Notes under the pieces: model-generated
The model's database searches: none
What the model was told of the DNA's origin: nothing
What the model saw: only the letters and a program-made list of their open reading frames with translations
Position numbers and translations under genes: made by a program
IMG/VR virus record: IMGVR_UViG_3300011116_000895
Location: 1-52,792 of that record
Reading direction: 5' to 3' (one strand)
Origin: a virus
Length of the DNA: 52,792 bases
In this document: positions 1 to 52,792 of the stretch, one piece after another
How positions within the stretch are numbered: position 1 is the first letter of the stretch
Layout: every line of letters starts with the position of its first letter

Positions 1-1115
1 TTTATAGTATCAATTTGGGATTGCATAGTATTAATGCGAGTTTCTACATCTGTTATGTCACCTAATTCTAAAATTCCAGATACGCTCATTGATGTAACAC
101 TTAATGCTCCAGGCACACTAACGGTAGATGTGTTAGTTGTTTCTACATAAGGAATTAATGGAGATGAATTTTGAGTTATCACATTACTACTAACAACAGC
201 AGGAACAGTAAATTCATAAACTTCTGATGCTGTTGCTGAAAATAATTGCCCAGATCCGCTAGTAGCAACATAGACTGTTCCAGGAACAGTCATCAATGAT
301 GCATTTGAAACTTTTTGTGCGTAAATGTATTTGTTACCAGTATCAACACTCGTAATTGTACCTGTGTTTATTTGACTACCACCACTTAATTGGTATATTG
401 TTCTACCAATTAATGCACTGGATGGTGTAGATGTCACAGTAATCTTTTCAGTGAAAGGACCATTTGTTTTTCCGTAAACTCCATACAAATCAGAAAACAT
501 TGCAACCTGAACTGTTCGGTCTACACTAACTTCCAACCAATTACTGGCAGGAGTAACGCTAGCATTAACATATTGAACATTTCCAGCACCTGTTGGATTT
601 GATGATACTGTAGCTGCATTTCCTGTCTTATAGCCAATGTAGTTTACTACTAATCCATTATATGTGCTATGAGGAGCTATCTGAAACACTGGTTTAATAA
701 TCTTTTCCCCAGTAGTGCTAAGATCGATAGTTCCTGTCAATCCACCAGCAACATTATAATCTAAAAATAGAATGTCAAGACCACCACCAGCTCCGCAAAT
801 TCCAGTCAAACGACTAGCAGGATATAAAATAGAACCATGTGTAACAACGGTGTAAATATTATTTGCTTTGCTTTCAACAATACCAACAACTTCAGCATTT
901 TCGTCGGTATTAGCTTGTGATTTAACATATTGTCCAGTTATACCCGCTGCAGCATATTGAGGATTAAATCGAATAACATCTCCAGCAGTAATACCGCTAG
1001 CAATACTATAACCTTCTCCTGTCTTTATGGTGATGAAAAGACGTGAAGTATCTTGTGCCAACACAACATATGGGGCAAAGACTCTGCTATTTTGTGAACT
1101 GGAAGAATTAGCCAT
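1..1115 (-). CDS. Virion structural protein, fibre/decoration type (partial)
   Basis: The frame is open for 371 codons and runs off the left edge, so the C-terminus is missing. The ATG is preceded by AAGGA seven bases upstream, which fixes the start. The visible protein is rich in Thr, Ser, Gly and Val in short beta-prone stretches, with a helical segment (around MQSQIDTIK) at the cut end. This composition is typical of phage fibre and decoration proteins, and the gene sits at the promoter-distal end of the leftward virion block. I see no catalytic motif and cannot name a family. Confidence 0.7.
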   Translation of the reverse strand, partial: MANSSSSQNSRVFAPYVVLAQDTSRLFITIKTGEGYSIASGITAGDVIRFNPQYAAAGITGQYVKSQANTDENAEVVGIVESKANNIYTVVTHGSILYPASRLTGICGAGGGLDILFLDYNVAGGLTGTIDLSTTGEKIIKPVFQIAPHSTYNGLVVNYIGYKTGNAATVSSNPTGAGNVQYVNASVTPASNWLEVSVDRTVQVAMFSDLYGVYGKTNGPFTEKITVTSTPSSALIGRTIYQLSGGSQINTGTITSVDTGNKYIYAQKVSNASLMTVPGTVYVATSGSGQLFSATASEVYEFTVPAVVSSNVITQNSSPLIPYVETTNTSTVSVPGALSVTSMSVSGILELGDITDVETRINTMQSQIDTI

Positions 1116-1124
1116 TTATTATCC

Positions 1125-3509
1125 TTATACGTTTAAACTTAAATCTGAATCTGCAACATAATGGAACTTTAATGCATCCAAAGATGCTGCTCCATTAAGT
1201 ATGGAAATTTCCATTCCCTTTTTACTAGTAGAGCCAACAGAAATATTTCCGTAAGATGAAGAACTACTGACACGTGTAAATGTAGTTGTTGTCCATGGAT
1301 ACGAAACTGTTGTAGCATCTGAACTTGCCATATTTTTTCCTGAATTCATATTATAAGCATCACCTAATATTCCGTTTGGTGCATACAAGGAAATGGTTGG
1401 ACTGCTGACCATTTCTACTGGGAAATCAACAAAATAAATTGTTTGTGAATTTAGATTTGCTAATTGCAATACTTTTTCGTTATTTGTGGAACTTCCAGCA
1501 TATCCTGCAGTTTGTCCCAGATCATAAGTTCTTTGATAATAAGGTTTGCATCGCTCTAGTTCGGCGGTTGGACTCACATAAAATACAGATCCAGTGTTTC
1601 CGTTAAAGTCTAATTGAACTTGTGCAAGACTAATAGTGGTAGTGGAATTTGGGAATTCAAATCCTACAGCAAACCAACCACTTTGGGTTGCTCCTAATGT
1701 AGTTCCCCAAGTACTGACAGGGAAGGTGTAAACATATTCCGACCAGAAGGTAGTGAGAGTTACACCACCAGTACCAACTAATACACGATTAGCTAGATCT
1801 GTAGTAACGCCTGCAGTAGTGGTGTATGCGTCTCTGTATCGATTATAGACTACATCCAGAGTAGATCCATCAATTGTGGACTTTGCCCAGAAATTAATAG
1901 TAGCATTTTGATTCTGAAGAAGCCGTGCTTCCTTCTGAATGTTTTCTAGTTTTGGTCGTTTGTCTAAACTACTTGGTTGTGTGTACTGGAACTTACAATC
2001 AACATAGTATAACGGAGATCCTGGAACTGAGGTTTGATCCGAAGAAAATTCTTGTCTGGAAATAGAAGCAGTTGTTCCAGTAATACCATTTTTAACAACA
2101 AACCAGCGATCAGCAACTGGTGTACTGTATGTGTTTAAGTTACCAGCAGTTAATGATGTTGCGTTTCTCTGCCAAATACTGAATGTGCCATTAGGAATTA
2201 GATTATCATATTCTCCGCTATTTGATCCTCCACCTCCACCAAATGCAGCAAAACTAGTAAATGCAGAAGAAGAACCATACGTACCAAGATCTCTGGTATT
2301 CTGTGTTTTACTTAGAACTATTTTTGCAGTACTTGCATCTAATCTAATAAGGTCTAAAAACTTATAATCTATTGAGTTAGAATATAAATTTGGAATAAGA
2401 CCCATTAACCCTGAAGTAGTATCTACAAAAAGAGAATAGGAACCAGTATCTGTAGACGAACTATAAAAACTAGAATCTAAATCAGCAATATTACAATTAA
2501 AGGATCCACCAACAGTAGTAATTTCTAAAATATATTTTGTTGCTGTGGTAGTAATAACCTTACTAACTAGACCGAAAAAATTAGATCCAAGCAAATCACC
2601 TATTGAATTGCTGAATCCAGTAGACATATCAGGAACAAAACAATTAATACCAGAAGAGGAATTTAATTTTCCTGCAAGTTTATAATTTCCGTAATTACTC
2701 AATAATTGAACAAACGAATCACCGTTATCGTATACAACACAAAAAGTATCTCCTACTTTAACCTGATTACTAGTAGTAAATCCAGCAGGATTAGTACTAA
2801 AATCTACTTCAACAATTACTTTATTATCTAATTCCGCAGTAATACCAGCACTAATACCTTCAATAATGATGCCACGATACGGAAGTATGGAACCAGCACT
2901 ACCTGTAATACCTAGCAAAATAGGTTTAGAAACATGACCAAATGTGTTTGGTTCAATTGTTGTGATTCCACCAGCCACAGTTGGACTCAAGAAGTAGGCT
3001 TGTCCAGTGGTTAATGTGGCACCAGAAATTCCTAATGCATTACTAATTGTATTACTGAATACTGTATTATTGACTGATCCACTAACAGCGACTGTTGTGG
3101 CAGAAGCAGATTGAGCTACAACAATACCCATAACTTCAGATGTGCTTGCACTATCTGCTTTTGCTAAAGTCAATCCTAACGTAGGATGTGTAGTTACGAT
3201 ATTACCAGAAGTCAAGCCTGCGACTGCAGGAGAAATACTGATTGTGGTGGAAGAAATTGAAGGAGCAGCACCAGCAAACGAAACTGCGCCATTGAATAAA
3301 ACACTTCCGTTAAATGTTACTCCAGTAGTCACCGTATTTGAATGACTAAATGTATAGTTACCAGATGTATCGTAAGTGATACTAACACCATCTCCAGCAA
3401 ATCCTTTGTACATACTAATACCATTCAATGCAGTTATAACTGTATTGGTGGAGTTAAACCACGTATTAAACGTGTCAGTAGTAGCTAGAGATGTGATTGG
3501 CGTTGGCAT
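1125..3509 (-). CDS. Large virion protein with C-terminal fibre/carbohydrate-binding-like module
   Basis: 794 residues. Residues 1 to about 420 are Gly/Ser/Thr-rich beta-type sequence. A glycine run near residue 427 acts as a linker, followed by a module opening with NLIPNGTFSIWQRN and then ADRWFVVKNG. The NG-x-F-x-I-x-QR...DRW signature recurs at the receptor-binding end of many phage fibres and resembles carbohydrate-binding modules, so host-surface recognition is inferred. Start chosen at the first ATG; AGGA lies about 12 bases upstream. Nine bases separate it from the next gene, consistent with co-transcription. Confidence 0.65.
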   Translation of the reverse strand: MPTPITSLATTDTFNTWFNSTNTVITALNGISMYKGFAGDGVSITYDTSGNYTFSHSNTVTTGVTFNGSVLFNGAVSFAGAAPSISSTTISISPAVAGLTSGNIVTTHPTLGLTLAKADSASTSEVMGIVVAQSASATTVAVSGSVNNTVFSNTISNALGISGATLTTGQAYFLSPTVAGGITTIEPNTFGHVSKPILLGITGSAGSILPYRGIIIEGISAGITAELDNKVIVEVDFSTNPAGFTTSNQVKVGDTFCVVYDNGDSFVQLLSNYGNYKLAGKLNSSSGINCFVPDMSTGFSNSIGDLLGSNFFGLVSKVITTTATKYILEITTVGGSFNCNIADLDSSFYSSSTDTGSYSLFVDTTSGLMGLIPNLYSNSIDYKFLDLIRLDASTAKIVLSKTQNTRDLGTYGSSSAFTSFAAFGGGGGSNSGEYDNLIPNGTFSIWQRNATSLTAGNLNTYSTPVADRWFVVKNGITGTTASISRQEFSSDQTSVPGSPLYYVDCKFQYTQPSSLDKRPKLENIQKEARLLQNQNATINFWAKSTIDGSTLDVVYNRYRDAYTTTAGVTTDLANRVLVGTGGVTLTTFWSEYVYTFPVSTWGTTLGATQSGWFAVGFEFPNSTTTISLAQVQLDFNGNTGSVFYVSPTAELERCKPYYQRTYDLGQTAGYAGSSTNNEKVLQLANLNSQTIYFVDFPVEMVSSPTISLYAPNGILGDAYNMNSGKNMASSDATTVSYPWTTTTFTRVSSSSSYGNISVGSTSKKGMEISILNGAASLDALKFHYVADSDLSLNV

Positions 3510-3532
3510 TTTTTGTAATTATCCTGTTGTTG

Positions 3533-4276
3533 TTAAGTAATATAATCTTGTCTGAAAATTTGATAATTGTTTATAAAATTTACTTCTGCGCTTGATGGAG
3601 TATTAATTGCTGAACAGATTGGAAGAAAAGTTTCTCCTGTAGCAACGGTAGAGCTGTGTCCGAATCCCATAATTTTTAATTGCAGGCGAGAAGCACCACA
3701 TGGACCATTAATTACATTAATATTGGTTTGATCCTGAATGGAATTATCTTCATTAGTTCCTGCAGGAACCGTGGAAGTACAGGAAATAGTTATTGGTTTT
3801 ACTCTTATTCCGTAATAACCAGTAGTACTTTCCGCAGAAGTATTAGAAAAATTTTGAATCAACGGAAGCTCTTCTGGATTATATACCCAAACACCAAGAC
3901 CACCATTAAAATCTCTACTCTTCACCAAGTACCAACCTGGAAGAACATATAAGGTGATTGTGCCACTAGACAAATTATTAATAAGATTAGGATTGAGAGG
4001 AGTGCAACCATCCCAACCTGGACCCTCTACCGAACCACCAGCTTGAGCATCAAATATCACCTTGGTGAGCCAAGAAGACATCATGGTTTGAGTCAAAGTC
4101 TGCTGAACGTAAAAAATCTCTTGCATTTCGTTAAGTTCTGCAGCTTGCAGGGGAAAACCAGGACGAAAAGCTACTGCATAATAATTTTTTGCAGTGTTTA
4201 TCTGAGATTCGATTCTACTTCGAAATGGGTTAGATTTGAGTGGAAATCCTGATTTAAATGGTTCTGGTATGCTCAT
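3533..4276 (-). CDS. Virion protein with FRPGFPLQAAELNEMQ motif (DUF4815-like N-terminus)
   Basis: 247 residues. Residues about 37-53 read AFRPGFPLQAAELNEMQ, the hallmark of a family of phage structural proteins (DUF4815 type) in which FRPG-x-x-LQA-x-E-x-x-x-x-Q is the best conserved stretch. The rest is beta-rich with a possible folded middle (YVLPGWYLVKSRDFNGG). It lies in the leftward structural run between a fibre-like gene and a small virion gene. The family match is from memory of the motif; the exact place in the virion is unknown. Confidence 0.6.
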   Translation of the reverse strand: MSIPEPFKSGFPLKSNPFRSRIESQINTAKNYYAVAFRPGFPLQAAELNEMQEIFYVQQTLTQTMMSSWLTKVIFDAQAGGSVEGPGWDGCTPLNPNLINNLSSGTITLYVLPGWYLVKSRDFNGGLGVWVYNPEELPLIQNFSNTSAESTTGYYGIRVKPITISCTSTVPAGTNEDNSIQDQTNINVINGPCGASRLQLKIMGFGHSSTVATGETFLPICSAINTPSSAEVNFINNYQIFRQDYIT

Positions 4277-4288
4277 TTGTGGTTATTT

Positions 4289-4717
4289 TTATCCTGTGAA
4301 TGTATTTATGCTAATATCGAAGTTGTATGCTTTTACTGATCCTGTAGCACCACCAGATATTCCTCCAGTAGATATTCCAAAATCCAGAACACCAGTAGAC
4401 ACATATTTTCCTTTGGTTTTATCGATAACAGGAACAGGTTCTATCCATTTGACTTCGTATGATTCCCCACCAATAATCCACGTATCACCAAGATTTATAG
4501 CACCAGGAATATCAGTTACATAAGCAACTAAACCAGTTTGGGTGCATGACTGATCAGCTGTATTAGAATATGTAATTTTTCCATTACTAGTTTTTCTTAG
4601 GGTAGAAAATACTTGATAATTTCCTGCATTTGAATTGCGAGCTGTTTGTGAAGCATTAAGCGTAGCATAGCTAGTTGGAGAAAGATTTATACTTTTGACT
4701 GGATCTGTGTTTGCCAT
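4289..4717 (-). CDS. Small virion-associated protein, unknown
   Basis: 142 residues from the ATG at 4717. This start is preferred over an in-frame ATG 24 bases upstream because AAGGA lies six bases before it, and it leaves an 8-base gap to the upstream gene. The sequence (MANTDPVKSINLSP...) is beta-rich with one cysteine and Gly/Thr-rich ends. I recognise no family. Its position next to baseplate and fibre genes suggests a small structural or adaptor protein. Confidence 0.55.
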   Translation of the reverse strand: MANTDPVKSINLSPTSYATLNASQTARNSNAGNYQVFSTLRKTSNGKITYSNTADQSCTQTGLVAYVTDIPGAINLGDTWIIGGESYEVKWIEPVPVIDKTKGKYVSTGVLDFGISTGGISGGATGSVKAYNFDISINTFTG

Positions 4718-4725
4718 ATTAGTCC

Positions 4726-6099
4726 TTATGCATTCGTGCACAACGGAAAATCTGATTTAAGACCAAGGAATACACGATATTCCAAAGTAGTAGTTGTTGC
4801 GCTATTTTGTACAAACTGAGCTGATCCATTTTCTGAAGTAAATCCTGGATTAGCAAGAATACCATACTTATTTATGTTGTCGATTCCAGAAACACTGGAA
4901 ATATCTGTACTTAGTATGGTGGAATTAATTTTATACCTTTGTCCAGGAACTAAAACCTCTGTACTTTCAAAAATATTATCAGGAAACGTAAATAGAGTAA
5001 TTGCGGTATTTAATGGGTTTCCTGCAGTGGTTCCACTAATCAGAAGATCTGGAAGTAAATAATCTTTACCATATGCGGATGTTTCAATTCCGTAGACTTC
5101 GTAGGAATTGACACCAATTTGATTGGTTTTTAACTGTACACTAGCACCAGAACCAATAGGATCTATAATCGAGACAATTGGATTTGAACTGGAGAGTGTT
5201 CGTTGAGCTAGTGTCAGATTAGTTAAATCAATACGAGCAGTCATAACACCGTTAGTACTCGAAAATTCAGACAATAGTTTTACTGCAAATTCGTTACTGC
5301 TGCCTGGAGTAAAAGTATTTTTATTTTCTGTTAATTCTTCTGATAAAGTTTTTATGGTAGTGGTAGCAGCACATAAAGGATTTTCTCCTGTATTGCTTGT
5401 GGTAATACCACCAGCAGTCAAGCCTCTTAAAAATATAGCCTGACGATCTAAATTATCAGCCAGTTTTTGGCATTCATAACAATCAGAAAATATAGTTTCA
5501 TTAGTTAGATCACCCTGAAGATATACTTCGTTGGTTATTTCGTCTGTGCTTGGATCTTTGAAATATAAACAGCAACAACCAAAACTAGTAACTCCTGATC
5601 CACAAAGAGGTTCGTATTTTTCTGCAAAGGTAGTATATTCTTGTTTCACGGAAATGTCATACAAAGGAAGATCTGTTTTATTAATAAAGGTATACTGACT
5701 AGGATCAACTTTAAATAAAGGCAACCAGCTGTAACCATCATCATAAAGAGTTACTGTGGGAGTAGTATGGTTTGGAATAACGGCAGAAGTAAGCACTGTT
5801 CCGTTTATTACATTATTAGAATTATCGCCTACACACAAATACACTATATTATTACTTTGATTTAAAACATAATAATTTTGTGTAGCTTCCAATGTCCAGG
5901 GAGTATAGATTTTTCCTGCTTGCCATATATTGTTGTTTGCAACCAAACATCTCTTGTTTTCTGGAATTCTTTGAGCAATAGCAGCGTCTGCATGAGGATC
6001 AAAACCATCATCAATTGGTGTTCTGTTTCCGCCTAGGATCAAGAATAATTCTTTTGGTACTTGTTGTAGTGTTAAGTTTGATAAGTTGGGTTGTGTCAT
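4726..6099 (-). CDS. gp8: Baseplate wedge protein, T4 gp8-like
   Basis: 457 residues. The N-terminal third has features of the gp8 family: YYVLNQSNNIVYLCVGDN followed by DDGYSWLPLFKVD, corresponding to the family pattern of a reported value, then DGY-x-W-x-x-x-(Y/F)-x-(I/V). A Cys-rich insert (FGCCCLYF) lies near residue 175, and the remainder is beta-rich. T4 gp8 is about 334 residues, so this copy carries extra sequence, as marine T4-like homologues often do. It follows the gp6- and gp7-like genes in the order 6-7-8 seen in T4, which supports the call. Match strength is moderate. Confidence 0.6.
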   Translation of the reverse strand: MTQPNLSNLTLQQVPKELFLILGGNRTPIDDGFDPHADAAIAQRIPENKRCLVANNNIWQAGKIYTPWTLEATQNYYVLNQSNNIVYLCVGDNSNNVINGTVLTSAVIPNHTTPTVTLYDDGYSWLPLFKVDPSQYTFINKTDLPLYDISVKQEYTTFAEKYEPLCGSGVTSFGCCCLYFKDPSTDEITNEVYLQGDLTNETIFSDCYECQKLADNLDRQAIFLRGLTAGGITTSNTGENPLCAATTTIKTLSEELTENKNTFTPGSSNEFAVKLLSEFSSTNGVMTARIDLTNLTLAQRTLSSSNPIVSIIDPIGSGASVQLKTNQIGVNSYEVYGIETSAYGKDYLLPDLLISGTTAGNPLNTAITLFTFPDNIFESTEVLVPGQRYKINSTILSTDISSVSGIDNINKYGILANPGFTSENGSAQFVQNSATTTTLEYRVFLGLKSDFPLCTNA

Positions 6100-6117
6100 G
6101 GTGGATTATTCTTTTAG

Positions 6118-7206
6118 TTATGGGCAAGTAGTGACGCTGCGTGTTTCGTTTGCATAGGTATAGCCTGATATCGGAGATAACAATAGAAAGTCTTCTATAT
6201 TTATCATGCCAAAAGTCATGCCAATATAGTATTTATCATAAATTTCTTGATCCCATGTTGGGAATGTGTATGTTGGAGCAGAAGTAAATCCAGCATAACA
6301 GACAGCAAGAGACTCGCTAGAACCAAGAGTATACCCTCGATAATTTTTTATAATTGGTATTTCATTTTTTCCAATAACAATAGAATCCTGTAAATTATTA
6401 AAAATGTCTTGTCTGGTTTGATAAAAATCAACGGTTCCTGCTGGATGTAATAGGGGTCGAACTGTGGTTTCGTAACTTTCTGCAGTCAATCCAGACACAT
6501 TAACTACATAAGAATAATCTTGCCACAGATTATTTGCATCATAAATAACAGAATAATTCAAATAACTGTCGGTCATATCCGATAAATTATCAGACATTCC
6601 GTCAAATCGACCACTATTCAGACGCATTACGTATTTCTTAGGATAAGAAACTGTAATTCTGTCAGGATCTATGTCAAATAATTCATTTATTACAAATTTA
6701 AAACTTTCATCTGTACCTTTACGAGCATAAAGGTTGACTTTTACGTTGTCTATTAAATTTCTTACTTTACTTTCATCAATAATACCTTCAGTATAATCTT
6801 CACTATTAATAAACTCAGACGGTAAAGCGTTTAAATAGGTGTTGGCTAAATGCTTTACATAATTCCCTGGCATTTGTTCTAAGTCTGTAAGGTCTTCTAA
6901 ACGAAGAAAGCTTACCTCATTAATGTCTTGCGTGTTACAGTTTAACCACTGGTAGTATGTTTCAGTTAGGGTAATTAGACTCGTGGTATTGGCACTCTCT
7001 TTTTGCAACCAATACGGAAATAATTCTGCAATGTTTAACGGATAATGACAGGATGTGGTAATTTGTTGAGTTGGAGTATAAAAATTATAAATCTCTTGAG
7101 CGGTAGATCTAATACTTGCTGTGATTATTTCAGCATCTATTCCAGATACATTAATATTAACCGCATAATTTTTATTCGGAATATTTTTATTAAATAAGAA
7201 AAACAT
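6118..7206 (-). CDS. gp7: Baseplate wedge protein, T4 gp7-like
   Basis: 362 residues. Diagnostic stretch: KVNLYARKGTDESFKF, then LFDIDPDRITVSYPKKYVMR, then WQDYSYVVNVSG and LLHPAGTVDFY near residue 255. This order (ARKGT-x-x-SF, a YPK segment, WQDYSYV, HPAG) is the conserved core of gp7-like wedge proteins in marine T4-type phages. T4 gp7 itself is over 1,000 residues; short versions retaining only this core are common. It starts 3 bases after the gp6 stop, giving the T4 order 6-7-8. Confidence 0.65.
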   Translation of the reverse strand: MFFLFNKNIPNKNYAVNINVSGIDAEIITASIRSTAQEIYNFYTPTQQITTSCHYPLNIAELFPYWLQKESANTTSLITLTETYYQWLNCNTQDINEVSFLRLEDLTDLEQMPGNYVKHLANTYLNALPSEFINSEDYTEGIIDESKVRNLIDNVKVNLYARKGTDESFKFVINELFDIDPDRITVSYPKKYVMRLNSGRFDGMSDNLSDMTDSYLNYSVIYDANNLWQDYSYVVNVSGLTAESYETTVRPLLHPAGTVDFYQTRQDIFNNLQDSIVIGKNEIPIIKNYRGYTLGSSESLAVCYAGFTSAPTYTFPTWDQEIYDKYYIGMTFGMINIEDFLLLSPISGYTYANETRSVTTCP

Positions 7207-7209
7207 ATT

Positions 7210-8925
7210 TTATATTCTTACTGTGGTGTTTGCTATTAATACAAATTCATTCTTGATTACAATGTTATCTGGATATTTTGGAATTGCCGTAATAGATGTA
7301 GTTGTTGATGTTGGAAGAACGTTAGCGTCTATAGTGACATAACCAGAAACGTAATTCACATATCCGAGAACACCAACATCAGTAGTACCAGAATATCCGT
7401 GAAGTTCGCCCTCTAAACCAAAATTGTTTTCATCAAATATGGTTGGTTTATCCTTCAGAATAATTGTGTTTCCGTTATACAAGAAACTGCCTGAATATAC
7501 TGCAGATCCTACTGGTAAAATACTAGTCACAGAAGCAAATTCATTTTTAAAATATACATTTTTTGATACCGATGAACTGTAGACTTCTAATACCAATGAG
7601 GCAGATTCTAGATACATGCTAGTTACGTTTGGGTATAATCCTAAAGAGATCAGGTCCACAATATCACCCATATTAATGCTGTCGTTAAATGTTTTCGTGG
7701 TATTATAGAAGTCGTTGATAGTGTTTTGAATTGGTATTAATTGTGTTGTTCTAGCATTTCCAAGAAGTATATTTAAATTTACTGTTATTAATTGAGGTTC
7801 CACATATTCTGGAATAACAGTAACAACACTTTTAGTTTTTAAAAATTCCATACATTTCTGAATTGATGGCGTTGTTTTATCCAAGGTTTCGTCTGCAAAA
7901 GAAACAAATACTCTTCCATACGCTGGAGGATCCGCTTCTTCTCCGCCCCATACATTCACCTGATCTTGTGTGGTAATACTGGTTGGAAGAACGTCGGAAT
8001 TAAACAATACTCCGTAATAGTCGTCTCTGGTAACTGCACGATCATTAGCAGCAAACATCTTGGGAGCAAAGAATTTAACCAAATCTAGATCTGCACCATC
8101 TGCACCACCAATAGACGGTATTGTGCTGTTTACTACCAGATTAGTATTAGTGACAGAATTAATATTGTTTGCACCAGCACCAGAAGGAATAAGATAGGAT
8201 ACTGTTACTACATCTGTTTCTGCTATAGTTTTACCAAAGGTTGTTTGATAATCATTAATAGTCTTTTTACCAAATATAATATAAAAACCACCAGAAGTTC
8301 TATCTAGAAAATAAACCGTACCTTCGGATCCTGGATTGCTCTGAAACGTATTATACTTTGTCCAGGCAACGTCATTAACCTTTACTGTTAAAGTATTAAT
8401 ATCAACATTGGTATTCCCTAAAAATACCTTTTGTTCCGTGATATCAACAGTTACTTCTAGATTGTTGACAACAGATTTTGCTTCATATATGCTTAAATCG
8501 GTCTCAGAGGCTACCGAAACTTCTTCAGTGGAGTAGAACAAATAGGAAGCTCCAGAAGGACTAAACCCAGTAAATACAGTAGAATAAGGATTAACGGTAA
8601 CACTACCAGAAGCTGGAGACACGTTTAACTGAATTTTAGCTGATGATTTGCCTGGAACCAAATATCCTAGCGGCTTTACCAAAGAAACAATACTGCTTTC
8701 TAGGCTAGCAGTACTCAAAAAGGTTTCATTGGCAATCATGTTACTGTAAAAAGAATAAAATAGTGTGTTGTAAGAAAAGATATCCAACAGGGTATTTAAG
8801 GCAGATCCATCAAAATTATAACCAACAAACTGAGGATTTAGGGTTGGATTATTTAAATAGGCTTTTAACGAGGTTTTAATGTCATCAAAAGTAAGAGAAG
8901 ATATGTTTATTTTAGGATTTGCCAT
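7210..8925 (-). CDS. gp6: Baseplate wedge subunit gp6 (baseplate J family)
   Basis: 571 residues. The N-terminus has INISSLTFDDIKTSLKAYL, then LLDIFSYNTLFYSFYSNMIA and SLVKPLGYLVPGKSSA, which together are the signature of gp6, the protein that forms the continuous wedge ring of the T4 baseplate. A beta-rich baseplate-J core follows, including RDDYYGVLFNSDVLP near residue 300. T4 gp6 is about 660 residues. It lies directly between gp25 and gp7, as expected for a wedge operon. Confidence 0.92.
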   Translation of the reverse strand: MANPKINISSLTFDDIKTSLKAYLNNPTLNPQFVGYNFDGSALNTLLDIFSYNTLFYSFYSNMIANETFLSTASLESSIVSLVKPLGYLVPGKSSAKIQLNVSPASGSVTVNPYSTVFTGFSPSGASYLFYSTEEVSVASETDLSIYEAKSVVNNLEVTVDITEQKVFLGNTNVDINTLTVKVNDVAWTKYNTFQSNPGSEGTVYFLDRTSGGFYIIFGKKTINDYQTTFGKTIAETDVVTVSYLIPSGAGANNINSVTNTNLVVNSTIPSIGGADGADLDLVKFFAPKMFAANDRAVTRDDYYGVLFNSDVLPTSITTQDQVNVWGGEEADPPAYGRVFVSFADETLDKTTPSIQKCMEFLKTKSVVTVIPEYVEPQLITVNLNILLGNARTTQLIPIQNTINDFYNTTKTFNDSINMGDIVDLISLGLYPNVTSMYLESASLVLEVYSSSVSKNVYFKNEFASVTSILPVGSAVYSGSFLYNGNTIILKDKPTIFDENNFGLEGELHGYSGTTDVGVLGYVNYVSGYVTIDANVLPTSTTTSITAIPKYPDNIVIKNEFVLIANTTVRI

Positions 8926-8938
8926 TTTTATTTTCTTA

Positions 8939-9331
8939 TTATAGTGATATTGTTACAATTTGTTGTGTATTAAGAGGGTTAGTTTGATTGTAAGTTGTGC
9001 GATATAATACCTTTATAAGCCAACCACCTTCTCCCGAATCCGTAATATTTATACTCTGAACATTGACTCTTGGTTCGTTATTTTTTATAGCAGCTGCAAA
9101 AAGTGATCGTTTACTGGCAATATCCAAAGGAGAAGGAGAACTCAACACTAAATCATAAGCATTTCCACCAAAAAATTGAGAAAATAGTTTTTCTTTTTGT
9201 GTAGTTAGTATGATATTTTTTATAGATTGTGAGATAGCATTAGCATCATACTTAATATTTACGTCATTTGTTAAGTCGTTTTTAGTAAGAAGAAAGTCTA
9301 TGTCTGTAAATCTTGTGACTGTTGTGTTCAT
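8939..9331 (-). CDS. gp25: Baseplate wedge subunit gp25
   Basis: 130 residues, almost exactly the T4 length (132). It reads FTDIDFLLTKNDLTNDVNIKYD, then AISQSIKNIILTT, KLFSQFFG and NNEPRV, the conserved core of gp25/GpW-type sheath-initiator proteins. The EPR triplet is the best conserved element of the family. gp25 is a lysozyme-fold wedge component that nucleates sheath polymerisation. The ATG shares one base with the stop codon of the upstream gene, indicating translational coupling. Confidence 0.9.
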   Translation of the reverse strand: MNTTVTRFTDIDFLLTKNDLTNDVNIKYDANAISQSIKNIILTTQKEKLFSQFFGGNAYDLVLSSPSPLDIASKRSLFAAAIKNNEPRVNVQSINITDSGEGGWLIKVLYRTTYNQTNPLNTQQIVTISL

Positions 9332-10284
9332 TATACCTTCTTTTCTATGTTTATATTGAATACTTGATTTGGATTGTGATAATTACCATCCCTCATTAGG
9401 TATAAAATCATGGAGTGCTTTTGGCTAGTAATTATGTGTTCATTTTTGTAAACCATCCACTTTCCATAAAATCTTGTTTCTCTTATATTACGCATTTCTG
9501 GAGTCGGCATGTTTATGCCTACAATATTGCCTGGCTTTATATCAAAATCCCCATTCACAACAATTTTTATTCGCTGATACGTTAATAGGGCGGTTTGGGC
9601 TTTTCGATAGAGTGGCGTTTCTTTAGGAGTGTTCCAAAAAGTAGCATTTGTTTTAGAGTATTCCAGATAATGTTTAAAATTAGGACCAGCAGACGAACCT
9701 GCAGTAGATGAACTACCAGCAGACGAGCCTTCACCAGACGAACCCGACAATTCTGAAGGAAATTGTTCTCCTTTATATAATAATCTTATTGGAGCATTGT
9801 CTGGGTCTGCAGGACCAGAATCTCCTTCACCAGAACCAGAATCTCCTCCACTAGAACCAGAACTAGTATCACCACCACCATTAATACCCGTAAACCCAGA
9901 AGAAGAACTACCTTCAATTTTAATATCAGTACAATTATAAGAACATGATGGATTAAAATAATCAATTCCAAACCATCTATTAGAAAGATTTTTTATTATT
10001 AAATTACATTCATTAGTATTATATTTTAAGTTTTCTAGAGATATATCAGATGGTTCTGGTTGATTTGGTTTTAGTTCTTTTGGACAATTACACAGAAGAT
10101 CGCTTTCTGGACAATCAACATTTGAAACATAACCATTAGGATTCATACAAGGTCCTAAATCATTAATTTCAAAATTTCCAGAAGAATCCTTATTTAAAAT
10201 AACATCATATGTTTTTTCAGTACTAGAACCAATCGGACCATAATCATCTTTAGAAAATGTAAAAGTTTTAATTAATTTGCTCAT
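9331..10284 (-). CDS. Baseplate hub-associated protein with Ser/Gly-rich linker
   Basis: 317 residues in three parts. The N-terminus (1-105) is Cys-containing (SDLLCNCPKE). The middle (about 120-200) is a low-complexity linker of repeated GSSG and GSG units. The C-terminal 110 residues hold KIVVNGDFDIKPGNIVGI and FYGKWMVYKNEHII, resembling the last domain of gp27/gp5-type hub proteins (a value-on-axis beta domain ending in GKW-V-x-x-x-x-H). It sits between the gp27-like hub gene and gp25. The hub role is inferred from the C-terminal domain and the context. Confidence 0.55.
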   Translation of the reverse strand: MSKLIKTFTFSKDDYGPIGSSTEKTYDVILNKDSSGNFEINDLGPCMNPNGYVSNVDCPESDLLCNCPKELKPNQPEPSDISLENLKYNTNECNLIIKNLSNRWFGIDYFNPSCSYNCTDIKIEGSSSSGFTGINGGGDTSSGSSGGDSGSGEGDSGPADPDNAPIRLLYKGEQFPSELSGSSGEGSSAGSSSTAGSSAGPNFKHYLEYSKTNATFWNTPKETPLYRKAQTALLTYQRIKIVVNGDFDIKPGNIVGINMPTPEMRNIRETRFYGKWMVYKNEHIITSQKHSMILYLMRDGNYHNPNQVFNINIEKKV

Positions 10285-10298
10285 ATTTTATATTCCTA

Positions 10299-12443
10299 TT
10301 AATCTCCCGAACATTTTCCACAAATACCATCATGAGCATTTTGTGCATCAAACACATAAATTTTAGATTTTTGTTTGTTAGAACCAGTAGTAAAACCTTT
10401 AATGTTTGACATAGAATCAGGAGATACTGCCTGTAATTGTACAATTTGACCACTATAATATCTTGAAGGATCGCAACTTCCTTTTTCTGATACTAAATAT
10501 TCACCAATAGGCATCATCGAAAAATGTTTTGGATATGAAGTTGTATCTTCTCTATCTTTATAACTCATAGTATTAGTAGGAACAGATATACCAGGTCCCA
10601 TAGTTAAAGTCTTATTCCCTTTTTCTTTGCTTGTAGGAATATAAGAATTTAAAAGTTCATTTAAATTATACGCATCGCTACCTTTAGCATGCTTTTTTGA
10701 GCTAATAAAAACAAAATGATAAGGTATATTTTTAGATTCTATAATTTCATAAGATGTATCTGATATTTTATCTACTTCTGATCGAGGCCATAATTCAATT
10801 TGTCTCCAATCATAACGATATACGCCTCCTGGAGGACCAGCAGTTACTTCCTCTGCACTAGTAAGAATGGCAAAAAAACTACCATTTGAACTAGAAGCAG
10901 AATCACAACAAATAACATTACGATAAACGTCCCATAATTTTTTTGCTGCTTTGGCTTCAGCATAAAATGTTCTAGCTTCAGTTAATGCCCATTTAATATC
11001 TTTATAAATTGTTCTGAGAAATGCTCCAGGTAATTCACAAAAATCATATTGTGCTTGCCAATATTCAGAATCAATTCTAGAAACTTCTTTGGATCCTGGA
11101 TGTTTATCAAACAAATCACGTTTATTATGAATATCGTATCCACCACTTGCTTCGGGTAATGCCATCTTATCACCTAAATAGCCATGCGGAGAACTAAAAT
11201 CGTAATAATTCCACCAAGGAAGGTCTTTTGCGTTATAGGCATTACTGTAAAATCCGTAATTTAAATCAGAAATTCTGACAGTTCCATAGTCCTGTTTTGT
11301 TTTGTATTTGTTTAAAATAAAATCAGTAAATGGAGAACATGGTGCAATTCTTTTCCATCCACCTTCAGCAGTATTGGTACCCGCAGCGTCTTTATAATTA
11401 TAAGTTACTTGTTCACGAAGAAGACTGTTTGTGCTGTCTACAAATCCACGATACGGATTTCCCCAATCAGGTTTTACTCTAATATATTCACTAAATGCAG
11501 CACCACCATCATACAATTTCAAAGGAGAAGTATCACTAATAACTTCCATCGCAACTATAGTATCTGAATAATTTTCACTTTGACCTCTATCTCCTGCTAA
11601 ATTATAATATCCTTTAAAATTATTCGGATCTGATAGCAGAGATTCAATGCATTTAAAATTCCATTTTTGAGTATCTTCCCAAAAGAAAAAATTAACAGCT
11701 TTAGGATTCTTTTTGTAGCAAGCATATTCACAAACATAATTCATTAATTGAGAAATACGTAAATTATTTCCTATTTTAAATAAAGGATAAAAGAAATTCT
11801 CGGTCTTTACCCAAATATCATTATGGGTATCATCAGCATTTAGAGGTTTTTGACCAGCAATACCTATTGTTGAATTATACTTTTCCATTAAATGCTGAAC
11901 AAACCCCTGCATCTTAGCTTCGTGTGTTTGGTATTCTGCTTGGTCAAAGCCTGGTGGTGTGGATAGTGTTCCTGACTCTGAACCAGAACCTTTTGAAATT
12001 TTTCCAATATAATTTGCATCAAACAAAGTATCAAAATTTTTATTAATAAACGAATCAGAAGAAAATCGTATGGTTACTTTGTTTACAGTGCCAATAGGAC
12101 CGTGTACTTGTTTGCTGGCAAGGTCTGATGCAACATTTACGTCCAATATTCTATATTCATGATTAGTATCAAACGCATTTAGTTTAAAATAAACACTATC
12201 TAAAGAACTAGTTAAATTTAATTGATCAACAATATATGAAGAATCAAAAAAGCTTATTGATCCAAATACAGCTTCCGAAAACATATCTTCTTTAATTGTT
12301 AGTTCGTCTAATAAAAAAGATTCATCACTTACACCAGTGCTATTATTTCTTGGAAATATCTGAAAATCTACACCAAAGCTATTACGAATACCTATACTAG
12401 TAATTGTTATATTTGGAGAATTAATTTCAGTATTTGATATCAT
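10299..12443 (-). CDS. gp27: Baseplate central hub protein, T4 gp27-like
   Basis: 714 residues, longer than T4 gp27 (391). The N-terminal half has LLDELTIKEDMFSEAVFGSI and IVDQLNLTSSLD, then FFYPLFKIGNNLRISQLMNY and a FFFWEDTQKWNFKCIESL stretch; these match the first and last tube-like domains of gp27-type hubs in marine T4-like phages. The C-terminal half (YDWRQIELWPRSEV...) is an extension ending in a Cys pair (CGKC). The ATG overlaps the upstream stop by 4 bases (ATGA). The hub caps the tail tube and holds the spike. Confidence 0.7.
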   Translation of the reverse strand: MISNTEINSPNITITSIGIRNSFGVDFQIFPRNNSTGVSDESFLLDELTIKEDMFSEAVFGSISFFDSSYIVDQLNLTSSLDSVYFKLNAFDTNHEYRILDVNVASDLASKQVHGPIGTVNKVTIRFSSDSFINKNFDTLFDANYIGKISKGSGSESGTLSTPPGFDQAEYQTHEAKMQGFVQHLMEKYNSTIGIAGQKPLNADDTHNDIWVKTENFFYPLFKIGNNLRISQLMNYVCEYACYKKNPKAVNFFFWEDTQKWNFKCIESLLSDPNNFKGYYNLAGDRGQSENYSDTIVAMEVISDTSPLKLYDGGAAFSEYIRVKPDWGNPYRGFVDSTNSLLREQVTYNYKDAAGTNTAEGGWKRIAPCSPFTDFILNKYKTKQDYGTVRISDLNYGFYSNAYNAKDLPWWNYYDFSSPHGYLGDKMALPEASGGYDIHNKRDLFDKHPGSKEVSRIDSEYWQAQYDFCELPGAFLRTIYKDIKWALTEARTFYAEAKAAKKLWDVYRNVICCDSASSSNGSFFAILTSAEEVTAGPPGGVYRYDWRQIELWPRSEVDKISDTSYEIIESKNIPYHFVFISSKKHAKGSDAYNLNELLNSYIPTSKEKGNKTLTMGPGISVPTNTMSYKDREDTTSYPKHFSMMPIGEYLVSEKGSCDPSRYYSGQIVQLQAVSPDSMSNIKGFTTGSNKQKSKIYVFDAQNAHDGICGKCSGD

Positions 12444-14242
12444 ATTAATTCACTTGTTTTTATATTTATAACATCATCCGTAAGTAAGGAATTACCTATC
12501 TGTTCTTTTAGTAACACAATTTGATCTTTGTTTAAATGATCAATTTGAGTTTTGTTGTATAGATCTATATCTAATAATTGTTTTCTTGGGGTTATAAATG
12601 ACTCATTAGTGTCTGGCGTTTGGTGATCCACCAAATAAATAGATTGCCAATTATTTCCTGCAACTGGATCTAAAATTAAACCTGCTTGGTCAACATAAAT
12701 GGTAGAATCTAAATATTTTCCAATAGTTAATAATTGATGCTGGATAGTTTTTATTTCTCCATATCTACCGTTAGTATTAAGTCTCCAAAAAGAAACAATA
12801 GTTCCTGAAGGATCGTCTAATAATATTGGCGTTGCTTGTGTGAATTGGTAAGCTTTTACAAAGATTCTTTTGTATACAGGATCTACCGAATCAACAACAC
12901 CAGTATATTTGTAATTTGTTCCTGAGCCCTTGAGTACTATATGATCGTTACCTGAAGATATCCGAGAAAAGGCACCTGTTAATCCTGTGGCACTTACTGT
13001 TTGTGTTATTCCTGTGCAACCACTATTTTTACTGTATGTGGTTATGCTGCCCCATACTTCCAAGCTTCCGTTAGTTTTTAACCCAGCAGAATGCCTAAAT
13101 CCCGCAGAAACAGAAGCATAACCAGAAGAAGGAATTGTGGTTTGACCATTAGTATTTAATCCCCAACCATAACCAGTACCATCATCAGTTACTGCTAATG
13201 CATGACCAAATCCAGCAGCAATAGCCGTAACCCCTGTTACGCCTGGAATAGATTTTTGATTATAGGTGTTACTACCCCAAACCGTAACACCTCTTGTATT
13301 TCCTAAAACACCAACACAAAATTCGTATCCACATGCTATATCATTTAGGGTAACGCCAGTAGGACCATTTAAACCAAAATCGACTACCGTACCATCAGAT
13401 TTAATAGCAACACCACCACTAACACCACGAGCAGTCCACGAAGTTTTCACTATTCCTGTCTGACCAGAATAGTTAGTATTGAACGCAGTACAGCCACCAA
13501 AACAGACTAATGATCCGTCTAAAACTGCTATAAGATTTTCTCCAGTAGCATCTATGAAAGAATATCTGCCGTCTTTAGATGAATACAAACGATCATTTTG
13601 AGTAAATTTAGCAGAACTTAAAGATGGAGTTTTGCCCCAAACATAGATGTATCCTTTAGAATCTAGACATGCTGTAAAGTAATCTCCAGCAGAAACCTGA
13701 ACTACGTCTTGTTGTTTATTAAAATTATCTGGTATTAGGCTTTGCCCGAATTGAGGACTACCGCAATCAGCAGAAGAAGTAACTCCACCAGCACCCAAGC
13801 ACTTAACGGAAAATGGTCCAGTTCCTGTTTCGTAAATGATTAAATCTCCGACACTAATGCCAGTTAGATCTACTCCCTGATACGCATCGATTTTACTAAT
13901 ATCTTGATAGGCAGTAACACCTGGAAGATAATTAGAGGTATTTGCAAACTGATAATACCAGCCATCATATTCCTTTTCAATCTGTGCCGTATAACTATCC
14001 TGTGATTGTGCCCATTCCCTTAATGGATTTTTAATGCCATTAGTTAAAAATAAAGACCAAAAGTAATCAGTTCGGTTAAACAATCTTGCTGACAATTGGT
14101 CTGGTCTTTCTCCAGGGATTGTGGTGCTTGTTGTTACATTATCTTGTTGGTCTACTGTAACATTGACGGATTTGAATATATTGGTTACTGTTTGTGTAAT
14201 TCCGTCAAAATTATATTGAATTTTAGGAAAATATTCAAACAT
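12440..14242 (-). CDS. gp53: Baseplate wedge gp53 with inserted RCC1-like beta-propeller
   Basis: 600 residues against about 196 in T4. Residues 1-85 match gp53: MFEYFPKIQYNF at the N-terminus, then GERPDQLSARLFNRTDYFW and NPLREWAQS. Residues about 440-600 resemble the gp53 tail (KRIFVKAYQF, FWRLNTNGRYGEI, DQIVLLKEQI). Between them, about 165-420, is a chain of RCC1-type blades with repeated VSAGDYF, IYVWGKTP, IAAGFGHALAV, GYGWGLNTNGQ, VSAGFRHSAGL and LEVWGSI motifs (the AG-x-x-H-(S/A) and WG hallmarks). The propeller is therefore inserted inside a wedge protein, probably projecting from the baseplate rim. See findings. Confidence 0.8.
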   Translation of the reverse strand: MFEYFPKIQYNFDGITQTVTNIFKSVNVTVDQQDNVTTSTTIPGERPDQLSARLFNRTDYFWSLFLTNGIKNPLREWAQSQDSYTAQIEKEYDGWYYQFANTSNYLPGVTAYQDISKIDAYQGVDLTGISVGDLIIYETGTGPFSVKCLGAGGVTSSADCGSPQFGQSLIPDNFNKQQDVVQVSAGDYFTACLDSKGYIYVWGKTPSLSSAKFTQNDRLYSSKDGRYSFIDATGENLIAVLDGSLVCFGGCTAFNTNYSGQTGIVKTSWTARGVSGGVAIKSDGTVVDFGLNGPTGVTLNDIACGYEFCVGVLGNTRGVTVWGSNTYNQKSIPGVTGVTAIAAGFGHALAVTDDGTGYGWGLNTNGQTTIPSSGYASVSAGFRHSAGLKTNGSLEVWGSITTYSKNSGCTGITQTVSATGLTGAFSRISSGNDHIVLKGSGTNYKYTGVVDSVDPVYKRIFVKAYQFTQATPILLDDPSGTIVSFWRLNTNGRYGEIKTIQHQLLTIGKYLDSTIYVDQAGLILDPVAGNNWQSIYLVDHQTPDTNESFITPRKQLLDIDLYNKTQIDHLNKDQIVLLKEQIGNSLLTDDVINIKTSELI

Positions 14243-14248
14243 TTAAGG

Positions 14249-15022
14249 TCAAGCCAACCTTTCTGAACGACTTATAATGTTCAATGATCCGTCTCCCTTT
14301 TGAAGAGCTGGTTCCAGTTCAATAAACGATAATTTAATGTTAAGTGCTACTGGTTTAAAATCTGATCCGATAAATGGAGTATTTAAAATTGGTGATCTAT
14401 TAATATCCACAGTTCGCAAAACACAAGGTAGAGGCTGACCATCCCAGGCAGTTTGAATTTCGTCTCCTGGATCGGCACGTATGTCGGTAACTATACTTTT
14501 AAAATACCACAAAGGCGGATGTCGCATGGTTAAATAATTGTCTAGTGCTACAGGAAACACATTAGTCTGAAAACATAAAGCTATTTTATTAGCTTGAAAC
14601 GATTCTTCTTCGCTTTTTGAAATTAGATTGATATTAAATGTATGAGTTCTTCTAGCTCCTGGACTAAGAATAGATTCAAAGTGATCAAATCGCAAAACTC
14701 CACCACCACTAAAAAAACTATTGGCTAATTCTGCTGTTGCAGCAATCTGTTCGCCTATTAGATTACCAAGAATTCCTTTTTCTATTGCCCTAACGTTTAA
14801 ACTTCCGCCTGCTTGATAATTTTGAGAATTTAAAGTATTATGCTGTTGTGGATAAGGAATTGTCAGAGTTACGTATGCTCTACTTGTAACACTATCTCTA
14901 GTTCGGTTTCCAGCAAATGTACTATAATCGGCACAATAAAACTTCATCCAAACAGGAATGTCTTGATGAAAATTCCTATTATTATTAGGGGTATTTGGTG
15001 GAAATGTAAATTCTACTGGCAT
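14249..15022 (-). CDS. Baseplate-tail tube cap protein, gp48/gp54-like
   Basis: 257 residues. It contains SGGGVLRFDHFESILSPGARRTHTFNINLISKSEEE in outline: a GGG-x-x-R-(F/Y) turn and a THTF-x-x-x-L-x-x-(K/R)-x-x-E-E segment. It later has MRHPPLWYFKSI, PCVLRTVDINRSP and LNIKLSFIELEP. This order is characteristic of the tube-initiator proteins gp48/gp54, which cap the baseplate hub and nucleate the tube. It is the promoter-proximal gene of the leftward baseplate operon and diverges from gp4 with only 24 bases between start codons. Confidence 0.7.
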   Translation of the reverse strand: MPVEFTFPPNTPNNNRNFHQDIPVWMKFYCADYSTFAGNRTRDSVTSRAYVTLTIPYPQQHNTLNSQNYQAGGSLNVRAIEKGILGNLIGEQIAATAELANSFFSGGGVLRFDHFESILSPGARRTHTFNINLISKSEEESFQANKIALCFQTNVFPVALDNYLTMRHPPLWYFKSIVTDIRADPGDEIQTAWDGQPLPCVLRTVDINRSPILNTPFIGSDFKPVALNIKLSFIELEPALQKGDGSLNIISRSERLA

Positions 15023-15046
15023 TTGTATAGATATATAGTTGGGATT

Positions 15047-15478
15047 ATGGCATACAAAACCAAATATAAACCAGAATTTGTGTCTAAATATGTAGGCAAT
15101 GCCGACAACATTGTTTGTCGATCTAACTGGGAACGCAAGTTTTGTAAGTATTTAGACCAAAATGAAAATATTATTCGCTGGTGTAGCGAAGAATTGAAGA
15201 TTCCTTACCTATCTACTATAGATAAACAATTACACCAATACTACCCAGATTTTTTATTTGAGGCAGTTAAAGACGGAATCATAGAAACTTACGTAGTAGA
15301 AATCAAACCAAAAAAACAAACAGTGAAACCAACACCAAAAAAGAACAAAAGAGCACATCTGAATGAATGTATTACCTACGAAACTAATACATGCAAATGG
15401 AAGGCTGCAGAAATATATTGCAAAGAACGAGGCTGGGTCTTTAAGATTTTAACAGAAGATAACTTATTCCGAGCATAA
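15047..15478 (+). CDS. gp4: Head completion nuclease-like protein gp4
   Basis: 143 residues from the ATG at 15047. An upstream in-frame ATG lies inside the divergent gene and is rejected. Features are VCRSNWERKFCKYLDQN, IIRWCSEELKIPY, YYPDFLF and YVVEIKPKKQT, ending WKAAEIYCKERGWVFKILTE. This is the T4 gp4 pattern (about 150 residues). The PDF...E-x-K residues match a PD-(D/E)XK/TnsA-like nuclease core. In T4, gp4 finishes the filled head so that a tail can join. Stop and next ATG are one base apart. Confidence 0.88.
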   Translation: MAYKTKYKPEFVSKYVGNADNIVCRSNWERKFCKYLDQNENIIRWCSEELKIPYLSTIDKQLHQYYPDFLFEAVKDGIIETYVVEIKPKKQTVKPTPKKNKRAHLNECITYETNTCKWKAAEIYCKERGWVFKILTEDNLFRA

Positions 15479-15479
15479 C

Positions 15480-16061
15480 ATGCCAAACAATCCTCAAAGT
15501 CCACAAAAATCAGATATTACTACACTAATTACTGCATTTTCAACTGCATCTGGATTTCAAAAATCTAATCGTTTTCGTATCGATATATTACCTCCTACTA
15601 GTATTCCTGGAGGATCAAAGATTGCTCCCACAGCATTTACGGTATTTGCTTCAAATATACAGACTCCTTCACAATCTATCATATTTTACGAAGACACAAT
15701 GTCTCCTTCTGGTCCACCAATCAGCATACCAATTCGACGAAACTATGATGATCGATATATCATAGAATTCATAGTAGATAAAAAATGGAATATTAGATCT
15801 TTTTTTGATTCTTGGATTAATGCTTTGTTTCTTAACACAGGTAATACAAATAAAAATTCTACCAGAGTGCAATATTTCACTGATATTGTAGGAACACTTG
15901 AAATAGAAGCACTAGATCAAAATGATAATGTAGTTAAAACTATTACACTATACGATGCCTATCCAAAGCAAATTATTCCTACTCAATTCAGTAATGATAC
16001 ACCAAACCAATATCTAACTCTTATTGTTGATATGATGTATAGATATTATACAATTACTTAA
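15480..16061 (+). CDS. Tail tube-like protein (gp19/gp54 fold)
   Basis: 193 residues. FRIDILPP, NIQTPSQSIIF, IIEFIVDKKWNIRSFFDSW, YFTDIVGTLEIEALD and LYDAYPKQIIPTQF follow the order of the gp19-like tube domain, including the strongly conserved YDAYPK turn. The start codon follows the gp4 stop directly. Sitting beside gp4 and gp26 rather than beside a sheath gene, it is more likely a tube-initiator paralogue (gp54-type) than the major tube subunit, but the sequence alone does not settle which. Confidence 0.7.
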   Translation: MPNNPQSPQKSDITTLITAFSTASGFQKSNRFRIDILPPTSIPGGSKIAPTAFTVFASNIQTPSQSIIFYEDTMSPSGPPISIPIRRNYDDRYIIEFIVDKKWNIRSFFDSWINALFLNTGNTNKNSTRVQYFTDIVGTLEIEALDQNDNVVKTITLYDAYPKQIIPTQFSNDTPNQYLTLIVDMMYRYYTIT

Positions 16062-16071
16062 GGTTTATACT

Positions 16072-16965
16072 ATGGCTCTAAAAGATCTAATAACTTCATC
16101 ATTTCCTCAATATTGCGAAACCCTGGTGTCTGGCAAATCTGTGTGTTTCAGACCTATGATTGTTTTGGAAGAAAAGTCTCTTTTACTGGTAAAAGACTCT
16201 GACGACAAGACTGGTGTTCTTAAAACTTTAATGAATATTATTAATTCTTGCTTTGACGGGTTTGTTGCCAAAGAATCAAGTATTGCTGATTTTGAACATG
16301 CCTTCTTGCTACTAAGAGCCAAATCATTAGGAGAAATTGAATCTTTTAGCATTAAATGCCCAGATACAGGGGAAGATGCTATATTGAAGATCAATATTCT
16401 GAATGATATAAAAATAAATAAGCCTAAAAGTAGCCCAAAAATAAAAATTAATAATAATCTATTATTGATTATGTCTCCCCCAACAATTAAAACCCTGATA
16501 AAGTATCCAGACTATAATACAAATTCTGATAAAATTTATTCCTATGTTGCTTCTTGTCTGAAGCAAATTCAAACACAAAAAGAAGTAATCAATTGCGAAG
16601 ACAAGCCAGAGAAGGAAATTGTAGAGTTTATACAAAATCTAACACCACAGCAATTTAATATGATCATTGAATACTTTGATTCTTTGCCGTCTATTCAAGT
16701 ATCTTCAGATTACAAGACTTCTGACGGTGTAACCAGACAAATAAAGATAAAGGGTCTGTTTAATTTTATAAATTTTTTTTTTGATCACTTGACGCTAGAT
16801 TTATACTATCGCCAAAACTTCCAAATGAAGTATCATCATCATTACAGCCTAGATGAGATAGAAACCATGATTCCTTGGGAACGAACTGTTTACTTGGAAC
16901 AAATCAGAAATCACTTAAAAGAAGAAACCAACAGACTAAATAATACCACAGAAATGAGCTTCTAA
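16072..16965 (+). CDS. gp26: Baseplate hub assembly protein gp26-like
   Basis: 297 residues (T4 gp26 is 208). RPMIVLEEKSLLLVKDS, INSCFDG, FEHAFLLLRAKSLGEIE and FSIKCPDTGED match the gp26/T4-baseplate family core (a long amphipathic domain ending in a small beta hairpin). The C-terminal 60 residues, with YHHHYSLDEIETMIPWERTVY, look like the small gp51-type partner fused on. In T4, genes 26 and 51 are adjacent hub-assembly genes, so a fusion is plausible. Its TAA shares a base with the next ATG. Confidence 0.72.
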   Translation: MALKDLITSSFPQYCETLVSGKSVCFRPMIVLEEKSLLLVKDSDDKTGVLKTLMNIINSCFDGFVAKESSIADFEHAFLLLRAKSLGEIESFSIKCPDTGEDAILKINILNDIKINKPKSSPKIKINNNLLLIMSPPTIKTLIKYPDYNTNSDKIYSYVASCLKQIQTQKEVINCEDKPEKEIVEFIQNLTPQQFNMIIEYFDSLPSIQVSSDYKTSDGVTRQIKIKGLFNFINFFFDHLTLDLYYRQNFQMKYHHHYSLDEIETMIPWERTVYLEQIRNHLKEETNRLNNTTEMSF

Positions 16966-17663
16966 TGATAAATCCACAAAAAGAAGAAAAAGAAAAACTT
17001 GAAACAAGTGATACCTATTTTATGTCTGTAAGACTTCCAGAAATGAAGAAATTTGACCAACAAGAATTAGATTTAGAACCAAGTAAAGTTGAAAAATCTG
17101 ATAAAGAACAAAATTTAAATACGCAAAAAAGCCAACCTTTAAATCTAGATCCGCAGCAAAAAAGCCAACCTAAAACTAACAATGCTCATTTTACACCCAC
17201 ACAACTTCCTGAAATGAAAAAATTTCATGAAAAAGAATTAGATTTAGATCAAAATAAATTGGAAAAATCTAATAAAGAAAGAGAACGAGATTTATTACGA
17301 AGAAGGTATGGTCGTCCTAAGCAGGATCAAGATCTAGCTCCTAAACGACAAAATCCTGCACCAAGACAGAGAGAAGTATCGTTTACGGAAGCATTAGCGC
17401 AAGCTAAATCTGCAGCATTTAATCGTAGTAGTATTGGTGATATAGAATCAAAAACTGCAAAAGTTATGAGTATGATTGCTGGTGCCAACAACCTAAAAGA
17501 CGCAAGAGATCTAAGCCAAAATCAAGGTCAGGGTCAAGTGAATGCTTCTTCTGCTAATGTTACTAATAACAATCAAAGCGTAACTAGTATTAGTACAGAT
17601 TTTCTTAGTGGATTACGTCGTGATTACCAACAAATGCCTAGTTGGAGAGCAAATATAGCATAA
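16965..17663 (+). CDS. Unknown hub/tail-associated protein with internal repeat
   Basis: 232 residues, very polar. Two copies of a unit, LPEMKKFDQQELDLE near residue 25 and LPEMKKFHEKELDLD near residue 83, each followed by Lys/Gln-rich linker. Then come a basic segment (RERDLLRRRYGRP), an Ala-rich helix and an Asn/Gln-rich tract, and the C-terminus is DYQQMPSWRANIA. I recognise no domain. It is translationally coupled to the gp26-like gene (TAATG) and is last before a terminator, so a baseplate-assembly role is likely but not shown. Confidence 0.6.
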   Translation: MINPQKEEKEKLETSDTYFMSVRLPEMKKFDQQELDLEPSKVEKSDKEQNLNTQKSQPLNLDPQQKSQPKTNNAHFTPTQLPEMKKFHEKELDLDQNKLEKSNKERERDLLRRRYGRPKQDQDLAPKRQNPAPRQREVSFTEALAQAKSAAFNRSSIGDIESKTAKVMSMIAGANNLKDARDLSQNQGQGQVNASSANVTNNNQSVTSISTDFLSGLRRDYQQMPSWRANIA

Positions 17664-17667
17664 TAAA

Positions 17668-17689
17668 AAACCCCCATTGCTGGGGGTTT
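17668..17689. terminator. Bidirectional intrinsic terminator
   Basis: A perfect 9-bp stem (AAACCCCCA / TGGGGGTTT) closes a TTGC loop. It is followed by CTTTT on the plus strand and by TTTTTT on the minus strand. It lies between two converging genes and can end both transcripts. Confidence 0.92.
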
Positions 17690-17715
17690 CTTTTAACTCA
17701 GACAACTCTGAATTA

Positions 17716-18591
17716 TTACTCATCACCAAGTGACTTAAGATACGTATCAACATCAACGTCTTCGGTTTCCTGCTTGGGGGCAGAACGACGAGATGATGTT
17801 GTTTGACGAGCCTTTGTGTCTGACTCAAATGTATCCTCTTCACCTGCTTCACTACGAAGATTGCCGCCAAGGGCATCCACAAGCTTCACCTTGAGTTCTG
17901 CGTATGACTTGAATTCCTTTGGATCAACAAAGGGCTTCAGTGGATACTGACTGTTCCACAAAGCTTCAATCTTGGCATCATCACCGTCAAACACAGCAGA
18001 TGCTGCGCTGAACTCACTCTTGTCGTAATTAACATAACCCTCAACCTTACGAACCTTCAACTTGAAATTAGCACCCTTCCAAAAGTCAAACGGATTGACT
18101 GTTGATTCGTCTGCAAATTCAGGATTCATTTGTTCTTGAATCTTGTCAAAGATCTTCTTTCCGTACTTAAACAAGAAAACCTTGCCCTTGTTTTGTGGAC
18201 TTGCTGGATCTTCCACGATTAAAATATTAGAAGTGTACGAAAGCTTACGCTTACGATCACGAGCAATATTCTTATCGCTTTCAGTACCCGAAGCCCAAAG
18301 TTCACTGTTGCCTTCACATACTGGACACTTTTGACCAAGCGTTGTTGGACAATTATGAATAAACCAGCCACCTTTACCACGGAATGCATGTTGATAAGTC
18401 TTAACCCATGGAATGTCCTCGCCTTGTACTGCTGGCAAGAACCGAATTACGGCATATCCGTTACTGGCTGCATCCAGTACTGGTCGCCACATACGATCAT
18501 CCTTGTAATCGTTAGTTTTATTTTGCTTCTCCAACTCAGATTGGAGTTTGCTGAAATCCGACGAATTCTTCTTCAAATCTTTAAATGACAT
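17716..18591 (-). CDS. gp32: Single-strand DNA-binding protein gp32
   Basis: 291 residues from the ATG at 18591, chosen because AAGGAG lies 8-9 bases upstream. An in-frame ATG 51 bases further up would fall over the promoter. T4 gp32 is 301 residues with the same plan: a basic N-terminus for cooperative binding (MSFKDLKKNSSDF), an OB-fold core with a zinc site (His79, Cys81, Cys89, Cys92 in FIHNCPTTLGQKCPVCEG) and an acidic tail (DVDVDTYLKSLGDE) that contacts replication partners. It coats single-stranded DNA in replication, recombination and repair. Confidence 0.95.
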   Translation of the reverse strand: MSFKDLKKNSSDFSKLQSELEKQNKTNDYKDDRMWRPVLDAASNGYAVIRFLPAVQGEDIPWVKTYQHAFRGKGGWFIHNCPTTLGQKCPVCEGNSELWASGTESDKNIARDRKRKLSYTSNILIVEDPASPQNKGKVFLFKYGKKIFDKIQEQMNPEFADESTVNPFDFWKGANFKLKVRKVEGYVNYDKSEFSAASAVFDGDDAKIEALWNSQYPLKPFVDPKEFKSYAELKVKLVDALGGNLRSEAGEEDTFESDTKARQTTSSRRSAPKQETEDVDVDTYLKSLGDE

Positions 18592-18614
18592 GTAGTATCT
18601 CCTTTTGTAAGAAT

Positions 18615-18642
18615 AGTATACAGGCAAAAACAAGGTTGTCAA
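18615..18642 (-). promoter_or_regulatory. Promoter of gp32 (sigma70-type)
   Basis: On the minus strand, TTGACA (18642-18637), a 16-bp spacer and TATACT (18620-18615) lie upstream of the gp32 ribosome-binding site. The promoter begins two bases beyond the end of the gp33-like gene, so gp32 can be transcribed independently of it. Confidence 0.8.
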
Positions 18643-18643
18643 G

Positions 18644-18901
18644 TCAAAATAATAATTTTGTTGTTTTTTGTAGAAAATTCAAATTTTCGCCTTCTTGTTG
18701 GATTTTCTCCACAATAGGCTTAGATAAAAATTTAGCTACGCTTTCGACAGGCAGATCTTTGGACTCACATACACTGATGACGGCATCTATATATGTTGAA
18801 TTCCATTGTTCTACGTACTTCTCAACCTGACGACAAAAATCATTTTGGGTTTCATTATCAAAAAATAGGACCATAGTACACATATATATAACAGCTTTCA
18901 T
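18644..18901 (-). CDS. gp33: Late transcription co-activator gp33-like
   Basis: Up to 85 residues. The C-terminal 55 residues, TYIDAVISVCESKDLPVESV then LSKPIVEKIQQEGENLNFL, follow the gp33 family pattern (TYIDAV-x-x-(Y/C)-x-x-x-x-(D/L)-x-x-E-x-(V/I)...L-F-L), and the neighbourhood next to gp32 is the T4 order. gp33 links the sliding clamp to host RNA polymerase at TATAAATA late promoters. There is no clear Shine-Dalgarno before any candidate ATG (18901, 18883 or 18874), so the exact start is uncertain. Confidence 0.75.
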   Translation of the reverse strand: MKAVIYMCTMVLFFDNETQNDFCRQVEKYVEQWNSTYIDAVISVCESKDLPVESVAKFLSKPIVEKIQQEGENLNFLQKTTKLLF

Positions 18902-18931
18902 GAATAATACAAATAATACTTGGAGAAATAA

Positions 18932-20185
18932 ATGCCCGATACAGACCCGAATCTAATTGTTGATGTTACAGGAACTACCGCTGCTATTGCCACCGATTAC
19001 GTAAACAGTAGTCATTTTCAAGTAAGTAAGATTGCTTGGGGAGATACTGCTGCCTCAAACAGAGTTACCACAAGTAATCCACTTCCCGTAGACATCAGAC
19101 TAGCCACTGCCACCATAGGAATCACTGGTAGTGTTGGTGGTCTTGGTAATTTCAAGATTATAAACGGATTATCTGGCTCTACCGCCGTTCCTTTGGTTAT
19201 TAGCGGTACTACCAATTCTAGCTATGCTCAAGTACAGATCAATGGTAATGTTCAAGGAACAACCAATGGTGTATTATTGGGTATTACTGGAAATGTTAAT
19301 ATTCCAAATGGTATCACGATTTACGGCGGAAGCACATTCTCCTTGATCAACCCTATCGGTATTACTGGTGGTCGCAGACTGGCTTTTGCAACAGACAGTG
19401 TATCAATTACTGGAAGCACAGTGTCGGTTTCTTATCTGCCTCCATCCAACAAAAATTATGATACTATTGCAATCTACAACAGCGCAGGAGGCACATATAT
19501 TCCTGTGATGCTAAGAGACGGCAGCGGTAATTCTCTTGGATCTTCTGGTGGCGCATTAAACGTTAATATTATTGGTGCTGGTATCACTGCCACAATCAGC
19601 GTAAGTGCCGTGGTTGGTGTCAGTCAATCGTCTCCGTTCTATATTGCTGGGGCAACTGCTGGTCCAGAAGTTCGTGTAGTAGGTACTCAAGGAGCCTCTA
19701 AAGCAATCCCAGTAGTCATTGTAACGGATGCTGGAGCTTTGAGCAACAAGGTTGTGGTAGACGGAACAGTTGCAGTAAATCTAGAATCAGTTAATACAAA
19801 TATTTTAACTGTAGATTCCAAGTTAAGCTCATTGATTACTAATACAGAAAATATTAGTAAGTCCATGAATGGTGGTGGTCTTACTGGAACTGTTGTTCAG
19901 ACACAGATTACTACCATTACACGCCCAAGCACGGTTTATACAGGAACCAGAACTCTTGGTCTGACTCTTGGTAATACGGTAACTCTGAGTTCACAAACTC
20001 TTAAAACTGGTATTACGGTAAAGAACAAATCTGCAATTGATATTAATATTCAAGGAAATGGTACAACAAATAGTACTTACGCTCTGGGTAGTGGCGAAAT
20101 ATTGTTTATCGAATCTAATAACTTGAATACAGTGTCGTTTGGTGTTACTGCAGGATCGGCTACATTTACGTACATAGCAACCTAA
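18932..20185 (+). CDS. Virion structural protein, Gly/Thr/Ser-rich beta type
   Basis: 417 residues. GGAG lies ten bases before the ATG. The sequence is dominated by short beta repeats with IGITGSVGG, LGITGNVNIPNG and similar I-(T)-G turns, resembling fibre or head-decoration proteins; no catalytic residues are visible. It opens a three-gene plus-strand cluster, with only 4 and 9 bases between genes. TACAAATA at 18908-18915 is a possible degenerate late promoter. Confidence 0.6.
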   Translation: MPDTDPNLIVDVTGTTAAIATDYVNSSHFQVSKIAWGDTAASNRVTTSNPLPVDIRLATATIGITGSVGGLGNFKIINGLSGSTAVPLVISGTTNSSYAQVQINGNVQGTTNGVLLGITGNVNIPNGITIYGGSTFSLINPIGITGGRRLAFATDSVSITGSTVSVSYLPPSNKNYDTIAIYNSAGGTYIPVMLRDGSGNSLGSSGGALNVNIIGAGITATISVSAVVGVSQSSPFYIAGATAGPEVRVVGTQGASKAIPVVIVTDAGALSNKVVVDGTVAVNLESVNTNILTVDSKLSSLITNTENISKSMNGGGLTGTVVQTQITTITRPSTVYTGTRTLGLTLGNTVTLSSQTLKTGITVKNKSAIDINIQGNGTTNSTYALGSGEILFIESNNLNTVSFGVTAGSATFTYIAT

Positions 20186-20189
20186 TTAT

Positions 20190-21104
20190 ATGTCTGTCCG
20201 AAATACAAAAAGTGGTTCGGTTAGCCAAAACACTACTCCTGGAGTGGTGTATACGCTAGCCAGATCAGATATTTTTTACTTTCTTCAATTTATTAATTAC
20301 GAAAGTGAATTATATAAGAATACCTCCACTCTGACATCAAAACCAAATGTAGTTTTTTACACTGAAAATTCAGTAAACAAAGTTATTTTGGATTATAGTC
20401 TTGCTTCTTTCAGCGACAAGACTTTTCTCAAAAGTTTTTTTGCTGGACTAAATCAAACTAGTGGTATTACTTTAAGTGGTGGTTCTTATTTACAAGAAGC
20501 TAAAGCATTAGAAGCAGACCTATCTTCCAGCTTAACATTTTCCGAATTTAAAAATAACTATGTGTTTGCTACAGTAAATTCCACAACAGATAAGAGTACA
20601 TCAACCGATATCTATTATGGTACATATTTTATTGATACACCACAAATAACAAGTGGTGTTACTTTAGGTCAAAACGCATCAACCAAACGATACGCATTGG
20701 CATCACCAACAGGTATTGGAAATAATTCTTTAGAAAAATTAGGAATAATTGCAGGGGACGTTATTGAAGTAGTTAATCCAAATTCGCAAAATAATTCAAC
20801 AAGATACGATGTTATTGGTACTTCAATATTAAATGGTAAAAATATAATAGAATTAAAACAATCAGCAATTTCAGAAAATTTAATAGGGTCACCTTCAATA
20901 GTTAATTTGTACATTAAATCGAATAATACTTCTGCAAATTTAGTTGTAGATATAACAGATACCGTTTTAAATACCTGCCTAATAAATGGTATTCAGTTTA
21001 ATAATAGCACTAAATATCAATGTGATCTTAGAGGTGGTACGTTTATACCAACTTTAGTTAATAATTCGTCGTTTGCTAATACGTTGCCAAATATAACTTT
21101 ATAA
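20190..21104 (+). CDS. Virion structural protein, unknown
   Basis: 304 residues beginning MSVRNTKSGSVSQNTTPGV. It is rich in Ser, Thr and Asn with alternating beta segments (YYGTYFIDTPQITSGVTLG; GDVIEVVNPNSQNNSTRYDV) and no cysteines in the first half. It starts 4 bases after the preceding gene and precedes the Cys-rich gene, so it is probably part of the same late transcript. I recognise no family. Confidence 0.55.
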   Translation: MSVRNTKSGSVSQNTTPGVVYTLARSDIFYFLQFINYESELYKNTSTLTSKPNVVFYTENSVNKVILDYSLASFSDKTFLKSFFAGLNQTSGITLSGGSYLQEAKALEADLSSSLTFSEFKNNYVFATVNSTTDKSTSTDIYYGTYFIDTPQITSGVTLGQNASTKRYALASPTGIGNNSLEKLGIIAGDVIEVVNPNSQNNSTRYDVIGTSILNGKNIIELKQSAISENLIGSPSIVNLYIKSNNTSANLVVDITDTVLNTCLINGIQFNNSTKYQCDLRGGTFIPTLVNNSSFANTLPNITL

Positions 21105-21113
21105 AAATTTATT

Positions 21114-22907
21114 ATGACATATATGCGATCATGTTGCTGTAAAGGAATTACTTGTTTTTTTCCCGATGGAAGCGGAAATACAAGCGGTGCAACAGGAACT
21201 TGTTGCTATATCGAAGCTCTTGGCAATTGTTGTGTCCAGGGTTACGTATATCCAAATGATCCCTCTTCATCTTCAGGAGAATATCTTGAAAAAATTGATT
21301 GTATTAAAGAAATAACTAAAAGTGAATGTGATTCTTATAATATTTTAGGTCAACAAAAAGCAACTTGGACTCTTTATGGTGCCCCCACTACCTGCGAAGA
21401 CCCAGATAAAGCAGAATGTTCAGAAACTATGTGTGGTTCAAATTATCCTGAAGATCAAGATGATCCTGGAGATGATGTTCCACCAGGTTTTTGTAAATTA
21501 TACAGAACTGATCTTTTTTACTATGAGAGGACTGAAGACTTATGTGGTGCTCCAGGTTGTCAGAGTAAAACCGAATACACCAACACTATTATTGACTATT
21601 ATTTTGGACAAGGCGGCAATGATATACTGAATAGATATATTGATCCTTCGATCACTGATAAAGACATTGACTTCACTAAAGAATGTGATCCACAATTTCC
21701 TGCTGAATCTAAATATAGACTTATATACAAGGTTAAAACATCTTATTTGGGTTTAGTGCGAAATGGCACCAAACACGCTTCTTGGCGAGATATCAGAAAG
21801 GCTTCAGCTAATAATCCTAATTTTTATTGTGATTTACGAGAATTTTTTAGTAGTGATGAATCAGGTCCCGAAACAGCCTGCTCCTCAGACCCTTCGAGTG
21901 AATTCTTTGTTCCTCCTTCTTCTAATACTAGTTTGGCACCTTCTATAGGAAATTCCACTAGATCAAAAAGACATGTATGTGATTGTATTAGTAACATAAC
22001 AGAATGTGAATGTGCAAATAAAAATGCAAAAAGTTGGGATGCTGTTAGAGATCCTATTACTGGTTATTCTGGCAAAACTGGAGGAGATTGGATTTGGACT
22101 GAATCAGGTGATTGTAATTTAACCACAGCAGGAGCTACAGGAATTATTGGATGTCGTGGTGCTTGTTGTGTTTCAATAGCAGGAACACCAACAGAAGAGG
22201 ATCCATGTCCTGACTGGGTTGGAATAGAGTGTATCGATAATACCACTCAATGCGAATGTGATAATTTTACGGAATATGGTTCTGATGGACAAGCAACTAA
22301 ATTGGGAGATTTCAAAGGTCTTGGTACAACCTGCGATGGTAATATTTGTCTTGCTCCTTGTGAGGAAAGGTTTTGCACTATATACGAATATTATGAATTA
22401 ACTACTGAGGAATCTAGTCTTCCTGATTGTACCTGTTCACTCTTTAATCCAAATTGTAGCAGCCCCAGTCAAAGTTGTCAGTCAAAATTTGGACAAAACG
22501 CAACTGGCACACTTTCTTGTAAGGACAGAAAAGTCTCCACAGATTGTCCCTTCTGTAGACCTCAATTTGAAATTGAAATGGATACTTTTGTGGGAGATTA
22601 CAAGTGGACCAGAGTGACTGAGAGCTATGGTTATTATCACACTTGTGGTGCTGGAGAAGCACCTGTTTCAATGACTGAAACTATAATTAATGATACGCTT
22701 GGTCCAAGATGCACATCAACATATACTAAAACATACACCAGAATTTCAACACCAATACAAAGAGTTCCTCCTGGTCCTATTGTAACTAATCTTGTTGCTC
22801 ATTACGATGTTGTTACTAAATTGAGAGCGTATGGGTGTTCGCTTGACGAAACAGATAGTGGTTGTGGTACATGCGTACCTTATGTGTCATTTTGCAACTG
22901 TTGCTAG
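21114..22907 (+). CDS. Very cysteine-rich virion-type protein, unknown
   Basis: 597 residues with about 50 cysteines spread over the whole length. It opens SCCCKGITCFF and ends FCNCC. GTCCYIEALGNCC and RGACCVSIAG suggest a repeated G-x-CC unit, and ECEC/CDC doublets recur. There is no signal peptide or membrane segment. Several regions without cysteines are beta-rich with aromatic residues (YGYYHTCGAGEAP). The pattern suggests a disulfide- or metal-stabilised extracellular structural protein. It is third in a plus-strand cluster; function unknown. Confidence 0.6.
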   Translation: MTYMRSCCCKGITCFFPDGSGNTSGATGTCCYIEALGNCCVQGYVYPNDPSSSSGEYLEKIDCIKEITKSECDSYNILGQQKATWTLYGAPTTCEDPDKAECSETMCGSNYPEDQDDPGDDVPPGFCKLYRTDLFYYERTEDLCGAPGCQSKTEYTNTIIDYYFGQGGNDILNRYIDPSITDKDIDFTKECDPQFPAESKYRLIYKVKTSYLGLVRNGTKHASWRDIRKASANNPNFYCDLREFFSSDESGPETACSSDPSSEFFVPPSSNTSLAPSIGNSTRSKRHVCDCISNITECECANKNAKSWDAVRDPITGYSGKTGGDWIWTESGDCNLTTAGATGIIGCRGACCVSIAGTPTEEDPCPDWVGIECIDNTTQCECDNFTEYGSDGQATKLGDFKGLGTTCDGNICLAPCEERFCTIYEYYELTTEESSLPDCTCSLFNPNCSSPSQSCQSKFGQNATGTLSCKDRKVSTDCPFCRPQFEIEMDTFVGDYKWTRVTESYGYYHTCGAGEAPVSMTETIINDTLGPRCTSTYTKTYTRISTPIQRVPPGPIVTNLVAHYDVVTKLRAYGCSLDETDSGCGTCVPYVSFCNCC

Positions 22908-22933
22908 ACAAGAACTTTGTTGCTAAAAAATAT

Positions 22934-23290
22934 TTATTTAAGAGTCAAGAGATACTTGGTATGATTAACTGTACTCAGCATGTCGTCTCGAATATTCGCA
23001 AGATCCGTATTACCGTTCAAGGCAGAACCTAATTCACCAGTGGTGAAGAATTCGGTGGCTTGCTCTAACAGCTTTGTGACACCATCCGAAGCATAGTCTA
23101 GGAGAGTCATACGAATACCACCCGCCACAGACACTTTGCCGTGTACGCCCATCCAGGTCTCTACAAAAGCGTCAATGGATGCGTCTAGGGCTTCGTAAGC
23201 CTTGCCTAGAGCCTTGTGTTCGGAATAGCTAGTGGTCTGCCAGTGGTAGACACGAAGTTGATTTTGAAGTCCAAGAAGTTTGTCGATCAT
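22934..23290 (-). CDS. DUF5856-type protein, Dps/ferritin-like helical bundle
   Basis: 118 residues. LLGLQNQLRVYHWQTTSYSEH, then ALGKAYEALDASIDAFVETW, follows the family pattern HWQT-x-SY-x-EHKALG...Y-x-x-(L/W)-D-x-x-(I/V)-D-x-F-(V/A)-E. The His, Glu and Asp spacing recalls the ferroxidase-type helices of Dps, and a helical bundle is expected. Found in many T4-like phages; its function has not been established to my knowledge. AGGGA precedes the ATG. Confidence 0.7.
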   Translation of the reverse strand: MIDKLLGLQNQLRVYHWQTTSYSEHKALGKAYEALDASIDAFVETWMGVHGKVSVAGGIRMTLLDYASDGVTKLLEQATEFFTTGELGSALNGNTDLANIRDDMLSTVNHTKYLLTLK

Positions 23291-23398
23291 TCGTTTTTCC
23301 CTAATAGTTAATTAATATACTCTAATAATGAATAGATTAACCCTTAATCAATCGGATACACTAGTATCTATAGAAAATACAAGTTTACTAAATACAGT

Positions 23399-23533
23399 AT
23401 GATAACCAAGCTCAAAACCCTAATTAAACGAGTTCTTACCAAAGTTAAATCTAAGATCAAGAAGATTCTAACAAAAATAAAGAAAATTACTAATCCCAAA
23501 GTCCCAGTCAAACGAGTTAAACAAGTAAAGTAA
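23399..23533 (+). CDS. 44-residue lysine-rich amphipathic peptide
   Basis: A short ORF of 45 codons. The product has 15 Lys and 2 Arg and no acidic residue. Residues 2-30 alternate basic and Ile/Leu/Val positions with i, i+3, i+4 spacing, giving a strongly amphipathic cationic helix, followed by a Pro-containing basic tail. There is no obvious Shine-Dalgarno, which lowers confidence, but a strong terminator follows 27 bases after the stop, so the region is a transcription unit of its own. It could be DNA- or membrane-active; see findings. Confidence 0.5.
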   Translation: MITKLKTLIKRVLTKVKSKIKKILTKIKKITNPKVPVKRVKQVK

Positions 23534-23560
23534 AGAAAACGAATTAAAGTTTTTACAAAG

Positions 23561-23592
23561 CAAAGCTCCCACCTGTGACGGTGGGAGCTTTG
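23561..23592 (+). terminator. Intrinsic terminator after the small basic peptide gene
   Basis: A perfect 13-bp stem (arms 23561-23573 and 23580-23592) with a 6-base loop TGTGAC is followed by TTATTATA. The T-run is short, but the stem is among the most stable in the window. Confidence 0.85.
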
Positions 23593-23609
23593 TTATTATA
23601 GATAATGGT

Positions 23610-24092
23610 ATGAACAATTTCACCAACTTCCTCAATCATTTAAACTCATTCTCTAAAAAACCAATTATTAATGAATCCAAAAGAGATCCAGCTTTAAAAG
23701 GATTAAATACTACGTGGGGATGGGGAAAGCGTGACTGGAGTGATGGTACACCAGAATTACAAACGATAAAACCAGGAGCTGGTGATAATAGAGCATCCTC
23801 TCTACAAACAGGGGAAGTATCAAGGCATAATGCTGGTCAATATTTTACTTCAGCAAACCCAGCAATTGATGTGAATGATGATCTCATTCCCCATGACGAA
23901 AGACAAGCGCATGCGGCAGCAATGCATGAAGCTGACAGTGAAAACATGAATATAGCTGTTGTACAACACATTAAGTCAGGAAGATTTAGCATTACGGATC
24001 CAACTCACGCTATGCGGATTGTTCGTGACGGATCTAATAGACACATAGCAACATACACACCAGGACCAAATGCTCCAAGAAATCTTGCTTAA
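23610..24092 (+). CDS. Unknown protein, possible head-targeted leader
   Basis: 160 residues. The first 23 residues (MNNFTNFLNHLNSFSKKPI then INES) resemble an elongated version of the leader seen on the 34-38 kb genes and contain I-N-E, a possible prohead-protease site after residue 22. TATAGATA ends five bases before the ATG and there is no Shine-Dalgarno, as for the tagged genes. The body is polar, with Trp near the start (TTWGWGKRDWSDG) and a His-rich middle (HDERQAHAAAMHEAD). No family recognised. Confidence 0.55.
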   Translation: MNNFTNFLNHLNSFSKKPIINESKRDPALKGLNTTWGWGKRDWSDGTPELQTIKPGAGDNRASSLQTGEVSRHNAGQYFTSANPAIDVNDDLIPHDERQAHAAAMHEADSENMNIAVVQHIKSGRFSITDPTHAMRIVRDGSNRHIATYTPGPNAPRNLA

Positions 24093-24095
24093 TAA

Positions 24096-24416
24096 TTAAA
24101 GCATTGGTTCGTTGTCTGAGTCTTCCGAAGGCTTTCTGCGTGGTTTTCGTATAGGCTTCTTGATGTAGAAGTTCTTGTCAAAGTACTTGTTGTCTTCGAA
24201 GCCAGGCCAATTCAACTTGTCCAAGGCTTTGGTTTCAGCCTTGATGCCCAAGGTGGTCATCCAGAAGCCTATCGCATATTTAACCTGCTTGATGGAACCG
24301 CTGTATTTGTTGGTTTTCGGGTTCCAATCCTTTTCGTCCATACTGAGCAGAATGTCAAATCCTCGGTCAATCATCTTCTTGCCAATCCATCGTTTAAATT
24401 TGTGGTATATACGCAT
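24096..24416 (-). CDS. Small basic protein, unknown
   Basis: 106 residues, convergent with the previous gene (3 bases between stops). It has a basic N-terminus (MRIYHKFKRWIGKKMIDRG), an aromatic-rich middle (FWMTTLGIKAETKALDKLNW) and a Lys/Arg/Pro-rich tail (IKKPIRKPRRKPSEDSDNE). The helical first half could be membrane-surface associated. No recognisable family. Confidence 0.5.
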   Translation of the reverse strand: MRIYHKFKRWIGKKMIDRGFDILLSMDEKDWNPKTNKYSGSIKQVKYAIGFWMTTLGIKAETKALDKLNWPGFEDNKYFDKNFYIKKPIRKPRRKPSEDSDNEPML

Positions 24417-24470
24417 AATATAAAGTCGCTTTCTTGCTGTTAGTGTTAGGGGCTAGCATGCCCTGTAAGG

Positions 24471-24490
24471 CTCTAGAATCGATTCTGGAG
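24471..24490. other. 20-bp near-perfect palindrome in a gene-free gap
   Basis: CTCTAGAATCGATTCTGGAG is an inverted repeat with one mismatch, centred on ATCGAT. It lies in the gene-free stretch 24417-24661. That stretch also holds a terminator hairpin and, at about 24622-24650, an imperfect stem-loop (ATAGCGCAGT paired to ACTGGCACTAT). I found no coding sequence there. Confidence 0.55.
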
Positions 24491-24550
24491 CGTTCCTAGA
24501 CGTTAGGAGTGATTTGGGAGGGGTTCATTCATGTATATTGTCTCTAGAAT

Positions 24551-24578
24551 CAAAAAGAGGCATTGCTGCCTCTTTTTG
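24551..24578. terminator. Bidirectional terminator-like hairpin
   Basis: A perfect 12-bp stem (CAAAAAGAGGCA / TGCCTCTTTTTG) closes the same TTGC loop as the 17.67 kb terminator. The T-rich arm gives a U-tract in either direction. It lies after the 24662 gene on the minus strand. Confidence 0.8.
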
Positions 24579-24661
24579 AACTACGATGGTCGAAAGGTAG
24601 CGGTTCCTTTTTAGCATGAATAGCGCAGTTCGCACTGGCACTATCCTTTGCCCGATCATAG

Positions 24662-25054
24662 TTATTTAGGCTTTTTATACTTTGACATTAGTGATTTAAA
24701 ACGAGGAAGTAAGTCTTTTTCCGCAGTTAAATCCTTGATGTGTACCGATGGTCCACGTGAAGTAGGTTTAGGGTTGGCTGCTAATTTTTGTGCTTCTCTT
24801 TGAATAAGATCAGTAAGAATCTGTCCATCAGAAGGACCAGACGCTTCGTACATTTCAGCGGCTTCCTTCTTGCCTTCTTGTCTTTCTTTCTTTCCTTCAG
24901 AACCAGACTTCACACCTTTGTTCCACTTCTTTGGTCTTTGCTTAGAAGCACCACGAGGAGCGTGAACAGGTTTCTCGGATTTCTTACCTTCCATAATGGT
25001 GGATAAGATTTTATCTTTAATCATTTGTCTTAATTCTTCTTTAATATTTTCCAT
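24662..25054 (-). CDS. Basic hypothetical protein, possibly head-internal
   Basis: 130 residues. The N-terminal helix ends at ILSTIMEG, a Leu/Ile-x-Glu site after residue 22. It is followed by a strongly basic, low-complexity segment (KKSEKPVHAPRGASKQRPKK; SEGKKERQEGKKE) and a helical C-terminus. That plan (short acidic leader, cleavage-like site, basic body) resembles internal head proteins, but the similarity is compositional only. No domain recognised. Confidence 0.5.
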   Translation of the reverse strand: MENIKEELRQMIKDKILSTIMEGKKSEKPVHAPRGASKQRPKKWNKGVKSGSEGKKERQEGKKEAAEMYEASGPSDGQILTDLIQREAQKLAANPKPTSRGPSVHIKDLTAEKDLLPRFKSLMSKYKKPK

Positions 25055-25067
25055 AGTATATTATGTA

Positions 25068-25463
25068 TTATTTTAAAGTAATGCGACAACAAGTGAATCC
25101 TTCAGGACCTTCGTCGTGAAACACAACATCCGCAACAACGCCAATAGTACCAGAGTCCGACATTAGAGGATCACCAGCCATAATGAATGGTCCTCCCTCA
25201 AAGTCAAACATGCCTTCTCCTTGACGAACAAACTCGCTCTTGCCGTATAGTAGAATGTCTCCATTAGGCAACAGGTCGTAGTAACGAGGTTGGTTGTATC
25301 GTGAAGTACAGAAGAAATTCTTTGAGTCCACAGGAGGAGCAGGATCCTTTGCTTTACCAGCAAGAAGTTGGTCGATATGTTCTTCTGATAATCCTTGTGC
25401 TCGATAGGTTAATCGAAGCTTTGCTTGTTCTGCTAGGTATTCTAATTTTTTATTAATTTGCAT
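25068..25463 (-). CDS. Conserved-looking phage protein, unknown
   Basis: 131 residues. It has a helical N-terminus (INKKLEYLAEQAKLRLTYRA) and then a beta-rich body, RYYDLLPNGDILLYGKSEFV and FEGGPFIMAGDPLMSD, with four cysteines including a CC pair near the end. It shares one base between start and upstream stop with the endonuclease VII-like gene. I cannot assign a function. Confidence 0.55.
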   Translation of the reverse strand: MQINKKLEYLAEQAKLRLTYRAQGLSEEHIDQLLAGKAKDPAPPVDSKNFFCTSRYNQPRYYDLLPNGDILLYGKSEFVRQGEGMFDFEGGPFIMAGDPLMSDSGTIGVVADVVFHDEGPEGFTCCRITLK

Positions 25464-25852
25464 TATTCGGTCTCCTTTTGTTTATGCGCTTTCAAATAAT
25501 TTAAAGCTTTTTCAATTCCTTCTAAAGTGTCTCCAAGTTTTCCAATACCTGTGTTACACGGATCACACAGCCATCCTCTAATCTTTAGTGTCTTGTGGTC
25601 GTGATCCAAACAAAACTTAGCAGTTGGTTTTCCGCAACACTCACACACATCTGGCTTGGGTGGTGCTTGTTTGTGAAGCACTGCTCTTAACTGACTTTGA
25701 GTTTTTATACAGGATCTACATCTTGTGTCTAATCTATCTTTGTGTTGAATATGCTTGGGAAATTCACGACAAGACTTTTCTTCTTTGCAATAAATGCAGG
25801 TCTTTTTTGGTGCATCAACCATGTCATCAAAATTGTCGAATAGGTTAGACAT
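25463..25852 (-). CDS. Endonuclease VII-like HNH nuclease with N-terminal zinc knuckle
   Basis: 129 residues from the ATG at 25852. Longer in-frame starts are possible, but none has a better ribosome site. An N-terminal treble-clef-like unit has CIYC and CRSC pairs. The C-terminal half has CECCGKPTAKFCLDHDHKT and RGWLCDPCNTGIGKLGD, the classic recombination-endonuclease VII pattern (C-x-x-C...DHDH-x-T...RG-x-L-C-x-x-CN-x-x-(I/L)G). Such enzymes resolve branched DNA before packaging, or act as free-standing mobile nucleases. Confidence 0.82.
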   Translation of the reverse strand: MSNLFDNFDDMVDAPKKTCIYCKEEKSCREFPKHIQHKDRLDTRCRSCIKTQSQLRAVLHKQAPPKPDVCECCGKPTAKFCLDHDHKTLKIRGWLCDPCNTGIGKLGDTLEGIEKALNYLKAHKQKETE

Positions 25853-25970
25853 GGTGTGTTGGTGAATGTGATTCGAGGGCTGCTCTTTCAGTGAATTCTT
25901 ACTGATAGGATGCATCTCTGCTTTTCCCACATAATAAGAACAACCCCCGAATCGCATTCAAGATCTGTAT

Positions 25971-26279
25971 TTAGTCCTTTAGTTTCTTCAGGGCTTTCTT
26001 GTATTTCTTCATAACCTTCTTGCCCGTTTTGAGAACCATCTCATCGTAGCGTTTGTCTGCTTTGGCATAGGTCTTTTCTTCAAACCCTATGTACAGTTCT
26101 GGATACAGTTCATCCATAGGAATAAGATTTACTCCATTATACTCCCAAGGAAAATGTTTAAGCAAACTCGATGCTCGTTGGCGAATCCACTTCGGTGCTG
26201 CAGGTTTGCTAGTCATCAATTGAACCAGAAATTTGCGTGTTTCTTTCAGACTGTTTACTTCTTCGTGTGGTAGAGTCAT
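25971..26279 (-). CDS. BPSL0761-like small protein
   Basis: 102 residues from the ATG at 26279, which overlaps the speD stop as ATGA. MTLPHEEVNSLKETRKFLVQL, then WIRQRASSLLKHFPWEY, matches the pattern of the BPSL0761 family (M-T-x-P-x-E-R/E...TR-x-FL-x-x-L...R-x-x-A-x-x-LL-x-H(Y/F)P), a group of unknown function common in phages and proteobacteria. The C-terminal half is Lys-rich (KTGKKVMKKYKKALKKLKD). Confidence 0.6.
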   Translation of the reverse strand: MTLPHEEVNSLKETRKFLVQLMTSKPAAPKWIRQRASSLLKHFPWEYNGVNLIPMDELYPELYIGFEEKTYAKADKRYDEMVLKTGKKVMKKYKKALKKLKD

Positions 26280-26674
26280 TTGATACTTCCGTAGTTTCTG
26301 CCACGCACAAAGAAATTGTGTTCTGAGTCGGTAAACCCAAAGCATTCTTTAGCGTAATTGTAAATAATTTCACAGTCAAACTTGTTGCAGGAATATACAT
26401 CCAGGGTAATAAAACGTTTAGGCTCCATGGAGTGAATCTGAATACCACTCTCAATCAGAGGAACCCAGCCACTTACTCCTGCCTTGTCAGGATAGATTTC
26501 ATCACCATCTTTAGTAGGACCGTGCATCACAACAGGCTGTGACATACGAGTCATTCCAATCTTGTCCACAACTCGTTCTAGGAACCTATAGTGGAGTTCC
26601 AAGTCATCGGCTGCTCCCTCTCTGCAGTCGTACATATCAAGATAATATGAGTATCCAAATGGTGTCTTGTTCAC
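26276..26674 (-). CDS. speD: S-adenosylmethionine decarboxylase family enzyme (SpeD-like, pyruvoyl)
   Basis: 132 residues, the size of bacterial class 1B proenzymes. Translation starts at GTG with AAGGAG ten bases upstream, overlapping the previous stop (GTGA). Key residues are placed as in the family: Ser68 in GVSGW, the Glu75-Ser76 self-cleavage pair in LIESGIQIH, His81 and Cys96 in LDVYSC. In T. maritima numbering these correspond to Ser55, Glu62-Ser63, His68 and Cys83. The usual SH after the scissile Glu is SG here. It would make a polyamine precursor; relatives with ornithine or arginine decarboxylase activity exist, so the substrate is uncertain. Confidence 0.8.
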   Translation of the reverse strand: MNKTPFGYSYYLDMYDCREGAADDLELHYRFLERVVDKIGMTRMSQPVVMHGPTKDGDEIYPDKAGVSGWVPLIESGIQIHSMEPKRFITLDVYSCNKFDCEIIYNYAKECFGFTDSEHNFFVRGRNYGSIK

Positions 26675-26877
26675 GGGTGTTCGTCTCCTTGATCCTTATC
26701 TTCTAGTTTGTTAATATAATCTAAAAATTCTTTAGCGTATCCTCTAAGATCCATTACCTTTTTGTTCTCGGAAGGATTTTCTATGGCATCTACAGTTTTT
26801 AAAAATTCTGTTGCATAGTCAGTAACAACTTTTTCTGCAAGTGGACTAAGTAACTTATCGACTGGTTCATCGTTCAT
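26671..26877 (-). CDS. Small acidic helical protein, unknown
   Basis: 68 residues, with AAAGAG before the ATG. Predicted to be almost all helix (LAEKVVTDYATEFLKTVDAI; GYAKEFLDYINKLEDKDQG). It overlaps the end of the UVDE gene by 11 bases and the GTG of the speD-like gene by 4, so the three are read as one operon. No family recognised. Confidence 0.55.
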   Translation of the reverse strand: MNDEPVDKLLSPLAEKVVTDYATEFLKTVDAIENPSENKKVMDLRGYAKEFLDYINKLEDKDQGDEHP

Positions 26878-27796
26878 TGAGTATCTCTTTCTTGTAGTGT
26901 AGTAGGGCTAGGTCTTTGGATTTTGCTTCAATCATTACATCGTATTCGGTATCGTTGCACAATACTGGAATACTTTCTTTTAGATAGTCGGAGTGGGCTT
27001 GTGGTCGTGAGTTGGCTTTGGACTCTGAATAGTGTATCTTTGGAATTTCTGAAAATCCTACCCAAGTAGAGAACGCTAATTGGGCAGCAGTTTCTAGAGT
27101 ATTGCCGCCTTGGCAAAACTTGTGATGATGAATGTCTAGTACTAGTTTCACACCGCAATCCTGATGAACAAGATCGTACAACTCCTGTATGCTCCACATA
27201 GAGGCTTTATCGTCGTTTTCTAGAGTGAGTCGTCTCTGCAAGAGTGGTGTCAACTGTCGGTATACTTGGACAAATCGTTTTGCTGTAGCCGCCTTATCTT
27301 CGTATACTCCGCCCACATGAATGTTGATGGCAAACTCTTCGCCGTAACCTAACAGATCAGCAATCAGCGAATGCATACGCAGACTGGTAATACTCTTCTC
27401 TACAATGCTCGGATTAGGAGAGGCTAGGCAGGTATACGGTCCAGGATGACAAGATAGGCGCATACCATTAGCCTGTGCAAACGCTCCTGCTTCAGCAAAA
27501 TTTTGAATAATTTTTGTGCGATGATTTGAGTCTAAATCATCTAGAGTATAGGCAAGATCGGCATGATCCATAAACGAAAATATATCACTGCCAATACGAA
27601 AAAATTTAATATTGTTTTTGGCATTCCACTTAAGAATAGGCAGAAGGTCAGCACTATTCCTAACAGCAAGTTCACCTGCTCGTTGCAGGGTAAAGTTCTT
27701 CATACGAATAGTTCTACTGGTTTGTATACGCTCAGATAATTTTCTGCCTGTTTGTAGTGACAGGTTCTGGCAAGCATATCCTAAATGTCTGATCAT
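26867..27796 (-). CDS. uvdE: UV damage endonuclease (UVDE/UvsE)
   Basis: 309 residues, the normal UvsE length. MIRHLGYACQNLSL at the N-terminus, then FFRIGSDIFSFMDH, RLSCHPGPYTCLASPN, INIHVGGVYEDK, LTLENDDK, LVLDIHHHKFC and IHYSESK, follow the TIM-barrel metal-binding motifs of UVDE in order. The enzyme nicks DNA 5' to UV photoproducts independently of photolyase or excision repair. Its ATG lies six bases after a TATAAT box, so the mRNA is probably leaderless. Confidence 0.93.
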   Translation of the reverse strand: MIRHLGYACQNLSLQTGRKLSERIQTSRTIRMKNFTLQRAGELAVRNSADLLPILKWNAKNNIKFFRIGSDIFSFMDHADLAYTLDDLDSNHRTKIIQNFAEAGAFAQANGMRLSCHPGPYTCLASPNPSIVEKSITSLRMHSLIADLLGYGEEFAINIHVGGVYEDKAATAKRFVQVYRQLTPLLQRRLTLENDDKASMWSIQELYDLVHQDCGVKLVLDIHHHKFCQGGNTLETAAQLAFSTWVGFSEIPKIHYSESKANSRPQAHSDYLKESIPVLCNDTEYDVMIEAKSKDLALLHYKKEILNER

Positions 27797-27802
27797 GATT
27801 TA

Positions 27803-27830
27803 ATTATACCACCGATTTGGGGTTTGTCAA
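27803..27830 (-). promoter_or_regulatory. Sigma70-type promoter of uvdE
   Basis: Minus strand: TTGACA (27830-27825), 16-bp spacer ending ATCGGTGG, and TATAAT (27808-27803). Both hexamers are consensus. Transcription would begin at or next to the uvdE ATG. The promoter is inside the last codons of the phosphoesterase gene. Confidence 0.85.
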
Positions 27831-28379
27831 GTTCCGAATTTCATCAATGCTAATTGGTTTATATCCAATACGCTCAACACATACAGAGAAGTAACGAGGA
27901 TCCTCAGATCGCATACCATTTATCATCTGTATAGGATTAGGTGGCAATGTTACGTACTTTTGGTGAAGGTGAGCATGAATATTCAACCAATTTTTATTCT
28001 TTTTTTCTCTCCATAGGGAATCAAGGTGAATAGGAATGTGTGATAATATTTCACCATCTAATTTATGAGAAGAACGAATGTCCTTGAAGTATTTCATATA
28101 CTCGGAAACACTCAGATTATCGTGGTTTCCTTGAATCAGAATCTTCTTGCCGTTGCACTTCTTTAAGATAGACAGGGACTCGCTTGTAACCGCAACATCA
28201 CCAAGCACATACACCTTGTCGTTAACGCCAACAACGCTGTTCCAACGCTCAAGCATGACAGCATCACCTTCTTTAGCGTTTTCGAATGGACGAACTTTTG
28301 TGCCGTCATTATTGAGAAACTTATACATCTTGTCGTGTCCAAAATGTGTGCAACCGATTAAGAATGTTGTTTTACTCAT
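27804..28379 (-). CDS. Calcineurin-like metallophosphoesterase
   Basis: 191 residues from the ATG at 28379, which overlaps the preceding stop as ATGA. Motifs in order: IGCTHFGHDK (usually D-x-H-F-GH), YVLGDV, ILIQGNHDN, ILSHIPIH and NIHAHLH. These are the metal-binding motifs of small phage phosphoesterases. The first motif has Cys where Asp is usual, so metal site 1 may be altered. It may act on nucleotides or nucleic-acid ends; the substrate is unknown. Confidence 0.82.
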   Translation of the reverse strand: MSKTTFLIGCTHFGHDKMYKFLNNDGTKVRPFENAKEGDAVMLERWNSVVGVNDKVYVLGDVAVTSESLSILKKCNGKKILIQGNHDNLSVSEYMKYFKDIRSSHKLDGEILSHIPIHLDSLWREKKNKNWLNIHAHLHQKYVTLPPNPIQMINGMRSEDPRYFSVCVERIGYKPISIDEIRNLTNPKSVV

Positions 28380-28789
28380 TTTGTTTCGTCTTTCTTGTAG
28401 CAATCCCAACCCATGCACTTGGCTACATTTTCAGCAGAAGTACCGTGTGGTAGAGAATTTTCAGAACAGTAGAATCGCCTTGCTTCGTCACGCTCATTGC
28501 GGAGTTTTGTAATCTGTTCAGACATTTCTGTCATGGCGGTTCTTCGCTCATATAGTTCATCGTGAAGTCTGTTCCAAATATCTTGATCATCTGTTTTAAT
28601 TGTGTCCTTACTCATCTGTTCATTACACGCATCACAAATGCATTTTTGGCAAGGCAAGTAAGCACATTGGCAACAGTTGTCACATTTTTTACACAAGGCA
28701 CAGATACCGTATGCATAACACCATTCATTTTTGCATTGACCATGAATCATTATCACAGTGTGGCATTTTTCAACATTTTTGTTACTCAT
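28376..28789 (-). CDS. Cys-rich zinc-binding N-terminus plus coiled coil, unknown
   Basis: 137 residues. Residues 19-58 have a dense run of cysteines (CKNEWCYAYGICALCKKC; CCQCAYLPCQKCICDAC) able to bind two or more zinc ions. Residues 70-105 form a charged coiled coil (LYERRTAMTEMSEQITKLRN). The C-terminus has another Cys pair (KCMGWDC). The leader immediately upstream contains a repeated stem-loop. No family recognised. Confidence 0.6.
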   Translation of the reverse strand: MSNKNVEKCHTVIMIHGQCKNEWCYAYGICALCKKCDNCCQCAYLPCQKCICDACNEQMSKDTIKTDDQDIWNRLHDELYERRTAMTEMSEQITKLRNERDEARRFYCSENSLPHGTSAENVAKCMGWDCYKKDETK

Positions 28790-28801
28790 TTGTTTTCTTT
28801 T

Positions 28802-28834
28802 CTCACGACACTTCTCACGACAAAGTGTCGTGAG
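28802..28834 (-). promoter_or_regulatory. Nested direct/inverted repeat in the leader of the Cys-rich gene
   Basis: CTCACGACAC (28802-28811) pairs perfectly with GTGTCGTGAG (28825-28834). A second copy, TCTCACGACA at 28813-28822, lies in the loop and could compete for the same arm. It sits between a stop codon and the next start, 13 bases before the ATG, so it may be an attenuator or translational switch. Confidence 0.5.
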
Positions 28835-28837
28835 CGA

Positions 28838-29116
28838 TTATTCGCCTTTATCTTTATTCTCTTCCATCCATTTATCTAGAGTATCTACTTCAGCGTCTGT
28901 AAGACCTAAGAATTCTTTGGTGTCTCCAGTCTTCCAATCATCCTGTTTGAACCCTTCCCACTTCGGAATGCCTGCACAGTTCCATTCATTGGTTTTAAAT
29001 TTATCATGAACCAATGAACGAAGAACTTGATTCACTCCACGCAGGACAGCATTCTCTGTACGAAGATTGTTTAATTCATTCATCTCATCAATTGCTTTTT
29101 CGCTCATGTGACTCAT
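28838..29116 (-). CDS. Small helical protein, unknown
   Basis: 92 residues from the ATG at 29116, with AAGGA eight bases upstream. A longer in-frame start lacks a ribosome site. The N-terminal half is a coiled coil (MNELNNLRTENAVLRGVNQV). The C-terminal half has WNCAGIPKWEGFKQDDWK and an acidic end (EVDTLDKWMEENKDKGE). Overlaps the preceding membrane-protein gene by 29 bases. No family. Confidence 0.55.
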   Translation of the reverse strand: MSHMSEKAIDEMNELNNLRTENAVLRGVNQVLRSLVHDKFKTNEWNCAGIPKWEGFKQDDWKTGDTKEFLGLTDAEVDTLDKWMEENKDKGE

Positions 29117-29273
29117 TTTTTTCCTTTTTAATATATTTTCGTTCTGCAATCAATGTACGAAACATATCATAGGTGGTAACAGTCAGTAGCACAAACATTA
29201 TTGGTAGCATTAACGAAACCCAAAAAATTATACAATATTTAAAAATATTCATAAATGTATCATTATTATCCAT
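29088..29273 (-). CDS. Small single-span membrane protein
   Basis: 61 residues from the ATG at 29273, with GAGGAGA nine bases upstream. One strong membrane helix (CIIFWVSLMLPIMFVLLTV, about residues 12-30) is followed by a basic cytoplasmic tail (AERKYIKKEKNESHERKSN), giving N-out/C-in by the positive-inside rule. Its ATG shares a base with the stop of the 30-residue gene above it (TAATG). Role unknown; candidates include superinfection exclusion or lysis accessory functions. Confidence 0.6.
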   Translation of the reverse strand: MDNNDTFMNIFKYCIIFWVSLMLPIMFVLLTVTTYDMFRTLIAERKYIKKEKNESHERKSN

Positions 29274-29365
29274 TATTTTAATCTCCTCATATCCCATATC
29301 ATATATCCAATGGCAATCAACTGACACATAATTACTCCGAGAAAAAATGCTATCCATGGGTTCAT
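29273..29365 (-). CDS. 30-residue membrane micro-protein
   Basis: AAGGAG lies seven bases before the ATG. The product is nearly all one hydrophobic helix (WIAFFLGVIMCQLIAIGYMI) with a basic C-terminus (DMRRLK). The stop TAA overlaps the next ATG, so the two membrane genes are translationally coupled. It follows a tRNA by only 17 bases. Confidence 0.6.
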   Translation of the reverse strand: MNPWIAFFLGVIMCQLIAIGYMIWDMRRLK

Positions 29366-29382
29366 ATTAGTATCTCCTTGAA

Positions 29383-29455
29383 TGATCCTACTGGAACTCG
29401 AATCCAGATAGCTGCCTTGAAAGGGCAGTGATTTAGCCAGTTAATCTATAGGACC
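29383..29455 (-). tRNA. tRNA-Glu (anticodon UUC)
   Basis: A full cloverleaf: acceptor GGTCCTA/TAGGATC, D-stem GATT/AATC, anticodon stem CTGCC/GGCAG around CTTTCAA (UUC at 34-36), and T-arm CTGGA TTCGAGT TCCAG, discriminator A. CCA is not encoded. It reads GAA. Confidence 0.9.
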
Positions 29456-29462
29456 TGAGTGT

Positions 29463-29975
29463 TTAACTCTTCTTTGTGGCACAGCACTTACGAGATCCCT
29501 TTGATGGTGATGGGAAATATCCCTCATCATCAGAATCGTCTCTATTCGTAATAGCAGCGTCTACTTCAACCGCAAGATCAGTCAGACGGCTATCCATCTC
29601 ATCAAACAGATTATGCTTTGATACTTCAAGAGACTCCATTTGCAGATGAATATTACGAACCTCTTCTACAATGCGGTGCTGAATTGATTCAAAATTTCTC
29701 TGAACAGTCTGATTGGTTTGTTGCTGAGAAGCATTAAACGTTCTCTGCAAATCACTAATCATGTCATCAGTATTGCGACCAAGGGTCTCAAATTTATTAT
29801 AGAAATTTTGTTGCATATAATTCATTGTCTCAAACACAACACCAGTCAACATAAGCATCGCACCAATCCCAAACAGGGTATAACTCAAACCAGACGGATA
29901 ACTTGCAGCCAATGTAAACACACCAAACACCACACTAGTAATACCAAACAAACTAAAAAAAACATTATTACGCAT
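29463..29975 (-). CDS. Membrane protein with two N-terminal spans and a coiled coil
   Basis: 170 residues, with AAAGG before the ATG. Two hydrophobic helices (about 5-25, VFFSLFGITSVVFGVFTLAA; about 31-50, YTLFGIGAMLMLTGVVF) form a hairpin. A long coiled coil follows (residues 60-145) and then a C-terminal basic Cys-containing tail (SRKCCATKKS). Topology suggests a cytoplasmic coiled coil anchored in the inner membrane. No family recognised. Confidence 0.6.
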   Translation of the reverse strand: MRNNVFFSLFGITSVVFGVFTLAASYPSGLSYTLFGIGAMLMLTGVVFETMNYMQQNFYNKFETLGRNTDDMISDLQRTFNASQQQTNQTVQRNFESIQHRIVEEVRNIHLQMESLEVSKHNLFDEMDSRLTDLAVEVDAAITNRDDSDDEGYFPSPSKGSRKCCATKKS

Positions 29976-30020
29976 AGTAACCTTTCTTGGGCATAGCCCG
30001 TTGTTAAATCAAACAGTAAT

Positions 30021-30212
30021 TTAAGATTCGAGACGTTTTACTTTTACTTTTTTAGGCACTAACGGCATTTTATTATTTTTGCCGTATAGAGAACTACAAA
30101 TAGCAAATATACCATTCACATGTTGAGGAGTCATCTGAACTCCTGAGTGTTGCAAATAGGAAACGATTTTAGACGTTAGTTCTTTACAGATTTTATTTTG
30201 TGTGTCGTTCAT
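30021..30212 (-). CDS. Small basic protein, unknown
   Basis: 63 residues (MNDTQNKICKELTSKIVSYL...). A helical domain with a Pro-x-x-(V/I)-N-G-(I)-F turn is followed by a basic tail (VPKKVKVKRLES). It follows tRNA-Ile directly on the same strand. No family assigned. Confidence 0.5.
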   Translation of the reverse strand: MNDTQNKICKELTSKIVSYLQHSGVQMTPQHVNGIFAICSSLYGKNNKMPLVPKKVKVKRLES

Positions 30213-30214
30213 AA

Positions 30215-30286
30215 TAGGATGCCAGGGAGTCGAACCCTGCGGTAGATCGTTATAAGCAATCCTGCGCCACCAGGCACGTACATCCC
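30215..30286 (-). tRNA. tRNA-Ile (anticodon UAU)
   Basis: Acceptor GGGATGT/GCATCCT with two G-U pairs, anticodon stem GATTG/CGATC around CTTATAA (UAU), T-arm CAGGG TTCGACT CCCTG, discriminator A. The D-arm is present but irregular. It reads AUA. Most bacteria read AUA with a modified CAU anticodon, so a UAU tRNA is a notable phage addition. Confidence 0.78.
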
Positions 30287-30294
30287 ATAAGAGA

Positions 30295-30322
30295 ATTATA
30301 CATCCTGATTTTCCGTTGTCAA
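30295..30322 (-). promoter_or_regulatory. Sigma70-type promoter of tRNA-Ile
   Basis: Minus strand TTGACA (30322-30317), 16-bp spacer, TATAAT (30300-30295). It lies inside the last codons of the 30296-30550 gene and ends nine bases before the tRNA 5' end. Confidence 0.85.
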
Positions 30323-30550
30323 GTTAATTTTAAGTTTTTTATTTGCCACATGACCATTCTGGTTCTTAATTAGGTAATTGGATTTTTGACGATCCTGATC
30401 ATTACCTAATCGATAGTTAATAACGTCAACTGCAAATATATTTCTGCTAGGATGCACCTTGTGTTCTAGTAACGCAATAATAGCCTTGGCAGTTTGTGCG
30501 GATTCTGATTCGTTATCCGACAAAGGAATATCAATGTGTAGACGGAACAT
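30296..30550 (-). CDS. Conserved-looking phage protein, unknown
   Basis: 84 residues beginning MFRLHIDIPLSDNESESAQT and containing YRLGNDQDRQKSNYL and NKKLKINLTT. The N-terminal beta strand, central helix (AKAIIALLEH) and the LG-x-D-x-D-R-Q-x-S-N-Y-L signature look like a small conserved fold. I have an impression of similar proteins in marine T4-like phages, but cannot name the family. Starts within the end of the preceding coiled-coil gene. Confidence 0.55.
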   Translation of the reverse strand: MFRLHIDIPLSDNESESAQTAKAIIALLEHKVHPSRNIFAVDVINYRLGNDQDRQKSNYLIKNQNGHVANKKLKINLTTENQDV

Positions 30551-30701
30551 TAGGGTTTCCTTGATTGGATTGCTGGAGAAAATCTTTTACTTGAGACTGC
30601 AATTCTTTTAATCTTTTATTTAATACAATATAATTTGTACTAATATTATTAATTTCTTGCATTACTGCTAGTAAAACTTGTCTGTCTCTTGGATCAGTCA
30701 T
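30531..30701 (-). CDS. 56-residue coiled-coil protein
   Basis: AAGGA lies seven bases before the ATG. Residues 8-45 are a continuous amphipathic helix (QVLLAVMQEINNISTNYIVL; KRLKELQSQVKDFLQQ), followed by a short polar tail. Its last 20 bases overlap the start of the next gene in another frame. No family. Confidence 0.55.
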   Translation of the reverse strand: MTDPRDRQVLLAVMQEINNISTNYIVLNKRLKELQSQVKDFLQQSNQGNPNVPSTH

Positions 30702-30712
30702 GAACAATTCCT

Positions 30713-30838
30713 TTATTTGGTATTGGGTTTTTTCTTAGGTTTCTTTTTTTTAAATATCATGTCCCAGTTTTTAGCAAACTTTGCTTTATCGACAGGACGA
30801 TAAACATCACCTTTGCCTGCATCATGTTTACTACTCAT
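30713..30838 (-). CDS. 41-residue small phage protein with GKGD-RPVD motif
   Basis: A short ORF whose product has AGKGDVYRPVDKAKFAKNWD followed by MIFKKKKPKKKP. The GKGD-x-x-RPVD...F-x-x-N-(W/Y)-D-x-IF-x-KK pattern is one I recognise as recurring in many tailed phages, always without known function. The Lys tail suggests nucleic-acid contact. It begins 3 bases after the preceding stop, so translation is probably coupled. Confidence 0.6.
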   Translation of the reverse strand: MSSKHDAGKGDVYRPVDKAKFAKNWDMIFKKKKPKKKPNTK

Positions 30839-30841
30839 AGG

Positions 30842-31135
30842 TTAATCCGACGAAGCAGTTCCCCATTCGTCGAGTTCTAATGACTTTGGAAAGCTTGCAT
30901 TATACTCGGCAATAGTTTCCTGAACATCAATATGATTAAGAACTTCATTTAACGTATTACGAATAGAAACTAATTCACTATAAGTGTATCCATCAATTGC
31001 TTCTTCTGTGTTCATGTTGTCGACTGATGCCAGCATTGCTCCAGAACAATGAGGATCTCGATATACTCTAATTATTGGCTTTCGCTCATGAGTAACCGCA
31101 GACACTCCGTCAACCGTAAAATGTTTATCTATCAT
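30842..31135 (-). CDS. Small hypothetical protein
   Basis: 97 residues from the ATG at 31135, chosen over an upstream start because CAGGA lies nine bases before it and it sits 4 bases after the preceding stop. It has a beta-rich N-terminus (HFTVDGVSAVTHERKPIIRV), a single Cys and a helical C-terminus (LVSIRNTLNEVLNHIDVQET). No family recognised. Confidence 0.5.
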   Translation of the reverse strand: MIDKHFTVDGVSAVTHERKPIIRVYRDPHCSGAMLASVDNMNTEEAIDGYTYSELVSIRNTLNEVLNHIDVQETIAEYNASFPKSLELDEWGTASSD

Positions 31136-31139
31136 GTCA

Positions 31140-31349
31140 TTAATCCTGTAAAAATTGTTTATTTTCTGAAATATCTTTACGAGCAGACTCAATTATACCA
31201 CGATCAGCATCAAACCAGCCAGCACGATATTCGTCCCAATACACTCCGACATTTCCACTATCGGGCATATCTCTTCCGCTTAATCTTGCTTGGTGACCTT
31301 GTTTGTAGGCGTGACCTGGAATGTAGTTTTCTGGCATTTTGTTTTTCAT
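31140..31349 (-). CDS. RMF/CrpP-like small protein
   Basis: 69 residues; AAGGAG lies nine bases before the ATG. AYKQGHQARLSGRDMPDSG, then VYWDEYRAGWFDADRG, resembles ribosome modulation factor and CrpP-type proteins (A-x-x-x-G-x-x-A-x-x-x-G...W-x-x-(W/Y)-x-x-GW-x-x-(G/A)). RMF dimerises ribosomes; a phage copy could alter host translation. The similarity is a short motif, so this is tentative. Confidence 0.5.
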   Translation of the reverse strand: MKNKMPENYIPGHAYKQGHQARLSGRDMPDSGNVGVYWDEYRAGWFDADRGIIESARKDISENKQFLQD

Positions 31350-31452
31350 TTTCTGTACTCCTTATATAACCATTCTCATACCCATATAGGTATAACTGTA
31401 TACCTTGTAATACGATAAGTAATGTTGCAAAAATTATAAATGTTATTTCCAT
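31258..31452 (-). CDS. Possible small membrane protein overlapping the RMF-like gene
   Basis: 64 codons. The first 30 residues are a good membrane helix (ITFIIFATLLIVLQGIQLYL). The remaining residues are basic and come from the other frame of the next gene, overlapping it by 92 bases. There is no Shine-Dalgarno. The hydrophobic segment lies wholly outside the neighbour, which favours a real but short product; the tail may be incidental. Confidence 0.35.
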   Translation of the reverse strand: MEITFIIFATLLIVLQGIQLYLYGYENGYIRSTENEKQNARKLHSRSRLQTRSPSKIKRKRYAR

Positions 31453-31457
31453 AGTGT

Positions 31458-31823
31458 TTATTTATTTTCTTTATTATAATGTAATTTTCTGTGACAATTT
31501 GAACACAACAATATACATTTATCCAACTCTTTTGTAATATTTATTTTACTTCTTAGACGCATTTTTGACCAATCAAATTCTTTTTTCGACGGATCTAAAT
31601 GATGAAATTCTAAAGCAGCATTGCATTCATTATAACCACATTCGGAACATTTTCCGCCTTTATAAACTAATGCATCCAATCTTTTTTGTTTCCATCTTTC
31701 GATACAATAAATATTAAAACATTCTCTACAATATGAATGTTCTTGATTCTTTTTTCTGTCTGGTCTTTTATAAAAACAAGAAGTATCCTTTAATTCATTA
31801 CAGATTTTACATTGCTTTTTCAT
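31458..31823 (-). CDS. HNH endonuclease
   Basis: 121 residues. An N-terminal zinc motif (CKICNELKDTSCFYKR; CREC) is followed by GGKCSECGYNECNAALEFHH, a D-P-S-K-K-E-F segment and CILLCSNCHRKLHY. This is the Cys-x-x-Cys/HH/N-CH-x-x-x-H core of free-standing HNH nucleases, usually selfish homing enzymes in T4-like phages. It lies beside a tRNA gene, a frequent insertion site. Confidence 0.85.
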   Translation of the reverse strand: MKKQCKICNELKDTSCFYKRPDRKKNQEHSYCRECFNIYCIERWKQKRLDALVYKGGKCSECGYNECNAALEFHHLDPSKKEFDWSKMRLRSKINITKELDKCILLCSNCHRKLHYNKENK

Positions 31824-31854
31824 ACTTAGATATATATATTCTAAGACATTTTAA

Positions 31855-31929
31855 CACACCCGATTGGATTCGAACCAATGACCTGCACTTTAGAAAAATG
31901 CTGCTACTATCCAACTGAGCTACGAGTGT
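31855..31929 (-). tRNA. tRNA-Arg (anticodon UCU)
   Basis: Acceptor ACACTCG/CGGGTGT, D-arm GCTC...TAGC, anticodon stem GCATT/AGTGC around TTTCTAA (UCU), T-arm ATTGG TTCGAAT CCAAT, discriminator G. Reads AGA. CCA is not encoded. Confidence 0.9.
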
Positions 31930-31942
31930 TAAGTCTTTTTAG

Positions 31943-32257
31943 TTACGGTGCTCCTACGAGATGCAGACCGCCTGGACCAACCACATTCTTTTGTGGTGGA
32001 CTTACAAGACCACTCTTGAATCCCATATACTGAGTTTCAATACTAGCTTCTGGTTTCAGTGTCATGTAGATAAAATCTGAAGGAATCTGAATACCATCCT
32101 TTGTGTTTGCAAACGGCATCCAGCCAACAAATGCGAGACGACCATCTGGAGTAGGAACAAGTGCCATAGCATCTTGAACCAGATAACCGCCATCATTCTT
32201 AGTTGCACGACACAAAACATCTTCACCAGTCTTTACACGAATAATCAAAGTTTCCAT
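31943..32257 (-). CDS. Sm/Lsm-like phage protein
   Basis: 104 residues from the ATG at 32257, two bases after the preceding stop. METLIIRVKTGEDVLCRAT, then GGYLVQDAMALVP and WMPFANTKDGIQIPSDFIYM, then YMGFKSGLVSPP, resemble the small SH3/Sm-like beta-barrel proteins common in marine T4-like phages, with G-E-D-V-(L/I) followed by a PWLPF-type turn. It may bind RNA, but no function is known. Match is from pattern memory. Confidence 0.55.
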   Translation of the reverse strand: METLIIRVKTGEDVLCRATKNDGGYLVQDAMALVPTPDGRLAFVGWMPFANTKDGIQIPSDFIYMTLKPEASIETQYMGFKSGLVSPPQKNVVGPGGLHLVGAP

Positions 32258-32258
32258 A

Positions 32259-32483
32259 TTAATCTTTCTTTTCTTCTTTGCATCCGCAAAGATTAAACAT
32301 TTTCTTCCACAAAGAACATCCTTGTGGCTTTTCCATTGTCCAACAATTACCAGGATTACTCTCACAGACTAATTCACAATTAGACATTGCAAGTTTAACC
32401 CCATCCAAAATTTGTGATTCAGTAAACACTAGATCCACATCACGACCACTAATGTTTGCTTTAGCGTAAAATAGTTGTTCCAT
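32259..32483 (-). CDS. Small Cys-containing protein, unknown
   Basis: 74 residues with a strong GGAGG eight bases before the ATG. Its N-terminal segment (YAKANISGRDVDLVFTESQI) is beta-like. Cysteines cluster in the second half (NCELVCESNPGNCW; CGCKEEKKD). It is the first gene of a two-gene unit with the Sm-like gene. No family. Confidence 0.55.
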   Translation of the reverse strand: MEQLFYAKANISGRDVDLVFTESQILDGVKLAMSNCELVCESNPGNCWTMEKPQGCSLWKKMFNLCGCKEEKKD

Positions 32484-32516
32484 ATTGAACCTCCACTTTA
32501 TTTATTCCGAAAAAGA

Positions 32517-32540
32517 GATGCATTGTTTTACCAATGCATC
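32517..32540 (-). terminator. Intrinsic terminator after the winged-helix gene
   Basis: A perfect 9-bp stem GATGCATTG/CAATGCATC with a 6-base loop is followed on the minus strand by TCTTTTTC. It separates the 32574 gene from the 32483 gene. Confidence 0.82.
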
Positions 32541-32573
32541 CCCATAATAAAAAGTAACCACTCAAAAGTATCT

Positions 32574-32858
32574 TTAGCGAATCGTGAAACGAGTTCCGTT
32601 CTTATGGAAACCCATCTTTCGCATGCCCTTGTACGTGTCCTTCATGGCGTATCGTGTCTTGCCAGTTGAACTGGTTTCACGAATAACTTGCCAGTTGCCA
32701 AAAGCTTCGACAACATCACGAATATCGCTGATTGTTGCACGAAGATTAGCCACACCAAAACGAGAACGAGCCTCAGGCGCAGTGAGTGTCTTACCTGTAG
32801 CAAGATACGAAATAACCTTTTGCATCTTGGTTGCAGGACGACGAGGAGAAGTAATCAT
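32574..32858 (-). CDS. Winged-helix DNA-binding protein
   Basis: 94 residues; AAAGG precedes the ATG. KMQKVISYLATGKTLTAPEA, then RFGVANLRATISDIR, is a helix-turn-helix of the type where a small phage regulator uses 'GK-x-LT-x-x-(E/Q)-(A)-x-x-(R)-F-(G)-(V/I)'. A wing follows (WQVIRETSSTGKTRYAMK). It has its own sigma70-type promoter and terminator, so it is a stand-alone unit. A transcription regulator is likely; its targets are unknown. Confidence 0.72.
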   Translation of the reverse strand: MITSPRRPATKMQKVISYLATGKTLTAPEARSRFGVANLRATISDIRDVVEAFGNWQVIRETSSTGKTRYAMKDTYKGMRKMGFHKNGTRFTIR

Positions 32859-32932
32859 ATAGTAACCTTTCTGTTAAAATTCGGACCATGTTTAATATGA
32901 ATTGTGTCCGTTTCAATTCATTACGATAAGTA

Positions 32933-32960
32933 ATTATACCACCTAAAATCAAGAAGTCAA
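32933..32960 (-). promoter_or_regulatory. Promoter of the winged-helix gene
   Basis: Minus strand TTGACT (32960-32955), 16-bp spacer ending TTAGGTGG, TATAAT (32938-32933). The GGTGGTATAAT end is shared with the uvdE promoter. It leaves a leader of about 70 bases. Confidence 0.78.
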
Positions 32961-32983
32961 GTAATCTTTAAAATATTTTTTAA

Positions 32984-33056
32984 TAAGACGAGTGGGAGTT
33001 GAACCCACACTACAGACATTTTAAGTGTCTTGACTCTGCCGTTGGTCTACCGTCTC
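32984..33056 (-). tRNA. tRNA-Leu (anticodon UAA) with short variable loop
   Basis: Acceptor GAGACGG/TCGTCTT, D-stem GACC/AGTC, anticodon stem AGACA/TGTCT around CTTAAAA (UAA), a 5-base variable loop GTAGT, T-arm GTGGG TTCAACT CCCAC, discriminator A73. UAA reads UUA (Leu), but bacterial leucine tRNAs normally have a long class II variable arm. The anticodon and A73 favour Leu. Confidence 0.8.
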
Positions 33057-33064
33057 GTAATACT

Positions 33065-33092
33065 AATATATCACGTATTCAGACCAAGTCAA
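33065..33092 (-). promoter_or_regulatory. Promoter of tRNA-Leu
   Basis: Minus strand TTGACT (33092-33087), 16-bp spacer, TATATT (33070-33065). It ends nine bases from the mature tRNA 5' end. Confidence 0.75.
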
Positions 33093-33095
33093 ATG

Positions 33096-33296
33096 CTATT
33101 TGCCACCAGCAGCATAATATTGTGCCAGAGTGGAACGAAGACGTGTCATGACCTTGGCTAGCTTGCGCCAATCAGTTTCGTCTAACAAATATAGTTCGTA
33201 TTCGTCAATTGCGTTTTCCGAAGATTTCGCAAGATGCTCACAAGCTTTTAACAAAACTTCTTTGGACTTAGGATCAAACATAGGAACATCCTCCAT
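33096..33296 (-). CDS. Small helical protein, unknown
   Basis: 66 residues. The ATG follows the preceding TAA with no gap, indicating coupling. Mostly helical (SKEVLLKACEHLAKSSENAI; DWRKLAKVMTRLRSTLAQYY). No recognised family. Confidence 0.5.
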   Translation of the reverse strand: MEDVPMFDPKSKEVLLKACEHLAKSSENAIDEYELYLLDETDWRKLAKVMTRLRSTLAQYYAAGGK

Positions 33297-33905
33297 TTAT
33301 TCTACATCCGTTTCTTCGTTTCTAACAAGACGAGTTACACTACCCAGATAAAAACTTCTCCAATTACTGGCATCCAAATCCCAAACAGGAATAAGACCAG
33401 GTTTTCTTGATCGGCTTGGGGATTGTCCTCTGTACTTACCATCAAATTTGGATTCATCCAATGTACAGGTCATGCGTCTGGTAACTCCTTGCGGATAAGT
33501 CTTTCTGCCAAACCATACAGTACAGACTCCTTTACCTAATTCTGAAGTTATTTCGGAAGGTGAAGGATTATTGATCTCAATCTTCTTGAGTTTTTTTTCC
33601 TTTACCGCTTTTTTTTCTTTTTCTTTTATTTCCCGATCTTCTATGATACGATCTTTAAGCCACTGAATTCTGTCTTCTAGTTGGGTTTCTTGGTCGCTCT
33701 CTTGCTCTTCAGAAGAACTCATTCCCTTGAATACTTCTGATTGCGCTTGATTAGCAGCCTTTATCTTAGATTCTGCGTCCAGCTTTAATTTTTTTAATTG
33801 GTCGTTTAAAGATACAGGAACTAATACATTATTAATTTGAATGATAGAACCATCGGGAGTTTTATTTCCTGATGGTGGATTTTTTGAAGCTTTAGGCTTT
33901 GCCAT
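33297..33905 (-). CDS. DUF2693-like SH3-barrel protein with charged coiled coil
   Basis: 202 residues. A polar N-terminus and a long Lys/Glu coiled coil (DREIKEKEKKAVKEKKLKKI) precede a C-terminal domain of about 75 residues: VCTVWFGRKTYPQGVTRRMT, then VWDLDASNWRSFYLGSVTRL. R-x-M-x-CTL, followed by V-W-D...WRSF-x-x-x-S(V/I), is the pattern of small SH3-like phage domains (DUF2693 type). It may bind nucleic acid or protein. Confidence 0.6.
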   Translation of the reverse strand: MAKPKASKNPPSGNKTPDGSIIQINNVLVPVSLNDQLKKLKLDAESKIKAANQAQSEVFKGMSSSEEQESDQETQLEDRIQWLKDRIIEDREIKEKEKKAVKEKKLKKIEINNPSPSEITSELGKGVCTVWFGRKTYPQGVTRRMTCTLDESKFDGKYRGQSPSRSRKPGLIPVWDLDASNWRSFYLGSVTRLVRNEETDVE

Positions 33906-33908
33906 TAC

Positions 33909-34280
33909 TTACTCGTAGAAGTCTGGATATTGTTTACCGTACAGACGAACAATTTTACCAGCCATAGAGTTAGCGTGATTTTCACAATCCGAACCAGTTT
34001 CACCGTCCAAGTATTCGCCTTTTTCTTGCTGATCAGCGTGAACCAGTTCATGAGCAATACTACGACAAACATCAAAGCCAGCTCTACCCTTTGCGTATAC
34101 TTTTATAATTTTGGTCTCTGGGCAGTAGCTGGCAGTAGTCATAGTACCGTCTCGCTCATGAACCAAGTCAATCTTTGGCTTGTTCTGTAAACCAAGATGA
34201 TTGCTGGCAAAATCAATAAAATTCTGAATATGGGATTCGGTTAAAGCGTTTTCGGTCAGGTATTGTGAGAATCGTTTCAT
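33909..34280 (-). CDS. Tagged zinc metalloprotease (HELVH)
   Basis: 123 residues. Residues 1-10 are MKRFSQYLTE, the capsid-targeting-type leader with cleavage expected after Glu10. The body has AHELVHADQQ (zinc motif HExxH at 77-81) and a further ligand candidate at Glu100 (SDCENHANSMAG), giving a small gluzincin/SprT-like protease. There is no Shine-Dalgarno, and a CATAAATA element lies seven bases before the ATG. A packaged protease could act on host or virion proteins on entry. Confidence 0.75.
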   Translation of the reverse strand: MKRFSQYLTENALTESHIQNFIDFASNHLGLQNKPKIDLVHERDGTMTTASYCPETKIIKVYAKGRAGFDVCRSIAHELVHADQQEKGEYLDGETGSDCENHANSMAGKIVRLYGKQYPDFYE

Positions 34281-34287
34281 ACACCAT

Positions 34288-34295
34288 TATTTATG
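34288..34295 (-). promoter_or_regulatory. Late-type promoter of the tagged metalloprotease gene
   Basis: CATAAATA on the minus strand, one base from the T4 late consensus TATAAATA, ends seven bases before the ATG. The divergent plus-strand gene has an AT-rich TTAAATA at 34296-34302, so this 32-base gap may serve both directions. Confidence 0.5.
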
Positions 34296-34312
34296 TTAAA
34301 TATATACTTTAT

Positions 34313-34978
34313 ATGAAATCATTTATCGAATATCTTCAAGAAGGTTCTATGTTGGCTCCCTTTGCTTTGGCTGGTAGTATAATGGCTGGTGGAGCCCAGG
34401 CACCACCAGCCGCACCTCCAGCTACTCCAACCACTGAAGTTGCTCCAGTAGTGGATCCGTATGCTCACTTTGGCGGCGAACATAATATAAAATTATATCA
34501 GGCTCTTGTTGCTGGAGAACACCGAGGAACTGATATTGGAAATGCTCTAGACTATAACCAAGCCCACTATATCAGAACCAAAGATAAAACAGGTAAATCC
34601 ACTGCCTACGGTCCAGTTCAAATCACCAAGTCCACTGCTGCTGGTTTTTTAAAGAATTATCCAGATCTGTTTACAGGACAGGAAGATTACGTAAACCAAT
34701 ATGTGGCACAAGGAAAAAGAATGTTAGGAAACGTAAAGATAGGAGACGCATGTGGTCCTGGTGGTTGTGGTACGTTGAGTGATGAAAAATACCATAAAGC
34801 GTATCAACAAATGGCGGTTGGTGTGATGCGTGGCAAGATGCGTGAACTGAAGATTGACGACACCAAGGAAATGTCGCCACAAGATCGTGAAAGATTTCTT
34901 CAATATTGGCGCAATGCTTCACGTCAACAAGATCCTGCCTATTACAAAGCAATTGATACGGCATACAATCAGAAATAA
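34313..34978 (+). CDS. Tagged lysozyme/transglycosylase-like protein
   Basis: 221 residues from the ATG at 34313; the longer upstream ATG is rejected because the leader MKSFIEYLQE begins here. Cleavage after Glu10 is predicted. A hydrophobic stretch and an Ala/Pro linker (AGGAQAPPAAPPATPTTEV) follow. The domain from residue 55 has GEHRG (68-72) and AYGPVQITKSTA (98-109), a pattern close to the catalytic Glu and GLMQ-x-x-x-TA segment of lytic transglycosylases, with a GPGGCG loop later. Likely cell-wall degradation on entry. Confidence 0.62.
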   Translation: MKSFIEYLQEGSMLAPFALAGSIMAGGAQAPPAAPPATPTTEVAPVVDPYAHFGGEHNIKLYQALVAGEHRGTDIGNALDYNQAHYIRTKDKTGKSTAYGPVQITKSTAAGFLKNYPDLFTGQEDYVNQYVAQGKRMLGNVKIGDACGPGGCGTLSDEKYHKAYQQMAVGVMRGKMRELKIDDTKEMSPQDRERFLQYWRNASRQQDPAYYKAIDTAYNQK

Positions 34979-37375
34979 TTAACTGGTTGGAGTGATCCAA
35001 CTGCTATCGTGTGGATATCTTATAGAAAAGTGATGATCTGCCACATCACCTGCCGCAGGATATTCTGATTTAAAATTATGTTTAGCTAATTGCAAACCTC
35101 GAAGACCTGTACCCATTGCGTCGGTTTTTGTTTGGCTACTAAGTTGCTTCACTCCAACCAATTCGTTGGTTTTTTTGTTGTGAATCTGAATTTGAAAATC
35201 ATAATCCTCATTCAGACTCAATTTTTGGTCTAGTCGTGACTGTAAATACTTAGTCATCCTGTCAATTACTCCACGATTTCGTAATTCTTTGAATAATAAG
35301 TTTTCCATAGAGAATTCCCCGATTTTTTTTAAGCCTGAGGAGCGCATATTCTTGAATTTTTCTTTTAATTTGGAAAAACTCTCATCTTCCGCATTCGTAG
35401 AGATCAGGGTGTCAATTCTTTCCGTATATTGCTTCACTTTTGCGAGTAAAGCTGGTCCACGAAAGTCAACCGCTTCGTGTTTTGGCTGTGCAATCCACTT
35501 TTTATCCTTAACGCTGTAGACTCCTTGCTTTTTTGGGTAAGGAGTCTCCTTGTCTTGAGCGTAAAGCTCCACATCGTGACCGTAAATCGTGATGTCGTGC
35601 ACCAAAGCCCATAATTGTTTTTTATTTTGCAGATAATCGTCTAGCAAATCAGGGCAATCAGCCAGATCTTCACGATTTACGACGACATGTAGGTCAAGAT
35701 CCGAGAATTTTGTCCAGTTGTAATTGGCATTTCCGCCAACCAGGATGATGTCTGTGATGGCGAAGTCTGGAATCTTTGCAAATGTTGCCCATTTCTTGGC
35801 AATCTGCAGCAATTTAGCCTGAACTTCTGGTTTTAACTCGTCTCCGTCCCAAATTTTAGGGTTCAGAGTGTCGTGATACTCCAGAGTAAGGTCCTCTTCG
35901 GTTAAATATTTAAGAAAAGGCTTAATTTTTCCAGCGGAATACGATTCTGACAAACTTTTTGAATGTAAATCGTTAAGTTTTTGCTCTGCTGCTAGTGATA
36001 CTGCACGATTTGGATGCCTTGATGCAAAATCAAGTGCATCATATTGAGCATAACGATGATTTATAGCAGCAGCAGCCACTGCTGGGTTAGGATTACTTGC
36101 CGCAACCCTGATTGTTGAAGAATTTGCATGTTTGTGGTTTATTGCTCCCATAGCAACTTCATAATCTGGATGATTTGCTGCGTAACAAGTTGTTGTAAAA
36201 TCTGCGTCTTTATGAGCCAAAGCCGCCATAACAACTGCTGGATCTTTGTGTTTTGCTGCACCATGAGTTGTATATTCGTTTGAATATTTATGAGCCAAAG
36301 CTGCTAGAGCAACTGCTGGATCAGAATGTTGTGCTGCAGCTTGAGTTGTCATTTTATTTGCGTCTTTATGAGCCAAAGCTGCTAGAGCAACTGCTGGATC
36401 TCTGTGACTTGCTGCATATTCAGTTGTATATTTATTTGCGTCTTTATGAGCCAAAGCTGCTAGAGCAACTGCTGGATTAGAATGACGTGCTGCAGATTGA
36501 GTTGTTCCGTTATCTGCCGCTTTATGAGCCAAACCTGCCAGAGCAACTGCTGGATCTGGATGTTGTGCTGCGTAGTAAGTTGTTCTAAAATCTGCGTCTT
36601 TATGAGCCAAAGCCGCCATAACAACTGCTGGATCTTTGTGACTTGCTGCACCATGAGTTGTATATTCGTTTGAATATTTATGAGCCAAAGCTGCTAGAGC
36701 AACTGCTGGATCTTTATGTTCTGATGCACCATGAGTAGTTCTTTTGTCTGCGTCTTTATGAGCCAAAGCTGCTAGAGCAACTGCTGGATCAGAATGTTGT
36801 GCTGCAGTATGAGTTGGATTAAAATCTTGTGTTTTTGATGTGTTATTTAATGTTGATATTGCATCATCTCCAGAACCTTTAAATAATATACCCTTTATCC
36901 GACTTGTTTTTTTATCGTCATTAAGACGGGGTTCTGTGTTTACGAATTGAACTTCTGGATATTGTCTGGCAATAAGTTGATAAAGCATATGCCTTTTTGG
37001 ATCAGGTGTAGAATAACGCATTACTTTTGGTTTCACTTTAGTAATGAAGTCGTGTAGGTGGTCACGAGCAATTCTTATTATGTGGCTATTATCAACTGGT
37101 GTTGTGGATCCTGTATTATCATAATTTCTATTGACACCTACGTCTATATCATAAATACCAGAATCTGTGTCATCTTCGGATCCTATGTGAGTTACGATTT
37201 TATGTTCAGGATTGGTGTATTTAAATCTAGTAACACCGAATTCAGAAGTAATTTTTTCCAGTTCAGGATGGTCACCTAGATGTGTTGGGGGAAGCTCATC
37301 CAAGATGGATTCTAATAGAACAGCATAGTCTAGGGTATCATTATCTTCTACCAGATATTCAATAAAAGGCTTCAT
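34979..37375 (-). CDS. Tagged protein: helical repeats fused to nucleotidyltransferase
   Basis: 798 residues. 1-10: leader MKPFIEYLVE. About 11-180: unknown domain. About 182-455: ten or so 26-residue helical repeats (consensus DPAVALAALAHKDA then TT-x-x-AA-x-H). About 484-493: a second leader-like sequence, IKPFLKYLTE. About 495-650: nucleotidyltransferase domain with LNPKIWDGDELKPEV and the G-G...S-D-L-D-L active-site motif (IILVGGNANYNW; Asp pair near 558-560). The C-terminus is unknown. The second half alone resembles complete proteins of T4-like phages, so this is a fusion whose internal tag may be cut by the prohead protease. Confidence 0.75.
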   Translation of the reverse strand: MKPFIEYLVEDNDTLDYAVLLESILDELPPTHLGDHPELEKITSEFGVTRFKYTNPEHKIVTHIGSEDDTDSGIYDIDVGVNRNYDNTGSTTPVDNSHIIRIARDHLHDFITKVKPKVMRYSTPDPKRHMLYQLIARQYPEVQFVNTEPRLNDDKKTSRIKGILFKGSGDDAISTLNNTSKTQDFNPTHTAAQHSDPAVALAALAHKDADKRTTHGASEHKDPAVALAALAHKYSNEYTTHGAASHKDPAVVMAALAHKDADFRTTYYAAQHPDPAVALAGLAHKAADNGTTQSAARHSNPAVALAALAHKDANKYTTEYAASHRDPAVALAALAHKDANKMTTQAAAQHSDPAVALAALAHKYSNEYTTHGAAKHKDPAVVMAALAHKDADFTTTCYAANHPDYEVAMGAINHKHANSSTIRVAASNPNPAVAAAAINHRYAQYDALDFASRHPNRAVSLAAEQKLNDLHSKSLSESYSAGKIKPFLKYLTEEDLTLEYHDTLNPKIWDGDELKPEVQAKLLQIAKKWATFAKIPDFAITDIILVGGNANYNWTKFSDLDLHVVVNREDLADCPDLLDDYLQNKKQLWALVHDITIYGHDVELYAQDKETPYPKKQGVYSVKDKKWIAQPKHEAVDFRGPALLAKVKQYTERIDTLISTNAEDESFSKLKEKFKNMRSSGLKKIGEFSMENLLFKELRNRGVIDRMTKYLQSRLDQKLSLNEDYDFQIQIHNKKTNELVGVKQLSSQTKTDAMGTGLRGLQLAKHNFKSEYPAAGDVADHHFSIRYPHDSSWITPTS
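36010..36830 (-). repeat. 78-bp coding tandem repeats (helical repeat domain)
   Basis: The element TGAGCCAAA recurs at exactly 78-base intervals (36213, 36291, 36369, 36447, 36525, 36603, 36681, 36759), encoding 26-residue repeats. Further degenerate copies extend left to about 36010. Two blocks containing KYSNEYTTHGAA are near-identical, showing recent segmental duplication. Confidence 0.92.
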
Positions 37376-37382
37376 GGTACCA

Positions 37383-37390
37383 TATTTATA
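37383..37390 (-). promoter_or_regulatory. Late-type promoter TATAAATA of the repeat/nucleotidyltransferase gene
   Basis: A perfect TATAAATA on the minus strand ends seven bases before the ATG. No Shine-Dalgarno is present between them. Confidence 0.65.
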
Positions 37391-37396
37391 ATAATA

Positions 37397-37762
37397 TTAT
37401 TTAGTTTTTACGGCTTCTGCTTCCACAGCAGCTCGGTGCCCTTTATGGTTAGGATACCCTAACAGAGGATTTGAAAGTGTTCGGTGTTGCCGAATAATGG
37501 CTCTGGCGTGAGCATCACTTTCTGCGTCTGCGATATAGGTGTCGCCGTCAGTGTACTGTCCTGTATGACCTGGACCGAAAACTCCACGACCACCACCAGT
37601 AACACTTTCCACACCGTAGCCATCAGGAGTAACCCAGCGAAAATGATTCTCTTCTGCGTAATTGTAGAGAGGGTGAGTCTCTGGTAGATGACCAGGGTGT
37701 AAAAAAGGAACATCAGGGTATCTGGATTTGGCTTCTGTCAGATAGCGAATAAAGGATAGCAT
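37397..37762 (-). CDS. Tagged protein of unknown function
   Basis: 121 residues with leader MLSFIRYLTE and predicted cleavage after Glu10. The first 12 bases, ATGCTATCCTTT, are identical to the next tagged gene. The body is polar with FLHPGHLPETHPLYNYAEEN and a Gly-rich GGGRGVFGPGHTGQY loop. The C-terminus is AVEAEAVKTK, the K-T-K end also being shared with the neighbour. No fold recognised. It is 4 bases from the upstream gene. Confidence 0.6.
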   Translation of the reverse strand: MLSFIRYLTEAKSRYPDVPFLHPGHLPETHPLYNYAEENHFRWVTPDGYGVESVTGGGRGVFGPGHTGQYTDGDTYIADAESDAHARAIIRQHRTLSNPLLGYPNHKGHRAAVEAEAVKTK

Positions 37763-37766
37763 AATA

Positions 37767-38243
37767 TTATTTAGTTTTTCCTTTATGGTATCTTATGGCA
37801 GGTCCGTAGTCTGGTTGATCCAGCAAATGATCTAGTTCTCCTGCCTTTGCAGATTTCAGCAAATCAGGATCTCTGCCGATGTATCTGGCTTGAGTGTGCC
37901 AAGGCAGATGAACCGCAATAAACGATTCAGGAGGTACGTCTTGCAGAACAAACGGAGAATCAAATTTATGGGCAGGCACAGAAAATTCAATAGTGGGTCT
38001 GGATCCAGGAGATCCATAGAATCCAGTTCGGTCTGCGTATATGGATTTTGGTCCTTCTATGCCTCTTGCGTGTCCAATACTCAAACCAGTCTTGATTATG
38101 CTGGAAATATTTTCCGCTGATGTTTGGTGATATAGTCTGACATGACCTTCTGGAATAGGAGTGGTTCCAGGTTCTGGTGGCAGGTAATGGTCGGAACCAT
38201 GTGGCACAACAGTTTCCACCAAGTAGTGAATAAAGGATAGCAT
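37767..38243 (-). CDS. Tagged ADP-ribosyltransferase-like protein
   Basis: 158 residues with leader MLSFIHYLVE. The body has VRLYHQTSAENISSIIKTGL, the opening strand and helix of many ART/PARP/Tpt1-like folds (LYH-x-TS-x-x-N-x-x-SI-x-x-x-GL), then SIYADRTGFYG and TIEFSVPAHKF and PPESFIAVHLP, in the order expected for such a domain. T4 Alt is likewise a head-packaged ADP-ribosyltransferase, which makes this a functional analogue candidate. Catalytic Glu is not certain from sight alone. Confidence 0.6.
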   Translation of the reverse strand: MLSFIHYLVETVVPHGSDHYLPPEPGTTPIPEGHVRLYHQTSAENISSIIKTGLSIGHARGIEGPKSIYADRTGFYGSPGSRPTIEFSVPAHKFDSPFVLQDVPPESFIAVHLPWHTQARYIGRDPDLLKSAKAGELDHLLDQPDYGPAIRYHKGKTK

Positions 38244-38247
38244 ACAA

Positions 38248-38255
38248 TATTTATA
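38248..38255 (-). promoter_or_regulatory. Late-type promoter TATAAATA of the ART-like gene
   Basis: A perfect TATAAATA ends four bases before the ATG (TATAAATA-TTGT-ATG), leaving essentially no 5' leader and no Shine-Dalgarno. Confidence 0.65.
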
Positions 38256-38261
38256 ATAATA

Positions 38262-38801
38262 TTATTGAGGAATAGCCGCATTCAATCCTGCAATGAATGC
38301 CGCTTCGTGACCTTGAGGAAATTCATAGGAAGATAATGCTTTGCCAGGAGAACCTGATGTGTGAATCATGTCTAGTATTTGGTGTGTTATTTGGTGTACG
38401 TGATCTGGGTGATACCCTTTTGCGGAAATTTCTTTTTCAATTTTAGAAACATCAAATCCAGAACTTAAATCCTTTATAATCGTAACTGGAACTTTTTTAT
38501 GTCCTAGTTGTCTTGCTGCAGAAAGACGATGTTGTCCTTCCAGCACATTTCCACCAGTGTCTACAATTAGTCTGGAGATATGACCAGTTTTAGGGTTAGA
38601 CATTTTTGCAACTAAATCTGAGACTCGTTCTTGTTCTTTTTTATCGGTATCACTAATTCCTCCAATTAATTTATCTGTATCCATCATATCATTCTTGATA
38701 ACTTTTCCGTAAGTAAAATTGGACTTTGCTACATCATGAGGATCATCTGGAGAAGGGTGAATATGTAAAGATTCCGTTATATGTTGTTTAAAGGATAGCA
38801 C
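38262..38801 (-). CDS. Tagged ParB/sulfiredoxin-like protein (GTG start)
   Basis: 179 residues, leader MLSFKQHITE (Ile-x-Glu cleavage type). The start is GTG, followed by CTATCCTTT as in the two ATG-initiated neighbours. The middle holds LIVDTGGNVLEGQHRLSAARQLGHKKVPVTII in outline: a G-x-x-(V/L)-L-x-GQHRL-x-A-x-x-LG-x-x-x-VPV core, the ParB N-terminal/Srx fold that binds nucleotides and in some families acts as nuclease or kinase. The rest is helical. Function after delivery is unknown. Confidence 0.68.
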   Translation of the reverse strand: MLSFKQHITESLHIHPSPDDPHDVAKSNFTYGKVIKNDMMDTDKLIGGISDTDKKEQERVSDLVAKMSNPKTGHISRLIVDTGGNVLEGQHRLSAARQLGHKKVPVTIIKDLSSGFDVSKIEKEISAKGYHPDHVHQITHQILDMIHTSGSPGKALSSYEFPQGHEAAFIAGLNAAIPQ

Positions 38802-38805
38802 GATA

Positions 38806-38813
38806 TATTTATA
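38806..38813 (-). promoter_or_regulatory. Late-type promoter TATAAATA of the ParB-like gene
   Basis: A perfect TATAAATA ends four bases before the GTG. A run of 15 A (T on this strand) lies directly upstream. Confidence 0.65.
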
Positions 38814-38881
38814 AAAAAAAAAAAAAATTAGAGAGGGGGGATCCTCAGGAATCGAATAGGGGGGTATGGGGGTGGGGGGGG
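38813..38881 (+). other. Poly(A) tract and four G-runs at the module boundary
   Basis: Fifteen A residues (38813-38827) are followed by G6 (38835-38840), G6 (38859-38864), G5 (38868-38872) and G8 (38874-38881). Four runs of at least five G can form a G-quadruplex on the plus strand. The gene-free gap 38802-39077 also has two TGCCGTCCT copies and an 8-bp inverted repeat (GGGAGTCC 38953-38960 / GGACTCCC 38986-38993) just before the first early promoter. Confidence 0.75.
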
Positions 38882-38997
38882 TCTGCGTGGTTTGCCGTCC
38901 TCTGCCGTCCTTGGAGTCTTGCAGGTATGTGTGCTAGCCCCAGGAGGCTCGTGGGAGTCCCATAACGCTGTGTACTGTTCGGACAGGACTCCCCCAT

Positions 38998-39025
38998 TTG
39001 ACAGCGTGGAAATCGAGTGTATACT
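38998..39025 (+). promoter_or_regulatory. Early promoter of cassette 1
   Basis: TTGACA, 16-bp spacer, TATACT. The leader has a stem ATGGC/GCCAT (39032-39047), a CCTCTTT box and GAAAGGA before the ATG. Confidence 0.85.
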
Positions 39026-39077
39026 TCACGCATGGCAACTTCGCCATATCACTTCCCCTCTTTGAAAGGATCTACTC

Positions 39078-39413
39078 ATGCGTATCGTCGATTGCTCGTC
39101 AACAAATCCCCCCGTCGTACTGATTGATCTGATTGTAACTCGCCACACAGGATTGGTCGAATTCTTGATTGAGCGTGGCGCATTTGATGCCACCACGCCT
39201 GTGGTTGCCCATGCCACCGCCGCCCTTGTAACGGGCAAGAATGTGTTGGGCGTTCTTCCCCTCCACCTTGCGGCACTCGCCGCAAGCGTAACGGAAGCCA
39301 CTTTACAACTCACCCCCGATCAACGTGGGAAAGAATTGGGTATCGAAGAAGTTAGGGAAGCCTTCCAAGGTTTCAATACCTACGTGGTCATGAAGGCGGG
39401 GGGTGAAGTATGA
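39078..39413 (+). CDS. Csx16-like protein (putative viral ring nuclease / anti-type III CRISPR)
   Basis: 111 residues, about the Csx16 length. Conserved elements in order: LIVTRHTGLVEFL (TRH-x-G at 21-25), GKNVLGVLPLHLAALA (G-x-LP-x-HLAA at 58-66) and QRGKELGIEEV (RG-x-EL at 83-87). These match the Csx16/VVA1548 family (TRH-x-G-x-x-E...G-x-LP-x-(H/N)LA...RG-x-ELS). Csx16 is linked to type III CRISPR systems and cyclic-oligoadenylate turnover. On a phage, with its own strong early promoter and no CRISPR genes nearby, degradation of that second messenger is the likely role; this is inference. Confidence 0.8.
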   Translation: MRIVDCSSTNPPVVLIDLIVTRHTGLVEFLIERGAFDATTPVVAHATAALVTGKNVLGVLPLHLAALAASVTEATLQLTPDQRGKELGIEEVREAFQGFNTYVVMKAGGEV

Positions 39414-39592
39414 GTCCTAGAGGACGAAGAAGCGGAAGGGGGGGCGAACAGCCCCCCCAACCAAAGGCGGAAGTGGAAGTTCCTCTGACGAGGCGAGAGC
39501 GAAGGCTCGCCAAGTATGGAGAGCCCAAGCCCCAAGTGGCTGCTCCAATCCCTCTGGAAGAGAGGGAGTACTTCGGATGGAATCGAGACTGA
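39410..39592 (+). CDS. 60-residue basic, Pro-rich protein
   Basis: Overlaps the Csx16-like stop as ATGA, so it is coupled to it. The N-terminus is MSPRGRRSGRGGEQPPQPKA; the C-terminal half is VPLTRRERRLAKYGEPKPQV followed by an acidic end (LEEREYFGWNRD). It looks disordered and nucleic-acid-binding; no family. Being second in the cassette, it may act with the Csx16-like protein. Confidence 0.6.
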   Translation: MSPRGRRSGRGGEQPPQPKAEVEVPLTRRERRLAKYGEPKPQVAAPIPLEEREYFGWNRD

Positions 39593-39603
39593 TCGCCACA
39601 TCC

Positions 39604-39619
39604 CTCCCCTTCGGGGGAG
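39604..39619 (+). terminator. Hairpin terminator of cassette 1
   Basis: CTCCCC/GGGGAG around a stable TTCG tetraloop, extended by an outer ATCC/GGAT pairing. A T-run occurs only about 30 bases later. Confidence 0.7.
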
Positions 39620-39689
39620 CGGATGTTGATAGTCGCAGGGTCCTATAATATTTTTTTTTTCTTTAAAGAACGAAAATTAAGAATTTCAT

Positions 39690-39718
39690 TTGACATTTAA
39701 TACACAATTTGGTATAAT
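39690..39718 (+). promoter_or_regulatory. Early promoter of cassette 2 (full consensus)
   Basis: TTGACA, 17-bp spacer, TATAAT. Unlike its neighbours it has no leader stem-loop but does have TTTACTCTTTAAAA, the most boxA-like version of the leader box. Confidence 0.9.
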
Positions 39719-39769
39719 ACACGCTCACTCGTTTACTCTTTAAAAACCCCTCTTTGAAAGGCACTACAA

Positions 39770-40108
39770 ATGGACATGAAATCAAGAAACTTTACTGATG
39801 ATAATGGCGCAACACTCAACCGATGGATTGCCAAATCCAACCCAACAAATGAACAAATTGCATTTGTTGATTCAGTCTACGATATGTGTGAACGAAACTA
39901 TGAGCGTGGTGGCGACAGCATCGTGGAATGTTGGGGAGCTGATGAAATCGCCAAAGAATTCAAGACTCTCAAGCAGGTTAAAGAATATTGCGGCGCAATG
40001 GTTGAGCGAGCTTTGGATGCACGATGGGGTGAGGATTCTGATCCTCAGCTGGAAGCGTATGAGGCGCACAAAGATTGGGGAAAGGGCGAAGGTGAAATTG
40101 GTCGGTGA
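39770..40108 (+). CDS. Early protein, unknown (cassette 2)
   Basis: 112 residues; GAAAGG lies ten bases before the ATG. Helical and acidic (IAFVDSVYDMCERNYERGGD; ADEIAKEFKTLKQVKEYCGA) with a C-terminal EDSDPQLEAYEAHKDWGKGE. Two cysteines. I recognise no family. Followed by a hairpin CTCCCC/GGGGAG (40123-40140) with outer CATCC/GGATG arms. Confidence 0.6.
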   Translation: MDMKSRNFTDDNGATLNRWIAKSNPTNEQIAFVDSVYDMCERNYERGGDSIVECWGADEIAKEFKTLKQVKEYCGAMVERALDARWGEDSDPQLEAYEAHKDWGKGEGEIGR

Positions 40109-40117
40109 GCTCGCCAG

Positions 40118-40146
40118 CATCCCTCCCCTCCCCAGGGGAGCGGATG
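40118..40146 (+). terminator. Hairpin terminator of cassette 2
   Basis: CATCC-CTCCCC ... GGGGAG-C-GGATG, a two-part stem closely related to the cassette 1 and 4 hairpins. No immediate T-run. Confidence 0.6.
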
Positions 40147-40246
40147 TTGATAGTCGCCAGAGGTTATCAGACTCTGGCATTGTTGATAGTCGCCAACGTC
40201 CTGATAATATTTTTTTTCTTTAAAGAACGAAAATTGAGAATTTGAT

Positions 40247-40274
40247 TTGACACGGTGGAAATTGACTCCATACT
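40247..40274 (+). promoter_or_regulatory. Early promoter of cassette 3
   Basis: TTGACA, 16-bp spacer, CATACT. Leader stem TCGGCA/TGCCGA with GGGT loop (40282-40297), then AACTCTTTCAGAAAGG. Confidence 0.82.
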
Positions 40275-40327
40275 GCTCTTGTCGGCAGGGTTGCCGATGA
40301 CACTCAACTCTTTCAGAAAGGTCAGAA

Positions 40328-40570
40328 ATGGCAAGTCAACTAGAAATGTTAATGGCGGAGAATGCCGCACTCAAAGCGGCGGCGGCGGAGGCGGCGGCAT
40401 CCAAGGTGAAGGCAATCGGCTTCAAGGTGTCCGAGAAGGGTGCTTTGAGCGTATATGGCTTGGGTCGGTTTCCCGTGACCCTGTACAAGGGTCAATGGAT
40501 ACGCTTGATTGAGGCGTTGCCATCACTTCAAGTTTTCATGGCAAATAACACATTCAAGGAAAAGGACTAA
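40328..40570 (+). CDS. Coiled coil plus conserved 'GLGRFPVTLY' domain (cassette 3)
   Basis: 80 residues. An Ala-rich coiled coil (LEMLMAENAALKAAAAEAAA) is followed by KVKAIGFKVSEKGALSVYGL, then GRFPVTLYKGQWIRLIEAL. The KG-x-(L/V)-SVYGLGRFPVTLY-x-x-QW segment is one I have seen in small uncharacterised proteins of phages and bacteria. It is probably a small beta domain oligomerised by the helix. Two hairpins follow. Confidence 0.65.
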   Translation: MASQLEMLMAENAALKAAAAEAAASKVKAIGFKVSEKGALSVYGLGRFPVTLYKGQWIRLIEALPSLQVFMANNTFKEKD

Positions 40571-40579
40571 AGAGGGTGC

Positions 40580-40666
40580 GGCGGAGCAAGCCATGGGGCT
40601 GCTCCGCCTTACTTCTACCAAGCAAAAGAGAGACCCCCCCCTCCGAGGAGTTCCGAGGGGGCGGTC
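40580..40666 (+). terminator. Tandem terminators of cassette 3
   Basis: Hairpin 1: GGCGGAGCA (40580-40588)/TGCTCCGCC (40600-40608), with inner AGCC/GGCT pairing. Hairpin 2: GACC-CCCCTC/GAGGGG-GGTC arms (40632-40666) followed by ATTTTTTT, a canonical intrinsic terminator. Confidence 0.85.
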
Positions 40667-40784
40667 ATTTTTTTCGCATGTTGATAGTCGCCACCTGTTA
40701 TCGGACTTCGCCAAATGTTGATAGTCGCCAAGGTTATTGGACAAAATATTTTTTTCTTTAAAGAACGAAAATCGAGAATTTAAT

Positions 40785-40812
40785 TTGACACCGTGCAAAT
40801 TGACTCCATACT
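40785..40812 (+). promoter_or_regulatory. Early promoter of cassette 4
   Basis: TTGACA, 16-bp spacer, CATACT; leader stem TGGCA/TGCCG with GGGT loop (40821-40834), CCTCTTT box. Confidence 0.82.
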
Positions 40813-40869
40813 GCTCTTGTTGGCAGGGTTGCCGATGCTCACTCTCCCCTCTTTGAAAGGATACTAGCC

Positions 40870-41184
40870 ATGAAGATTACATCTCTCGGAAACAACCAAA
40901 TGACTCTAACCCTCACAAATGCGACTGTGTTCGTATCGTACTCGACTCCCGTAGCGGCGTTTGTACGGGACTTTGGATTTGTTCGTGCCAAGGAAAGGTA
41001 CTCACGCACAACCACCAAACACATCAACGCTTGGCTCACTCAAGAAGCAGGAACCTGCCACAAAGAATTTGTAGTTGAGGTTCCACAGTTCGAAATCGCC
41101 GCCCTCCTGAAATCGACTGATCCTGAAACTTCGAAGTCGATGGATGTGATGCGACGGTACTTCCCAACCTGCATGGGAGGTTGA
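40870..41184 (+). CDS. DUF8033-like early protein (cassette 4)
   Basis: 104 residues. NATVFVSYSTPVAAFVRDFG, then RYSRTTTKHINAWL, gives an (F/V)SY-x-TPVA...(Y)S-x-TT-(T/S)-(K/R)HIN-x-(W/F)L signature that I associate with a small DUF8033-type phage/plasmid family of unknown function. GAAAGGA precedes the ATG. The C-terminus (KSMDVMRRYFPTCMGG) is helical. Confidence 0.6.
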   Translation: MKITSLGNNQMTLTLTNATVFVSYSTPVAAFVRDFGFVRAKERYSRTTTKHINAWLTQEAGTCHKEFVVEVPQFEIAALLKSTDPETSKSMDVMRRYFPTCMGG

Positions 41185-41193
41185 GAGTTCCCC

Positions 41194-41274
41194 CATCCCT
41201 CCCCTTCGGGGGAGTGGATGGGGATGATACCCAGACTGATCTCCAGCATCCCTCCCCTCCCCAGGGAGCGGATG
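41194..41274 (+). terminator. Two successive hairpins of cassette 4
   Basis: 41194-41220: CATCC-CTCCCC-TTCG-GGGGAG-T-GGATG. 41247-41274: CATCC-CTCCC...GGGAG-C-GGATG. The two are near-duplicates, showing that terminator modules are copied around the array. Confidence 0.7.
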
Positions 41275-41384
41275 TTGATAGTCGCCATGTGTTATCGGAC
41301 TCTGTGAATGTTGATAGTCGCCAGGGTCCGATAATTTTTTTTTTCTTTAAAGAAAAATAATTTGAAATAAATTTAAGATTTAAT

Positions 41385-41412
41385 TTGACACGGTAAAAAT
41401 TGGCTCCATACT
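41385..41412 (+). promoter_or_regulatory. Early promoter of cassette 5
   Basis: TTGACA, 16-bp spacer, CATACT; leader stem TCGGCA/TGCCGA (41420-41434), CCTCTTT box, GAAAGGA. Confidence 0.82.
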
Positions 41413-41463
41413 GACGATGTCGGCACGTTGCCGATTTCACTTCCCCTCTTTGAAAGGATTGAA

Positions 41464-41814
41464 ATGATCAACTACGTTTATGCGAACATGATCGACGGAA
41501 TGCCTGCTCCCTTTGTCGGTGGTCCTGCCACCGAATTGTGGTGGACGGATCGCTACGGTTGCACGGTTACAAGCGTTACTTTTGCCAAGAGTGGCAAGCG
41601 CAAGGGACAGATTACGCAATTCACGATGACACATGATCGGGTCGTTTGGGACGTTTCGGGTGGCGAAGGTAGCGAGAAGGTAAAAACCTACGAGACCGTG
41701 GAAGGCGCAAGTCCAATCACAGTAAAACTGCGAAGCAATGGTCGATGGAAGACAACGGGTGGACAATACGTTTCGGTTGGCTTCCGAGACACTTATCGAG
41801 ACCCTCACTACTAA
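41464..41814 (+). CDS. Early beta-rich protein, unknown (cassette 5)
   Basis: 116 residues from the ATG at 41464. An earlier in-frame ATG lies before the ribosome site and is rejected. It is beta-rich and basic (CTVTSVTFAKSGKRKGQITQ; TVKLRSNGRWKTTGGQYVSV), with an N-terminal PAPFVGGPATELWWTDRYGC loop. Reminiscent of small nucleic-acid-binding beta barrels, but I recognise no family. Confidence 0.6.
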   Translation: MINYVYANMIDGMPAPFVGGPATELWWTDRYGCTVTSVTFAKSGKRKGQITQFTMTHDRVVWDVSGGEGSEKVKTYETVEGASPITVKLRSNGRWKTTGGQYVSVGFRDTYRDPHY

Positions 41815-41826
41815 AGAGCAAAAAAG

Positions 41827-41861
41827 AAACCCCCCGCCGTAAGTTTGGCGGGTGGGTTTTT
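41827..41861 (+). terminator. Intrinsic terminator of cassette 5
   Basis: AAACCC-CCCGCC / GGCGGG-T-GGGTTT stem with an 8-base loop runs into TTTTT. Confidence 0.9.
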
Positions 41862-41974
41862 CTTTAAAGAATTTTTGAAAATTTTTCGCCTGTTGATAGT
41901 CGCCAGGGTTATCGGACTCTGTGAATGTTGATAGTCACAGTAGTTATTGGACAATAAATTATTTAAGATTTAAT

Positions 41975-42002
41975 TTGACACGATGGAAATCGACTGTACA
42001 AT
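41975..42002 (+). promoter_or_regulatory. Early promoter of cassette 6
   Basis: TTGACA, 16-bp spacer, TACAAT; leader stem ATGGC/GCCAT (42009-42024) nearly the same as cassette 1, then AACTCTTTAATAAAGG. Confidence 0.85.
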
Positions 42003-42055
42003 CGACGCATGGCAACTCTGCCATATCACTCAACTCTTTAATAAAGGATACTCAA

Positions 42056-42271
42056 ATGGCTTACTGCACGACAAACTACAAGACAAAGAAGCAATTCAAA
42101 GAAGCGATTGCGCAAGGCGTGAAAGTCGGAGTGTGGCAACCAAGTCCGATGGGAAGTAGCACGGTATACGGTGAAACGGTTTGTGTGGAAGGTCCACAGT
42201 ATCCTGCGCCACACAGTTGGTACGCCACGGTAAAGGTTGATGATCAAGGCGTGGTGGTAAGCGTGAAGTAA
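42056..42271 (+). CDS. Small early protein with EGP-x-YPAPH-x-WYA motif (cassette 6)
   Basis: 71 residues from the ATG at 42056; AAAGGA is nine bases upstream. KTKKQFKEAIAQGVKVGVWQ, then VCVEGPQYPAPHSWYATVKV and a D-x-(G)-x-VV-x-V-K end. The EGP-x-YP-x-PH-x-WYA-x-V signature occurs in small uncharacterised phage proteins I recall. Likely a compact beta fold. Function unknown. Confidence 0.65.
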   Translation: MAYCTTNYKTKKQFKEAIAQGVKVGVWQPSPMGSSTVYGETVCVEGPQYPAPHSWYATVKVDDQGVVVSVK

Positions 42272-42290
42272 AGACAACGCAACAAAGAGG

Positions 42291-42332
42291 GATCAGTAGG
42301 GCAAGCCACGGGGCTACCCTGCTGATCTTTTT
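42291..42332 (+). terminator. Intrinsic terminator of cassette 6
   Basis: GATCAG-x-AGGG / CCCT-x-CTGATC stem with a GCAAGCCACGGGGCT-containing loop, followed by TTTTT. Confidence 0.88.
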
Positions 42333-42439
42333 GCGCCTGTTGATAGTTGCCATGGTTATCGGACTTCACCAAATGTTGATAGTCGCCAAGGTCCTGATAA
42401 TAATTTTTTTCTTTAAAGAAAAATAATTTAAGATTTAAT

Positions 42440-42467
42440 TTGACACGGTGAAATTCGACCTTACAAT
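42440..42467 (+). promoter_or_regulatory. Early promoter of cassette 7
   Basis: TTGACA, 16-bp spacer, TACAAT; leader stem GGCAAC/GTTGCC (42476-42490), AACTCTTTATAGGA. Confidence 0.85.
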
Positions 42468-42524
42468 CGACGCATGGCAACGCCGTTGCCTAATCTTACT
42501 CTAAACTCTTTATAGGATACCATC

Positions 42525-43070
42525 ATGAAACTCAATACTAAACTCTTTGAATCCGCCACTTCCAAGTACGCTACCTTGGCGCAGTCCCTCAAGGGACAAG
42601 CCTTGGCGGATGCTTTGGCATGGTACTGCGAAGCGCAAGCCTTCGCTATTCACCTTACGACAATTACGCCTTGGACATTGGAAGTGGCGGCATCCGTTGT
42701 ATCCTCATTCAGTCCACGCAATAAGTGGAATAATAATAAGGCGCAAGCCTTGTTATTCGCAATGGGTGGCAAGCCTAAGGGATTGCGGAATAACTTGCGC
42801 ATGGCGCAAGCGAGTACTCGCCTTGGATTTGCGGCGTTGAAGGGATTAAAGACCAACGCCTTTGCCCGTGCAATTGCGGGGGATATGGCGGCGGTGGTGG
42901 TGGACACTTGGATGGTGAAAGCGGCGGGGCTAGACTCTAGCAAGAGTCTAAGCAAGGGCAAATACTTTGCCCTAGCGTCGGCAGTAACTGCGGTTGCGGT
43001 TGGCATGGGATGGAGCAACGCCGCAACGCAAGCGGTGATTTGGTGCGCCATCAGGGGGGGACACGCATGA
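42525..43070 (+). CDS. DUF7178-like early protein, helix-hairpin-type (cassette 7)
   Basis: 181 residues. ASVVSSFSPRNKWNNNKAQA, then RNNLRMAQASTRLGF and ARAIAGDMAAVVVDTWMVKA, then AVTAVAVGMGWSNAATQAVIW. The order 'SP-(R)-x-x-W-x-x-N-x-x-A...G...V-V-D-x-W' follows a phage family (DUF7178) that looks like a degenerate HhH-GPD/DNA-glycosylase scaffold, with the VDTW aspartate where the catalytic Asp would be. A DNA-base or nucleotide role is a guess. Rich in Ala and GC-biased. Confidence 0.62.
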   Translation: MKLNTKLFESATSKYATLAQSLKGQALADALAWYCEAQAFAIHLTTITPWTLEVAASVVSSFSPRNKWNNNKAQALLFAMGGKPKGLRNNLRMAQASTRLGFAALKGLKTNAFARAIAGDMAAVVVDTWMVKAAGLDSSKSLSKGKYFALASAVTAVAVGMGWSNAATQAVIWCAIRGGHA

Positions 43071-43105
43071 GCCGATAACCCCAACGCCGAAAAGGATTCG
43101 TCCCT

Positions 43106-43123
43106 GCCGCCCTTCGGGGCGGC
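43106..43123 (+). terminator. Hairpin terminator of cassette 7
   Basis: GCCGCCC-TTCG-GGGCGGC, a 7-bp GC stem with a UUCG loop; outer CGCCGAA/TTCGGTG can extend it. No T-run. Confidence 0.65.
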
Positions 43124-43199
43124 TAGGCTTCGGTGTTGATAGTCGCAGGGGTTATGGGACTCGTAAGTTATCGGACTCGAAAATAATTTAATTTTCCAT

Positions 43200-43227
43200 T
43201 TGACACGGTGCAAATTGGCTTTATGAT
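43200..43227 (+). promoter_or_regulatory. Early promoter of cassette 8
   Basis: TTGACA, 16-bp spacer, TATGAT; leader stem GTCAGCA/TGCTGAC (43234-43250), AACTCTTAATGAAAGG. Confidence 0.83.
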
Positions 43228-43284
43228 GCGGCAGTCAGCAAGGTGCTGACACTCACTAAACTCTTAATGAAAGGATACTAGATT

Positions 43285-43560
43285 ATGGAAAACTCAACAC
43301 TTAACTTGTCAACTGCGGGAGTAGCGTTTGCTCATGAGGTTGCCCAACACCCACGCCGTCTGCACAATGCCGAAGCCCTTGCGTTGGTCGGTGCAAGCGA
43401 TGATGAGGGTTGCCGCTTTGTCTTGGAGCAGGGTGCGACTGCCTGCGGCTATGCGAATCGCTTCTACCCAAAGAGCGACAAGTGGGTAACTAATCGCCTG
43501 CGTAAGGCTTCGTATGCTCGCCTCGCCCAATGGGCGCAAGGTAAGGCTACGAAGGTGTAA
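43285..43560 (+). CDS. Early protein, unknown (cassette 8)
   Basis: 91 residues; GAAAGGA is ten bases before the ATG. Helical with AGVAFAHEVAQHPRRLHNAE and a second half, YANRFYPKSDKWVTNRLRKA, that is basic. Two cysteines (EGCRFVLEQGATACGY). No recognised family. Confidence 0.6.
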   Translation: MENSTLNLSTAGVAFAHEVAQHPRRLHNAEALALVGASDDEGCRFVLEQGATACGYANRFYPKSDKWVTNRLRKASYARLAQWAQGKATKV

Positions 43561-43575
43561 GTACAAAGAGGGTGC

Positions 43576-43660
43576 GGCGGGGCAAGCCACGGGGCTACCC
43601 CGCCCTACTTCTTCAAACAACAAAGAGGTTCGCCTCGCCCTCCCTTCGGGGAGGGTATTT
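43576..43660 (+). terminator. Tandem terminators of cassette 8
   Basis: 43576-43604: GGCGGGG/CCCCGCC with a GCAAGCCACGGGGCT core. 43638-43655: CCCTCCC-TTCG-GGGAGGG followed by TATTTTTC. Confidence 0.88.
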
Positions 43661-43733
43661 TTCGTCGTGTTGATAGTCGCAGGGGTTATCGGACTCTAGG
43701 AGTTATTGGTCAAATAATTATTTAAGATTTAAT

Positions 43734-43761
43734 TTGACACGGTGAAAATCGGCTGTAGAAT
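43734..43761 (+). promoter_or_regulatory. Early promoter of cassette 9
   Basis: TTGACA, 16-bp spacer, TAGAAT; leader stem CGGCA/TGCCG with GGGT loop (43770-43783), ACCTCTTTAGGAG. Confidence 0.82.
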
Positions 43762-43815
43762 CTACACAGCGGCAGGGTTGCCGTGGATACTGAACCTCTT
43801 TAGGAGCAACTAACA

Positions 43816-44166
43816 ATGGGTACTCGAATCACAAAAATGCAAGTGAAGCAGTTCTGCGACACACTCAACCTGCACACAGGCGAAGCATACGGCATATCGT
43901 TTGGGTCGTTTGGTAAGGTGTCGTTAGTGGACTATGTCGGGTCTGCGGAAGTGGATGTGCTGACGCATGGTCATGTCAGCAAGCGTGAACTGCTCAATCG
44001 CATGGGGGCATACATGGCAGGGTGGCGTAATTGCCGTACCAAAGAGGTGGTGAACAAGTGTTCACCTCCCACATTTGAATCCACATTCGATATGCCGTAT
44101 TTCCGTGGTGGTGTTCGCTACCAATGCAAGAATACCGCCTTTGTCAACGAAGGGGGTGCGGCGTGA
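43816..44166 (+). CDS. Early protein, unknown (cassette 9, first gene)
   Basis: 116 residues; AGGAG lies about eleven bases before the ATG. The N-terminal half is mixed (TKMQVKQFCDTLNLHTGEAY; GKVSLVDYVGSAEVDVLTHG). The middle is helical (RELLNRMGAYMAGWRN). The end is Cys/aromatic (YFRGGVRYQCKNTAFVNEGG). Four cysteines. No family recognised. Confidence 0.6.
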   Translation: MGTRITKMQVKQFCDTLNLHTGEAYGISFGSFGKVSLVDYVGSAEVDVLTHGHVSKRELLNRMGAYMAGWRNCRTKEVVNKCSPPTFESTFDMPYFRGGVRYQCKNTAFVNEGGAA

Positions 44167-44432
44167 ATCTGTTAGTCAGGTTGGGGTGGCTTGAGAATAC
44201 ACTCAAGGATTGTCTGACTCGCTTGGATGACCTTGCGAATGTTCCCTATGACGCTATGGCTGAGGAGGGAAGTTTCGGAGCATCGGTTCGGCGTGAGTTG
44301 GGTGAACAGGTGGAGTACTTGGAGCGTCAGTTGCGTGATGTTCGCATTCAGATCGAGGACAGCAAGGGTACGCCTGAGGAGGCGGCTGAGCGTAGGCGGC
44401 AACGCATCAGCGGCAGACTGTTCGCCAAATAA
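44163..44432 (+). CDS. Coiled-coil early protein (cassette 9, second gene, GTG start)
   Basis: 89 residues from a GTG that overlaps the previous stop as GTGA. An upstream ATG in frame lies inside the first gene. Almost all helical: LGWLENTLKDCLTRLDDL and LGEQVEYLERQLRDVRIQIE, then a basic end (AAERRRQRISGRLFAK). The only two-gene cassette besides the Csx16 one. Confidence 0.65.
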   Translation: MNLLVRLGWLENTLKDCLTRLDDLANVPYDAMAEEGSFGASVRRELGEQVEYLERQLRDVRIQIEDSKGTPEEAAERRRQRISGRLFAK

Positions 44433-44444
44433 TCTAAAGAGGGC

Positions 44445-44482
44445 AACCGCTCCTGCTCCCCTTGTTGGGTGAGCGGGACGGT
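44445..44482 (+). terminator. Hairpin terminator of cassette 9
   Basis: AACCG...CTGCTC pairs imperfectly with GAGCGG...CGGTT around CCCTTGTTGGGT. No T-run immediately after; moderate support. Confidence 0.5.
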
Positions 44483-44551
44483 TGTTGATAGTCGCAGTGG
44501 TTATCGGACTCTGCGGATTTCTTTAAAGAAAAAAATAATTTAATATTTTAC

Positions 44552-44579
44552 TTGACACGGTGAAAATCGACCCCATAAT
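44552..44579 (+). promoter_or_regulatory. Early promoter of cassette 10a
   Basis: TTGACA, 16-bp spacer, CATAAT; leader stem GTGTCGGCA/TGCTGACAC (44584-44604, one G-U pair), AACTCTTTCAGAAAGG. Confidence 0.85.
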
Positions 44580-44632
44580 GACGGTGTCGGCAAGGTGCTG
44601 ACACTCACTCAACTCTTTCAGAAAGGCTACTC

Positions 44633-45115
44633 ATGTTCTCACTCACAGACATCAATACTATGGCAAACAAGAAGTCAATCGCTTCACGAATGTACAACCA
44701 TGTGGTGAATATGCTTGAAGCCCCTGCCAACGCAGGGTTGGACGGATTCATTGGCGATGAGGTTGGCGAAGTGTTACTCTTGAAGGACAACGCTAATCAG
44801 GATGGGTTTAAGTTCGCCTGTGATCCTGACAACGAGTTGTTCGGCAAGACATTCGAAGGCTCTCCTGAGAACATCTCGATGGAGATTTTCCCTGAGTTCT
44901 ATTCGTCGCATATTGGTATGAAGTTGGTTGTGTTCAGCCATAGCGGTGACGAAATGACAGGGTGGGCGGCGAAGGAGTTCATGGACACGCTGAATGTGAA
45001 GCAGTTGAACAAGATTGCTGAGGCGATGGCGTGGCTGATCGAAGCCTATGGCAAGGGCATTGTGAACGGTGACGGAACGATCAGCGGCTACATCACGGAG
45101 TACATGAAGAAGTAA
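44633..45115 (+). CDS. Early protein, unknown (160 residues)
   Basis: 160 residues; GAAAGG is about nine bases before the ATG, and a second in-frame ATG (residue 10) is possible. Acidic. It has SRMYNHVVNMLEAPANAGLD, an EVGEVLLLKDNANQDGFKFA beta segment and a helical end (LNKIAEAMAWLIEAYGKGIV). No family recognised. Confidence 0.6.
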   Translation: MFSLTDINTMANKKSIASRMYNHVVNMLEAPANAGLDGFIGDEVGEVLLLKDNANQDGFKFACDPDNELFGKTFEGSPENISMEIFPEFYSSHIGMKLVVFSHSGDEMTGWAAKEFMDTLNVKQLNKIAEAMAWLIEAYGKGIVNGDGTISGYITEYMKK

Positions 45116-45137
45116 ACACCAATCACGGGTGTGACAG

Positions 45138-45171
45138 CCCCCTCTGCCCCCAACAGGGCAGGGGGGTTTTT
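45138..45171 (+). terminator. Intrinsic terminator
   Basis: CCCCTCTGCCC/GGGCAGGGGG stem with a CCAACA loop, then TTTTTG. Confidence 0.9.
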
Positions 45172-45307
45172 GCCGTCCCTGAGTTATCGGACTCAGGGGG
45201 CGGCGTGTTGATAGTCGCAGGGGTTATCGGACTCGGCTATGTTATCGGACTCTATCTTGCGCCGATATAAAGGATATAAAAATATTTTAAAAAATTGCAA
45301 ATTCAAT

Positions 45308-45335
45308 TTGACACCGTGCAAATTGAGCGTACAAT
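45308..45335 (+). promoter_or_regulatory. Early promoter of the DUF932-like gene
   Basis: TTGACA, 16-bp spacer, TACAAT; the longest leader stem of the array, about 10 bp (45341-45350/45356-45365), then AACTCTTTCAGGAGA. Confidence 0.86.
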
Positions 45336-45396
45336 CGGCGTGTCGGCAGGAAGTTCCTGCTGACAATTCTCACTAACTCTTTCAGGAGATACTCGA

Positions 45397-46374
45397 ATGG
45401 CTTCTACGATTCAACTTTACAATGCTACTGATGCTGACAAGGCTAACTTGACGGCTGACCCGATTTCCATGATGCGGAAGGCAGGTTTGGATTGGAAGGT
45501 TTCCACCTTGCCTATCGTGGCTTGCGGTGCTGACGGTGCGGCGTACTCAGGCGGTGACTACAGGGCGATTGTGCGTGAGGACACAGGCTTTGTGTTTGCT
45601 GTTGCAAAGGAAGGCTACACTTCCATTCAGAACCATGAGTTGGCTGATCTCTGCTATGAGATCACTAACTTCAGCGGTACTAGTTGCACCCAAGTGGGTT
45701 CAATCAACAATGGCAAACGAGTCTTCTTCCAAGTTGACTTGGGTCAGGTGAACATTGGCGGCGATCCTCGTGATGTGGTTAATAATAACTTTTTTATTGG
45801 TACTAGCCATGATACGAGTTGGGCTACCACACTTGGCTTGAATGCTCAACGCATTGTCTGCATGAACACTTTCATGATGGCTTTGGCGGGTATGAAGGGC
45901 AAGGCTGACTCGGCATCCATTCGTCACGGATCAGGCTCGAAAGCACGGTTTGGCATGATCAAGGAATGGGTTGAAGCAGGAATGGGACAGGCTGAGTCTT
46001 TCACTAAGTTCTGCAACAGTTTGGCACAGCGTGAAGTGACTACGGCTAGTGCGGATGTGTTCTTTCAGGAGGTGTATAACTCCATGAACGGAACTCCAAA
46101 GGCATCAGGGCGTGGCAATACTCGCTACGAGCAGGTGTTGGATGCGTGGCGTACCAACCTTTGGGTTGACACAAAGCAGACAGGTATGCGGTCTGCGGGT
46201 AGCCTGTGGTCGGCTGTGAATGCGATCACCCAATGGGTGGATCATGAGCGTACTGTGAAGGGTGAGGACAGCAATGACTCCCTGCGTTTGGAGTCGAACC
46301 TGTTCGGGGTCGGCTCGACCATCAAGGAGAAAGCCTACGCTCAGGCTGAAGCGTGGATGGCGGTGAACGCCTGA
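45397..46374 (+). CDS. DUF932/TIGR03299-type phage-plasmid protein
   Basis: 325 residues; AGGAGA precedes the ATG. FAVAKEGYTSIQNHELADLC, then INNGKRVFFQVDLGQVNIGG, NNFFIGTSHDTSWATTLGLN and RIVCMNTFMMALAG, form the DUF932 core (V-x-Y-x-x-(V/I)QN-x-E...G-(R)-x-(V/F)...HDGS/T...R-(V/I)-VC-x-NT). These proteins are common on plasmids and phages, often near anti-restriction genes; biochemical function is not settled. The C-terminal third is helical. By far the largest gene of the array. Confidence 0.8.
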   Translation: MASTIQLYNATDADKANLTADPISMMRKAGLDWKVSTLPIVACGADGAAYSGGDYRAIVREDTGFVFAVAKEGYTSIQNHELADLCYEITNFSGTSCTQVGSINNGKRVFFQVDLGQVNIGGDPRDVVNNNFFIGTSHDTSWATTLGLNAQRIVCMNTFMMALAGMKGKADSASIRHGSGSKARFGMIKEWVEAGMGQAESFTKFCNSLAQREVTTASADVFFQEVYNSMNGTPKASGRGNTRYEQVLDAWRTNLWVDTKQTGMRSAGSLWSAVNAITQWVDHERTVKGEDSNDSLRLESNLFGVGSTIKEKAYAQAEAWMAVNA

Positions 46375-46400
46375 TCCCCTGACGATCTTTGAAAGGTCTG

Positions 46401-46436
46401 ACCCCTCTGCCCGTAAAACGGCAGGGGGGTTTTTTA
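46401..46436 (+). terminator. Intrinsic terminator after the DUF932-like gene
   Basis: ACCCCTCTGCC/GGCAGGGGGGT stem with an 8-base loop followed by TTTTTATTTA. Confidence 0.92.
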
Positions 46437-46550
46437 TTTATTATTATTTCGCCGCAAGTTATCGGACTTTGCGTCGCCAGTTGATAGTTGCAGGGGGTGT
46501 TATGGGACGGCTAAGTTATCGGACTGCACAATAATAATTTAATTTTCCAC

Positions 46551-46578
46551 TTGACACGGTGGAAATCGGCTGTATAAT
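46551..46578 (+). promoter_or_regulatory. Consensus promoter of the structured RNA
   Basis: TTGACA, 16-bp spacer, TATAAT: both hexamers perfect. Downstream there is no gene of credible length, which points to an RNA product. Confidence 0.9.
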
Positions 46579-46584
46579 AGGGGC

Positions 46585-46812
46585 ATGACACGAATACAAA
46601 AACCTTGTAGGTGAGTGCTTATAAACAACACCTATCTGCTCTGTCATGGGTGTCAGCAACACCTGTTCACCCTGCGTTGTTCGCCTAGTACCCTCAACAG
46701 GGGGAAAATCGTCAGGCGTGGTATAAATCCCAGTTCAGGCAAGGTGTCTGCCACACCCTGCCATGAGCCTCATCCGACTCTGACTTAGAGCCACCGAGAT
46801 GAGGCTTTTTTA
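46585..46812 (+). ncRNA. Putative structured small RNA (about 228 nt)
   Basis: It starts about six bases after a perfect TATAAT and ends in an intrinsic terminator (AGCCTCATC 46766-46774 / GATGAGGCT 46798-46806, then TTTTTTATTTT). Internal pairings: CATGACA (46584-46590)/TGTCATG (46642-46648) closes the 5' domain around TAGGTG/CACCTA (46608-46613/46629-46634); GGTGT/ACACC (46649-46653/46659-46663); GGCA-x-GGTGT/ACACC-x-TGCC (46738-46747/46753-46762). The only ORF from the start is nine codons. No known RNA class recognised. Confidence 0.72.
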
Positions 46813-46815
46813 TTT

Positions 46816-47262
46816 TATTATTACGCCAGTTATCGGACTCGCCTGTTGATAGTCGCACCCCCTGCTGCGGCACAGACTGATAACTCGGACATCTCAAAGG
46901 ACAGCCGTAGCACTTCTGCGTCTGCTTACAATATACCACCGATTTCGTCTATGTCAAGAGAAAAATCATAAAATTATTCAGATTCCTCAGATTTATGCAG
47001 AAGATGGCAGACCGTATCTAATGCGGCAGGGCGTTGTCCACGCTTGGGGGGTGCTGATGGCGGGAAAAAGGCTACGGACAGTTCCTAGGGCATCTGAGAG
47101 CCTCTGAGAGGGCTGCTAGGGGCTGCGAGTTGAGGCACAGACTCTTACCCCTATTTTCGGCTAAAAACCCACATATTATCCGACACCCCCACTTTGCCCC
47201 ATATCCCCCCACTTTATCTAGTCCCACACGATAAAAATAATTAAAAAATCTTCATTTACCAC
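46816..47262. other. Gene-free stretch between the cassette array and the right operon
   Basis: It holds the last TTATCGGAC (46830) and TTGATAGTCGC (46846) copies and a minus-strand promoter at 46930-46957. GC-rich inverted segments follow (around AGAGCCTCTGAGAGGGCT at 47097-47114) with a lone TTATCCGAC variant at 47176. No convincing coding sequence on either strand. Confidence 0.6.
46930..46957 (-). promoter_or_regulatory. Leftward sigma70-type promoter facing the structured RNA
   Basis: Minus strand TTGACA (46957-46952), 16-bp spacer ending ATCGGTGG, TATATT (46935-46930). The ATCGGTGGTATA end matches the uvdE promoter. It would give a short transcript running through the motif copies toward the shared hairpin at 46766-46806; only a 20-codon ORF is present. 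Confidence 0.75.
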
Positions 47263-47290
47263 TTGACACTAATCCAACTGCGGTTATGAT
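47263..47290 (+). promoter_or_regulatory. Early promoter of the right-hand operon
   Basis: TTGACA, 16-bp spacer, TATGAT; leader stem GGCG/CGCC (47300-47313). The CTCTTT box is lacking. Confidence 0.82.
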
Positions 47291-47340
47291 GCCTGAAACG
47301 GCGTATGTTCGCCAAAAACGCACCCCACTCAAGGATACCA

Positions 47341-47784
47341 ATGACTCCCACAATCGCACAGTACGCCAGTTTCGCCCAGACCTTTGCCAGTCGCAATGCC
47401 ACACTACTTCCCATGCAGGTGTTTGGCAAGGATGACGGCACTTCTGTTCAAGCCGTATTTCGCATCGGCAACAGCCATGGCAAGAAGTATTACGACATGA
47501 CCTACCTGTTCACCACACCACTCGACATAGCCTGTATTCGTCTGATGAATGCGGCTCTTGAGGAAGTCATGGATGATGTAGACATGATCCTACAGGAAGA
47601 ATACTCTCATTCTCTTGCCGAATTTCATAGTATCAACCCCTATGATGGGAGTGAGGCACAGCAAGAACAGACTCTCATGGATCGTCGCTGTGGTGCTGAT
47701 CGTCAGGACTACACTAGACCCTCTGAGGATTGGCGTATGGAACTCCATTATGACCACAATCAGTATTGTCGCAGCATACAATAA
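47341..47784 (+). CDS. Early protein, unknown (147 residues)
   Basis: Start at the ATG 47341 because AAGGA lies seven bases upstream; a longer frame would start inside the leader stem-loop. Mixed fold: VFGKDDGTSVQAVFRIGNSH, then KYYDMTYLFTTPLDIACIRL and a long acidic helix (AALEEVMDDVDMILQEEYSH). C-terminus is polar with two cysteines. No family. Confidence 0.6.
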   Translation: MTPTIAQYASFAQTFASRNATLLPMQVFGKDDGTSVQAVFRIGNSHGKKYYDMTYLFTTPLDIACIRLMNAALEEVMDDVDMILQEEYSHSLAEFHSINPYDGSEAQQEQTLMDRRCGADRQDYTRPSEDWRMELHYDHNQYCRSIQ

Positions 47785-47832
47785 TTTTCTTTTTATTCTG
47801 TCACACTCTAACCAAGAAAGCGTTTACTCATT

Positions 47833-48135
47833 ATGACAACTACACAACGACACATCCTAGAACACATCGTATTTGAAGCACGACAGGAAGACGGTTTGGT
47901 TGGCACAGGCGGCACTTCGCATGAAGCCGAAGCCAACCTGCGTCAAGCCGTCAGGAATTGGAATCGCAATTCAATGGACGAGATCGTATGGCAGGACTGC
48001 ACAGTACGCATCACGGAATCTCGTTGGTGGGTCGCATTTCAAGACGGCGAGAACGACTGCGTAGGGCGTGGTGACACTAGCGAAGGTGCGTTACATGATC
48101 TAGACCGACAACTTCGACAGAAAGGTGGCAAATAA
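47833..48135 (+). CDS. HicB-like small protein (two half-repeats)
   Basis: 100 residues. Two segments, LVGTGGTSHEAEANLRQAV and CVGRGDTSEGALHDLDRQL, share a G-x-G-x-T-x-x-(E)-A-x-x-x-L pattern, as in HicB/UPF0150-type antitoxin domains (G-x-G-x-T-x-EEA-x-x-N-x-x-x-A(I/L)). No HicA-like toxin is adjacent. The stop shares a base with the next ATG (TAATG). Confidence 0.55.
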   Translation: MTTTQRHILEHIVFEARQEDGLVGTGGTSHEAEANLRQAVRNWNRNSMDEIVWQDCTVRITESRWWVAFQDGENDCVGRGDTSEGALHDLDRQLRQKGGK

Positions 48136-48302
48136 TGTTTTTATTATTAGTTCGCAAGTTAGATGAGGAGAGTCGGATTTGGGGAGAATGGCAACCTCAT
48201 TCTGCCTATCCTACGCAGGAAGCCGTAGAGGAAGTGTGTTGGCATGATAGACTCGATGGGCAGGAATGGAGATACATTCAGTTATCAGAGGCATTCAAAT
48301 GA
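48135..48302 (+). CDS. 55-residue small protein, unknown
   Basis: Runs from TAATG to ATGA, bridging two overlapping genes without gaps, which supports its reality. MFLLLVRKLDEESRIWGEWQ, then a Trp-rich acidic body (VCWHDRLDGQEWRYIQLSEA). No family. Confidence 0.6.
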   Translation: MFLLLVRKLDEESRIWGEWQPHSAYPTQEAVEEVCWHDRLDGQEWRYIQLSEAFK

Positions 48303-48673
48303 TCGACAACGCCTACCCATACCCCGATGACAATGTGTTCAGCGACACCTACGGTTTTGATATTGTAAAGGTTACCACATTCCTTGCCGAGTCCTTGGAG
48401 CATGATGATCTAGTCGGACACGGCACAACCGAACAGAGTGCGGTGAACCAACTCCGTTGGGAAGTCGAGCAATGTACTGATCAGGGACTTGGCGAGTATT
48501 ATCGTGTTCGACAGAGTGTGTCCTACATTGCTAGGCGTAAGCGTGAGGCGTACTCTGTAGGCAAAATCGAAGGCATAGTGGGACACGGCATGACTCCAAG
48601 CGAAGCCGTTGAAGATATAAAACGACAACTTACCATATCAGACATCATAACAGACTACAAGGAACCATCATGA
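48299..48673 (+). CDS. HicB-like protein with two motif copies
   Basis: 124 residues from the ATG at 48299 (ATGA overlap). DLVGHGTTEQSAVNQLRWEV and GIVGHGMTPSEAVEDIKRQL repeat the G-x-G-x-T-x-x-x-A motif of the 47833 gene and space it by about 57 residues, indicating a common ancestor. Could be a regulator or an orphan antitoxin. Overlaps the next gene by four bases. Confidence 0.55.
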   Translation: MIDNAYPYPDDNVFSDTYGFDIVKVTTFLAESLEHDDLVGHGTTEQSAVNQLRWEVEQCTDQGLGEYYRVRQSVSYIARRKREAYSVGKIEGIVGHGMTPSEAVEDIKRQLTISDIITDYKEPS

Positions 48674-49089
48674 AAGACCGTATCATAAAGACTCTCAAGT
48701 GTGGCGATGAATTTCAAGCCAATCGTGTAAAGCACCATGATGCGCTGTGGCAATGGACTTATCAGGAACGAACAGAGCAACCTGATGAGTATGGCGTATG
48801 GGACTACACCTTCTATCGTGGTCATGCCGTTCTGCAAGGTGGCATTTGGTATGTTGACATCATGGACATGGCACAAGAAGGCAGATTCTACCGTAATCGC
48901 TACACCATCAAGGAATTGTGGGGCTGCATCGGCAAGGAAAGGGACTGGATCATGCTCGATACAGAGTGTGGCACAAAGGGCAAGCGTCTAGTTCCTGCGG
49001 TGATCAGGTTCATTGTCAAGAGTCGTTGGATGAAGCATAATGTATTGGATCAGAAGATCGCTCTAGGATTACAGGAGAAAGTGATATGA
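48670..49089 (+). CDS. Early protein with W-x-W motif, unknown
   Basis: 139 residues. HHDALWQWTYQERTEQPDEY, then DYTFYRGHAVLQGGIWYVDI, then a helical basic C-terminus. The WQW segment followed by a beta region recurs in later genes of the operon, suggesting a diverged paralogue family. ATGA overlap on both sides. No database family recognised. Confidence 0.58.
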   Translation: MKDRIIKTLKCGDEFQANRVKHHDALWQWTYQERTEQPDEYGVWDYTFYRGHAVLQGGIWYVDIMDMAQEGRFYRNRYTIKELWGCIGKERDWIMLDTECGTKGKRLVPAVIRFIVKSRWMKHNVLDQKIALGLQEKVI

Positions 49090-49190
49090 TAGAATTAGCG
49101 TTAAAGTTTATGTGTTGCGTTGTGGTCGGCTACCTTGCGTTGGGATGCCTGTCGTTCATCCTGAATGCCATCTTTTGGGAAAGCGAATAA
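49086..49190 (+). CDS. 34-residue membrane micro-protein
   Basis: Overlaps the previous stop as ATGA. Almost entirely one hydrophobic helix (LKFMCCVVVGYLALGCLSFI) ending LNAIFWESE. Followed by a promoter, so it closes the first part of the operon. Confidence 0.6.
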   Translation: MIELALKFMCCVVVGYLALGCLSFILNAIFWESE

Positions 49191-49214
49191 TAATAAATTT
49201 ATTTGGTTTACCAC

Positions 49215-49243
49215 TTGACAGACTCAACAACCTTTGGTACAAT
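49215..49243 (+). promoter_or_regulatory. Internal early promoter giving a leaderless mRNA
   Basis: TTGACA, 17-bp spacer, TACAAT, then CACACT directly before the ATG at 49250, so transcription should start at or beside the initiation codon. Confidence 0.8.
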
Positions 49244-49249
49244 CACACT

Positions 49250-49507
49250 ATGAAGCAATACTCACGAGAAATGAAAGTAAAGGGCGGCACTCTGCGGATT
49301 GTGAAGATCAGCAGGACGCATTGGCAATGGACAGTATTCCTCGACAATAATGTGTTTCATGCAAACACGATGGAACAGTCCAGTCCTCGCTGCTACGAGA
49401 TTCACAGTCGCAGTCCAAACTCTAACATTGGAAGTGTCATAATAGAGGAAACGCAGTTCCGTGTGGTTCAGCGTTTCATGGATTTAAGATATGGGATAGA
49501 AATATGA
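49250..49507 (+). CDS. Early protein with W-x-W motif (85 residues)
   Basis: The ATG is six bases after the -10 box, with no ribosome-binding site. KVKGGTLRIVKISRTHWQWT, then VFLDNNVFHANTMEQSSP and a helical end (QFRVVQRFMDLRYGIEI). Its THWQWTVFLD segment aligns with ATVWQWRIILD of the 50141 gene. Overlaps the next gene by four bases. Confidence 0.6.
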   Translation: MKQYSREMKVKGGTLRIVKISRTHWQWTVFLDNNVFHANTMEQSSPRCYEIHSRSPNSNIGSVIIEETQFRVVQRFMDLRYGIEI

Positions 49508-49836
49508 TAAATTGGAAAGCAAAAAAACACACAACTGATACAGGCGTATTCTTTGTATCAATTCGCAAGTTATCCCCAACAGAATGGGACTGGCGTTATG
49601 ACGAATACGACTTTGCAAGTGGCTGCGATGAATGCAGATCACACACCGCCCACGGCATGATGATGAAATATCCAAAATCTTTTGGTGCGGCTAGTAATTA
49701 TTATATCTCAATTCCTAATGTTTGGAAAATTAGTGAAAGTGAGCCTGAACAGATTACCTTTGGCGGCAAGACAATACACGATACTGTGATGCGAGTGGTG
49801 AATTGGCAGAAACAACAGGAGAAAGTTACACCATGA
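49504..49836 (+). CDS. Early protein, tandem paralogue A
   Basis: 110 residues. MINWKAKKHTTDTGVFFVSI, RKLSPTEWDWRYDEYD, then a Cys pair insert (SGCDECRSHTAHG), ending GKTIHDTVMRVVNWQKQQEK. It is clearly homologous to the next gene over its whole length, differing mainly by the Cys-containing insert. Function unknown. Confidence 0.65.
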   Translation: MINWKAKKHTTDTGVFFVSIRKLSPTEWDWRYDEYDFASGCDECRSHTAHGMMMKYPKSFGAASNYYISIPNVWKISESEPEQITFGGKTIHDTVMRVVNWQKQQEKVTP

Positions 49837-50144
49837 AATGGCGAGCAAAAAAACACGCAACTGACACAGGCGTATACTTTGTATCAATTCTCAAATTGTC
49901 CCCAACAGAATGGGACTGGCAATATAACGAATACGATTCTGAAGGTGGCACATATCACGCACACGGCAGAATCAAGAAATATCCGAAACAATCCGATTGT
50001 GTGACTCATGTAATCACAATTCCTAATCCTGTGAAAACCTTTGGAGATAATACACCCGACCTTATGTTTGGGGGTATGACGATACACGATACTGTGATGC
50101 GATTTGTGAATTGGCAAAAACAAGAACAAGGAGTCACACTATGA
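49833..50144 (+). CDS. Early protein, tandem paralogue B
   Basis: 103 residues from the ATG at 49833 (ATGA overlap). MKWRAKKHATDTGVYFVSIL, KLSPTEWDWQYNEYD and GMTIHDTVMRFVNWQKQEQG match the previous gene at protein and DNA level, so this is a recent duplication. No Cys pair. Confidence 0.65.
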   Translation: MKWRAKKHATDTGVYFVSILKLSPTEWDWQYNEYDSEGGTYHAHGRIKKYPKQSDCVTHVITIPNPVKTFGDNTPDLMFGGMTIHDTVMRFVNWQKQEQGVTL

Positions 50145-50464
50145 AATGGCGTAGAACACTACTACAAGCGGAGTCTGCATTCTGTTATGTTAAGTGGCTA
50201 GAAACTCTGAAAGAATCTGCTACCGTATGGCAATGGAGAATCATATTAGACTATACAGATTCAGGAGTTCCCCTCAAAGGCATTATGTACAAGTCAGAAG
50301 GTAAATATCGTATCCCTGTAGTCTACGAAGATAAAGAAATTGGAATTGCCGTTGGCAAGAATCAAACGGAATGTGTGCGTCAGTATTTTAATGTCATAGA
50401 AACCCACCAAATCCAAAAACATAATGATCTCGTTCACCAAATCTTTGACAGGAAATTAGTATGA
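50141..50464 (+). CDS. Early protein, diverged paralogue C
   Basis: 107 residues from the ATG at 50141 (ATGA overlap). MKWRRTLLQAESAFCYVKWL, then ESATVWQWRIILDYTDSG, has the same start and W-x-W centre as the two previous genes but is otherwise diverged. C-terminus is helical (CVRQYFNVIETHQIQKHNDL). Confidence 0.6.
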   Translation: MKWRRTLLQAESAFCYVKWLETLKESATVWQWRIILDYTDSGVPLKGIMYKSEGKYRIPVVYEDKEIGIAVGKNQTECVRQYFNVIETHQIQKHNDLVHQIFDRKLV

Positions 50465-50865
50465 AACCTAAGATATACGAACAATTTGGTTCTTCAATCT
50501 GTCTGATGACAGGAGAATTTGAACACGGAAAGCATAAAGTATTCCTTCGTCAAATGGTCAGGCGTAATGGTAAATGTGTGCGTTGGGTTATCGTTCACCA
50601 TAAACAAAAACCTGACACGCACAAATACTTCCTAACTCACGAAACTGTATTTAAGGGAATCATGCAATACCATAAAGGAAAATACTGGATCATATCATGG
50701 GAAGATTACAAGAAACTTAAACTTAAACTTTATAGTACGGATGGTATTCAGCATTTCACACAATACTGTAAAACACAAAAAAATTCTTTCGGCATTCTCA
50801 CAAGATTTCCAAATTATACAAATTATAGAAAATGGGTGTCACAAACTCCAAACCAAATCGTTTAA
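50461..50865 (+). CDS. Early protein, unknown (134 residues)
   Basis: Overlaps the previous stop as ATGA. Basic and aromatic: KHKVFLRQMVRRNGKCVRWV, then FKGIMQYHKGKYWIISWEDY and a basic C-terminus. The beta-strand order resembles its upstream neighbours, so it may be another distant paralogue. No family. Confidence 0.58.
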   Translation: MKPKIYEQFGSSICLMTGEFEHGKHKVFLRQMVRRNGKCVRWVIVHHKQKPDTHKYFLTHETVFKGIMQYHKGKYWIISWEDYKKLKLKLYSTDGIQHFTQYCKTQKNSFGILTRFPNYTNYRKWVSQTPNQIV

Positions 50866-50870
50866 CTAGT

Positions 50871-51221
50871 ATGAGCAACCTATCATTCAATCGTCAGAAA
50901 CAAGTCGCACCCACAAGATACGAAGGAACATACTGCAATCCATTCAGCGATAACGCAGAGGAACTGGAAGCACACGAAACCTTTGCCACACGAGCAGCCG
51001 CAGAGAAATGGGCAACCAAGATGGCAGTTAATATGTTACGCAATGGCTTGCCAACAGGTGAAGCCAACATCTATGATACAATCCGTAATGAAACCGTATT
51101 CTCCGCAGCGGTGGTGCGTGACAATGTGCCGTCTACTGTGGAAATATATTCTGTTAATTCCAAGAAAGATTCGTTTTACCGCTTGACACAACAACAAATC
51201 AAGGATATAATCACACTATGA
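50871..51221 (+). CDS. Early protein, unknown (116 residues)
   Basis: Start at the ATG 50871, five bases after the previous stop. MSNLSFNRQKQVAPTRYEGT, then ETFATRAAAEKWATKMAVNM, and a beta-rich end (VPSTVEIYSVNSKKDSFYRL). The central amphipathic helix is Ala-rich. No family recognised. Confidence 0.58.
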   Translation: MSNLSFNRQKQVAPTRYEGTYCNPFSDNAEELEAHETFATRAAAEKWATKMAVNMLRNGLPTGEANIYDTIRNETVFSAAVVRDNVPSTVEIYSVNSKKDSFYRLTQQQIKDIITL

Positions 51222-51415
51222 GCGACACACAACCAACAACCATGTCTGAGGATTTCATCGTAAACATCGGCATTGTACTCACTCCACCCGAACACACCAA
51301 GGATCGCATCGACATCACAGTCGAAGCGTTCAGGAACTTGATCGGCATGGCATGGTCATCAGGTAAGATGGAAGAACTATGTCGAGTAGAAAAATCATTA
51401 CAGGAGATTGCATAA
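51218..51415 (+). CDS. Small early protein, paralogue pair member 1
   Basis: 65 residues, ATGA overlap with the upstream gene. IVLTPPEHTKDRIDITVEAF, then RNLIGMAWSSGKMEELCRVE. It matches the next gene closely (LTPPEHT...I-x-IT-(V/I)-E-(A/T)-F-(R/K)-NLI-x-x-AW-x-SG), so the two arose by duplication. Confidence 0.62.
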   Translation: MSDTQPTTMSEDFIVNIGIVLTPPEHTKDRIDITVEAFRNLIGMAWSSGKMEELCRVEKSLQEIA

Positions 51416-51603
51416 TGGAGAAGATGACACAACAGGAAATGAACCGAGAGTATTTCCTTAAAATGGCAATCCAACTCACTCCACCCGAACATACGGATCA
51501 CATTCATATCACCATTGAAACATTCAAGAATCTGATCGAGTCTGCATGGATGAGTGGTCAATGCGAAGCAAACGAAAGGAAATATACCAATGAAGGAGTA
51601 TGA
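51415..51603 (+). CDS. Small early protein, paralogue pair member 2
   Basis: 62 residues from the ATG at 51415 (TAATG with the previous gene; CAGGAG is a suitable ribosome site). IQLTPPEHTDHIHITIETFK, then NLIESAWMSGQCEAN. Function unknown. Confidence 0.62.
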   Translation: MEKMTQQEMNREYFLKMAIQLTPPEHTDHIHITIETFKNLIESAWMSGQCEANERKYTNEGV

Positions 51604-51814
51604 TGGCGTTTTAGATAATGAATTTACCAAATTGCGAAATGCTCGCAACAAGACGCTTCACATGATTGAGGCACAAGAGTCGGCGGCTATTGCACAGGCA
51701 AAGGATAATGCACGGAATCTTAAAGAGTACAATCAACTGCAATTCATTGCCGCCTGTGAGTCGGCTAAGTTCTTGGTTGGTATTGTATACAAAGCGGAGA
51801 ACATGACACAATGA
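51590..51814 (+). CDS. Small helical early protein
   Basis: 74 residues from the ATG at 51590, with GAAAGGA about twelve bases upstream. One long charged helix (EFTKLRNARNKTLHMIEAQE; AAIAQAKDNARNLKEYNQLQ) with a short C-terminal hydrophobic part (FLVGIVYKAENM). Overlaps both neighbours by a few bases. Confidence 0.6.
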   Translation: MKEYDGVLDNEFTKLRNARNKTLHMIEAQESAAIAQAKDNARNLKEYNQLQFIAACESAKFLVGIVYKAENMTQ

Positions 51815-52341
51815 CATACGCTGATCCACAAAAAAATAAAGAATACCATGCTATTCAAAGTAGAAAATGGTACTTAAAAAATAAACAGATAACATTGAAT
51901 CGTTCTGCGGAGTATCGCAGGGCAAATCCTGTCAAGGTTAGAACATGGAAAAGCAAAGCAAACGCAATTAGGAGAAGCAAAATGATTATTGTATTAACTT
52001 CTGAAGAAAAAGCATATCGAAACGAACTTGCAAATTTGTGTGTTAAACTCCAAGAGATGACTGGAGTAAAGTATCACCTAGATCACATTGTTCCCATTGT
52101 GCGTGGTGGCTTGGATCATCCTGTGAACTGGCAAGTTATTTCAGAAGCCGAGAATTATGCCAAAGGTGGCAAGATGACAGATCAGGGAATCAAGTTATTG
52201 CCCAAACTATTGGAAGTTTATCTTGACAGACTGGGCGTTGATGCCGCAACCAATTTCGCAGACTTACACAAAGAACACTTTGCGAAGATGGAGTCTGACA
52301 TGGAGTTCAATGATTTTCTTAGGAGTCTAGAACATGACTGA
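51811..52341 (+). CDS. HNH endonuclease-like protein
   Basis: 176 residues. A basic N-terminus (SRKWYLKNKQITLNRSAEYR...) precedes a coiled segment, and then YHLDHIVPIVRGGLDHPVNW with ISEAENYAKGGK. D-H-I-V-P-x-x-x-GG...(N)-W-Q...N-x-x-K is the HNH core. The C-terminus is acidic. It overlaps both neighbouring genes by 4-8 bases, so it is embedded in the operon rather than an obvious late insertion. Confidence 0.78.
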   Translation: MTYADPQKNKEYHAIQSRKWYLKNKQITLNRSAEYRRANPVKVRTWKSKANAIRRSKMIIVLTSEEKAYRNELANLCVKLQEMTGVKYHLDHIVPIVRGGLDHPVNWQVISEAENYAKGGKMTDQGIKLLPKLLEVYLDRLGVDAATNFADLHKEHFAKMESDMEFNDFLRSLEHD

Positions 52342-52567
52342 ACTTAGTGTGAAATTATGCAGGACATTGCTTGAACAGCAAGGATGGAAATTCTTGAAAA
52401 TAAAATCTGTTATTATGTTCTCAACGCCGAATGGCAAAAAGGTGAGGATGTACAAACTCACTCATCACAACAGAGGCACACTATTGGTAAGCACACGCAA
52501 ACTTAAACTGTTTGTGGCTGAACAAATCGAATTGCAAAAATGGGCATATCCGTGGACTACAATATGA
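52334..52567 (+). CDS. Small basic early protein, unknown
   Basis: 77 residues. Alternating beta segments with basic residues (GWKFLKIKSVIMFSTPNGKK; VRMYKLTHHNRGTLLVSTRK) and an aromatic end (LQKWAYPWTTI). Overlaps the HNH gene by eight bases and the next gene by four (ATGA). No family. Confidence 0.57.
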   Translation: MTELSVKLCRTLLEQQGWKFLKIKSVIMFSTPNGKKVRMYKLTHHNRGTLLVSTRKLKLFVAEQIELQKWAYPWTTI

Positions 52568-52752
52568 ACAATACACCAAATAATAATATACCAAAGAAAA
52601 TCAGACTTCATATCATCATTGAATGTGATGCAAACCCTGAAGATGACAACGAATGGATCGTTGCCGAAGTAACAGATCAGACCAAGCAATTAACTTCTAA
52701 TCTGTCATTTAACAACGAATGTTGGCTAGACGAAGTTGAAGAAATTTTATAA
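52564..52752 (+). CDS. Small acidic early protein, unknown
   Basis: 62 residues from the ATG at 52564, which overlaps the previous stop as ATGA. KIRLHIIIECDANPEDDNEW, then IVAEVTDQTKQL and an acidic end (NECWLDEVEEIL). Beta-rich first half. Closes the visible operon. Confidence 0.57.
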   Translation: MNNTPNNNIPKKIRLHIIIECDANPEDDNEWIVAEVTDQTKQLTSNLSFNNECWLDEVEEIL

Positions 52753-52768
52753 TTATTTGATTTACCAC

Positions 52769-52792
52769 TTGACACCATAGAAATCGAGATTA
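52769..52792 (+). promoter_or_regulatory. -35 box of a truncated early promoter
   Basis: CACTTGACACCATAGAAATC repeats the sequence that begins the array promoters (TTGACA then a 16-bp spacer). The expected -10 would fall just past the right edge, so another cassette probably begins there. Confidence 0.6.

Follow-up and report, generated by a model that had tools for sequence, protein, structure and literature searches.

Twelve transcription units stand in a row within the window (the whole 52.8-kb stretch of phage DNA analyzed here), each comprising a promoter, a 5′ hairpin, one or two genes, a terminator and a cluster of two short repeated motifs, A and B (Table 1). A first-pass annotation had put the number at about ten; the row of self-contained units holds, the count being eleven protein-coding units and one RNA-like unit. 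Comparison of the cassette proteins by blastp bore out the earlier statement that the array genes are mutually unrelated, and a Pfam scan of 12 array proteins left nine with no family above cut-off. The c1a product, a ring-nuclease homologue, resembles an enzyme that switches off the bacterial CRISPR alarm; to our knowledge, such homologues are rarely seen in phages. The c10 protein has a distant match (38–39%) in an unrelated phage contig (L010), a three-sequence profile search for its relatives returned no further loci, and no Rfam family was found for the RNA-like block of c12. Comparisons throughout are with G001, the sole relative found, whose 153.9-kb record appears near-complete.

Table 1. 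Units and motif clusters of the array, in window coordinates (L011 numbers refer to the relative).
Feature	Position	Strand	Details
Reversed B, left array edge	38957..38966	-	Upstream of c1 promoter; also in relative (L011 207)
Unit c1	38998..39592	+	Promoter TTGACA 38998, 5′ hairpin, two genes
c1a gene	39078-39413	+	Csx16 / PF09652 homologue
c1b gene	39410-39592	+	
c1 hairpin end	39599-39625	+	
A + reversed B cluster	39626..39649	+	
Unit c2	39690..40108	+	Promoter; gene 39770-40108, 112 aa, no family
A-B-A-(reversed, imperfect B) cluster	40147..40207	+	A to A 36 bases
Unit c3	40247..40570	+	Promoter, 5′ hairpin, gene 40328-40570; relative 70% aa identity
A-B-A-B cluster	40681..40742	+	A to A 37 bases
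Unit c4	40785..41184	+	Promoter, 5′ hairpin, gene 40870-41184 (phrog_5643)
A-B-A-reversed B cluster	41275..41335	+	A to A 36 bases
Unit c5	41385..41814	+	Promoter, 5′ hairpin, gene 41464/41467-41814
A-B-A-B cluster	41893..41952	+	A to A 35 bases
Unit c6	41975..42271	+	Promoter, 5′ hairpin, gene 42056-42271
A-B-A-(reversed, imperfect B) cluster	42340..42400	+	A to A 36 bases
Unit c7	42440..43070	+	Promoter, 5′ hairpin, gene 42525-43070 (DUF7178, PF23802)
A-B-B cluster	43136..43176	+	
Unit c8	43200..43560	+	Promoter, 5′ hairpin, gene 43285-43560; composite 3′ tail
A-B-B cluster	43670..43711	+	
Unit c9	43734..44432	+	Promoter, 5′ hairpin, genes 43816-44166 and 44163-44432
Single A-B cluster	44485..44509	+	
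Unit c10	44552..45115	+	Promoter, 5′ hairpin, gene 44633-45115; relative about 88-90% aa
B-A-B-B cluster	45183..45250	+	
Unit c11	45308..46374	+	Promoter, 5′ hairpin, gene 45397-46374 (DUF932 / TIGR03299); relative 84% aa
B-A-B-B cluster	46458..46524	+	
Unit c12	46551..46825	+	Promoter, 231-nt conserved RNA-like block 46585-46815, ends in hairpin + T run
Terminal B-A-(reversed B) cluster	46829..46888	+	Reversed B intact in L011 at 4466, degenerate in window

Motif A (TGTTGATAGTCGC) is present in 17 copies in the window, every one on the + strand; searches with TTGATAGTCGC recovered 14 exact copies and three with one mismatch between 39626 and 46856, against a mean of 0.7 copies (maximum 4) in shuffled sequence controls. 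Motif B occurs as 14 exact copies of TTATCGGAC (0.3 expected) and, in the degenerate form GTTATNGGAC with its near variants, as 22 copies spanning 38957–46829, three of them reversed. The 17 copies of the first motif reported previously are thus confirmed, and the “about 23” of the second, in both orientations, was essentially right. All 39 copies lie within 38957–46856, with none in the remainder of the window and none inside a gene, despite genes making up 62% of the array. B follows A at 14–18 bases (mostly 15–16), and the repeating doublet described earlier, with A copies 35–37 bases apart, is found in five spacers (c3–c7), the others being arranged as A-B-B, single A-B, A with reversed B, or B-A-B. 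Motif A sits on the coding strand in 17/17 window copies and 5/5 copies in the relative; nine consecutive positions are invariant across these 22 copies, with variable flanks. An A cluster lies 3′ of every unit in both genomes (12/12 in the window, 5/5 in G001) but precedes only 11/12 and 4/5 of the promoters, respectively, so that A is linked more closely with the ends of units than with promoters.

The window promoter core, TTGACACGGTGNAAAT, was found at ten places in the array allowing at most one mismatch and is absent from G001 at that stringency, while G001 uses GTCACATTCAATCCCC at four places in its own array, a core absent from the window (these are exact core searches, a gapped whole-spacer identity matrix being too permissive to inform). 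The cores are uniform within each genome and only 44% identical between the two, unlike the surrounding genes, which are 79–86% identical. No sigma r4 domain (that is, no own sigma factor) was found, and from the promoter type we infer early expression. The leader hairpins noted at first pass are real and covary between arms (99% paired versus 72% when re-paired, a figure biased upward in that the arms were picked from folds). Hairpins likewise stand at the unit ends, as had been proposed for terminators, but several are not directly followed by a classical T run. Near-identical 3′ tails lie behind genes unrelated to one another: those of c1 and c4 share 96% over 27 nt, c2 and c4 97% over 33 nt, c3 and c8 89% over 46 nt, and c8 and the X2 tail of the relative 97% over 35 nt. 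The 3′ region of c8 combines a c3-type tail with that found behind an extra gene in the relative, and one shared 3′ end looks like a deletion scar.

G001 shares both flanks with the window (the left at 83% over 208 bp) and retains c3, c10, c11 and the RNA unit in the same order, plus the spacers. At the DNA level, c1, c2 and c4–c9 are absent from its whole 153.9-kb record, and three other genes stand where they are missing. A gp6-type baseplate wedge protein and a RecA-family gene in the relative identify the backbone as T4-type. Motifs in G001 are almost confined to the corresponding locus, so that the claim of an array-specific element survived a scan of both sequences; the one close relative with shared genes also has the motif, and comparison of the two arrays gave the same flanks and spacers with different cassettes. 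Strict and relaxed A-B patterns, an RNA-block pattern and both promoter cores returned G001 only, or nothing, from IMG/VR, and there was no near match among 50,697 phage records. A host regulon was rejected as a source of the motifs, the A-B pair having one lone exact match in 84,980 genomes against a chance estimate of 2. Of 152 papers containing one of the motif words, none of the 15 listed concerns a phage motif.

We consider it probable that the locus is a cassette platform akin to the promoter-early stem-loops (PeSLs), in which A and B bind a putative protein, probably as boundary or operator sites. This region of a T4-like phage would be a platform of independent early-gene cassettes, each with its own host-type promoter, one or two accessory genes and a terminator, then an A/B cluster; the mRNA would begin at or a few bases from the hairpin, probably protecting its 5′ end. 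Homologous recombination of the phage RecA/UvsX type between the repeated spacers could allow cassettes to be gained, lost and swapped, and may also keep the spacers alike. Less certainly, A (asymmetric, always with transcription) and B may form a composite site for a putative DNA-binding protein, which would act as an operator or boundary by limiting read-through or timing expression, such that an inserted gene of any kind would come under common control. With its persistent spacers and changing genes, the locus resembles a platform into which accessory genes are plugged. Candidate traces of exchange are the tails common to unrelated genes and the single tail resembling a scar, no genome pair being close enough for junctions to be mapped; the element is carried by two genomes only, and the evidence for shuffling thus comes from a single comparison, in which gain is indistinguishable from loss. 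The initial interpretation is upheld in its array-specific element and its cassettes gained, lost and shuffled; the single regulator that it also envisaged is possible, the DNA-binding candidates searched (HTH_17 and HTH_3) being absent from both the window and G001.

A role of A/B purely as operators, through which an activator or repressor of the promoters would switch all cassettes with no function at unit ends, is a credible if lesser possibility. Measured from the start of their last motif, the clusters lie 32–67 bases upstream of 11 promoters in the array; no A/B accompany the promoters beyond its right end (47263, 49215, 51183 and 52769), and the non-consensus −35 of G001 (GTCACA) could require an activator. 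Against this, the c1 promoter, despite its array-type core, lacks an A cluster in both genomes, no + strand promoter lies immediately 3′ of the last cluster, and the spacing between the last A and the −35 (64 bases in five cases, 47 to 100 overall) varies by more than a helical turn, a poor fit to a simple activator needing helical phasing. That A/B have no protein partner, being simply part of spacers copied with duplicating and shuffling cassettes, homogenized by gene conversion and of use as homology alone, seems to us unlikely: gene conversion would give the uniform promoter cores of each genome, and the spacers do repeat beside unrelated genes, but just short words are fixed within them, B takes several arrangements in both orientations, and A/B are unchanged across two genomes whose promoter cores have diverged beyond recognition.

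Other readings are harder to sustain. Strong dyads enclose five solitary B copies (for example, 45183 and L011 4422), as expected were B an RNA hairpin (GU-UAUNGG-AC loop) serving termination or antitermination on read-through transcripts, but flank pairing over 35 copies (51 pairs versus 43 ± 5.6 for re-paired flanks) is not clearly higher and the clusters mostly fall after terminators and before promoters, making such a function improbable. Oriented, repeated sites bordering gene cassettes, with genes differing between relatives, also recall an integron-like array served by a site-specific recombinase; we regard this as highly improbable, given that the tyrosine-integrase domain (PF00589) is absent from the window and G001, that each cassette has its own promoter and leader where promoterless cassettes would be expected, and that the tail matches reach beyond the motifs. 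An assembly artefact fusing two genomes would account for the rise in GC at 39 kb (41% to 49%, the shift lying near 38.8 kb) and for the A and G homopolymer runs at 38814–38890, but the identical junction and runs are present in the relative (L011 53–245) and both parts of the window occur in G001, on which grounds we rejected a chimera as having practically no likelihood.

The preferred cassette-platform reading suggests a way for a large lytic phage to exchange small genes for host takeover and anti-defence with their neighbors undisturbed, each gene travelling with a start signal, a stop signal and the common spacer. With the A/B words and the uniform promoter cores as a handle, genes of this kind could be located in uncultured phages from their position rather than their family, and promoters that changed in concert between the two relatives raise the question of gene conversion versus a changed regulator. 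More speculatively, the locus might be a docking array in which an oriented A/B boundary closes each unit for a putative phage or host protein, promoters are switched together between lineages and newly captured genes, such as a CRISPR-signal-degrading enzyme, fall under common control at once.

Morons are self-contained promoter-gene-terminator units of foreign origin, usually single insertions; the array units are similarly self-contained but follow one another in series and have a spacer in common. Stoperators of Cluster A mycobacteriophages (L5, TipsytheTRex) are short asymmetric sites of 13 bases (PMC9283540), and A is likewise short, asymmetric, many-copy, intergenic and oriented with transcription. 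A/B are, as far as known, unrelated to them in sequence, A is nearly always paired with B, and both are confined to one array where stoperators are spread over the genome; stoperators are bound by an HTH phage immunity repressor, searches of the window and G001 for HTH_3 and HTH_17 found neither, and the array phage appears lytic. Cluster O mycobacteriophages carry over 30 copies of an unexplained 17-bp repeat (PMC4351075), some linked to gene insertion or deletion, but these are symmetric, genome-wide, one third inside genes and mostly away from promoters, whereas nearly all A/B copies lie between terminator and promoter. In the haloarchaeal virus HGTV-1, a promoter-like motif and inverted repeat precede most genes of one genome part and have been likened to PeSLs; the promoter is of the archaeal TATA type, and the passage on it in PMC3950731 describes no A/B pair.

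The closest parallel is with the PeSLs themselves, “mobile regulatory cassettes” of T4-type phages (Arbiol 2010; Comeau 2014; as relayed in PMC4503421 and PMC3950731). In both, the phage is T4-like, a spacer joins an upstream terminator (here partly a hairpin without adjacent T run) to a downstream promoter that is early in PeSLs and probably early here, similar spacers flank unrelated genes and are dense in a gene-shuffling region, and genes differ among relatives (here one) while the units persist. The earlier view that no described element has such a sequence stands for the sequence itself, but not for the principle. The array differs in adding a two-part A/B outside promoter and terminator, in its covarying 5′ hairpin after the promoter, and in promoter cores wholly unlike between two relatives in which A/B persist; the oriented A/B module and a promoter core uniform per genome but wholly divergent between genomes go beyond PeSLs as known to us.

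Two short motifs recur in the spacers of the array: A (TTGATAGTCGC; extended form TGTTGATAGTCGC), present as 14 exact and three one-mismatch copies where shuffles expect 0.7, and B (TTATCGGAC), with 14 exact copies against 0.3 expected rising to 22 once near variants and degenerate matches (GTTATNGGAC) are included. Though 62% of the array is coding, none of these 39 copies is genic. From −1 to +7, A is invariant across the 22 copies of the two genomes, whereas its flanks vary. The spacers of units c3–c7 carry doublets 35–37 bases apart; the others hold A-B-B, a single A-B, A with a reversed B, or B-A-B. The first-pass annotation (17 copies of A, about 23 of B, doublets of this spacing) had therefore described the motifs accurately in essentials, and its array of units stands, although "about ten" units become 12 (11 protein-coding, one RNA-like).

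The window record (52.8 kb) encodes T4-type baseplate proteins and four tRNAs, and the array start coincides with a flip in gene direction and a rise in GC from 41% to 49%. An assembly chimera at this point is ruled out because a second record has the same junction, A and G runs included. Besides the window, the only contig in IMG/VR found to carry the A/B element is a relative (G001, IMGVR_UViG_3300027754_000045, 153,850 bases), whose first 22.9 kb correspond to 38.3 to 18.9 kb of the window and last 11.6 kb to 38.8 to 52.8 kb; as its ends match both sides of the window, G001 probably represents a nearly complete genome, circularly permuted and opened next to the array. All five of its A copies (≤1 mismatch) and seven of eight exact B copies lie within its array, which bears out, at genome scale, the earlier suggestion of an array-specific motif.

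Coordinates of the array and neighboring features (window positions unless stated)
Feature	Position	Observation
Array	38957–46888	
Motif A	39626–46856	+ strand throughout
Motif B	38957–46829	
c1a	39078–39413	
Hairpins behind c4	41185–41274	two, near-identical, tandem; each matches another cassette's tail (c1, c2)
RNA-like block	46585–46825	95% identity to relative, about 80% in flanking DNA; promoter and terminator of its own; no match in Rfam; folding z-scores −2.3, −1.9
ORF in RNA-like block	46615–46788	sole sizeable ORF; apparently indel-broken in relative (by eye)
Minus-strand promoter	46957–46930	TTGACA-16-TATATT, directed back into terminal A/B cluster; TTGACT-16-TATACT in relative (by eye)
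Stretch right of the array	46885–47250	about 370 bp, no convincing gene; 80% conserved in relative; CAGAT/CTGAGAG words repeated
798-aa protein	34979–37375 (minus strand)	central ~30-residue repeats (AALAHKDADxxTTxxAAxHxDPAVA) joined to a phrog_36119 domain
CxxC-motif gene	3862–4183 of L011 (array locus of relative)	between promoter and conserved RNA block; stop overlaps the block's ATG
Locus with distant c10 homologue	7690–7802 of L010 (unrelated phage contig)	preceded by similar elements (promoter, 5′ hairpin, ribosome-binding stretch CTCTTTTAGAAAGG); no A/B

The two genomes share, in the same order, c3 (70% at the amino acid level), c10 (about 88–90%), c11 (84%) and the RNA unit; c1, c2 and c4–c9 have no DNA-level match anywhere in the G001 record, which in turn has three extra genes (at the place of c1, behind c3 and before the RNA block). 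Proteins of different cassettes are unrelated to one another, and 3′ tails are shared between c1 and c4 (96% over 27 nt), c2 and c4 (97% over 33 nt) and c3 and c8 (89% over 46 nt). Behind c8, a c3-type tail is fused to the tail of a G001 extra gene (97% over 35 nt), and it looks as though that gene had been excised. Homologous recombination between the repeated spacers would be the simplest reading of cassette turnover and common tails; G001 has a RecA-family gene, and a domain search of both records found no tyrosine integrase. The tandem hairpins behind c4 are possibly the scar of a lost cassette.

The promoter core of the window array, TTGACACGGTGNAAAT, occurs at 10 places with ≤1 mismatch and at none in G001 at that threshold, where the array core is instead GTCACATTCAATCCCC (three exact copies and one with two mismatches), absent from the window. 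Between the genomes the cores of c3, c10 and c11 are only 44% identical, against 79–86% for surrounding genes and 74–84% for the c10 and c11 leaders; the core thus switched jointly in all units, as either gene conversion among spacers or an altered factor that reads the core would bring about.

An A cluster follows every unit (12/12 in the window, 5/5 in G001) yet none precedes the first array promoter in either genome, and no + strand promoter stands directly after the last A/B cluster, all of which ties A to unit ends. The last A and the −35 are 64 apart in five cases, but overall the figure varies between 47 and 100, arguing against strict helical phasing to the promoter. B could act as an RNA hairpin, and five solitary copies do sit within strong dyads, but this role lacks general support across copies. 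We favor A/B as a boundary or operator site for a putative binding protein, as suggested by the unit-end position, the variable −35 spacing and the orientation of the asymmetric A, always along transcription; a domain search of both records found no HTH_17, HTH_3 or sigma r4 domains.

A gene follows 11 of the 12 window promoters, and all the corresponding leaders except that of c2 (10 of 11) contain a hairpin starting about 6–8 nt past the −10, at or near the mRNA 5′ end predicted from the −10 position. The arms covary (99% paired versus 72% re-paired, an upper estimate since arms were picked from folds), and by analogy with known 5′ hairpins the leader may protect the mRNA. Leader and A/B are separate modules, as the distant c10 homologue in L010 follows a similar leader where A/B is absent.

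Among the cargo, c1a encodes a homologue of Csx16, scoring 62 bits on PF09652 (cut-off 25, E 5.5e-17) and 1.3e-15 in PADLOC; the NCBIfam score is under that database's cut-off. Csx16 has cA4 ring-nuclease activity and was found in only 2 of 28,114 phage genomes (PMC12409355), and c1a is a candidate anti-type III CRISPR gene. We assign c7 to DUF7178 (a family known from actinobacteriophages), c11 to DUF932/TIGR03299 and c4 to phrog_5643; the other cassette genes have no clear family match. Beyond the RNA-like block, the minus-strand promoter may yield a second small RNA, and the stretch right of the array may hold an origin or have a regulatory role.

The stoperators of Cluster A mycobacteriophages are asymmetric and point with transcription (PMC9283540), and A is like them in asymmetry and constant orientation; Cluster O repeats (PMC4351075) are unlike A/B in symmetry and location. 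The cassette principle corresponds to that of the promoter-early stem-loops (PeSLs) of T4-type phages, as cited in PMC4503421, with a haloarchaeal counterpart in PMC3950731 (the PeSL features compared here come from citing papers). The element is real, array-specific and well ordered, and what is known in it is this PeSL-type principle. To our knowledge, PeSLs include neither the A/B module nor the concerted change of promoter core.
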